This document shows, in pieces, positions 1-39,003 of a DNA stretch of 39,003 bases. The stretch covers positions 1 to 39,003 of the forward strand of contig JALWDJ010000040.1 of NCBI GenBank assembly GCA_027014605.1, in the 5' to 3' direction. A program made the position numbers and the translations under genes. Positions within the stretch are counted from its first letter, which is position 1; each line of letters opens with the position of its first letter. The notes beneath the pieces are model-generated. The model was given only the letters and a program-made list of their open reading frames with translations, was not told the DNA's origin and did not search any database. Source of the DNA: Campylobacteraceae bacterium (lineage in GTDB: Bacteria > Campylobacterota > Campylobacteria > Campylobacterales > Sulfurovaceae).

Positions 1-627
1 GATGAGATTACATTTCTTGATATTGGAGCTTCACATGAGGGGAGAGATACTATAGTAGATGTAGTTAAAGAGGTTGCAAAAGAGGTATTTATCCCTCTAA
101 CTGTTGGTGGTGGGATTAGAGAACTAAAAGATATATATAATCTTCTAAATGTTGGATGTGATAAGGTTAGTATTAACTCCTCTGCTATAAAGAGACCCGA
201 TTTTATAAATGAGAGTGCAAAGAGGTTTGGTTCTCAATGTATTGTTGTAGCAATTGATGCAAAAAGAGTTTCTAAAGATAGATGGCATATATTTACTCAT
301 GGTGGCAGGAATGATACAAAAATAGATGCAATTAGTTGGGCAAAAGAGGCATATAGCAGAGGTGCAGGAGAGTTACTTGTAACATCTATGGACGCAGATG
401 GAACAAAAGCAGGATTTGATAATGAGTTAAACTATCGCATTTCAGAAGTGGTTGATATTCCAATTATAGCCTCTGGTGGAGCTGGAACTATGGAGCATAT
501 AAGAGACGCTTTTACTAAGGGGAGGGCTGATGCAGCATTGGCTGCTTCTATATTTCACTTTAGAGAGATTGATATTATGGAGTTAAAAGAGTATCTGAAA
601 GCAAATGGTATAGCTGTGAGAATTTAG
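1..627 (+). CDS. hisF: Imidazole glycerol phosphate synthase cyclase subunit, 5' truncated
   Basis: HisF takes ammonia from the HisH glutaminase and, in the cytoplasm, converts PRFAR to imidazole glycerol phosphate and AICAR in histidine synthesis. The frame is open from base 1, so the N-terminus, including the first catalytic Asp, lies outside the window; 208 codons remain of a usual 250 or so. Visible TIM-barrel landmarks are the LTVGGGIR phosphate-binding loop, the VAIDAK strand, the [12 protein letters not shown] loop that carries the second catalytic Asp, and the IIASGGAGT phosphate-binding loop near the end. An internal ATG at 388 gives a shorter reading but would cut the barrel in half, so it is not the start. 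The stop codon abuts the ATG of the next gene, which suggests co-transcription. Identification is firm; only the missing 5' end is unknown. Confidence 0.96.
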
Positions 628-1173
628 ATGATAATATGTGCAGGAGATATAGAGAGTTTTAGTTTTGCGAAACCTATGGGCATTGGGTTAATAGATATGG
701 CAATAAATCTAACAGAAGAGTTAATGCAAAATAGGGTTAAATCTATCCTATTTATAGGTACAGCAGGTTCGTATGGTAATCATAAGATATTTGATATAGT
801 AGAGTCTAAGGTAGCTTCAAATATAGAGAATAGCTTTTTTAATGCTAACTCATATACACCAATTAAGAATATTATATCAACTTATAATAATGTTTCATGT
901 GAAACTATAATAAACTCCTCTAATTATATAACAACAGATTTTAATATATCAAAACACTATATTTTAAAGAATATTCTATTAGAGAATATGGAGTTTTTCT
1001 CTGTATTAAAAGTAGCAAAGAGATTTAATATTAAAGCTAGTGGAGTTTTTATTGTAACAAACTATACAGATAAGAATGCACATAGAGATTTTATAAAAAA
1101 TCATAAAGAGGCTATGAGAAGATTAGAAAAATATATAAAGGAAAAGTATGAAACCAAATATTCAAGATTTTAG
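628..1173 (+). CDS. Purine nucleoside phosphorylase / MTA-SAH nucleosidase-like protein
   Basis: A 181-residue cytoplasmic protein of the PNP_UDP_1 superfamily, which cleaves the glycosidic bond of nucleosides. Family features are the [17 protein letters not shown]-terminus, a glycine-rich segment [11 protein letters not shown] near residues 40-50 (equivalent to the GVAGG loop), and a C-terminal [11 protein letters not shown] strand followed by a helix with NHKEAMRRL, where members normally have the base-binding Asp and a capping helix. It is shorter than typical members (about 230 residues), so substrate and even activity are uncertain. It starts directly at the hisF stop and overlaps rlmN by 26 bases, so it reads as the middle gene of a hisF-rlmN unit. 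It could be a nucleoside hydrolase for 5'-methylthioadenosine or a degenerate member; the sequence does not decide. Confidence 0.75.
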
Positions 1174-2212
1174 AGAAGATGAGCTATCTAATCTTATAAA
1201 ACCAAAATTTAGAGCAAAACAGATATACTCATGGCTATATCATAAATATATTATATCTTTTGATGATATGAAAAATTTACCAAAACCATTAAGAGATGAG
1301 TTAAAAGAGAGATTTGAGATTTCTCCATTAAAGATAGATAGAGTAGAAGAGAGTATAGATGGAACTAAAAAGTATCTATTTGAGTTAAAAGATGGGAATA
1401 CAGTTGAGGCAGTCCTACTTCTAATGAAAAAGGCAGAGTATCATAGTGATGGAGCTATAAAACATAAAGAGAGATATACAGTCTGTATCTCATGTCAAGT
1501 TGGTTGTAAAGTTGGTTGCTCTTTCTGCTTAACAGGTAAGAGTGGATTTTTAAGAGATTTAACAGCAGGTGAGATTGTAGAGCAGGTTAGAATAATTAAG
1601 AGAGATAATAATATAGAGGCAAATAGAAGATTAAATATTGTATATATGGGAATGGGAGAGCCACTTGATAATCTAAAAGCTGTTGCTCAATCCTCTAAGA
1701 TATTTTCTGAACCTAACGGTTTAGCAATAGCACCACATAGACAGACAATCTCAACATCTGGATTAAGCTCTAAAATAGTAAAACTTGGAAAAATGAAACT
1801 CGGTGTAAATCTTGCCATATCTCTACATGCTGTTGATGATGAGTTAAGAGAAAAACTAATGCCAATTAATAAAGCCTATAATATAAAATCTATTATAGAT
1901 GCAGTCAAAAAGTTTCCAATTAATGAGAGAAAGCGAGTAATGTTTGAGTATTTAGTTATTAAAGGTGTAAATGATGATATAAAATCTGCTAAAAAACTAC
2001 TATCTCTACTTAATGGGATTAAATCTAAAGTTAATCTAATATATTTTAATCCTTATGGAGAGAGTGAATATAAACGACCAGATAGAGAGAGTATGTTAAA
2101 ATTTCAGGACTATTTAACTTCAAGAGGGTTACACTGTACTATTAGAGAGTCTAAAGGGCTAGATATTTCTGGTGCTTGTGGACAGTTAAGAAATCAAGAG
2201 ATAAAGGATTAA
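1148..2212 (+). CDS. rlmN: Dual-specificity 23S rRNA A2503 / tRNA A37 C2-methyltransferase
   Basis: Radical-SAM methylase that adds a methyl group to C2 of A2503 in 23S rRNA, and in some bacteria to A37 of tRNAs, tuning the peptidyl-transferase exit region. The 354-residue protein is full length. The radical-SAM cluster motif C-x3-C-x2-C lies at Cys120, Cys124 and Cys127; Cys113 and Cys344 (in SGACGQL) match the pair of catalytic cysteines that handle the mRNA-like methyl-Cys chemistry of this family. Other family segments are [10 protein letters not shown] near the N-terminus, [10 protein letters not shown] and [11 protein letters not shown]. The start at 1148 has an AAAGGA ribosome binding site and lies inside the preceding gene, so translation is probably coupled. 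Cfr is an alternative only by homology; length and context fit RlmN. Confidence 0.95.
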
Positions 2213-2214
2213 AA

Positions 2215-2304
2215 ATGGCTATTTTAGATTGGGTTATGGTTGGATTTATAGTTGTAGTTGTTATAGTTAGTATAGTTGGGGTTTATAAGGCTTTAAAAGA
2301 TTAA
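2215..2304 (+). CDS. Small single-span membrane peptide, 29 residues
   Basis: The reading is MAILDWVMVGFIVVVVIVS followed by IVGVYKALKD: a short N-terminus with an acidic residue, about 18 strongly hydrophobic residues dominated by Val and Ile, and a basic tail. It would sit in the inner membrane as one helix. It starts two bases after the rlmN stop, with AAAGGA eight bases or so upstream (inside the rlmN end), and ends ten bases before the flavoprotein gene, so it fits the operon rhythm exactly. I do not recognise a family. Small hydrophobic ORFs can arise by chance in AT-rich DNA, but the tight spacing, ribosome binding site and clean topology argue for a real gene. Confidence 0.5.
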   Translation: MAILDWVMVGFIVVVVIVSIVGVYKALKD

Positions 2305-2314
2305 AAATAGATTG

Positions 2315-3418
2315 ATGAAAAAATTAAGTTGTAGGGTCTTGGTTGTAGGTGGTGGTCCAGCAGGTGCTACCGCATGTAGAGAGTTAAATAGATTGGGTAT
2401 AAATAATATTTTATTGGAGAAAAATCTGAATTTTACAAAGCCATGTGGTGGAGGATTGATGATGAGTGCATTTAGTGAATTTAATATTCCAAAATCGCTA
2501 ATTCATAAAAAGATAAATAAGATTGAGATTATATCCCCCACCTTAAAGAGGGCAATGGTTGATATAAAAGATTACCCTTTAACCATTGTTAATCGTTATG
2601 AGTTTGATAGAAAATTGAGAAAGTTAGCAAGAGAGGGTGGAACTACAATTATTGAAGCTAAAGCCTATAATATAGATTTAAAAAACTCTCCCATAGTTTT
2701 TGCCAAATCTAAAAATATGGAATTTGAAATTCATGCCCAATACATTATAGCCGCTGATGGTGTAAACTCTACCCTTAGAAAAAAAGCTCTAAATGAGACT
2801 CCCACTCGCACTATTACGCGATATATGAATATAGAGAATAGAGATATTGATAGCTGTCAATTCTGGTTTGGTAGTGATATATCTCCAAAGCACTACTCTT
2901 GGATTTTTCCTCACCATAATAGAATTAATATTGGATTGGCCTGTGATAATGAGAAACAGATTACAGAATATTTCCATAATTTTTTAAAAAAAAGTGGTTT
3001 GAAGAGTAACAATAGAGCTAAGGGGTATTATATTCCTCAATGGAGTAGTAAACGGGTGGTCTATTTTAAGAAAAATATATTTTTTGTTGGAGATAGTGCA
3101 TCTATGGTATTGCCATTTACCTATGAGGGGATATATTACGCTATGAAATCGGCATCTATAGCTGTCAATGCAATTAGTAAAAATGAGCCATCTCTCTATC
3201 AAAAGGAGTGGGAGAGACTATATCTTAAGAAATTTAAATTTTTAAGGTTACTTCAGAGACTATTTTTAAGTAATGACTATTTTAGTGAAAGGTTAGTGCA
3301 ATTATATCAGAAAAAATCATTTCAAAAATCGGTTATAACCTACTGGATGGGAGAAAAAGAGCCAACAGATACAATTTATACCATTTGGAAATTTATAAAA
3401 GTTATATTTAAGTACTAA
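2315..3418 (+). CDS. Geranylgeranyl-reductase-family FAD-dependent oxidoreductase
   Basis: A flavoprotein of the geranylgeranyl reductase / para-hydroxybenzoate-hydroxylase-fold family. The N-terminal dinucleotide-binding motif VVGGGPAGATACRELN is at about residues 10-25, with LLEKN ending the second strand. Further family marks are the PCGGGL segment (substrate-side glycine motif), IIAADGVNSTLR and the second FAD motif FFVGDSASMVLPFTYEGI, which contains the typical GD and a YEGI in place of GEGI. Members saturate isoprenoid chains in archaeal lipids, chlorophyll or menaquinone; in a bacterium that makes menaquinone by the futalosine route (mqnC is in this window), tail reduction of a quinone is a plausible but unproven role. 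ATG at 2315 is preferred; an in-frame TTG at 2312 adds one residue. The gene follows the rlmN unit by ten bases from the small ORF and probably shares its transcript. Confidence 0.8.
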   Translation: MKKLSCRVLVVGGGPAGATACRELNRLGINNILLEKNLNFTKPCGGGLMMSAFSEFNIPKSLIHKKINKIEIISPTLKRAMVDIKDYPLTIVNRYEFDRKLRKLAREGGTTIIEAKAYNIDLKNSPIVFAKSKNMEFEIHAQYIIAADGVNSTLRKKALNETPTRTITRYMNIENRDIDSCQFWFGSDISPKHYSWIFPHHNRINIGLACDNEKQITEYFHNFLKKSGLKSNNRAKGYYIPQWSSKRVVYFKKNIFFVGDSASMVLPFTYEGIYYAMKSASIAVNAISKNEPSLYQKEWERLYLKKFKFLRLLQRLFLSNDYFSERLVQLYQKKSFQKSVITYWMGEKEPTDTIYTIWKFIKVIFKY

Positions 3419-3462
3419 ATTAATAATATAATGTAAGAATAATATAATATAGGGAATTAAAT

Positions 3463-4350
3463 ATGACTTTATATAAAAACTTAATGATAACCTCCACCCT
3501 ATTTCTATTTATAGGGTGTGGTACTTTGGAAGTTAATGATACTAATAATAGCACTATAACAAATAATTCAAATACTACTCTCGTTTTAGTTCAAAATGCA
3601 ACTCCAACACCTACAATACAAATTCCATCTCCTACACCAAGAGTAGAAGATATAAATAGTAGTAATAGTAGTGAAAATATTCCAGATGAGGAGAGTAGTT
3701 CTCCTATTGATTTTAATGAACATATTATAAGTAGTGGTAGTTCCACTACTCAAACCGACTATAAATCTAAATATATAAATAGTAAAAATTGTAATCAGAT
3801 AATTGATAAAGAGTTTTTAGAGATATGTTATGACTATAGATTAAAAGTAGCAAAAGCTGTATCTTATACACTAGAGGGTGATTTAGTAAATGAGTTAAAT
3901 ATTAAAGAGAGACCAAAGTTTTATGAAGAGGAAACAATAGATGAGCAGTATAGAGCAAAATATAGTGATTATACCAATTCAGGATATGATAGAGGACATC
4001 TAGCACCAGATGCATCCTTTGATTGGAGTGAAGAGAGTCTAAATGCTACATACTCTTTAGCTAATATTATTCCACAAATTCCAGAGGTTAATCAAAAAAC
4101 ATGGGTTAAAGTTGAGAAGTATGCAAGAGATAAAGCTGTTGAACTTGGAGAGATTAATGTACTAAATTTAGTAAAATATAACTCTAATCCTAAATTTATT
4201 GGAAGAGATAAGATAGCTGTATCTATAGGATTTTATAAAATTCTCTATAATAGAGGTTTAAATTATAATGAGTGTTTCTATTATTTAAATGATAAAAGTA
4301 ATTTAGATGAAAATATATCCTCTCATAAGGTAAATTGTAGTGAAATTTAG
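3463..4350 (+). CDS. Lipoprotein with DNA/RNA non-specific endonuclease domain
   Basis: A 295-residue exported protein. Residues 1-18 form a lipoprotein signal ending in LFIGC with the lipidated Cys at position 19. Residues 20-100 are a low-complexity Asn/Ser/Thr/Pro linker containing TPTPT-like stretches. Residues 110-295 are a Serratia-nuclease (NucA) fold: the catalytic motif DRGHL is at 176-180 with general-base His179, and N-I-I-P-Q then N210 followed by W214 give the metal-binding Asn of the family pattern. Four cysteines (110, 122, 271, 292) could make disulfides, which fits a periplasmic or outer-membrane location. Likely roles are extracellular DNA scavenging, biofilm or incoming DNA degradation; no immunity gene is visible, and an extracytoplasmic nuclease needs none. 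AT-rich boxes resembling TATAAT precede it at 3427-3432 and 3444-3449; the first allows a leader containing the AGGGA site. Confidence 0.85.
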   Translation: MTLYKNLMITSTLFLFIGCGTLEVNDTNNSTITNNSNTTLVLVQNATPTPTIQIPSPTPRVEDINSSNSSENIPDEESSSPIDFNEHIISSGSSTTQTDYKSKYINSKNCNQIIDKEFLEICYDYRLKVAKAVSYTLEGDLVNELNIKERPKFYEEETIDEQYRAKYSDYTNSGYDRGHLAPDASFDWSEESLNATYSLANIIPQIPEVNQKTWVKVEKYARDKAVELGEINVLNLVKYNSNPKFIGRDKIAVSIGFYKILYNRGLNYNECFYYLNDKSNLDENISSHKVNCSEI

Positions 4351-4389
4351 TTCAAATTTATGTATAATTTCACAAAAAAAGGAGGGTTA

Positions 4390-4869
4390 ATGGAGTTTTC
4401 AACAGCCGATTTATGTGATAAGTATAGAGATAGTGTTCAGGTATTGAATACACCTTTAAAATCTTATGGTGGAGTTAATAGTTTTAGTGGAAAGATAGTA
4501 ACTATAGAGTTAAATAGAAATAATCATGATTTAGTAAGGATATTAAGAGATGAAAAAGGGGAAAATAGAGTTGCCGTTGTGGATGTTAGGAAAGATTTTT
4601 ACGCAGTTGTTGGCGATACTCTTATGGGTTTCGCTTATAAAAATGGTTGGGCTGGTATAGTTATTAATGGGTATGTGAGAGATACTAGCATAACAAAGAG
4701 TATTCCTGTTGGACTACTCGCAGTTGGAACTTGTCCAAGAAAGAGTTTTGATACAAATAGTGCAAAGAGAGGAGTCGATTTAAATTTTGGTGGAGTTACC
4801 TTTAGAGATGGAGATTATATATATATTGATGAAGATGGAGTAGTAATCTCTAAAGAGATACTAAAATAA
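4390..4869 (+). CDS. RraA-family protein (RNase E regulator-like / HMG-CHA aldolase fold)
   Basis: A 159-residue protein of the RraA family, which forms ring trimers in the cytoplasm. The start at 4390 is chosen because GGAGG at 4381-4385 sits four bases upstream and the product then begins MEFSTADLCD, like the family (TSELCD in E. coli RraA); an in-frame ATG at 4360 would add ten unconserved residues. The core VVDVRKDFYAVVGD, the strand GIVINGYVRD and VNFGGVTFRDGDYIYID are all present. The protein keeps the D-x20-R-D arrangement used for metal and substrate binding in hydroxy-oxoglutarate aldolases, whereas E. coli RraA has R-Q at this place. So it may be an aldolase or decarboxylase rather than an RNase E inhibitor; the later acidic residue of the aldolase motif is not obvious. 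Function is left open. Confidence 0.75.
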   Translation: MEFSTADLCDKYRDSVQVLNTPLKSYGGVNSFSGKIVTIELNRNNHDLVRILRDEKGENRVAVVDVRKDFYAVVGDTLMGFAYKNGWAGIVINGYVRDTSITKSIPVGLLAVGTCPRKSFDTNSAKRGVDLNFGGVTFRDGDYIYIDEDGVVISKEILK

Positions 4870-4877
4870 CTGTTTTT

Positions 4878-4910
4878 AAGTGTTTAATCCTATATTCTTT
4901 TAAACTTTTT
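4878..4910 (+). terminator. Possible weak intrinsic terminator after the RraA-family gene
   Basis: An AAG-(TG)-TTTAA arm pairs with TTAAACTT across a loop of about twelve bases, followed by five or six T residues. The stem is almost all A-T with a two-base bulge, so stability is low; the T run and the position right after the RraA-family gene are the main support. Confidence 0.3.
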
Positions 4911-4949
4911 TAGAGATAATAGCAAACTTATTAAAAAATAGGAGTAATA

Positions 4950-6044
4950 ATGAATAGAATATTTAATTTTGGTGCTGGTCCATCTACAATACCTTTAGAG
5001 GTTTTAGAAGAGGCACAGAGAGAATTAATTGATTATAAGGGTGAAGGGCTTTCTATTATGGAAGCATCTCATCGTTCAAAAATGTATGATGAGGTTCACA
5101 ATGAAGCAATCTCTCTTATAAAAGAGTTATATAGAGTACCTAATGATTATGATATACTCTTTCTACAAGGTGGTGCATCTTTACAGTTTGCAATGATACC
5201 AATGAACCTATATATGGGTGGAGTAGCAGAGTATGTTGATAGTGGTAGCTGGTCTTCAAAAGCTATTAAAGAGGCAAAAATTCAAGGGATAGATTATAGA
5301 GTTGTAGCTAGTTCAAAAGATACAACTTATGATAGGATACCTCAAAATATTGAGTTTAGCAATAGTGCAGACTATGCCTATATAACATCAAATAATACTA
5401 TCTATGGAACAGAGTATCATGAGTTTCCAATAACCAAAGCTCCATTAATTGTAGATACCTCAAGTGATATTTTCTCATATTTAGTAGATTGGTCAAAGGT
5501 AGATATGCTATTTGCAGGAGCTCAAAAGAACGCAGGACCATCTGGACTTACTATTGTGATTATTAAAAAAGAGTTAGTAGCAAGAGGTGGAGATACTGTC
5601 CCTACAATGTTAAGATATAAGACTCATGCAGATAAGAACTCTCTCTTTAATACACCTCCAACATTTGGAATATATATATTAAATCTTATTTTACACTGGA
5701 TAAAGAAGAGTGGAGGTATAGAACAGATAGCAAAAAATAATCAAAAAAAAGCTAAACTCCTATATGATGCTATTGATAATAGTGGTGGATTTTATGTAGG
5801 ACATTCTAAAAAAGAGTCTCGTTCACTTATGAATGTATCTTATAATATTAAAAATAGTGATGGAACTAATAACTCTGCTCTTGAAGAGAAGTTTGTAAAA
5901 GAGGCAATAGAAGCTAAAATGATAGGATTAAAAGGACATCGCTCTATTGGTGGACTTAGAGCATCTATATATAATGCTATGAGTTTAGAGGGTGTTGAGG
6001 CACTTGTTAATTTTATGGATAAGTTTCAAAAAGAGAATAGTTAA
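4950..6044 (+). CDS. serC: Phosphoserine aminotransferase
   Basis: A PLP enzyme that transaminates 3-phosphohydroxypyruvate with glutamate to give phosphoserine, the second step of serine synthesis. The 364 residues match the family length. The N-terminus NFGAGPSTIP, the IMEASHRSK segment, LFLQGGASLQF for phosphate and cofactor binding, and the Schiff-base Lys193 within FAGAQKNAGPSG are all visible. The ATG follows TAGGAG by five bases. The gene is separated by one base from the phosphoglycerate dehydrogenase gene, so the first two serine-pathway enzymes are co-translated. A role in pyridoxine synthesis (4-phosphohydroxythreonine) is also known for this family. Confidence 0.96.
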   Translation: MNRIFNFGAGPSTIPLEVLEEAQRELIDYKGEGLSIMEASHRSKMYDEVHNEAISLIKELYRVPNDYDILFLQGGASLQFAMIPMNLYMGGVAEYVDSGSWSSKAIKEAKIQGIDYRVVASSKDTTYDRIPQNIEFSNSADYAYITSNNTIYGTEYHEFPITKAPLIVDTSSDIFSYLVDWSKVDMLFAGAQKNAGPSGLTIVIIKKELVARGGDTVPTMLRYKTHADKNSLFNTPPTFGIYILNLILHWIKKSGGIEQIAKNNQKKAKLLYDAIDNSGGFYVGHSKKESRSLMNVSYNIKNSDGTNNSALEEKFVKEAIEAKMIGLKGHRSIGGLRASIYNAMSLEGVEALVNFMDKFQKENS

Positions 6045-6045
6045 G

Positions 6046-7209
6046 ATGTATAAAATTCAAACTTTAAATAAAATCTCTCCAAAAGGTTTAGATAGATTTC
6101 CACGAGATAGTTATGAGGTAGCAAGTGAGTTTAGTTCTCCTGATGCAATTATTGTTAGAAGTTTTAAAATGCACGATATGGAGTTCTCAGAAAATCTAAA
6201 AGCTATTGGACGAGCAGGTGCAGGAGTAAATAATATACCTATTGATAGATGTTCTAAAAAGGGTATAGTTGTATTTAATACCCCAGGAGCAAATGCAAAT
6301 GCAGTTAAAGAGTTAGTTTTAACTGGACTTTTACTATCTTCAAGAGATATTATAGGAGGGGTTAATTGGGTAGAGAGCCTAAGCGATAAAGATGATATAT
6401 CAAAACTCGTTGAAAAAGGTAAATCTAATTTTGCAGGAAATGAGATAAAGGGTAAAACTTTAGGTGTTATTGGATTGGGTGCTATTGGTGCATTGGTTGC
6501 TAATAGTGCTATAGAGCTTGGTATGAGTGTAATTGGTTATGACCCCTATCTATCTGTAGATTCAGCATGGGAACTCTCTAGTCGCATTCAAAAAGCAACA
6601 GGATTGGAGACACTTCTATCACAAGTTGATTATATATCTATTCATGTTCCACTCTTAGATAGCACAAAAGATATGTTTAATAGTAGAACATTTGCTATGA
6701 TGAGAGATGGAGTTAAGATTATGAACTTTGCAAGGGGAGGTTTAGTCAATAATAGTGATATTAAAGATGCTATAGCTAATGGTAAAGTCTCATCTTATGT
6801 TACAGATTTTCCATCTAGTGATTTAATTGGAGTAGGGGGAGTTATCCAGATACCTCATCTTGGAGCTTCAACTATTGAGTCAGAAGATAACTGTGCTATT
6901 ATGGCAGTAGATGAGATTAAAGACTATTTAGAGAATGGAAATATTAGAAACTCTGTAAACTTTCCAAAATGTTATCTATCTAAAAAGATAAATGAAAAGA
7001 GAATTACAGTATCAAATCGAAATATACCAAATATGATTAGTAAACTAAGCTCTACTCTAGCTAAACATAATATCAATATCTCTGATATGCTAAATAAAAG
7101 TAGAGGCGAAGTTGCATATAGTATTATAGATGTAAATGGAAATATAACTCAAGATTTAGTAGATGAGTTAAAAGAGATAGATGGTGTCATTAGAGTAAGA
7201 GTAATTTAA
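6046..7209 (+). CDS. serA: D-3-phosphoglycerate dehydrogenase, short ACT-type
   Basis: Oxidises 3-phosphoglycerate to 3-phosphohydroxypyruvate with NAD+, the committed step of serine synthesis. ATG at 6046 is chosen: it lies one base after the serC stop and gives MYKIQTLNKISPKG; an upstream in-frame extension to 5992 reads through serC in another frame. The NAD-binding GLGAIG is at residues 143-148, substrate or catalytic Arg230 is in NFARGG, and the catalytic His271 is in IPHLGAST. The usual catalytic Glu position appears as Asp259 within DFPSSD. Residues from about 318 to 387 form an ACT domain that likely senses serine. At 387 residues this is the compact form rather than the ~530-residue form with the extra intervening domain. 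Confidence 0.92.
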   Translation: MYKIQTLNKISPKGLDRFPRDSYEVASEFSSPDAIIVRSFKMHDMEFSENLKAIGRAGAGVNNIPIDRCSKKGIVVFNTPGANANAVKELVLTGLLLSSRDIIGGVNWVESLSDKDDISKLVEKGKSNFAGNEIKGKTLGVIGLGAIGALVANSAIELGMSVIGYDPYLSVDSAWELSSRIQKATGLETLLSQVDYISIHVPLLDSTKDMFNSRTFAMMRDGVKIMNFARGGLVNNSDIKDAIANGKVSSYVTDFPSSDLIGVGGVIQIPHLGASTIESEDNCAIMAVDEIKDYLENGNIRNSVNFPKCYLSKKINEKRITVSNRNIPNMISKLSSTLAKHNINISDMLNKSRGEVAYSIIDVNGNITQDLVDELKEIDGVIRVRVI

Positions 7210-7213
7210 ATAT

Positions 7214-7711
7214 ATGTCTAATAGTCTAAAAGTTGCACTTTTTGGTGGTAGTTTTGACCCTCCACACTTTGGACATAAAGCTATTGTAGATAGTGCTTTA
7301 AGAGAACTATCTATAGATAGATTAATTATTATTCCCACATTTTTAAATCCATTTAAGAGCAAATCTCACCTCTTACCCCAAGAGAGATTTACTCTTGTTA
7401 AAGAGTATTTTAACTCTTTTAAATCTATTGAAGTTTCTGATTATGAGATAAAACAGAAAGTAGCCACTCCAACAGCTACAACTTTAAGATATTTTCAAAA
7501 CCTATATAGTGTAAAATATATTATAATTGGAGCAGATAATCTCCAAACTATTGATAGATGGTACGATTTTAAGTGGTTAAACTCTCAAATCACTTGGGTA
7601 GTAGCTACACGAAATGGTTATGATTTAGATATTTCAAAGTTAGAAGATTTTAAAATTTTACAAGTTGATGCCAATATTAGCTCAACAGAAATTAGAAACA
7701 AAAGGAAATAA
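7214..7711 (+). CDS. nadD: Nicotinate-nucleotide adenylyltransferase
   Basis: Transfers AMP from ATP to nicotinate mononucleotide, the penultimate step of NAD synthesis, in the cytoplasm. The nucleotidyltransferase signature GGSFDPPHFGH is at residues 10-20, with the second motif SSTEIR near residue 157. GADNLQTIDRWYDF in the middle is typical of NadD. At 165 residues the protein is a little shorter than the usual 190-215, lacking part of the C-terminal region. It starts four bases after serA and is followed after six bases by rsfS, the classic nadD-rsfS pair. Confidence 0.93.
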   Translation: MSNSLKVALFGGSFDPPHFGHKAIVDSALRELSIDRLIIIPTFLNPFKSKSHLLPQERFTLVKEYFNSFKSIEVSDYEIKQKVATPTATTLRYFQNLYSVKYIIIGADNLQTIDRWYDFKWLNSQITWVVATRNGYDLDISKLEDFKILQVDANISSTEIRNKRK

Positions 7712-7717
7712 AAATAT

Positions 7718-8041
7718 ATGACTTTAAATAACAGAGTTGAGAGAATAGTCTATGAGTTAGATAAGAAAAAGGGTGAAGAGATAGAGGTTTTTGACCTTGA
7801 TGAGGTTGATTATATTGCTAAAAGAGTAGTTTTAGTTAATTCGTTAAGTGGGAAACACTCATTTTCATTATTAAAACATCTAAAAGATGAGTTAAAACCT
7901 TTAGGGGAAGAATTTTTACATATTGATGATAGTGAAGATTGGATAGTTATTGATATGGGTGATATTTTAATACATATTATGACTCCAGAGTATAGACAAA
8001 AATACTCATTAGAAGACTTTTTAATAAATATAACAAATTAA
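7718..8041 (+). CDS. rsfS: Ribosomal silencing factor RsfS
   Basis: A 107-residue Iojap-family protein that binds ribosomal protein uL14 on the large subunit and blocks subunit joining when nutrients are low. The conserved core is visible as VFDLDEVDYIAKRVVLVNS, followed by HIDDSEDWIVIDMGDILIHIM and the closing YSLEDF. Length and the nadD neighbour match the family. It is the last gene of the serC-serA-nadD-rsfS run, and a hairpin lies immediately after the stop codon. Confidence 0.94.
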   Translation: MTLNNRVERIVYELDKKKGEEIEVFDLDEVDYIAKRVVLVNSLSGKHSFSLLKHLKDELKPLGEEFLHIDDSEDWIVIDMGDILIHIMTPEYRQKYSLEDFLINITN

Positions 8042-8045
8042 AATT

Positions 8046-8078
8046 ATAGATAACAATAGAGTTTCTATTACTATCTAT
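8046..8078. terminator. Hairpin between convergent rsfS and the antiporter gene
   Basis: ATAGATA (8046-8052) pairs with TATCTAT (8072-8078) and AATAGA (8055-8060) with TCTATT (8064-8069), with an AC/AC internal loop and a GTT loop. The element fills the 33-base gap between the two convergent genes and overlaps the antiporter stop codon (8075-8077), so it probably ends transcription in both directions. Stems are AT-rich and T runs are short. Confidence 0.5.
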
Positions 8079-9145
8079 AAAAATAGAACAAATGCAAATA
8101 CTATAAATAGTATAAAATGTAAAAAGCCCTCTAACATATTAGTCTCTCCATCATTAAAATTTACAATGCTAACAACAAATGTCAATCCTAAAAGAAGCTC
8201 TTGTATTGGAGAAAGTGCTAATTCTATATCAAGTCCTGATATTCTACTCACAATAATAACAGATGGTACAGTTAAAAGAAGAGTGGCTAAAGATGCACCT
8301 AGTGCTATATTGATGACTGTCTGCATTCTATTATTTAATGCAGAACGAATTGCTACTATAAGCTCAGGTGATGCTGAGATAATAGCAACTCCAACAGCAC
8401 CTAATGCTAAAGGAAGTCCTAACTCTTTTAGATTATTATCCATAAAAACTGCTAGGATTTCAGATAAAAAACCTATTAAAACAATATATATAAATAAGAG
8501 TATAGAGTGATACCAAGGATTTATATCTTTTATATTACTATGATGTCTATTTAATATATTGTTACCTTTATATTCAAAGAAGTATTTATGATTTTTCAAC
8601 TGTATTTTTGTAAAGACTATATAAAGAAGTATAAATATAACAACTATAAATATCATAAATATATCTTTATGCTCAAAATTTATAAATTGAGGTAGTATCA
8701 TAGATAATCCTACAGATACTAAAAGCATAGATAAATATGAGTTAGATGAGTCTATATTATATGGTTGTTCACCAAACTTAATCCCACCAATAATTGCTGA
8801 TACACCTAGAAGTCCATTAATATCTAACATAATAGCAGAATAGATTGTATCTCTTGCTAATAGAGGATTATGTGCATGTATCATCATAATAGCAATAATC
8901 ATAACCTCAACAGTTACTGCACTCATAGTTAATACTAATGTTCCATATGGTTCTCCAAATTTTTGTGCTAAAAGTTCTGCATGATGAGCAACACTCATTG
9001 AAGAATATATAATTATGAAAAATAGAATGCTAAAGCCTATTATATTTCCAATAGAGCTACTAGCTAGTAGCTCTTCAAATATAGTAAAAATTACTAAAGA
9101 TATAATTGTAATATAGAGAGAATACTCTTTTAATAGAGCTTTCAT
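8075..9145 (-). CDS. Ca2+/H+ (Na+/H+) antiporter, ChaA-like
   Basis: A 356-residue inner-membrane cation exchanger with about eleven hydrophobic segments and the two inverted alpha-repeats of the CaCA superfamily. The first repeat reads HAELLAQKFGEPYGTLVLT then SAVTVEV with its membrane-embedded Glu; the second reads GAVGVAIISASPELIVAIR and NIALGASLAT. GEPYGTLVLT is close to the ChaA signature of E. coli. It would extrude Ca2+ or Na+ in exchange for protons and so serve ion and pH balance. It stands alone on the minus strand, convergent with rsfS, with AAGGA upstream of its ATG. The substrate cannot be fixed from sequence. Confidence 0.88.
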   Translation of the reverse strand: MKALLKEYSLYITIISLVIFTIFEELLASSSIGNIIGFSILFFIIIYSSMSVAHHAELLAQKFGEPYGTLVLTMSAVTVEVMIIAIMMIHAHNPLLARDTIYSAIMLDINGLLGVSAIIGGIKFGEQPYNIDSSNSYLSMLLVSVGLSMILPQFINFEHKDIFMIFIVVIFILLYIVFTKIQLKNHKYFFEYKGNNILNRHHSNIKDINPWYHSILLFIYIVLIGFLSEILAVFMDNNLKELGLPLALGAVGVAIISASPELIVAIRSALNNRMQTVINIALGASLATLLLTVPSVIIVSRISGLDIELALSPIQELLLGLTFVVSIVNFNDGETNMLEGFLHFILFIVFAFVLFL

Positions 9146-9209
9146 ATGATAAATCCTTAAACTATGACTTTTAATTAGATTATATCAAATTTCCTCTCTA
9201 ATATAGTTA

Positions 9210-9647
9210 CTATAAACTTGCAATTCTTCTAAAATTAAACTGTTTAATAGGTCGTCTTTTAGAATAGTATCTATTAAAAATATTTATAGCATCTCTATAT
9301 CTATTTTTTGCTGATTTTCTAATCCAATATCTTGCTAACTCTTGATTTCTTCTAATTCCTATACCATTTTTAAAAGCCATACCCAATTCAAACTGTGCAG
9401 GAGCATAGTTTTTAACTGCTGATTTATGAAAATAATAAAAAGCTCTTTCTCTATTGATTGGTCTATTAATTCCTCGTTGATACTCTACTGCTAAATCATA
9501 TAGAGCTTTAGGATTTCCTCTATTAGCATAATAAAAAATATCTTTTTTAGTTATGCTTTTTTCTATATTTATATGGTATATTGTAGCTTTTGCACAAAGA
9601 CTTGTACATATAAAAGATAATAAAATAACAATAATAAACTTTTTCAT
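9210..9647 (-). CDS. Small secreted Sel1-repeat protein
   Basis: A 145-residue protein with a signal peptide (MKKFIIVILLSFICTSLCA, cleavage probably after residue 19) and then two recognisable Sel1 helical repeats at about residues 48-118: ALYDLAVEYQRG and AQFELGMAFKNGIGI are the repeat signatures. The remainder is rich in Arg and Lys. Sel1 repeats mediate protein contacts, often in envelope assembly or peptidoglycan-associated processes. The gene lies next to two L,D-transpeptidase genes on the same strand but has its own strong promoter, so the link to cell-wall editing is by context only. Confidence 0.8.
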   Translation of the reverse strand: MKKFIIVILLSFICTSLCAKATIYHINIEKSITKKDIFYYANRGNPKALYDLAVEYQRGINRPINRERAFYYFHKSAVKNYAPAQFELGMAFKNGIGIRRNQELARYWIRKSAKNRYRDAINIFNRYYSKRRPIKQFNFRRIASL

Positions 9648-9689
9648 AATATATTCCTTTATTAGTTATATCTCTGATACAACCTGAAA

Positions 9690-9719
9690 ATTATACTAAA
9701 AAACTACTTAACTTGTCAA
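9690..9719 (-). promoter_or_regulatory. Sigma-70 promoter of the small Sel1 gene
   Basis: On the minus strand TTGACA (9719-9714) and TATAAT (9695-9690) are separated by 18 bases. Both boxes are perfect consensus. Transcription would begin near 9683, leaving a leader of about 36 bases with an AAAGGA site before the ATG at 9647. Confidence 0.7.
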
Positions 9720-9753
9720 GTAATTTTTTTAATTAAGAAAAAATTAAGTTTTA

Positions 9754-11517
9754 TTAATTTACTCTTTTTTGCATTTTATCATAACCATATATGTCATCTC
9801 TAAATTCAACTTGAGCTTTTTTAACATTATATCCTGCTGTTAAATATATAATATATACAGGTATTTTATTTTTTAAATTAATCTGTACCTTTCTTTTCCC
9901 TTTTAAAATCTTTTTTGATTTTCTAATATTTATATTATTAACTAAAGCAATAGTTTTAAATAGTTTAATAGGTTCAGATACTCTTACACACCCATGTGAA
10001 AATGCTCTTTTTGTTTTTTTAAATAGTCTTTTTACTGGTGTATCATGAAGATATACATTAAACCTATTTGGAAATTTAAATTTAATCTTTCCTAAGGCAT
10101 TTTTAGGTCCTGGTGCTTGCATAATTCTATATGGAAATTTTAAATTAGTATGATAATAATCTTCCCAATATATATTATAAGGATTAATTTTGCGAGACCT
10201 CTCATACCAATTTAAATGTATCTCTAAACCCTCTTTTTTTAAATATCTAGGGTCTCTAATCATATGAGGAATAATCTCTTTTCTTACAATTCCTGCTGGT
10301 ACTTTCCAATATGGATTTAGAACAATATATGATATGTCTCCTTTAAATATGGGGGTATTATGTCTTTTTTTACCTACAATGACAGGAATTTTATCTATCT
10401 CTTTGCCATTTTCTATATAGTGTAGCATATATTCTGGAATATTTACTATAATATATCTGTTATCTTCATCTCTTGGAAGCCATTTAACTCTATCTATATT
10501 TAAAAGAATTTTATCTATCTTATCCTCTATTGGTATATTTAAGACTTTTCTTGTACTTTTTCCAACAACTCCATCAGCTTCTAATCCATGTCTTAATTGA
10601 AAATTTTTAACAGCATCTTCCAAACACTTATCAAAAGTTGCATCTGGTTGAATTTTAATATCTAATTTACTATTATCATTCTCTTCTTCTTTTTCAAAAA
10701 GATTACCTATATCAGCATCTGCATCACATAACTTTTTTTCTAAATCTCCAGAAGCTATTAGTCTCTCTCTTAATTTAATTATAATTTGACCTGTATCTCC
10801 AAGTTTTAATCTCTTAAAATGTGGTAATTTCTTCCAACCACCTCTCTTCTGTAAATCTTTTAACTTTTTAAGAGCCTCTATTAACTCGGCATATCCAAAC
10901 CTTTTTGGGGTAATCTCTTTGATTGTCTCTTTAATATCAGGCTTTAAAAGAAGTTCTGAAATACTAAAATTAGGTTTATAATATACCCAATTAGCAGAAA
11001 TTCCTTTTTTTCTTAATCTCTTCAACTTTAAAGAGAATGATTTCCATTGAATATTTCCATATATTAGATGTTTTAAAAAATCTATATATAGTGATGTAAG
11101 ATATAACTCTGTATGGATATTATCTCTTTTATTACTATTTAAATAATTTATTAAATTTACATACTCTTTATATACCCTATCATCTTTTGTAAGTGTTATA
11201 TCATTCTCTATTTCATTAAAAAGAGTTGATGATTTTATATTAAATATATCTCCATCGAACCATAATGGAAGATAACTATTTTGACGATAAAATATTCTTA
11301 AAAATTTTCTATTTCTAATGTCTTTTATAAAATCTTTTTTTGTAAGTGTTAATTCTAACTTTTTTTGAATTTTATTAACTATTCTGGTTTTATTATCTTC
11401 TCTCTTTATCGTAGTTTTTATAGGTAATATATCAGAAGAGTTTATCTCTTTGATAGGTTTGGCATATAAAAATATTGAAAAAAAAAGAGTAGTCGCTATC
11501 CATTGGTACTGTTTCAT
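9754..11517 (-). CDS. L,D-transpeptidase, YcbB/LdtD type (copy 1)
   Basis: A 587-residue exported enzyme that would form 3-3 cross-links or attach proteins in peptidoglycan. Residues 1-19 are a signal peptide. Residues 55-200 resemble the YcbB N-terminal scaffold (LRIFYRQNSYLPLWFDG). A peptidoglycan-binding segment runs from about 238 to 328 (LKLGDTGQIIIKLRERL ... AVKNFQLRHGLEADGVVG), with an acidic insertion between its halves. The YkuD catalytic domain covers about 353-560: HDT at 491-493 and SHGC at 507-510, with nucleophile Cys510 followed by VRV. The family substrate is the tetrapeptide stem in the periplasm. It lies 74 bases from a paralogue on the same strand, which suggests duplication. 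Because both copies keep the catalytic triad residues, both are probably active. Confidence 0.92.
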   Translation of the reverse strand: MKQYQWIATTLFFSIFLYAKPIKEINSSDILPIKTTIKREDNKTRIVNKIQKKLELTLTKKDFIKDIRNRKFLRIFYRQNSYLPLWFDGDIFNIKSSTLFNEIENDITLTKDDRVYKEYVNLINYLNSNKRDNIHTELYLTSLYIDFLKHLIYGNIQWKSFSLKLKRLRKKGISANWVYYKPNFSISELLLKPDIKETIKEITPKRFGYAELIEALKKLKDLQKRGGWKKLPHFKRLKLGDTGQIIIKLRERLIASGDLEKKLCDADADIGNLFEKEEENDNSKLDIKIQPDATFDKCLEDAVKNFQLRHGLEADGVVGKSTRKVLNIPIEDKIDKILLNIDRVKWLPRDEDNRYIIVNIPEYMLHYIENGKEIDKIPVIVGKKRHNTPIFKGDISYIVLNPYWKVPAGIVRKEIIPHMIRDPRYLKKEGLEIHLNWYERSRKINPYNIYWEDYYHTNLKFPYRIMQAPGPKNALGKIKFKFPNRFNVYLHDTPVKRLFKKTKRAFSHGCVRVSEPIKLFKTIALVNNINIRKSKKILKGKRKVQINLKNKIPVYIIYLTAGYNVKKAQVEFRDDIYGYDKMQKRVN

Positions 11518-11591
11518 CTATTTACCCCTATTTTCTCTTATGATTGTGAAGTATATTTAAAAATAGGAAAAAATAAACTTATAAAGTAATT

Positions 11592-13334
11592 TTATTTTAT
11601 TACTCTTCTCTGTTTTTTATCATAATGATATATATCGTCACAATAGTATAACAATCCACTATTATTTACCCATGCAGTAAGATAAACAATATGAATAGGA
11701 ACACTATTTCTTAAATTTAACTGAGTCTTTTTTTTACCTTTTAAAATTTGTTGACAACGATTATAATTAATAGTTTGTTCAAATTTTGCAAATGTTAAAA
11801 GAAGTTCATTTGGTTCAGCAACTCTAATACATCCATGGGAAAATGCTCTTCGCCCCTTTTTAAATAATTTCTTATTTGACGTATCATGCAGATATACAGA
11901 AAACTGATTTGGAAATTTAAATTTAATCTTTCCTAATGCATTATCCTTTCCAGGTGGCTGTACAAATTTATATTTTTTTGTCTGTTTTGATTTTAATACC
12001 CTATACCAATCAATCTTACTAGTATCTATTGTAGGACTATTTACATTATAAGATGTTCTAACCTCATATCCTTTCTCATCTAAATAGTTCTTATTTTTTA
12101 ACATCTTTGGAATTAACTCTTTTTGAACTATGCTATCTGGTATAATCCAATATGGATTTAAAACAATAAAAGATATTCTATTACTAAAGATAGGAGTATG
12201 GTGTTTTTTATCTCCTACTATAACTCTCATAGATAACTTTTCTTTACCATTTTCAATATAAAATAACCTAAAGGCTGGAATATTTACCATAATATATCTT
12301 GTATTTGGTTGTCTTGGTAATCTTTTAATTCTATCAAGATTTAAAAGTACTTTTTTAATTTTCCAATCAACTGAAATATTAATTTTTCTTAATGTATATT
12401 TATTAATTTTTCCTGTTGGATAGAGTAGATGGCGTTTCTGAAATCTTTTAATAGCTTTTCTTAAACACTGTCCATATTTTCCCTCTTTATAAGGACAGCT
12501 ATAGTCACCTGAACTTCTTAATCTCTCTCTTAACAGTTCCACATATTTTCCAGACCTACCATATCTAAGTTGTGAACTATTAGGTATTTTTTTCCAACCA
12601 CCTCTATTTTTAATCTCTTTTAGTCGCTTTAACTCTTTTAACATCTTTTTATAATTAAAACTATTTGGAGTTGTAATCTCAACTGCTTTTGATGGCATAT
12701 AATTTAATATGAGACGTTTTATATTATATTTTGGATTATATACAATCCAGTTAGCAGATATTTTATTGTCTCTAAGTCTCTTTAAATAGTTTTGAAACTC
12801 TACCCAATTTATTGAACCATAAATATGAAATGATAGATATGATTTATAAAGTGAAGTCAATTCTATATCTAATTTCATTTTATCAGCTATTGTTAAATTG
12901 TTTTTTTTTAAACGATTTTTTAGATAATTATACCTCTTAAATATATTACCTCTTTTATCTAACATAATATCTGAACTAATAACCCTAAATAGATTATCTA
13001 TCTTTTTAGATTTTATCCCTATATTTGTAAACCAAATCGGCATATATCTATTTTTTCTATATATATTAGTAATAAATTTCCGATTAGATATGTTGTTAAA
13101 AGTTTTTGATGTTTCATCAATAATCAATCTCATTAAATTTTTTGTAGCTTTTTCAGTAAATACTATTTCAGATAATGATACATCTCTATTATATTGATTA
13201 CTACTTAGAGAAAGTGTATCAAAGGGTTCATTAATAGAGTCAAATTTATCTATAGAATTTACAGTCATTGCCTCAATTACTACAGCCAACATTATTATGA
13301 TAATAATAAACAGTATATTTTTCAAAATATTCAC
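11592..13334 (-). CDS. L,D-transpeptidase, YcbB/LdtD type (copy 2)
   Basis: A 580-residue paralogue of the neighbouring enzyme with the same domain order: a signal anchor at 1-22 (rich in Ile), the YcbB-like N-terminal scaffold (FITNIYRKNRYMPIWF), a peptidoglycan-binding segment at about 257-318 (LRYGRSGKYVELLRERL, KAIKRFQKRHLLYPTG) and the YkuD domain at about 345-560. Catalytic His483 (in YLHDTS) and the SHGC motif at 499-502 with nucleophile Cys502 are intact. It has a shorter peptidoglycan-binding region than copy 1, without the acidic insertion. The start is a GTG at 13334-13332 with TAGGAGAG upstream. Two tandem non-identical copies suggest different donors, acceptors or placement along the cell. 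Confidence 0.92.
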   Translation of the reverse strand: MNILKNILFIIIIIMLAVVIEAMTVNSIDKFDSINEPFDTLSLSSNQYNRDVSLSEIVFTEKATKNLMRLIIDETSKTFNNISNRKFITNIYRKNRYMPIWFTNIGIKSKKIDNLFRVISSDIMLDKRGNIFKRYNYLKNRLKKNNLTIADKMKLDIELTSLYKSYLSFHIYGSINWVEFQNYLKRLRDNKISANWIVYNPKYNIKRLILNYMPSKAVEITTPNSFNYKKMLKELKRLKEIKNRGGWKKIPNSSQLRYGRSGKYVELLRERLRSSGDYSCPYKEGKYGQCLRKAIKRFQKRHLLYPTGKINKYTLRKINISVDWKIKKVLLNLDRIKRLPRQPNTRYIMVNIPAFRLFYIENGKEKLSMRVIVGDKKHHTPIFSNRISFIVLNPYWIIPDSIVQKELIPKMLKNKNYLDEKGYEVRTSYNVNSPTIDTSKIDWYRVLKSKQTKKYKFVQPPGKDNALGKIKFKFPNQFSVYLHDTSNKKLFKKGRRAFSHGCIRVAEPNELLLTFAKFEQTINYNRCQQILKGKKKTQLNLRNSVPIHIVYLTAWVNNSGLLYYCDDIYHYDKKQRRVIK

Positions 13335-13470
13335 AACTCTCCTATGATAATTTTTTTAATTTGAGTATATCAAAATTAAGGTATAAAAGAGGAAAAATTT
13401 TATACTTTTTTGATTAAAAGTTAAAAAATACTGTTTATTTATGTTGTTAAATTATAGTAAAATATTTTTT

Positions 13471-14268
13471 TTAGTAATTAGATGCATAGTGTGCTTTATT
13501 ATGCACAACTCTTCTACCCCATAAAAATCTCTCTTTGTAGTATGGTTTTTTATAAAAATTATAAACAACAACCTTTTTAGCCGCTGAACTTGCATGTATA
13601 AAATTTCCATTTCCTAAATATATACCAACATGTGTTACTATACCTTTTTTATGTTTTTTAGTATCAAAAAAAATCATATCACCTTTTCTTAGATTATTAA
13701 ATGATACATACTCTCCAACTTTTGCTTGGTCACGAGATACTCTAGGAATTTTTATACCAGCATCTCTAAATACCCATTGAGTAAATCCTGAACAATCAAA
13801 TTTATCTGGACCAGTAGCACCCCATACATATCTAGTTCCTAAAAAACTTTTAGCATCTGCTTCAATTTTACTTATAATATTTTGATTATTCTGATATTTA
13901 TTATATTTATATGAACCATAAGATACAACCTCAATATTATTAGATATATTATTTTGAGTATAACTTGTTTCCTGAGTATAAGTTCTTCTATCTTGAGGAA
14001 TTATTATATCATTACTATTTGTATTAATAGTGTTAATAGTATTAATGTTACTATTATCTGTAATAAAATGATATGTAGGAATTTGTTCCTCTTCTATAAT
14101 AAAAGGTTCATTTTTTGCTAATTTAGAGTTATTAATACCTATTATATTATATACTGATAATCTCTCTTTTTTTAATTTTTTATTTGGTTTTATTGGATTA
14201 TCTGTTGCACAACCACTAAAAAATGTAACTGAAGATATAAATATTGTTGTTAATATAGCTGTTTTCAT
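13471..14268 (-). CDS. NlpC/P60-family peptidoglycan hydrolase lipoprotein
   Basis: A 265-residue lipoprotein. The signal ends in FFSGC with the lipidated Cys at 20. Residues 21-130 are a low-complexity linker with Asn/Thr/Ile repeats. The NlpC/P60 papain-like domain occupies about 135-255: FLGTRYVWGATGPDKFDCSG carries nucleophile Cys159, VTHVGIYLG carries His213, and NFIHASS carries the third polar residue His225. Such enzymes cut the D-Glu to diaminopimelate bond (endopeptidase) in stem peptides. Position beside two L,D-transpeptidases on the same strand suggests a cell-wall remodelling group, although the 136-base gap to copy 2 permits separate transcription. The family and catalytic residues are clear; the exact bond cut is inferred. 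Confidence 0.9.
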   Translation of the reverse strand: MKTAILTTIFISSVTFFSGCATDNPIKPNKKLKKERLSVYNIIGINNSKLAKNEPFIIEEEQIPTYHFITDNSNINTINTINTNSNDIIIPQDRRTYTQETSYTQNNISNNIEVVSYGSYKYNKYQNNQNIISKIEADAKSFLGTRYVWGATGPDKFDCSGFTQWVFRDAGIKIPRVSRDQAKVGEYVSFNNLRKGDMIFFDTKKHKKGIVTHVGIYLGNGNFIHASSAAKKVVVYNFYKKPYYKERFLWGRRVVHNKAHYASNY

Positions 14269-14327
14269 GATTTAATTCCCTTCTTTTAGGTATTTTTAAT
14301 ATAAGTTTTTCTATTTACTATAGAATA

Positions 14328-14363
14328 AGTATAACATGCTATTTGTGGTTTTATTGTGGTTTT
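14328..14363 (-). promoter_or_regulatory. Possible activator-dependent promoter of the NlpC/P60 gene
   Basis: On the minus strand a TATACT -10 box lies at 14333-14328 without a good TTGACA. Instead two direct AAAACCAC copies, spaced by eleven bases (one helical turn), occupy the place of the -35 element. This layout is typical of OmpR-type response-regulator sites; which regulator is unknown. Confidence 0.35.
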
Positions 14364-14433
14364 CTTAATAAAAAAATAAAATCTTTTTTTTTTAAAACCT
14401 CCTATATTATGGGGTATTAAAAGGAATTACTAT

Positions 14434-14478
14434 ATGATTTATTATGTTTATTTAAATTTTTTTATGCTATTTATTTAA
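14434..14478 (+). CDS. Possible 14-residue hydrophobic peptide
   Basis: The reading MIYYVYLNFFMLFI follows AAAAGGA by seven bases. It is entirely hydrophobic and aromatic. In DNA this AT-rich such readings appear by chance, and there is no clear promoter of its own; listed as a low-confidence candidate. Confidence 0.15.
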   Translation: MIYYVYLNFFMLFI

Positions 14479-14541
14479 AAATAAATATTAATTATTTTTT
14501 TTAATTTATACTTTATTTTTAAATAAAATATTAATTAACTC

Positions 14542-14570
14542 TTGACACATTAAAAAAAAAGAGATATTCT
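14542..14570 (+). promoter_or_regulatory. Sigma-70 promoter of the Hcp-like gene
   Basis: TTGACA (14542-14547) and TATTCT (14565-14570) are separated by 17 bases. The start of transcription would be near 14577, giving a very short leader that contains the AAAAGGA ribosome binding site before ATG 14594. Confidence 0.65.
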
Positions 14571-14593
14571 TTTATATTAAAAAGGATTATAAA

Positions 14594-15562
14594 ATGGGAA
14601 GATTAAATTCAACACTTGGAATTATTACTACAATAGTTGTCTTAGGACTAATTTTAATAGGTATAAACAATAGACACCTAATTACAAAAAAAACAGGTTT
14701 AGATACTTTAACAGAACCTGATTATGTAACCTACTATAAAAAAGCTTGTGAGCTAAAAGATAAAGATGCCTGTAATGAGCTAGGCAAATTATATGACCAT
14801 GGAAATAGAGATGTATCTATTGATTATGAGAGTGCAAGAGAATACTATAAAAAAGCATGTGATCTTGATAATGCAGTAGCTTGTAACAATTTAGCATACT
14901 TATATAACAGTGGGAAAGGTGTAGATAAACATAATGGCATAGCATTTAACTATTATAAAAAATCATGTAAATTAGGTAATCTAACAGGTTGTTATAATTT
15001 AGGTTCTATGTATTATCATGGAGAGGGAACTAAACCTAGCAAATATAGAGCAAAACAGCTATTTAGAAAAGTATGTGATAAAGGAATAGGTGCTGGTTGT
15101 AACGATTTAGCATATATGTATGCTCATGGTATTGGTGTAAAAAGAGATATTTTAGAAGCAATCTCTCTATATAATGATGCTTGTCAATATGGAGAGGCTT
15201 CTGGATGTAATAATTTAGGAAACATGTATGCAAATGGCTCATTTGGTGTAGCAAAAGATAAGGTAAAGGCTGAACAGTATTTTAGTAGAGCTTGTGACCT
15301 TGATGATATTGCAAGTTGTAATAAATTAGAGTCAATCAAAAAGATTAGTAGTAGAGTTGATTTTGAAACAGCAAAAAAAGCTTGTGAACATGGTGGAAAA
15401 GTCGGTTGTTATAAATTAGGTGAAATATACTCATCAAAAAATTCTATAGTTAAAAAAGATGATAAGGAAGCTATAAAATATTTCCAAAAAGCATGTGATT
15501 TAGGACAGAGTCAAGCTTGTAAAAAAGTTGGAGATTATCATAGAAATGGAAATAGATTTTAA
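14594..15562 (+). CDS. Cysteine-rich Sel1-repeat protein, Hcp-like
   Basis: A 322-residue protein with one hydrophobic segment at about residues 7-24 (signal anchor or uncleaved signal) and then seven or eight Sel1 repeats of about 36 residues. Nearly every repeat carries a Cys pair seven residues apart, as in KKACELKDKDAC and KKACDLDNAVAC, the disulfide pattern of the Helicobacter cysteine-rich (Hcp) family. Those proteins are exported, oxidised in the periplasm, and have been linked to peptidoglycan or beta-lactam binding and host contact. The protein lies divergent from the NlpC/P60 gene and next to the envelope block. The function here is not known. One repeat, near residues 255-265 (SRVDFETAKKACEHGG), is shortened. 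Confidence 0.85.
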   Translation: MGRLNSTLGIITTIVVLGLILIGINNRHLITKKTGLDTLTEPDYVTYYKKACELKDKDACNELGKLYDHGNRDVSIDYESAREYYKKACDLDNAVACNNLAYLYNSGKGVDKHNGIAFNYYKKSCKLGNLTGCYNLGSMYYHGEGTKPSKYRAKQLFRKVCDKGIGAGCNDLAYMYAHGIGVKRDILEAISLYNDACQYGEASGCNNLGNMYANGSFGVAKDKVKAEQYFSRACDLDDIASCNKLESIKKISSRVDFETAKKACEHGGKVGCYKLGEIYSSKNSIVKKDDKEAIKYFQKACDLGQSQACKKVGDYHRNGNRF

Positions 15563-15654
15563 GAATTAAAAAAAAATAATTTTTTATATATTTAAAGTTT
15601 CAAACTATTTTTTTATGTTAAAATATAAATAGATTAAATATAAAAGGATATAAT

Positions 15655-16692
15655 TTGAAACATTTTAAATATTCAATTATAATTACACTTATAGCTTTAG
15701 TAAGTATGAGTATATGGGGGTATATGCAAGGGGGAGTTACTAATGCCATAAGATTACTATCTATTACCTCTATATTAGCACTTATGGAAATCTCTTTCTC
15801 TTTTGATAATGCAGTAGTAAATGCTTCTATATTAAAGGAGTGGAATCACTATTGGCAAATGATTTTTTTAACTATAGGTATGATTATAGCAGTTTTTGGT
15901 ATGCGTTTACTATTTCCATTAGTTATAGTCTCTCAAACAGCTGATATTCCACTATTTGATGTGTGGAAAGTAGCTCTCTATGCACCAGATGAGTATGCAA
16001 GAATTTTATCATCTCATCATGGTGAAATATCTGCATTTGGTGGTATATTTCTACTTTTGGTCTTTTTAAATTTTATAATTGATGATGAGAAAACAGTCCA
16101 TTGGTTTGAATTTATAGAAAAATATTTAAGTGATTTAGGTAAAATAAATACACTTTCTACTATGATTAGTTTAATTGTTTTAGTTTTTGTGATTATATTT
16201 GTAGATGATGAAAAAAAATATCCTACTTTATGGGCTGGAATTTGGGGAATTATTATATTTTTAGGTGTAAAAATCATTGGGGAAGTACTAGAAAATCAAC
16301 ATAATAAAACGTATGGAGTTGTATCAACTGTAACAAAAGGGGGAATTGGAGGATTTATATATTTAGAAGTACTAGACGCTTCTTTTAGTTTTGATGGAGT
16401 TATTGGAGCATTTGCAATTACTAATAATATTATAACTATTATGGTTGGTTTAGGAATTGGAGCTTTTTTTGTCCGTTCTATTACAATATATTTAGTAGAA
16501 CAGGGTACTTTAAATAGTTACATATATTTAGAACATGGTGCTCACTATGCAATAGGTGTTTTAGCTTTTCTTATGCTTATTAGTATAAATTATCATGATA
16601 TTCCAGAAGTTGTTACAGGATTAGTTGGTATTACTTTTATTATTCTCTCATACTTTTCTTCAAAAAAATATAAAGAGAAATATCTAAAATAA
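15655..16692 (+). CDS. TerC/DUF475-family integral membrane protein
   Basis: A 345-residue inner-membrane protein with about nine hydrophobic segments. The paired motifs SFDNAVVNA (about residues 48-56) and ASFSFDGVIGAFA (about 241-253) carry membrane-embedded Asp residues and are the internal repeat of the TerC-like superfamily; the longer spacing and soluble loop with DDEK motifs fit the DUF475 branch. TerC relatives are linked to tellurite resistance and to Mn2+ or Ca2+ export during metallation of secreted proteins, so metal transport is the best guess. The start is TTG at 15655, supported by AAAAGGAT six bases upstream. A stable hairpin with a T run follows the gene, so it appears to be monocistronic. 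Confidence 0.8.
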   Translation: MKHFKYSIIITLIALVSMSIWGYMQGGVTNAIRLLSITSILALMEISFSFDNAVVNASILKEWNHYWQMIFLTIGMIIAVFGMRLLFPLVIVSQTADIPLFDVWKVALYAPDEYARILSSHHGEISAFGGIFLLLVFLNFIIDDEKTVHWFEFIEKYLSDLGKINTLSTMISLIVLVFVIIFVDDEKKYPTLWAGIWGIIIFLGVKIIGEVLENQHNKTYGVVSTVTKGGIGGFIYLEVLDASFSFDGVIGAFAITNNIITIMVGLGIGAFFVRSITIYLVEQGTLNSYIYLEHGAHYAIGVLAFLMLISINYHDIPEVVTGLVGITFIILSYFSSKKYKEKYLK

Positions 16693-16721
16693 TTTTTTAA
16701 CATCTGTAATCTCTAATATAG

Positions 16722-16742
16722 CAGTACTTATAGTACTGTTTT
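16722..16742 (+). terminator. Intrinsic terminator after the TerC-like gene
   Basis: CAGTACT (16722-16728) and AGTACTG (16732-16738) form a perfect seven-base-pair stem with a three-base loop, followed directly by TTTT. It lies 30 bases after the stop codon. Confidence 0.65.
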
Positions 16743-16830
16743 ATCAATTCTATAAATAATTATATTTAATTAAAATATTTATATAAATATGTAAAATGAT
16801 TAAAAAATAATCATAAATATGTATATTTGC

Positions 16831-16871
16831 TTGATATATATCAAGTTTTGCAAAATAGATATATGTATAAT
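16831..16871 (+). promoter_or_regulatory. CRP/FNR-type box and -10 of the reductase operon
   Basis: TTGAT-ATAT-ATCAA at 16831-16844 is a perfect match to the FNR consensus (TTGAT-N4-ATCAA) and extends to a 16-base palindrome (16830-16845). A perfect TATAAT lies at 16866-16871. With transcription starting near 16878-16879 the palindrome is centred at about -41, the class II activator position, and no TTGACA is present. The signal (oxygen or nitric oxide) depends on which CRP/FNR-family protein binds. Confidence 0.75.
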
Positions 16872-16902
16872 TATTACTCAAACCCAATCAAAAGGAGAGA
16901 TG

Positions 16903-17499
16903 ATGACTTTTAAGAGTTCAATAGAACTATTAGCTTTTCACAATGTGGCATATTCAATTTATGCATTCTTAATAATATCTATTATTGCATGGTTTGGATA
17001 TAATTTAACACGAAAAGAGAAAGCTAAATCAGTTGTGCGAATACCATTTTATACATATATCGCATTCTTAGTAATAGGTGGCGTGGGACACCATATATTT
17101 ACCTACAATACTATTCCATGGGTATCTGAAGATATTACAAGACATGAGATTAAGCCAGATGCTACATATAATTTTGAGATTACAAAACATAAATGGAAAC
17201 TTCCTGCAAAACAGATAGTTATTCAATGTGGACAGAAAGTTCTCTTTAATGTTAAGAGTAATGATTTAGTTTATGGTTTTGGTCTATTTAGACAAGATGG
17301 TAGTATGGTTATGCAGATGCAAGTAAACCCAGGAAGTAGAAATGATATATTATGGACATTTTTACATAATGGAGAGTTTGATTTAATGTCAACAGAGTAT
17401 TCTGGACCTCATCAATATGATGAAAATGGTAATGATTTGATGAAAGTAAAAAAACTTGTTAAAGTTGTAGGCTGTAAAGAAGATGGAGGTAATAAGTAA
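16903..17499 (+). CDS. Heme-copper oxidase/NO reductase subunit II, CuA-less
   Basis: A 198-residue membrane protein with two N-terminal helices (about 10-33 and 48-68) and a periplasmic cupredoxin-like domain (about 85-195). It resembles cytochrome c oxidase subunit II, including W151 and the STEYSGPH segment at 163-170 that aligns with the C-x-E-x-C-G-x-x-H CuA loop. However both CuA cysteines are replaced (Ser163 and Ser167), and the upstream His position in SNDLVYGF is Tyr124; so no CuA centre is expected. ATG at 16903 is chosen: AGGAG lies five bases upstream, while the frame open to 16819 would put the start upstream of the -10 box. It overlaps subunit I by one base (TAATG). Loss of CuA is what is expected for NO-reductase-type rather than oxygen-reducing complexes. 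Confidence 0.82.
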   Translation: MTFKSSIELLAFHNVAYSIYAFLIISIIAWFGYNLTRKEKAKSVVRIPFYTYIAFLVIGGVGHHIFTYNTIPWVSEDITRHEIKPDATYNFEITKHKWKLPAKQIVIQCGQKVLFNVKSNDLVYGFGLFRQDGSMVMQMQVNPGSRNDILWTFLHNGEFDLMSTEYSGPHQYDENGNDLMKVKKLVKVVGCKEDGGNK

Positions 17500-19163
17500 T
17501 GAGTTTAATACAAAATTTAATAAATGGAACAAATTTTGACCATAAGAGTCTAAATGCACTACAAAAGGTAACACTTAGAGCTGTTGTTATGTCATTTCTA
17601 TTTTTTGGATTAGTTGCTATTGAGGGTATGATTATGAGACTAGTTCAAGCTCATGCCCCAATTCCAAACCAATTCTATCACCCTGAACACTACTTCTCTA
17701 TTATGACAGTCCACCCAATTGTAGGTATTTTTGGTTCAACATATCAATTAGTATTTGCTGCATTTATGTTTTTAGTACCATTTTTAACTAAAAAGCCTCT
17801 ATATAGTGTAAAGTTAGCAAACTGTGTTTGGTTACTTATTACTATTGGTACTGCTTTAGCGTGGCTATCTGCATTCTTTACACACTACGCACCTCTATAT
17901 ACACTATATTGGCCACTACCTGCTGATACAGACCAATTTAATCTAATTGGTGGTATTGTATTTATAATTGGTGTTGCACTCATTATGATAGGAACTTTAG
18001 GTTTTATATATAATATATATGCAACTATATTTGCTAGAGTTGGAGTACATAAAGATAAGACAACAAAAGAGCTATTAATATCTGGTTTTGGTATTGATGG
18101 TATGTTAAACTTATGGAATAAATTAATTGGTAAACAGCCATATAGTAAAGAACCTGCTCTAGCACTACCTGTTGTTGCAATCTTTAGAGGAACTGTAGAT
18201 ACATTTTTAGATGCTATTGTTATTTTAGGTGCTGGTATTTTAGTATTGATATATTTAATATTTGATGCATCTGGACACCCTTTAAATGTTGCTTCCATTG
18301 ATGCACTACTATATAAAAACTTCTTCTGGTGGGGACTTGATTTAGTTGCTGATGGATTAGTTCTTATATATGTAGCTGGTTCGTGGTATCTACTTGCTAC
18401 ATTAATAACAGGTCAAAAGCTATTTATGGAGAATGTTGCAAGAGCTGCATTAATGTTAGAGCTTTTAGTATCTTGGATGGTATGGTCTCACCACCTATTG
18501 GGTGACCAAGGACAACCTGAGATGATGAAGTTAATATCTGGTGAAATGGTAACGGCATTTGAGCTTCTAACTCAAGGATTAGCACTATTTATTACACTAG
18601 TTACTCTATGGAAAGCTCGTCCATTAAAAATGACAATGGAATTAAAATATCTTCTTGGTGGTTTAGTTGGATTTGGATTAGCAATTCCGGCAGCAATTAT
18701 TCAAGCTGATATGGGAATGAATAGAGTTTTACATAATACTCAATGGATTATTATGGCACATGTTCACATTGCACTTATTGTTGGATTATATATGACTCTA
18801 TATAGTGCTTTATATGTATTATGGCCAATAGTTACAAATAATACTAAGATGTTCTCATCAAAACTATCTAATGCTCACTTCTGGTTATATCTAATTGGTG
18901 GTATTGGCATGGGTGCATTTGGTGGTATGGCAGGACTTGATGGAATGCTTAGACGACATCTATATGTCCATGGTGAGTTTAATACCTATATGGTTCTAGC
19001 AGCTATTTGTGGTTCAATGGTACTAATTGCATGGTTTATATTTCTATTTAATATAGTTATGTCAGTAGGTATTAAAGGACTTATTGGTATCTTCCTTCCA
19101 GCAGAAGATAAAAGTGCATCTTATGGCATAGAGCCTGAGAGTGTAGCTCAAAATCATAAATAG
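17499..19163 (+). CDS. Heme-copper superfamily catalytic subunit, gNOR-like nitric oxide reductase
   Basis: A 554-residue protein with about 12-14 transmembrane helices. Low-spin heme ligands are His72 (in MTVHPIVG) and His423; the high-spin heme ligand is His421 (both in AHVHIALI). Two active-site metal ligands are His331-His332 (VWSHHLLG). The third, normally His in WWVVHLWVEG of cNOR or GHPEVY of oxidases, is Asp281 in WWGLDLVADG, with Asp285 where cNOR has its Glu; the oxidase Tyr-His cross-link motif is absent. That pattern fits the NO-reductase-like branches named gNOR in surveys of the superfamily (from memory, reported in Epsilonproteobacteria). The expected reaction is 2 NO + 2 e- + 2 H+ to N2O at the inner membrane. 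It is coupled with the CuA-less subunit II, under a CRP/FNR-type box and closed by a terminator. Activity is inferred, not shown. Confidence 0.85.
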   Translation: MSLIQNLINGTNFDHKSLNALQKVTLRAVVMSFLFFGLVAIEGMIMRLVQAHAPIPNQFYHPEHYFSIMTVHPIVGIFGSTYQLVFAAFMFLVPFLTKKPLYSVKLANCVWLLITIGTALAWLSAFFTHYAPLYTLYWPLPADTDQFNLIGGIVFIIGVALIMIGTLGFIYNIYATIFARVGVHKDKTTKELLISGFGIDGMLNLWNKLIGKQPYSKEPALALPVVAIFRGTVDTFLDAIVILGAGILVLIYLIFDASGHPLNVASIDALLYKNFFWWGLDLVADGLVLIYVAGSWYLLATLITGQKLFMENVARAALMLELLVSWMVWSHHLLGDQGQPEMMKLISGEMVTAFELLTQGLALFITLVTLWKARPLKMTMELKYLLGGLVGFGLAIPAAIIQADMGMNRVLHNTQWIIMAHVHIALIVGLYMTLYSALYVLWPIVTNNTKMFSSKLSNAHFWLYLIGGIGMGAFGGMAGLDGMLRRHLYVHGEFNTYMVLAAICGSMVLIAWFIFLFNIVMSVGIKGLIGIFLPAEDKSASYGIEPESVAQNHK

Positions 19164-19171
19164 AACATTTA

Positions 19172-19193
19172 GTATAGGCTTTTTTGCCTATAC
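19172..19193 (+). terminator. Hairpin terminator of the reductase operon
   Basis: GTATAGGC (19172-19179) and GCCTATAC (19186-19193) form a perfect eight-base-pair stem with a loop of six T residues, beginning nine bases after the stop codon. No T run follows, but it is the strongest G-C containing hairpin in this part and separates the operon from the next gene. Confidence 0.55.
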
Positions 19194-19216
19194 CTAAAAA
19201 ATAAAAAAGGAAAATT

Positions 19217-19822
19217 TTGATATATTTAGATAGAGTAGCATTAGAGATAAAGAGTGTTGGTCTGTATAATTTAATTTTACAAGATGTAGAGAAGATTTTA
19301 AATAAAAAAAATCCTACTAAAGATGAAATTTTAGAGACCATAAAGAGTAATCCTGAAATCTTAGAAGAGTATAAACAGACAAATACGGAGTATAATATCT
19401 CCAATATTCATATTAAAAATATAGATATCTCTAAACTAAAAGATAGCTGTAGAGATATTGCTAAAAAGGTAAACAGTAAGTTAAACCATCTAAGAGAGAT
19501 AGAGAAATATACTCTTGATTTTGAGCAGAGTTCAACTTTGGTAATTATCTTTTCTATAGAGTTTTTTGTACTATTTTCAGTTCAATATTTTATAGTTTTA
19601 TTAGATTTAAAAGAGTGGCAACTATTAATATATGGAGTATTTGCTAGTAGTGTACTATTTGCTTGGATTTATGCAAATAGAGAGAGAAAAAAATATAAAG
19701 AAAATAGGATTATATATAATAGAGAATATAAAGAGGCATTAGAATTAATATCTAAACTTGAAGATAGTAATTGTATTAAGAAATCAGATTTAATAATAAA
19801 AGAGTGTGATGAGCATGTCTAA
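19217..19822 (+). CDS. Hypothetical membrane protein with coiled N-terminal region
   Basis: A 201-residue protein that I do not recognise. Residues 1-100 are charged and mostly helical, with heptad-like stretches (KLKDSCRDIAKKVNSKLNHL near 82-101). Two adjacent hydrophobic segments follow at about 113-131 and 137-152, then a basic helical tail with KYKEN and a second helical stretch. It would be anchored in the inner membrane with both large parts in the cytoplasm. The start is TTG at 19217, with AAAAAGGA six bases upstream; no ATG lies near. It overlaps the next gene, so the pair forms a unit separated from the reductase operon by a hairpin. Confidence 0.65.
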   Translation: MIYLDRVALEIKSVGLYNLILQDVEKILNKKNPTKDEILETIKSNPEILEEYKQTNTEYNISNIHIKNIDISKLKDSCRDIAKKVNSKLNHLREIEKYTLDFEQSSTLVIIFSIEFFVLFSVQYFIVLLDLKEWQLLIYGVFASSVLFAWIYANRERKKYKENRIIYNREYKEALELISKLEDSNCIKKSDLIIKECDEHV

Positions 19823-20324
19823 AGAGGAGGAGATAAAACTTTCATATATTTGGAATAGAGATAAATATATAGAGGCAAATAAAATAGCTTATGATTATGC
19901 ACTAAAAAGTTCACCAAAACGATTTTTAGGTTGGATATTTATTGCTATGAGTCAATTTGGTGTAGTTAGTGCAATGAAAGGTGGAGGAATTGGACTTCTT
20001 CTACTCTCATCTATATTAATCTTATATTGGTACTACTTTAGATGGAAAATTAGAAAAGTTATATTAATTAAAAATTTTGAAAAATCTAAAAATAAGAACT
20101 ATAAATTTAATATAACAGTTAATAGTAGTGGATTAGATATTAATAATACTTTTATAGAGTGGAAAGATATATTGGAATTTGTATCTCTAAAGAATGGATT
20201 TTTACTCTATTATAAGGATAGTTTTCTATTTATCCCATCTAGTGCATTTAGAGATATTGAGATAAAAAACCTCTTTGCATCTATGGCTAAAGAAAAAATA
20301 GAAAATTATAATAGAGTTGATTAA
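19809..20324 (+). CDS. YcxB-like membrane protein
   Basis: A protein of about 171 residues. It has two hydrophobic segments (about 41-58 and 63-80) after a charged N-terminus, then a soluble domain with NITVNSSGLDINNTFIEWKD and FLLYYKDSFLFIPSSAF, which is the shape and signature of the YcxB-like domain (a small PH-like beta domain after two helices). Function of the family is unknown. Possible starts are GTG 19806, ATG 19809 and ATG 19815; ATG 19809 is preferred, overlapping the preceding gene by 14 bases. It converges on groEL with a 23-base gap that holds a hairpin. Confidence 0.7.
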   Translation: MSMSKEEEIKLSYIWNRDKYIEANKIAYDYALKSSPKRFLGWIFIAMSQFGVVSAMKGGGIGLLLLSSILILYWYYFRWKIRKVILIKNFEKSKNKNYKFNITVNSSGLDINNTFIEWKDILEFVSLKNGFLLYYKDSFLFIPSSAFRDIEIKNLFASMAKEKIENYNRVD

Positions 20325-20333
20325 ATTAATAGA

Positions 20334-22251
<1,918 letters not shown>

Positions 22252-22284
22252 TTGGTTTCTCCTATATATTTATTTTTTTGTGGA

Positions 22285-22313
22285 ATAATAGTATATTTTT
22301 TTTAAAAAGTCAA
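22285..22313 (-). promoter_or_regulatory. Sigma-70 promoter of groESL
   Basis: On the minus strand TTGACT (22313-22308) and TATTAT (22290-22285) are separated by 17 bases. Transcription would start near 22278, about 27 bases ahead of the groES ATG. Confidence 0.6.
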
Positions 22314-22330
22314 TAGTATATGTAAAAAAA

Positions 22331-22369
22331 TTTAATAATTCTTAGTTAGAAAGACTAAAGATTATTAAA
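22331..22369. promoter_or_regulatory. Long inverted repeat resembling an HspR (HAIR) operator
   Basis: TTTAATAATTCTTAGT (22331-22346) and ACTAAAGATTATTAAA (22354-22369) form a 16-base inverted repeat with two mismatches and a seven-base spacer. The inner part has the CTTGAGT-N7-ACTCAAG layout of the HspR operator: the right half ACTAAAG matches six of seven, the left half is weaker. It lies upstream of the groES -35 box, where HspR binds in Helicobacter. CIRCE (the HrcA operator) is not seen here. Confidence 0.45.
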
Positions 22370-22403
22370 GATAAAAATTAATATATAAATAGCTTATCTC
22401 CTA

Positions 22404-22432
22404 TTGACATATACTATTTTTTTAGATAGAAT
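22404..22432 (+). promoter_or_regulatory. Sigma-70 promoter of the tRNA-Met gene
   Basis: TTGACA (22404-22409) and TAGAAT (22427-22432) are separated by 17 bases, ending about 20 bases before the tRNA. The -35 region shares an inverted ten-base word (TAGTATATGT / ACATATACTA) with the groES promoter region, so the two promoters are near mirror images. Confidence 0.6.
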
Positions 22433-22452
22433 TTCATCTCTTTAAAATAAGT

Positions 22453-22529
22453 GGTAAGATAGCTCAGCTGGTTAGAGCGCTGGTCTCATAAGCCGGAGGT
22501 CGGGGGTTCAAGTCCCCCTCTTACTACCA
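22453..22529 (+). tRNA. tRNA-Met (CAT)
   Basis: A 77-base cloverleaf including an encoded CCA. The acceptor stem is GGTAAGA/TCTTACT with a G-T first pair, the D arm is GCTC...GAGC, the T arm is GGGGG-TTCAAGT-CCCCC, and the anticodon loop CTCATAA reads CAT. It lacks the initiator features (mismatched first pair and three G-C pairs in the anticodon stem), so it is elongator Met; a tRNA-Ile with modified CAT cannot be excluded by eye. Confidence 0.95.
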
Positions 22530-22616
22530 ATTCTCAATTTCTTTTAAAATTTACATTTTTTTTAATAAATTAAATATTATTTAGATAAGTAAGTAGAATA
22601 TTTAAACTACCTGATA

Positions 22617-24302
22617 TTAATCTGCCTTCAATATAGCACCGTTGCTTGCATTTGTAACTAAAGTTCTATATTGTCTTAGCCATCTACTCTTTAGAGGTTT
22701 AATAATAGGTTTAAATTCATCTCTTCTTTTTGCTATCTCCTCATCACTAATTTCTACTCTTAAGATATAGTTATCCACATCAATAAATATCTCATCTCCA
22801 TCTTTTAAGAGTCCAATTACTCCACCCTCGGCAGCTTCAGGAGATACATGTCCAATACTAGCTCCTCTAGTTGCACCACTAAATCGTCCATCTGTAATTA
22901 GAGCTACCTTATCACCAAGTCCCATTCCCATAATAAGACTAGTTGGAGCTAACATCTCCTGCATTCCAGGCCCACCTTTTGGTCCTTCATATCTAATAAC
23001 AACTACATCTCCAGCTTTAACTTCTCCATTAATAATTCCTTTTATCGCCTCATCTTGAGAGTTAAAACATACGGCAGTTCCTCTAAATACTCTATCTCCT
23101 ACAATTCCAGCAGTCTTAATAACAGCTCCCTGCTCTGCTAAGTTTCCATAAAGAATAGCAAGTCCTCCAACTTCGCTATATGGATTATCTATAGTGTGAA
23201 TAATATTGACATCTTTAATCTCACTTTGTGAAATTCTCTCTTTTAAACTCTCTCCTGTAATAGTAAGATTATCTATTAATATATCGCCTCTCTTATTCAT
23301 CTCATGCATAACAGCACTAACTCCACCTGCTCTATCTATATCTTGCATATGAACAGTAGTTAGACTTGGAGATATTTTTGCAATATGTGAAACTTTTTTT
23401 GATATACTATTAATATCTTCTAAATTAAAATCAACATCAGCCTCTTTTGCAATAGCTAACATATGTAAAACTGTATTTGAGCTGCCACCCATTGCCATAT
23501 CGACTGCAAAAGCATTTCTTATAGCATTCTTATTCAAGATATTTTTTATATTAAATTTAGATGACTCCTCTTGGTTCATTAGAGCAATTTCGCAAACTCT
23601 TCTAGCAGCTTTTCTATATAGCTCTTCTCTCTCTTTTGTTAAAGCTAGAATTGTACCATTTCCAGCAAGTGCAATTCCCATAGCTTCCATTAGAGTATTC
23701 ATAGAGTTTGCTGTAAACATTCCACTACAACTACCACCACTAGGACAAGCATTACACTCCATATCGCTTAACTCTTCTGCTGTAATCTCTCCTGCTTCAA
23801 ACTTACCAACACCCTCAAATACTGTAGCAAGGTCAATAGGAGTTCCATCTTTGCTATAACCTTTTGCCATAGGTCCACCACTAACAAAAACTGTTGGAAC
23901 ATTAACTCTCAATGCACCCATAATCATACCTGGAACTATCTTATCACAGTTTGGAATAGCAATCATAGCATCTAACTTATGTGCCTCCATTACAGTCTCA
24001 ATAGAGTTTGCAATAATCTCTCTTGATGGAAGTGAAAATAGCATACCATCATGCCCCATAGCGATACCATCATCTACTCCAATAGTATTAAACTCAAATG
24101 GCACACAACCATTAGCTCTAATCTCATCTTTAATAATATCTGCAACTTTATTTAAAAAGAAGTGTCCAGGAATTATCTCTATAAATGAGTTTGCTACACC
24201 AATAAATGGTTTATTAAAATCTTCATCTTTTAATCCTGTTGCTCTTAGTAATGAGCGATGAGGTGCTCTATTATGCCCAACTTTTACTATATCGCTTTTC
24301 AA
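22617..24302 (-). CDS. ilvD: Dihydroxy-acid dehydratase
   Basis: Dehydrates 2,3-dihydroxy-isovalerate and -methylvalerate to the keto-acids that precede valine, leucine and isoleucine; a cytoplasmic iron-sulfur enzyme. The 561-residue length is typical. The cluster cysteines appear in [11 protein letters not shown] (Cys119) and [18 protein letters not shown] (Cys186 and Cys192); other conserved blocks are [12 protein letters not shown] and [13 protein letters not shown]. The start is TTG at 24302-24300 with AAAAAAGGATATAG ahead of it; no ATG fits. The gene stands alone on the minus strand between the tRNA-Met gene and the tRNA cluster, convergent with the former. Confidence 0.97.
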
Positions 24303-24358
24303 TCTATATCCTTTTTTAAAAATTTTTCATATTTTTTGCAAAATTATATCTAAAAAGC

Positions 24359-24387
24359 TTTACATTTAAAAAAAAGTTAGTTATAAT
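24359..24387 (+). promoter_or_regulatory. Sigma-70 promoter of the tRNA cluster
   Basis: TTTACA (24359-24364) and a perfect TATAAT (24382-24387) are separated by 17 bases and end about 20 bases ahead of tRNA-Gly. The four tRNAs that follow are closely spaced and probably come from one transcript. Confidence 0.65.
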
Positions 24388-24407
24388 CTCATTCCAATTT
24401 CAGATGT

Positions 24408-24482
24408 GCGGGAATAGCTCAGTGGTAGAGCACAACCTTGCCAAGGTTGGGGTCGCGAGTTCGAACCTCGTTTCCCGCTCCA
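24408..24482 (+). tRNA. tRNA-Gly (GCC)
   Basis: A 75-base cloverleaf with encoded CCA. The acceptor stem is GCGGGAA/TTCCCGC, the anticodon loop TTGCCAA reads GCC, and the T loop is TTCGAAC. Confidence 0.97.
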
Positions 24483-24492
24483 TAAAGTTTTT

Positions 24493-24579
24493 GCCCGGGT
24501 GGTGGAATGGTAGACACAGGGGACTTAAAATCCCCCGGTCATTGTGACCGTGCCGGTTCAAGTCCGGCCTCGGGTACCA
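24493..24579 (+). tRNA. tRNA-Leu (TAA)
   Basis: An 87-base class II tRNA with a long variable arm (GGTCATTGTGACC) and encoded CCA. The acceptor is GCCCGGG/CTCGGGT, with two wobble pairs, and the anticodon loop CTTAAAA reads TAA, which suits the TTA-rich codon use of this window. Confidence 0.97.
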
Positions 24580-24601
24580 TGATAAATTAGGTGACAAAAA
24601 A

Positions 24602-24675
24602 GGCGACATCGCCAAGTGGTAAGGCCGCAGCCTGCAAAGCTGTTATCCCCAGTTCGAATCTGGGTGTCGCCTCCA
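24602..24675 (+). tRNA. tRNA-Cys (GCA)
   Basis: A 74-base cloverleaf with encoded CCA. The acceptor is GGCGACA/TGTCGCC with discriminator T (U73), typical of Cys, and the anticodon loop reads GCA. Confidence 0.97.
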
Positions 24676-24729
24676 TAATTTAATTTTAGTTTAAGGTTTT
24701 TTTGCTAAAATTGCACTCTTTATAGATGT

Positions 24730-24817
24730 CGGGAGATGTCAGAGTGGTCGAATGTGCCGGTCTTGAAAACCGGTGAGGGTAACACCTCCGGGAGTTCGAA
24801 TCTCCCTCTCCCGGCCA
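24730..24817 (+). tRNA. tRNA-Ser (TGA)
   Basis: An 88-base class II tRNA with a long variable arm (GAGGGTAACACCTC), discriminator G and encoded CCA. The acceptor is CGGGAGA/TCTCCCG and the anticodon loop CTTGAAA reads TGA. It follows the Cys gene after 54 bases. Confidence 0.97.
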
Positions 24818-24959
24818 TATTTCTTTTTTAAAAGTCATTATATTATTTAATATAATAACATAGTTTATTCATTATTATGTAAATTAATGCTTCTCTTAAA
24901 GCTTAAAATATATTTTCTCTTCTAAAATAAATGTAAAAATAGATATTTTTTTATAAAAA

Positions 24960-25001
24960 ATGATAAATATCAAGAAAAAATAAGCTTTCTACTGTTATTA
25001 T
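24960..25001 (+). promoter_or_regulatory. CRP/FNR-like box and -10 of the porin gene
   Basis: ATGAT-AAAT-ATCAA at 24960-24973 matches nine of the ten fixed FNR-consensus positions. TATTAT lies at 24996-25001, which places the start near 25008 and the box centre at about -41.5, the same class II geometry as at the reductase operon. No TTGACA is present. The 24818-25083 gap otherwise holds a weak A/T hairpin after tRNA-Ser (24837-24856) and AAAAGGAG before the start. Confidence 0.55.
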
Positions 25002-25083
25002 GATGATGTAGATTTATTAAATTAATTGAGTCTAACATATTTAATAGACTTTTTTTTAATAAATTAAACGAAAAGGAGAAAAT

Positions 25084-26262
25084 GTGAAAATTACAAATTT
25101 AAGTCTAACAGCTATTATGGCTTTGGGTATAATGAGTGTTGCAAATGCAGATGTAGATATGAAAGTTGGTGGTCAGGGTGTCATCTACTATCAGACTATG
25201 GATAATGGTGGAGATAGTGATTTATTTGACCATGCTCCTAACTCTAAAGCAAATGCAGGTTTACAATTTAACTTAAATGCAGATTTAGGTAAAGGATTTG
25301 GACTTGGTTATCAAGAGACATTTTTAGGAACATTGGGACTTGAAAAAAACCTTGTTGGCAATGTAATGCAAAAAGCAGGTGAAAAATTAAATGACCATGC
25401 AACAACAAAAATTTATGTTACTAAAAAAATTGGAAATACTACTTTTAAAATGGGTCGTCAAGAGCTTCCAAAATCTTTATCTCCGTTAGCTTTTACTGAA
25501 GGTTGGAATGTATTTAAAAATACATTTGATGCAGCAGTAGCAATTAATAGTGATATTCCAGATACAACCTTAGTTGGTGCATATGTTGCTCGTTCAAATA
25601 CCCATGGTAATTTAGGTAGTTTTAATGATATGGCAGGTGGAAATTTACCAAGTGGAGCTTACATGTTAACTATAGCAAATAAATCTATTAAACAGCTCCC
25701 AATTACTTTAAGTTACTACTCATTACCAGATTTAGTACATGGTGAAGAAGGTTCTGCTATTTGGGCTGATGTACAAGTTGATGCTGGTATTCCTGTTAAA
25801 TTTGGGCTTCAAGGTGGACAGATTGCTCCTGAAAATAATTTAGATGATACAACAGCAATGGGTGCTAAAATAACAGGAAAGGCTGGTCCTGTAGCTCTTA
25901 AATTGGCTTATTCAACTGTTGATGATGGAACTCTATCTTTTCAAAATGTTGGGACAGGTATAAAAACTCCTCTATATACACAGATGATACTCAATCAAAA
26001 AGCTATAAGTAGAGATGCTGATACTTTCCTTATTAAAGGTTCTGTACCTGTAGGTCCTGGAAAACTTATTGCTCAATATGGTGCTACTACAGCTAATGAA
26101 AAAAATCTAAATGGTGATGGAAATGACTATAATGAATTAGATGTTATTTATAAATTTAAAGCACTTGGTACTGACATGTTAGCTGCTTATGTAATGAGTG
26201 ATCTAGATAGTGCAGATGATCCTAATAATATTATTCGTATATGGACAAGATATAAATTTTAA
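25084..26262 (+). CDS. Outer-membrane porin, Campylobacterota type
   Basis: A 392-residue beta-barrel protein. A signal peptide MKITNLSLTAIMALGIMSVA ending ANA precedes a mature start DVDMKVGGQGVIYYQT. The body alternates short hydrophobic strands with Gly/Asn-rich turns (LQFNLNADLGKGFGLGYQE, KIYVTKKIGNTTFKMGRQEL) and ends in the aromatic residue Phe (RIWTRYKF), the sorting signal for barrel insertion. It resembles the major porins of Sulfurimonas and relatives that carry small solutes. The start is GTG at 25084 with AAAAGGAG six bases before; the ATG at 25082 is in another frame and closes at once. Expression seems linked to a CRP/FNR-type regulator. The substrate is unknown. Confidence 0.85.
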   Translation: MKITNLSLTAIMALGIMSVANADVDMKVGGQGVIYYQTMDNGGDSDLFDHAPNSKANAGLQFNLNADLGKGFGLGYQETFLGTLGLEKNLVGNVMQKAGEKLNDHATTKIYVTKKIGNTTFKMGRQELPKSLSPLAFTEGWNVFKNTFDAAVAINSDIPDTTLVGAYVARSNTHGNLGSFNDMAGGNLPSGAYMLTIANKSIKQLPITLSYYSLPDLVHGEEGSAIWADVQVDAGIPVKFGLQGGQIAPENNLDDTTAMGAKITGKAGPVALKLAYSTVDDGTLSFQNVGTGIKTPLYTQMILNQKAISRDADTFLIKGSVPVGPGKLIAQYGATTANEKNLNGDGNDYNELDVIYKFKALGTDMLAAYVMSDLDSADDPNNIIRIWTRYKF

Positions 26263-26291
26263 TATGTTAGCAATACTTAACTAAAATATAA

Positions 26292-26322
26292 TCTCTTCTA
26301 TCTCTCTTGAGATAGTAAGAGA
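26292..26322 (+). terminator. Hairpin after the porin gene
   Basis: TCTCTT plus CTATCTC (26292-26304) pairs with GAGATAG plus AAGAGA (26309-26322) across a TCTT loop with a single bulged T: thirteen base pairs in all. It lies 30 bases after the porin stop. A T run is missing, so it may act as a transcript-stabilising hairpin as well as a terminator. Confidence 0.45.
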
Positions 26323-26409
26323 ACTCCTATTAATCTCCCATCTATAAAAATCTAATTATCTAAAATTATTCTTAATATATATATTAATTATTCTATTCAT
26401 ATAAAAAAA

Positions 26410-26418
26410 TGATATAAT
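26410..26418 (+). promoter_or_regulatory. Extended -10 promoter of the Calx-beta gene
   Basis: TG-A-TATAAT at 26410-26418 is an extended -10 element without a recognisable -35. The start would be near 26425, leaving a 30-base leader with AAAGAAAGG before the ATG at 26455. Confidence 0.5.
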
Positions 26419-26454
26419 ATTTTAATTAATTTTTATTTTAAAGAAAGGTTAAGT

Positions 26455-29400
26455 ATGAATAGCATATTTAAACAGATAATAATTTTATTAATAGTTATAT
26501 TTAACTCCAATCTATTTGCAGATGGAGGAAATATTCAAATTACAGTTAGTGATGCAAGTGATGTATATGAGGGGAGTGGAACTCCTTTAAAGTTTACAAT
26601 TAAACTAAGTCAAAATCATTATTTTCCTGTAAAAGTAAACTATACCACAGTTAATGGGAGTGCTAAGAGTGGAGTTGACTATATAAAAACTAGTGGAAGT
26701 GTTATTTTTTGTAGGCATGAAACAACAAAAACTATTGAAGTTCCAGTAATTGATGATGATATACATGAAAATGCTGAAAATCTATATATGGATATATCAA
26801 GCTCATCTAATGGATATATTGTAACAAGAGGTAGAGGGCGTGGAAAGATACATGACGATGATAGACCTCCATTAGAAGCAAAGATATATAATAGATATGA
26901 ATATGAAAAAGATATTAATTGGGATTTAAAATTCACAGTTAAATTAAATCAGATTGCTCCAAAAGATATTGAAATGGACTATACAACTATAGATAGAAGT
27001 GCAATAGATGGAGAAGATTATATTAAAAACAGTGGAACTCTTACAATTCCTAAGGGAAAAAAGTATGGATATATCCCTATTACTATAATTGGAGATACAA
27101 TTCCAGAGAGTAATGAAGACTTTAAGGTACAAATATCATCTATTTCAGAGGGAACTATTATTAGAGATACAGCATGGGGGACTATTAAAAATGATGATAC
27201 TATAAAAATATATATGGATAGTTATGATACACAAGAGGGTAATATTGGAGACCATAATAAGATGCAATTTAGGGTATATTTAAAAAAAGATTACCCATTA
27301 GATACTCCTCTTACTATACATTATCAGACACAAGATGGCTCATCAACACCAAGTGCAACCTCATCAAGTGACTATATATCTAAGAGTGGAGATATTACCT
27401 TTAAGAAAGGAAATAGAATTAAAGATATATTCGTAGATATTATAGGAGATAATATAATAGAGGATAATGAGTTTTTACGGATGAACTTATCTGGAAGTAG
27501 CTATATTAAAACAGACCACTCTCAAGCTCTAATATTAAATGATGATGGAGAGTATCCAGCTATATCACTATCAAGTTCAAACTATTCCATAGCAGAAGGA
27601 AATAGCTCCTCTAAAAATTTAGATTTTATATTTAATTTAAATAAACCAGCAGTTAATGATAGCTCTTTTCACTATGAGACTTGGAATGATACTGCTACAG
27701 TAGAAGATAATGATTACATATATACACATGGAGATATGACAATTCCAAAAGGAACTAAAAACTTTAAAATCTCTGTTCCAATTAATGGAGATACTAAAAT
27801 AGAAGATGATGAAACGTTCTATTTTGGATTTACAAATCTAAATAAATTAAATTATGGAAGAGTTAATCAAGCAACTGCAACTATTGTAAATGATGATGGC
27901 TCTTATCCTACTCTCTCTTTTACAAAAGATAATTTTTCAGTTATTGAGGGAAATAGTAGTATAAGAGATTTAAATTTTACTCTACAGTTAGATAAACCAG
28001 CACTAGAAGACTCACATTTTGATTATTATACATTAGATGGTGATGCTAAAGCTAATGAAGATTATATTAAGGTTAGTAGAACAACATTCAATATTCCAAA
28101 AGATGTAACATCTATTAGCCTTCCTATTAAGATAAAAAGTGATACTAAAATAGAAAATGATGAAAATTTTTATCTTAAAATAGATAATGAGACCAATAAT
28201 CTTAAGATACAAGGAAAACAGAAAGTAAAAGGAGTTATTATTAATGATGATGGCTCATATCCTAAATTAGATATAGAAAAACCAAATTATAGCTCCTATG
28301 AGGGAAATAGCTCAACTCATACTATAGATATTAAATTAGTTTTAGATAAACCAGCATTATCAAATACATCTATAGACTATTATACTTATGATAAAACTGC
28401 ACAAGATGGAAGTAGCTCTTCTGAAGATAGTGATTATATGGGTATGAATGGAACAATAAATATCCATAAAAATCATACATCTGCTACACTTAAAGTAACT
28501 ATTAATGGAGATAGAAATATTGAACCAGATGAATTATTTATACTTGCATTAAAAAATCCTAAAAATCTTACTACAGGAAGAAGTAGTAGTGGAATTTATA
28601 TATTAAATGATGATATTCATAATGAAGAACCATTTACTTGTGATAATCATATGTATCTATCAAGTAGTATTAAAAGGGGTAGTAGAGTAACAGGTAAAAT
28701 GTGGTTGCATAGAATAGATACTTCAAAATCCCCATTTAAATTTGAGGTTATGGATGATAAAGGGGAAGATAAACTCTATAATGCACTAGCCTACTCTACA
28801 AAAGATAATTATATATATGGATTATACTATAAAGAGTTATTTAAAATAAGTAAAACAGGTAAAGTAATGAGTTTAGGAGATGTAACGAGACTACCTGATA
28901 TATTTAAAACTAATCAAGCCTATGCAGGAGCTAGTTTTAATGGATATTACTATGTTACAGGATTTGGAGTTAATTATAATAAAATGTTTAAGATTAAATT
29001 AGATGATAACGATACCAAAAGAGATGTTCAAGAGATAAATCTAACTAAATCTGTATCTATTAAAGACTTCTCATTCTCTCCTGATGGTAAATATCTATAT
29101 GGAGTTGCTGATGGTGGAAAGCTTACTAAGATAGATGTAAATAGTGGAGAAGTTACTTTTATTGGTAATCCTCATACTGAATATGAGTTTGACTCCTCAT
29201 TTTCAGATAAGAGTGGTAGATTTTTTGCAAATGATAGTAAAGGACATGGATTTTTTGAATTTAATTTGAAAAATGGAACAAAAAGATTTCTATCCAAATC
29301 ACAAAAAGCTGATTATAATGATGGTGCTAACTGCCTTGATGCTACTTTAGTATTTACAGATTATGGAGATGCTCCTGTCTCTTATGGTAAAGCAGGACAT

Positions 29401-31875
29401 AATATATCAAATGGTATATTTTTAGGTGATAATATAGACCATGATATTAACTATTTTGATACAGTAGATGCTAATGGAGATGATAGTGATGGAGTTGATG
29501 ATGAAGATGGGCTAACATTTACAGATGGAAAAGATATAAATGGAGAATATTTTGAATTAAATAGTACAACAACCCTAAAAGTAAAATTATCTAAAGAGGC
29601 TTATTTAAAAATATGGATAGATAAAGATATAAATGGTTATTTCAATAAAGATAATGAACTTGTATATAGTGAAAAATTGACAGCAGGAGAGCATAATATA
29701 GATATTTTTCTACCTGTCAATTTAGCAAAAAATAGAAAAACATATTTAAGAGCTAGAGTCTCTAGTAAGCCTAATATGAACCCTACAGGTTTTGTGACCG
29801 ATGGAGAAGTTGAGGATTATCAAATCTATTTTGGAGATAAATCTAAACCACTACAAGGAATATTTAATGTTGAAAGAACTAATAGTGGCTCATATACAAT
29901 CAACTCAAAAGATAGAAATGCTTGGTTTACACAAATTGTGGGTAGAGATTTTGACTACTCTATAGTTTTTTATAAAAAAGATATGTCTCAACTACAAGAT
30001 TTGGATAGTAATATCACTATTAAATTAGAGCTTATTGATGAAGATAACAATAGAACTCTATATAATAGATATGGATATATCTCAAATAGTAGAGTTGATA
30101 TTATATTACCATCAGATTTAAATTTACTTCCAGCTACAAAGAGTGCTAGATTTAGAGTATCTTATGGAGTTGATGAGAGTGGAAATATTATCCAATCAAA
30201 CTGTACTACTGACTTAGAGAGCTGTTTTAATGCAATGGGAAGAATTGCTTATAGTGATGCAAGAGATAATTTTGCAATTAGACCAGAATATTTTCATCTA
30301 ATTTTATCTGATAACAATCTAACTAGAAGAGTTAATATCTCACCAAATAATACTAAACCTCTAAGATTTGCATCAGGGTATGATTATAACTTAACTGTAA
30401 CTGCCTCTAGCTATAATGGAACAGATGCCAATCCATCAATAGACTATAATAGTTCATTAGTAACAAGAACTTTAGAGTTTTTAGATAAAAATCTATCTAA
30501 ATGTATAGACAAAAGTGATAAAATCTCCAATGAGAGCTTTATTAATGGAAAAAATATAACTCATCTATTTGAAAATCAGAATGTTGGAAGATATAGACTC
30601 TCTATAAAAGATGAGAATTGGAGTATGGTCGATATTAAGAGTGGAGATTGTGATATTAATAAATCATATACCTCATCAGATGGAAATGTTATATCTGGTT
30701 GTAATATAGTCTCAAATCCAGATATAAATATCTCATTTTTCCCATATCTATTTGATATTAACTTTACTATAGATAACCTTCCACACAGTTCACATAGTGA
30801 TTTTATCTATATGAGTGAGATTAACTCTACATTTAATAGTGTTGCTATTGCAATTCAAGGAGATGTTACTGCCATAAGTCAAGATGGAGATATAACTACA
30901 AACTTTACAGATGGCTGTTTTTCTAAAGATACTCTATTTAATATAGGAGTAACTACACTATCTGATAATGGAGTAAATCAATCTATTAGAACAACAAAAG
31001 GGAGTGATATTAATTTTACAAGAGTGACTAGATTTAATGGTGAAGCTAATGTAACTATTAATAGAAATAGCAGATTTAATCTCTTACCAAATATCAATAT
31101 ATCTAAAGATAGATTTAAAGCTAATGCAAAAGCTCATCTTGATATAAGATATAATGTAGATAAAAATCTAGCTGAGACAATAAACCCTATTCAGATAACC
31201 TTTAGAAGAATTGATACAAACTCAACAGAAGCAAACTCAACAGCTAATCTATTAGATGAAGTTAATCCATATATTCCAAAAGGGAGCGAAGATTTAAATA
31301 ATACTATTCGTAACTTCTATTTTGCTAAAGTATCTCCAGATAAAGTTAAATTTCCAAGACTATATTTTAAAAATGGAGATACCATTAGAACACCTCTTCA
31401 GATAGAGATATTTTGTGGTGGTAGCGTAGATAGTAAATATTGTCAAGATACAAATCTACTAAACCACACCTCTATTGTAAGTAGTCCACGAGTTGAAAAT
31501 GGTTGGTATCTATCTATAGACCATAATGCAACAGTTGATGGAGGAGTTAATAATTTAATTCCAAATAGTTTAACTCCTAATATATTAGTTTTTACTCCTG
31601 CTATGCCTATTAGATTTACAAATGGTAGAAATGGAGTTGTTATGACAAGATTTACAAATCCACACGGAACTCAAAAGTATAGAGTTGACATATATGCAGA
31701 CCCACAACTAAGATACTATGGAGGTAAAACAAAATCAAATATTCCACAAGGGATAAATCACTATTTTGTAATGGGAACTGAAAATAACTCATCAACTTGG
31801 ACAGGAGTTGGAAAGACAGGTAACCTTTTAGATATTAAACCAAATACAAATTCAGCTCGTAAAATGGATTGGTAG
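26455..31875 (+). CDS. Giant Calx-beta repeat surface protein with GEVEDY domain
   Basis: A 1806-residue exported protein. Residues 1-22 are a signal peptide. Residues about 25-721 hold six Calx-beta domains of 113-121 residues, each ending in a DD-G or NDD motif (near 134, 247, 363, 480, 598 and 719) and carrying the Ca2+-binding pattern of an early EG and a DYI segment. Residues 725-965 look like a beta-propeller of the kind seen in surface proteins (FSPDGKYLYGVADGGKLTKI). Residues about 968-1125 form a GEVEDY domain, starting DYGDAP and ending DGEVEDY. Residues 1126-1806 are beta-rich with scattered cysteines and I do not recognise them. There is no obvious C-terminal anchor, barrel or sorting signal, so the route to the surface is unclear. 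Adhesion or cell-cell contact with Ca2+-stiffened stalk is the likely role. Confidence 0.85.
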   Translation: MNSIFKQIIILLIVIFNSNLFADGGNIQITVSDASDVYEGSGTPLKFTIKLSQNHYFPVKVNYTTVNGSAKSGVDYIKTSGSVIFCRHETTKTIEVPVIDDDIHENAENLYMDISSSSNGYIVTRGRGRGKIHDDDRPPLEAKIYNRYEYEKDINWDLKFTVKLNQIAPKDIEMDYTTIDRSAIDGEDYIKNSGTLTIPKGKKYGYIPITIIGDTIPESNEDFKVQISSISEGTIIRDTAWGTIKNDDTIKIYMDSYDTQEGNIGDHNKMQFRVYLKKDYPLDTPLTIHYQTQDGSSTPSATSSSDYISKSGDITFKKGNRIKDIFVDIIGDNIIEDNEFLRMNLSGSSYIKTDHSQALILNDDGEYPAISLSSSNYSIAEGNSSSKNLDFIFNLNKPAVNDSSFHYETWNDTATVEDNDYIYTHGDMTIPKGTKNFKISVPINGDTKIEDDETFYFGFTNLNKLNYGRVNQATATIVNDDGSYPTLSFTKDNFSVIEGNSSIRDLNFTLQLDKPALEDSHFDYYTLDGDAKANEDYIKVSRTTFNIPKDVTSISLPIKIKSDTKIENDENFYLKIDNETNNLKIQGKQKVKGVIINDDGSYPKLDIEKPNYSSYEGNSSTHTIDIKLVLDKPALSNTSIDYYTYDKTAQDGSSSSEDSDYMGMNGTINIHKNHTSATLKVTINGDRNIEPDELFILALKNPKNLTTGRSSSGIYILNDDIHNEEPFTCDNHMYLSSSIKRGSRVTGKMWLHRIDTSKSPFKFEVMDDKGEDKLYNALAYSTKDNYIYGLYYKELFKISKTGKVMSLGDVTRLPDIFKTNQAYAGASFNGYYYVTGFGVNYNKMFKIKLDDNDTKRDVQEINLTKSVSIKDFSFSPDGKYLYGVADGGKLTKIDVNSGEVTFIGNPHTEYEFDSSFSDKSGRFFANDSKGHGFFEFNLKNGTKRFLSKSQKADYNDGANCLDATLVFTDYGDAPVSYGKAGHNISNGIFLGDNIDHDINYFDTVDANGDDSDGVDDEDGLTFTDGKDINGEYFELNSTTTLKVKLSKEAYLKIWIDKDINGYFNKDNELVYSEKLTAGEHNIDIFLPVNLAKNRKTYLRARVSSKPNMNPTGFVTDGEVEDYQIYFGDKSKPLQGIFNVERTNSGSYTINSKDRNAWFTQIVGRDFDYSIVFYKKDMSQLQDLDSNITIKLELIDEDNNRTLYNRYGYISNSRVDIILPSDLNLLPATKSARFRVSYGVDESGNIIQSNCTTDLESCFNAMGRIAYSDARDNFAIRPEYFHLILSDNNLTRRVNISPNNTKPLRFASGYDYNLTVTASSYNGTDANPSIDYNSSLVTRTLEFLDKNLSKCIDKSDKISNESFINGKNITHLFENQNVGRYRLSIKDENWSMVDIKSGDCDINKSYTSSDGNVISGCNIVSNPDINISFFPYLFDINFTIDNLPHSSHSDFIYMSEINSTFNSVAIAIQGDVTAISQDGDITTNFTDGCFSKDTLFNIGVTTLSDNGVNQSIRTTKGSDINFTRVTRFNGEANVTINRNSRFNLLPNINISKDRFKANAKAHLDIRYNVDKNLAETINPIQITFRRIDTNSTEANSTANLLDEVNPYIPKGSEDLNNTIRNFYFAKVSPDKVKFPRLYFKNGDTIRTPLQIEIFCGGSVDSKYCQDTNLLNHTSIVSSPRVENGWYLSIDHNATVDGGVNNLIPNSLTPNILVFTPAMPIRFTNGRNGVVMTRFTNPHGTQKYRVDIYADPQLRYYGGKTKSNIPQGINHYFVMGTENNSSTWTGVGKTGNLLDIKPNTNSARKMDW

Positions 31876-31888
31876 TTTATAATTAGAT

Positions 31889-32197
31889 ATGTTGGATTTT
31901 TTACTATTTAAAAGTTTTATTAGCAGAGTAGCATTAATAGTTTTTTACTATATCTCTGCTATTATTATGCCAATTTTTATATGGTTCTCCTCAAGATATA
32001 TTATGAAGAGGTTTAATTTTATAGAGAAGAGTTATCAGAGTACAAAAGAGATAGTTTGGAAAAATAGTAGCTTAAAATATAAGATACTATTTTTTACTAT
32101 CTTTATTATGATGTTTCTATTTATGGAACTTCTTTTACGAATGGCTTTTGAATTTCTTATAGCATATATTCAGATAAGAGATGCATTAGTTAGCTAA
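31889..32197 (+). CDS. Small membrane protein, DUF4282-like
   Basis: A 102-residue protein with two long hydrophobic segments (about 12-34 and 65-95) and a basic, polar link between them. The opening LDFLLFKSFIS and the closing RMAFEFLIAYIQIRDAL resemble the DUF4282 family, in which an N-terminal FxxFI and a C-terminal E-LIVLFRIN element recur. Function is unknown. It begins 13 bases after the giant surface-protein gene, with no strong ribosome binding site (TAATTAGAT), so translation may depend on coupling. Confidence 0.6.
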   Translation: MLDFLLFKSFISRVALIVFYYISAIIMPIFIWFSSRYIMKRFNFIEKSYQSTKEIVWKNSSLKYKILFFTIFIMMFLFMELLLRMAFEFLIAYIQIRDALVS

Positions 32198-32242
32198 TTT
32201 TTTACTATTACACCTATTAATCTATCTAAAGTGTAGTTATAC

Positions 32243-32248
32243 TATAAT
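32243..32248 (+). promoter_or_regulatory. -10 box ahead of mqnC
   Basis: A perfect TATAAT at 32243-32248 lies 21 bases ahead of the TTG start of mqnC; no TTGACA is seen at the usual distance, as is common in Campylobacterota. Confidence 0.45.
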
Positions 32249-32269
32249 CCCAACTAAAAAGGATTATAT

Positions 32270-33331
32270 TTGAGTGCCTTAATAGATAGACGCATGAGTA
32301 TAGATGAGGCTATAGAGTTAATCAAAAAAGCAGACCTAAGAATCTTAGGTAGAATGGCTTATAAGAAAAAAAGAGAGTTACACCCTAAAGGGATAACTAC
32401 ATTTGTAGTAGATAGAAATATAAACTATACAAATATATGCTGGGTTGATTGTAAATTTTGTGCATTCTATAGAGATGAAAGAAAAGAAGATGCCTACATC
32501 TTATCTTTTGATGAGATAGATAAGAAGATTGATGAACTTATAGCAATAGGTGGAACACAGATACTATTTCAGGGTGGAGTTCACCCAAAGTTAGAGATTG
32601 ATTGGTATGAGGATTTAGTAGAGCATATTCATAAAAAATATCCAAATATTACAATTCATGGATTTTCAGCAATTGAGATAGACTATATTGCAAAACGCTC
32701 TAAAATATCAATTCAAGAGGTTTTAAGAAGATTAAAAGAAAAAGGTTTAAGCTCAATCCCAGGGGCTGGTGCAGAGATACTTAGTGATAGAGTAAGAGAT
32801 ATAATTGCACCTAAAAAGTTAAATAAGGATATGTGGCTAAAGGTACATAGAGAGGCACATAAGTTAGGGATTAAATCAACTGCTACTATGATGTATGGAA
32901 CTGTTGAGACAATAAGAGAGATAGTGGAACATTGGAATTTAATTAGAGAGCTTCAAGATGAGACAGGTGGTTTTCGAGCCTTTATTATGTGGTCATATCA
33001 GAGTGATAATACAGCACTAAAGCGAGAACTTCCAACCATTACAAAAACAACACCAAATCAATATCTAAGATATTTAGCAGTGGCTAGACTCTTTTTAGAT
33101 AATTTTAAAAATATTCAAAGCTCATGGGTAACACAAGGTAGCTATATTGGACAGTTAGCTCTTCTATTTGGAGCTAATGATTTGGGCTCAACTATGATGG
33201 AGGAGAATGTTGTCTCTTCAGCAGGAGTTAGTAACTCCATGAGTCAAAATGAGATGATTTCCCTTATTTCAGATATAGGAGAAAATCCAGCAAAAAGAGA
33301 TACAGCATATAATATTTTAGAGAGATTTTAA
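32270..33331 (+). CDS. mqnC: Cyclic dehypoxanthinyl futalosine synthase
   Basis: Radical-SAM enzyme that cyclises dehypoxanthine futalosine in the futalosine route to menaquinone, the respiratory quinone of Campylobacterota. The 353 residues match the family. The cluster motif C-x3-C-x2-C is at Cys57, Cys61 and Cys64 (CWVDCKFCAF). ILFQGGVHP, SSIPGAGAEIL and TATMMYGTVE are further radical-SAM and MqnC blocks; SAGVSNSMSQNEM marks the C-terminus. MqnE is the main alternative but is distinguished by these blocks. The start is TTG at 32270 with AAAAAGGAT ahead. It overlaps the next gene by one base (TAATG). Confidence 0.94.
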   Translation: MSALIDRRMSIDEAIELIKKADLRILGRMAYKKKRELHPKGITTFVVDRNINYTNICWVDCKFCAFYRDERKEDAYILSFDEIDKKIDELIAIGGTQILFQGGVHPKLEIDWYEDLVEHIHKKYPNITIHGFSAIEIDYIAKRSKISIQEVLRRLKEKGLSSIPGAGAEILSDRVRDIIAPKKLNKDMWLKVHREAHKLGIKSTATMMYGTVETIREIVEHWNLIRELQDETGGFRAFIMWSYQSDNTALKRELPTITKTTPNQYLRYLAVARLFLDNFKNIQSSWVTQGSYIGQLALLFGANDLGSTMMEENVVSSAGVSNSMSQNEMISLISDIGENPAKRDTAYNILERF

Positions 33332-34614
33332 TGAAAAAGATACTTATTTTAATAGCAATACTACAAGGAGTTTTAATGAGTGCTAATTTAGAGGCAATAA
33401 AAATAGATAAAACTACAATTCCATTTATATTTGAAGAGGATAGACATCTTCCTATTATATCTATGCAGTTAATATTTAAAAATTCAGGCTTTTTAGCAGA
33501 TGCTAAAGATGGTTTAGTAAAACTTACAGCAAAATTGCTAAATGAGGGAACAAAAAAAGATGGAAGTGTAGGATTTGCTACAAAATTAGAAAATAGAGCC
33601 ATAAATCTATCTGTTCAAACAGGTGCAGAGACTTTTGTTATTGAGTTAAGTTCTCTAAAGAGTGAATTTAATAATGGAGTAGAGCTTTTAAAAGAGTTAT
33701 TAAAAGAGCCAAACTATACAGATGAGACACTCAAGAAGATTAAGACACAGACTCTAGGAGAGCTTAAGAGAAAAGAGAGTGATTTTGACTATATTTCAGC
33801 TCTAAATATGAAAGGTATGCTGTTTCCAGATACAAAATTGGCAAAACCATCACTTGGAACTGTTGAGAGTATAAAAGATATTAATCTTAGTGATATAAGA
33901 GAGTATATCTCATCTCATCTAGCTTTAGGAAATGCAATAGTTGTTATGGGTGGAGATATAAATGACACGGAAGCATCAAAACTAGCTATTGGCATATTAA
34001 AAGAGTTACCAAATAGTAAAAGTAAACCTCTTCCAACTCTAAAAGCTATTGGAAAAAATCAGATAAAAGAGATTGAAGTTGAGAGTAAACAGGCATATAT
34101 CTATTTTGGTTCTCCTTTAGATATTCCATATAACTCTAAAGAGAGATACCTATCTAAAGTTGCATCTTTTATCTTAGGGAGTTCTGGATTTGGCTCTAGG
34201 TTAATGGAGGAGATTAGAGTTAAAAAGGGTTTAGCATACTCTGCATATAGTAGATTTGCAATCAATAGAACATATTCATACTTTTGGGGTTATCTACAGA
34301 CTAAAGTGGCTTCTAAAGATGAGGCTGTTAAGAGTGTAAAAGAGGTTATATCTAAATTCTTAGAAAAAGGAGCAACTAAAGAGGAGTTAGAGAGTGCAAA
34401 AGAGTTTCTTTTAGGCTCAGAACCACTTAGAAATGAGACTCTATCTCAGAGACTACATAGAGCATTTCAAGAGTTTTATCAAGATAGACCATTAGGCTCA
34501 ACCCTAAAAGATTTAGAGAAAATCCAAAATATAAAATTAGATGAGTTAAATAGTTTTATAAAAAAACATAAAGAGATAGATAAAATATCTTTTTCAGTTG
34601 TAACCAATAAATAA
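33331..34614 (+). CDS. M16-peptidase-like protein lacking the zinc motif
   Basis: A 427-residue protein with a signal peptide (about residues 1-18, MKKILILIAILQGVLMSA), thus periplasmic. It has the two-domain M16 layout: the N-terminal half with FVIELSSL, and the C-terminal half with EEIRVKKGLAYSAYSRF, the Arg/Tyr element of the family. The inverted zinc motif HxxEH is missing: in GLVKLTAKLLNEGT, Lys64, Ala67 and Lys68 replace His, Glu and His. So it is most likely the non-catalytic partner of an active M16 subunit encoded elsewhere. It is translationally coupled to mqnC. A direct link to menaquinone synthesis is not expected from the family; the pairing may be positional only. Confidence 0.85.
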   Translation: MKKILILIAILQGVLMSANLEAIKIDKTTIPFIFEEDRHLPIISMQLIFKNSGFLADAKDGLVKLTAKLLNEGTKKDGSVGFATKLENRAINLSVQTGAETFVIELSSLKSEFNNGVELLKELLKEPNYTDETLKKIKTQTLGELKRKESDFDYISALNMKGMLFPDTKLAKPSLGTVESIKDINLSDIREYISSHLALGNAIVVMGGDINDTEASKLAIGILKELPNSKSKPLPTLKAIGKNQIKEIEVESKQAYIYFGSPLDIPYNSKERYLSKVASFILGSSGFGSRLMEEIRVKKGLAYSAYSRFAINRTYSYFWGYLQTKVASKDEAVKSVKEVISKFLEKGATKEELESAKEFLLGSEPLRNETLSQRLHRAFQEFYQDRPLGSTLKDLEKIQNIKLDELNSFIKKHKEIDKISFSVVTNK

Positions 34615-34631
34615 GATAAAAAGAGGAATAT

Positions 34632-35975
34632 ATGTCTAAATCAAGAGTAGAAAAAGCTCCTGTTAAGTTTGATATTAATGATTTAGCAACATTGATGAGT
34701 GACCTCCAAAAAGAGAGTTATCTTAGTGACTACTTTTCAGAGACAGATAAAAAGGGGCGTTATCTGTATTGGAATGAGTTTAAATGGAGAGTTCCAAGAG
34801 AACATAATGCTCAAAAGGCGTGGCTTATTACAAAATGGGTTAGATTTACAAAAAGAAAACCGATAGAGCTTTGTGATGTAAATAATAATGAGTTTCACTT
34901 CTGTATCCCTGATTCTCTTCAAGCAAAACTATATAAAATTGCTAAACTATCAGGAGAGGGGACTCCCACTAACTCTATACAGAAGAGATACCTCATCTCC
35001 TCACTAGTTATGGAAGAGGCTATTAGTTCAGCCCAATTAGAGGGTGCATTAACAACAAGAAGAGTAGCTAAAAAGATGTTGGTGGAGGAGAGAGAGCCAA
35101 GAAGTGAAGATGAGCAGATGATTTTAAATAATTATATGTTAATGAATGAGGTAAAATCTCTAAAAGATGCTCCACTTAGCATAGATATGATAAAACATTT
35201 TCACTACATAGCTACCTCTGGAACTTCTCAAAATGGAGTTATTGCAGGTGAGTTTAGAAAGGATAATGAAATAGTCATTGCAGGTTCTGATGGAGAGATT
35301 TTACATCAACCACCACCATGTAGAGATATAGAGGAGAGATTGGAGAAAATTTGTAACTTTGCAAATAATAACCACTCTGGAGATGATGGACAGAGTTTTA
35401 TTGACCCAATAGTAAAAGCTATTATTTTACACTTTATGATAGCCTATGAACACCCATTTGCAGATGGAAATGGAAGAACAGCTAGAGCAATATTTTATTG
35501 GTTTATGCTAAAGAATGGATTTAACTTTTTTGAGTATCTATCTATCTCTAAACTATTAAAAGAAGCTCCTGTACAGTATGGAATGTCATATCTATATACA
35601 GAGATAGATGAAAATGATTTAACCTATTTTATATATTATCAAGTAGATATAATCCTTAGAGCAATGGACGAGCTATTTAACTACCTAAATGAGAAGAGTA
35701 GAGAGATTAAAGAGGTATTGATACTACTTGAAAACTCTAAAATTGGAGATAGATTAAATTTTATTCAAAAAGATATTGTTAAAAAAGCGATGAAAAACCC
35801 CGGTAGAGTCTTTACAACTAAAGAGATTGTAAAAGATTATGATATATCAAGCAATACAGCAAGAAAATATCTAAAAGATTTAGTAAAATATAAAATATTA
35901 GCCTCATTTAAAGAGGGAAGAACCATCAACTATATCTCATTAGCAAATATTAGAGAGGTTTTAGAGGGGGATTAA
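34632..35975 (+). CDS. Fic-family AMPylase with built-in inhibitory helix and winged helix
   Basis: A 447-residue protein. Fic enzymes usually move AMP from ATP to Ser/Thr/Tyr of target proteins. The active motif H-P-F-A-D-G-N-G-R is at 274-282 (catalytic His274), followed by TARAIFYW. An inhibitory-helix motif S-x3-E-G is at 133-138 (SAQLEGA), so it is a class II, self-restrained Fic with Glu137 as the blocking residue. The N-terminal domain is DUF4172-like (YLYWNEFKWRVP). Residues about 375-445 look like a winged helix (NPGRVFTTKEIVKDYDISSN), which suggests DNA contact or dimerisation. It begins 17 bases after the M16-like gene. No separate antitoxin is needed in this class. The target is unknown. 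Confidence 0.9.
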   Translation: MSKSRVEKAPVKFDINDLATLMSDLQKESYLSDYFSETDKKGRYLYWNEFKWRVPREHNAQKAWLITKWVRFTKRKPIELCDVNNNEFHFCIPDSLQAKLYKIAKLSGEGTPTNSIQKRYLISSLVMEEAISSAQLEGALTTRRVAKKMLVEEREPRSEDEQMILNNYMLMNEVKSLKDAPLSIDMIKHFHYIATSGTSQNGVIAGEFRKDNEIVIAGSDGEILHQPPPCRDIEERLEKICNFANNNHSGDDGQSFIDPIVKAIILHFMIAYEHPFADGNGRTARAIFYWFMLKNGFNFFEYLSISKLLKEAPVQYGMSYLYTEIDENDLTYFIYYQVDIILRAMDELFNYLNEKSREIKEVLILLENSKIGDRLNFIQKDIVKKAMKNPGRVFTTKEIVKDYDISSNTARKYLKDLVKYKILASFKEGRTINYISLANIREVLEGD

Positions 35976-36047
35976 AAAAATAGTTATTAAACTTATAATA
36001 GAAAATATATGTTATTATTCTTATAGATTAAACTACAAGGATATAAA

Positions 36048-36293
36048 ATGTTAAGTTACGGAATTACAGATATACAGACGAAACCATCTTTAATAAAGCA
36101 AATGGATATGGGAAAAATTATTGATAAGAGGTCTCGTATAACTTTAGGTTACTTTATATCATCAAAATATGATAGATTAATAACTCCAATTATAAAACAG
36201 ATTGAGAGAGAGAAAAAAATAGAAAAACTCAAAAGACTAAAAGCACATCAAGATTTAGAGTTTGCAGAACTTGGAGTTGATGATGGACTTTAA
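36048..36293 (+). CDS. Phd/YefM-like antitoxin
   Basis: An 81-residue protein. The first half, YGITDIQTKPSLIKQM then RSRITLGYFISSKY, resembles the Phd/YefM fold, which binds operator DNA as a dimer. The second half is a charged helix (QIEREKKIEKLKRLKAHQDL) of the kind that wraps and blocks a toxin. It overlaps the PemK/MazF-like gene downstream by about eleven bases, the normal antitoxin-first order. An extended -10 element TG-T-TATTAT lies at 36010-36018. Such antitoxins repress their own operon; no clear palindromic operator could be picked out by eye. The antitoxin assignment rests on both shape and position. Confidence 0.65.
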   Translation: MLSYGITDIQTKPSLIKQMDMGKIIDKRSRITLGYFISSKYDRLITPIIKQIEREKKIEKLKRLKAHQDLEFAELGVDDGL

Positions 36294-36624
36294 AAGAGGT
36301 GATATAGTTACAGTAAATCTCAATCCAAAAAAGGGGCATGAAGTTGGTAAAATTAGACCTGCTATTATCATATCAAATGATGATGAGAATAAAATACTTG
36401 ATACTGTAATACTTATGCCATTATCAACTGATTTAATTGATGATATGGAACCGTATAGAATAAGAATTACAAAGAGAGATAATCTTAAATACAATTCAGA
36501 TTTACTGATAAATCAAATAAGAACGCTATCAAAAGTTAGAATTAAAGAGAAAATTGGAACTATTACAGATAATGAATATCAAAATATTATTGAAAATCTT
36601 TGTAAAAATTTTTCTTCTATATAA
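36283..36624 (+). CDS. PemK/MazF-type ribonuclease toxin
   Basis: A 113-residue endoribonuclease of the MazF/PemK/Kid fold. FKRGDIVTVNLNPKKGHEVG and KIRPAIIISNDD give the family start (the GD and R-P positions); VILMPLSTD and LLINQIRTLSKVRIKEKIG give the later strands with the conserved Q-x-R-x-x-S/D core. It would cut mRNA at short sequence motifs to slow growth under stress. The start at 36283 is preferred because GGAG lies six bases upstream; ATG 36280 and a TTG at 36262 are also in frame. The start lies within the antitoxin gene. Pairing a MazF-fold toxin with a Phd-like antitoxin is a mixed-partner arrangement. Confidence 0.85.
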   Translation: MDFKRGDIVTVNLNPKKGHEVGKIRPAIIISNDDENKILDTVILMPLSTDLIDDMEPYRIRITKRDNLKYNSDLLINQIRTLSKVRIKEKIGTITDNEYQNIIENLCKNFSSI

Positions 36625-36654
36625 TAATTAATATTTTTAGCATAAATATTTAGC

Positions 36655-36660
36655 TATAAT
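36655..36660 (+). promoter_or_regulatory. -10 box of the rplY-pth operon
   Basis: A perfect TATAAT at 36655-36660 follows a T-rich upstream run, the usual Campylobacterota pattern that lacks a -35 box. The leader holds AAGGA before ATG 36692. Confidence 0.6.
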
Positions 36661-36691
36661 TGCGTCCAATTTTAAAATAAGGACATAATAA

Positions 36692-37228
36692 ATGTTAGAA
36701 GGTATTATTAGAGAGAGTATCGGCTCAGCTTCTGCAAGAAGACTAAGAAGAGATGGTTATCTAACAGCTAACATCTATGCAAATGGTGTAGAGAATATTC
36801 AGGCTGCTTTTAAGAGAGGTGATTTTATGAAATCTGTAAGAAGAAAAGAGAATTTAACCTTAGATATAAAAGTAGGCGATAAAGAGTTGAAAGTAGTTAT
36901 CCAAGAGTATCAACTACACCCAGTGCATGGAGATGTTCTTCATGTTGACTTAAGAGTTGCAGTTCCAAATCAGGTTACAAACTTTCTTATTCCAGTTAGA
37001 ACAACAGGTACTCCAAAAGGTCTTAAAAATAAGGGTGTATTAGTTCAATCTAAAAAGAGAATAAAAGTTAGAGGTACTATTGAAAATATGCCTAAAGAGT
37101 TTGTATTAGATGTTACTCCACTCGATAGAGATGATGCTATTTTAGTAAGAGATATAGAAGCTCCTAAAAATTGTCGTCTTATGGATAGAGAGAATGTAGC
37201 TATTTGTGGTGTAATTAAAGCAAAATAG
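36692..37228 (+). CDS. rplY: Large-subunit ribosomal protein bL25 (Ctc form)
   Basis: A 178-residue protein that binds 5S rRNA in the large subunit. The N-terminal L25 domain covers about residues 1-90 (SARRLRRDGYLTANIYANG, VIQEYQLHPVHGDVLHVDL) and the C-terminal TL5/Ctc beta domain covers about 95-178 (PKGLKNKGVLVQ, DVTPLDRDDAILVRD). The longer Ctc form is normal outside the enteric bacteria. It heads a short operon with pth, six bases apart, an arrangement found widely in bacteria. It has its own -10 box. Confidence 0.96.
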   Translation: MLEGIIRESIGSASARRLRRDGYLTANIYANGVENIQAAFKRGDFMKSVRRKENLTLDIKVGDKELKVVIQEYQLHPVHGDVLHVDLRVAVPNQVTNFLIPVRTTGTPKGLKNKGVLVQSKKRIKVRGTIENMPKEFVLDVTPLDRDDAILVRDIEAPKNCRLMDRENVAICGVIKAK

Positions 37229-37234
37229 TCTATT

Positions 37235-37798
37235 ATGAAACTCATAGTAGGGTTAGGAAACCCCACATCAAAATATGAAAATACAAGACACAATATAGGT
37301 TTTAGAGTTATTGATAGATTAGTCAATGACTCTAATGCCATAAATATCTCCAAAAACTCCTTTTATGGAGAACTCTATAAATCAAAACAGACCCTTTTTC
37401 TAAAACCATTAACCTATATGAACTTATCAGGTAAGAGTGTGATTGCTGTAAAAAATTTCTATAAGATAGATATAGAGGATATTATAGTTATTCATGATGA
37501 TATAGATTTACCATTTTCTGCACTTCGATTTAAAAAGGGTGGTGGTAATGGTGGACATAATGGATTAAAATCTATCGACTCTACTATAGGTAAAGATTAT
37601 ATTAGAGTTAGAATGGGTATTGGAAAACCAGAGAGGAAATCTGAAGTTATTAGTTTTGTTTTAGGAGATTTTAGCAGTAGTGAAGAGTCTATTATAGATA
37701 AATGGATAGCTCATACTACCAAAGCGATAGATGAACTTCAATTTAAGAGTCTAAATGAGATAAAATCAAAATATTCTCTAAAATCATTTAAGGGTTGA
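37235..37798 (+). CDS. pth: Peptidyl-tRNA hydrolase
   Basis: Frees tRNA from prematurely dropped peptidyl-tRNA in the cytoplasm. The 187-residue protein has GLGNP at residues 6-10 (substrate Asn9), the catalytic His19 in NTRHNIGF, PLTYMNLSG, IVIHDDIDLP (with the supporting Asp) and the GGGNGGHNGLKSI loop. Length is normal. The gene ends inside the start of the next gene (overlap by four bases), so translation of the permease is coupled. Confidence 0.97.
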   Translation: MKLIVGLGNPTSKYENTRHNIGFRVIDRLVNDSNAINISKNSFYGELYKSKQTLFLKPLTYMNLSGKSVIAVKNFYKIDIEDIIVIHDDIDLPFSALRFKKGGGNGGHNGLKSIDSTIGKDYIRVRMGIGKPERKSEVISFVLGDFSSSEESIIDKWIAHTTKAIDELQFKSLNEIKSKYSLKSFKG

Positions 37799-38838
37799 TA
37801 TTGTTTTGGTATGTTTTTAAGCACTATACCAAAAATATGCTTATTATCCTCCTTGCTCTCTCTTTTCTATTTACAGGTTTAGATTTTCTAATAGGTGGTT
37901 CAAGATTATCATCTTTTAATATTAAAGTACTATATATTTTTAATAGATGGGAGGAGTCACTAAATCTTCTATACCCTTTAGCTATTATATTTGGTGGAAT
38001 ATGGACTAAAATATCTTTTATTAAAAATAATACTCTTGGTGCTTTATACGCTTTAGGTGTATCAAGAGGTGAGCTATTTAGACCATTTTTTACTCTATCA
38101 ATCCTCACATATTTTATATTTGTAGGACTTAACTTTACAGATTTTGCAAAGGCTTCAGATATAGCAAATAGTATTAAAAAACATCAATATAAAAATCAAA
38201 ATACAAATGAGTTATTTTTTAAATATAATAGTAGCTTTGTATACATAAAAAGACTTATCCCTGAAGATAAAAGGATAGAGGGGTTAACTATCTTTATATT
38301 AAATGGTGATAAGGTAGTAGAGGTTCAAGAGGCAAAAGAGGCAAAATATATTAACTCCCACTGGATAGCCACAGATATATTAGTTAAAAAGATTATAGAT
38401 AATAGACTAAAAATAGAAAAGTTAGATATGATAGAGACTCTAAAAGAGTATAATCCTAAGATACTAAACTCTATCTATGAGAATAAAAAACTAACTCTAT
38501 ATGAGAGTCTAATTGCTAAAAAACTCCTATCTACTCAAGGTGTAAAGACATATAAAGTTAGAGCAGAGGTATATAATAGAACTATTATACCACTATTCTC
38601 TATTGCTCTTTTAATGATACTCCTATTTAGATTTCCATTCCATGCAAGATATATAAATATTGTAAATATTACTACTAAAGCACTTGGTGGAACACTATTT
38701 ATATGGGGATTATTATTTGCTAGTTATCGTATGGGATTAAATGGTGTAATCCTACCTGAAATAGCAATAATATCCCCTATAATAGCTCTATGGGTTTACG
38801 CAATATACTCTTTAATAGGCTCAAAAAATAGGATATAG
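37795..38838 (+). CDS. LptF/LptG-family lipopolysaccharide export permease
   Basis: A 347-residue inner-membrane protein of the YjgP/YjgQ family. Two such proteins flank the LptB ATPase and pull LPS from the inner membrane into the periplasmic bridge. It opens with a hydrophobic helix (MLIILLALSFLFTGLDFLIGG), followed by helices at about 56-73 and 93-112, a large periplasmic beta-jellyroll portion (about 125-255) with FKYNSSFVYIKRL, and three C-terminal helices. The second helix segment and ALYALGVSRGELFRPF correspond to the family coupling region. The start is ambiguous: TTG 37795 (overlapping the pth stop) or TTG 37801; no ATG is near. LptF or LptG cannot be decided. Confidence 0.85.
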   Translation: MILFWYVFKHYTKNMLIILLALSFLFTGLDFLIGGSRLSSFNIKVLYIFNRWEESLNLLYPLAIIFGGIWTKISFIKNNTLGALYALGVSRGELFRPFFTLSILTYFIFVGLNFTDFAKASDIANSIKKHQYKNQNTNELFFKYNSSFVYIKRLIPEDKRIEGLTIFILNGDKVVEVQEAKEAKYINSHWIATDILVKKIIDNRLKIEKLDMIETLKEYNPKILNSIYENKKLTLYESLIAKKLLSTQGVKTYKVRAEVYNRTIIPLFSIALLMILLFRFPFHARYINIVNITTKALGGTLFIWGLLFASYRMGLNGVILPEIAIISPIIALWVYAIYSLIGSKNRI

Positions 38839-38841
38839 ATT

Positions 38842-39003
38842 TTAACATCTCTTTGAGTTGACTAAATCTAAAAACCTATCTTTAAAATTTTGCTTTGCTT
38901 TACTATCTGGTTTTATATATTCATATCTTTTAAATAGCTCATCTATAGTCATATCTATTGTAATATGTTTTCCCATAAAAACATAGTTAAATCTACCATC
39001 TTT
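38842..39003 (-). CDS. Truncated hypothetical protein, C-terminal 53 residues
   Basis: On the minus strand a frame is open from the right edge to a stop at 38844-38842, reading KDGRFNYVFMGKHITIDM then a helical, Lys-rich tail ending NSKRC. It converges on the permease gene with a three-base gap. The fragment is too short to place in a family. The clean open frame and codon use like that of the neighbours support a real gene whose 5' end lies beyond the window. Confidence 0.6.
   Translation of the reverse strand, partial: KDGRFNYVFMGKHITIDMTIDELFKRYEYIKPDSKAKQNFKDRFLDLVNSKRC

Follow-up and report, generated by a model that had tools for sequence, protein, structure and literature searches.

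The window analysed here, a stretch of 39,003 nucleotides from a Campylobacteraceae bacterium, carries on its forward strand a gene pair that we assign to the gNOR (norGH) family. The catalytic subunit I is encoded by positions 17499 to 19163 (ATG at 17499, stop at 19163; 554 amino acids), and its product matched Pfam COX1 with an E value of 9.5e-49, as expected for subunit I of a heme-copper oxidoreductase; none of the NCBIfam oxidase equivalog cutoffs was reached by it. Subunit II (16903 to 17499, forward strand) starts at an ATG preceded by AGGAG, and its stop overlaps the subunit I ATG by one base. It consists of hydrophobic N-terminal segments and a cupredoxin domain that lacks the CuA ligands, and it adjoined subunit I in all 43 gNOR loci compared. 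Two further genes follow on the same strand: orf3 (19217 to 19822), encoding a 201-amino-acid membrane protein of unknown function and present downstream of gNOR in 35 of the 43 loci, and orf4 (19806 to 20324), which overlaps orf3, encodes a 172-amino-acid YcxB-like membrane protein (Pfam YcxB, 1.2e-06) and was found in 36 of them. No terminator was predicted on the plus strand between subunit I and orf4, and orf3-like copies (about 30% identical) were also observed downstream of three of five divergent gNORs. Both genes are candidate accessory genes of gNOR. At locus L024 (2575 to 3811), the orf3-like gene that follows a divergent gNOR is doubled in tandem, and the gNOR neighbourhood of some species holds NarK-like, NirA-like and Nas/Fdh-like genes.

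Elsewhere in the window, two adjacent paralogues resembling L,D-transpeptidase/peptidoglycan-binding proteins lie on the reverse strand (9754 to 11517 and 11592 to 13334). The forward strand bears a tRNA-Gly-Leu-Cys-Ser cluster (24408 to 24817), a gene for a secreted protein of 1,806 amino acids with Calx-beta-like repeats (26455 to 31875), and a Fic-domain-like gene (34632 to 35975; motif HPFADGNGR) close to one for a small MazF/PemK-like protein (36262 to 36624). A tRNA-Met is found at 22453.

The genome, a member of the Campylobacterota whose closest named relatives are vent MAGs labelled Sulfurovum, Campylobacteraceae or Epsilonproteobacteria, contains three PF00115 genes: that of a cbb3 oxidase (CcoN, at locus L001), that of a cNOR, and the gNOR subunit I gene described above. 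The cNOR is a norCB pair adjoining a cd1 nitrite reductase, away from the gNOR locus. NosZ is also encoded.

To locate the active-site residues, subunit I was aligned by MAFFT with 16 reference sequences (eight A-type or A-type-like, one B-type, two C-type, three cNOR and two qNOR). The five ligand histidines listed in the earlier note (H72, H331, H332, H421 and H423) were all present, and their numbering was exact. H72 (17712 to 17714) falls in the column of the TM2 low-spin heme ligand, H331 and H332 (18489 to 18494, TM7) in those of the remaining two histidines of the non-heme metal, and H421 and H423 (18759 to 18767, TM10) in those of the high-spin and low-spin heme ligands, respectively. 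The note had also placed an aspartate at the TM6 ligand position, where a histidine would have spoken against it. Within the TM6 motif WWGLDLVADG (18327 to 18356), D281 (codon 18339 to 18341) indeed occupies the column that is His in all 16 references, oxidases, cNOR and qNOR alike. The second aspartate, D285 (codon 18351 to 18353), lies four residues further on, in the column of the oxidase Tyr (HxxxY) and of the cNOR and qNOR Glu (HxxxE), as had been proposed for the cNOR Glu. The match to the cNOR Glu was ungapped; on the oxidase side, both MAFFT and hhalign placed a one-residue gap just within the motif, so that the equivalence with the Tyr rests on the equal +4 spacing. GHPEVY was absent from subunit I, as stated before. 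All seven positions (H72, D281, D285, H331, H332, H421 and H423) were identical in 103 of 103 full-length Campylobacterota sequences, and the substitution by Asp is thus not a matter of chance.

A further acidic residue, E355 (18561 to 18563), aligned with the FSALEP Glu, the second conserved Glu of cNOR and qNOR, and was likewise invariant in the 103 gNOR sequences; this column is of medium certainty, being anchored across an indel by the downstream TQG/PTG/P segment. In cNOR and qNOR, the Glu at TM6 His+4 is bound to or near FeB, and a second-sphere Glu accompanies it (PMC10256718). D285 and, with the medium certainty of its column, E355 would be the counterparts of both acids, and the non-heme iron site of gNOR is most likely a 2-His/1-Asp site. 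Compared with the 16 references, the K-channel Lys and the HPE Glu were both missing at the aligned positions, and an Arg pair at residues 485 and 486 (heme-propionate), a trait of A/B-type oxidases, was found. The AlphaFold model of gNOR, built with 18 close homologs, had a pLDDT of 60 overall and of less than 50 at residues 268 to 295; since this low-scoring part holds the active site, its ligand geometry was not used. A Foldseek search with the model confirmed the heme-copper fold and nothing more, and a single-sequence search of solved structures gave no match for gNOR.

As to the electron donor, subunit II matched CuA domains in the PDB (E = 4e-8), that of Thermus ba3 included. In the alignment with CoxB and CyoA, both CuA cysteines are replaced by Ser and the first His by Gly, and the motif STEYSG resembles the ASHYSG/NSNFNG of quinol oxidases, unlike CAEFCG. 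No CxxCH was found in subunit II; the neighbour of subunit I is a cupredoxin, not a NorC cytochrome c. The quinol cluster of bo3 includes Asp75 and His98 (PMC10256718). When bo3 numbering was transferred by counting from the TM2 heme His and from the TM1 Arg, E42 (17622 to 17624) and H64 (17688 to 17690) of subunit I fell at the Asp75 and His98 positions, respectively, and both were invariant in 103 of 103 gNOR sequences. Among the references, the acid and the His each occurred only in the three quinol-oxidase-type rows (cyoB, qoxB and Ruegeria), and they were kept by no cytochrome-c oxidase or NOR compared. The other two residues of the bo3 site are changed (Arg71 to L38 and Gln101 to S67), and a quinol site at E42/H64 is accordingly plausible in an altered form.

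In the phylogenetic tree, gNOR formed a clade of its own (support 100/100), which takes in Sulfurimonas indica; many copies came from Sulfurovum MAGs. The earlier note had expected the protein to lie outside the O2-reducing A-, B- and C-type oxidases. This held for the A and C types, while the placement relative to the single B-type sequence, a long branch, was left unsettled (p = 0.488). The grouping of gNOR with A and B types against C-type and c/qNOR received 97/96 in this tree, which was built from gNOR, the three oxidase types and, for the other NORs, cNOR and qNOR only. A grouping of gNOR with c/qNOR survived the AU test (p = 0.095). In view of these two p values, an origin of gNOR independent of cNOR is favoured, not proven. 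The profile comparison, with a probability of 98.8 for an A-type oxidase and of 0.4 for the genome's own cNOR, agrees with an affinity to oxidases and speaks against any special closeness of gNOR to cNOR. Should gNOR derive from oxidases, which depends on the rooting, the acid pair D285/E355 would represent convergence with cNOR and qNOR. Two assignments within the O2 reductases were rejected: for an A/B type, gNOR has DLVAD where HxxxY with its cross-linked Tyr is required, and for a C type (cbb3), it stands in a clade separate from CcoN-like sequences.

Upstream of the gNOR operon, an FNR/NNR/DNR-type palindrome, TTGATATATATCAA, was found at 16831 to 16844. It is the sole exact match to TTGAT-N4-ATCAA in the window, where 0.16 would be expected. 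The FNR/NNR-type box TTGATatatATCAA was found at the equivalent upstream position in 47 of 72 species, against an expectation of 0.15 from shuffling, and in 56 of 72 when the inner half-site positions could be T/C and A/G. Three patterns obtained by permutation or reversal occurred upstream of gNOR in 0 of 72. A one-base variant, TTGACTAATATCAA, lies 90 bp upstream of the first ORF of the genome's own norCB-nirS operon. Further exact boxes of the FNR type, most of them within genes, occur in the genome and yielded no regulon. Because FNR- and NNR/DNR-type regulators share the TTGAT-N4-ATCAA site, control by O2 and control by NO are indistinguishable from it, and the box could serve an O2-sensing FNR. 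A Crp/Fnr-like regulator gene at locus L128 (16246 to 16896, reverse strand) adjoins the nosZ region of the same genome, and its product is a candidate for binding the box.

gNOR was present in 17 of 160 near-complete Campylobacterota genomes, a count that excludes weak matches (E of about 1e-6 to 1e-11) in other genomes of the phylum; the one weak match that was read out proved to be a cbb3 sequence. A NirS-like gene occurred in 15 of the 17 carriers versus 7 of the 143 noncarriers, and within the family NirS was found in 41 of 44 carriers versus 26 of 73 noncarriers, contrasts that are both inflated by shared ancestry. Since cNOR accompanies gNOR in most carriers (38 of the 44 in the family), NO reduction by gNOR would usually be redundant. 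In three genomes (G003, G177 and G220), NirS and gNOR were present and c/qNOR was not found, bearing in mind that draft genomes can miss genes; in G177, which is 99% complete, the nirS locus is intact without an adjoining norCB, and NosZ is present. The gNOR of G034 (locus L019) has an internal stop near residue 359 and that of G280 several stops; these copies may be genes in decay, in lineages that retain cNOR, or else assembly errors.

The product of 17499 to 19163 is an ordinary, well-conserved representative of a family that already has a name. The earlier note put the novelty of its altered site too high, because both the gNOR family and the altered site had been named in the literature; altered ligands have probably been reported for the family before. 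For gNOR, published data give D as the active-site residue, to which D285 at the oxidase-Tyr/cNOR-Glu position corresponds in 103 of 103 sequences, Sulfurimonas, Sulfurovum and Persephonella as hosts, and 0 proton channels (PMC8756737, Table A4). Members are also known from Ca. Methylomirabilis (PMC6094997), and norGH, the same enzyme, is described as quinone-oxidising and non-electrogenic (PMC8906906). The note's assignment to gNOR was thus sound, since the published active-site D and the Sulfurimonas and Sulfurovum hosts, as well as every property tested, agree with it. The present analysis adds evidence converging on quinol:NO reduction, along with orf3 and orf4 as candidate accessory genes.

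Relatives, neighbouring genes, control sequence and distribution all suggest the removal of NO with electrons from quinol, and the pair at 16903 to 19163 probably forms a quinol-fed membrane NO reductase of the gNOR (norGH) type. We infer the identity of the metal, its ligand set, the use of quinol and NO as substrate from sequence comparisons. Quinol would probably be oxidised near E42/H64, and the electrons would pass to the low-spin heme (H72/H423) and on to the high-spin heme (H421), which would face a non-heme metal. This metal is probably iron, and H331, H332 and D281 would be its ligands. D285 and E355 would replace the two cNOR/qNOR glutamates beside FeB, as a further ligand or as a proton relay, and 2 NO would be converted to N2O without proton pumping. 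A regulator of the Fnr/Crp family may turn on the operon together with the denitrification genes, and the enzyme would in most cases work alongside cNOR and in some be the sole NOR found. A wider proposal, a four-gene quinol:NO reductase with a 2-His/1-carboxylate iron site opposite heme and a D285/E355 pair acquired from the A/B-oxidase side independently of cNOR, and needing the undescribed orf3 and orf4 proteins as extra subunits or assembly factors, is put forward only tentatively.

Part of the same evidence could be read differently. The closeness of the gNOR profile to A-type oxidases rather than to cNOR, and the heme-propionate Arg pair and cupredoxin subunit II shared with A/B oxidases, would suit a quinol oxidase with a modified site, reducing O2 for micro-oxic respiration or O2 scavenging. 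However, two aspartates stand in place of the cross-linked His-Tyr pair, the K-channel Lys is missing, gNOR tracks NirS in its distribution and a cbb3 oxidase is already encoded in the same genome, and we hold this reading to be very improbable. Some other handling of NO, be it dismutation, sensing or detoxifying reduction solely under NO stress beside cNOR, also seems improbable: dismutation would need no quinol site, yet the features of such a site are conserved, and the three genomes with NirS and gNOR and no c/qNOR match suggest a role in the pathway. In its favour, gNOR coexists with cNOR in most carriers, and a nitrosative-stress role has been suggested for the extra NORs of Ca. Methylomirabilis (PMC6094997).

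Within NO reduction itself, D285 (or E355) might instead complete the metal site with H331 and H332, leaving D281 as an acid of the second sphere. Glu211 of cNOR, at the D285 position, binds FeB directly (PMC10256718), and the AlphaFold model is too weak to place D281 near a metal or to tell the two arrangements apart. Set against this, the D281 column is the ligand His in every reference and D281 is invariant, which makes the arrangement rather unlikely in our judgement. The preferred reading is a quinol-dependent NO reductase with D281 as the probable third ligand. If true, such a 2-His/1-Asp site next to heme would offer a test, provided by nature, of which ligands NO reduction requires. 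Nitric oxide reductases release N2O, which has a strong greenhouse effect, and in annotation a gNOR gene can easily be taken for that of a cytochrome oxidase. The genomes with NirS and gNOR in which cNOR and qNOR were not found offer a direct test of whether gNOR by itself suffices to close denitrification in vent bacteria. New handles on its control and assembly come from the conserved box and from orf3 and orf4.

Compared with known systems, gNOR has in common with cNOR (NorCB) and qNOR (NorZ) the acid at TM6 His+4 and the Glu in a later column. It differs from them in the TM6 ligand, which is His in their three-His site (with Glu at +4) and Asp in gNOR (D281, followed by D285), in having no NorC-like cytochrome c subunit, in its A/B-type Arg pair and in forming a separate clade. 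With the A-type quinol oxidases (bo3 and aa3-600) it shares a CuA-less cupredoxin subunit II and the acid and His at the Asp75 and His98 positions, whereas it lacks their HPEVY with the cross-linked Tyr, their K-channel Lys, and Arg71 and Gln101. Among the PDB sequences that subunit II of gNOR matched best is the CuA domain of the ba3-type (B) subunit II; in gNOR, the CuA ligands are replaced. For its part, the published gNOR (norGH) agrees with the pair at 16903 to 19163 in the active-site D, the two subunits, the lack of CuA, the proposed use of quinol and the Campylobacterota hosts, and no difference between the two was found.
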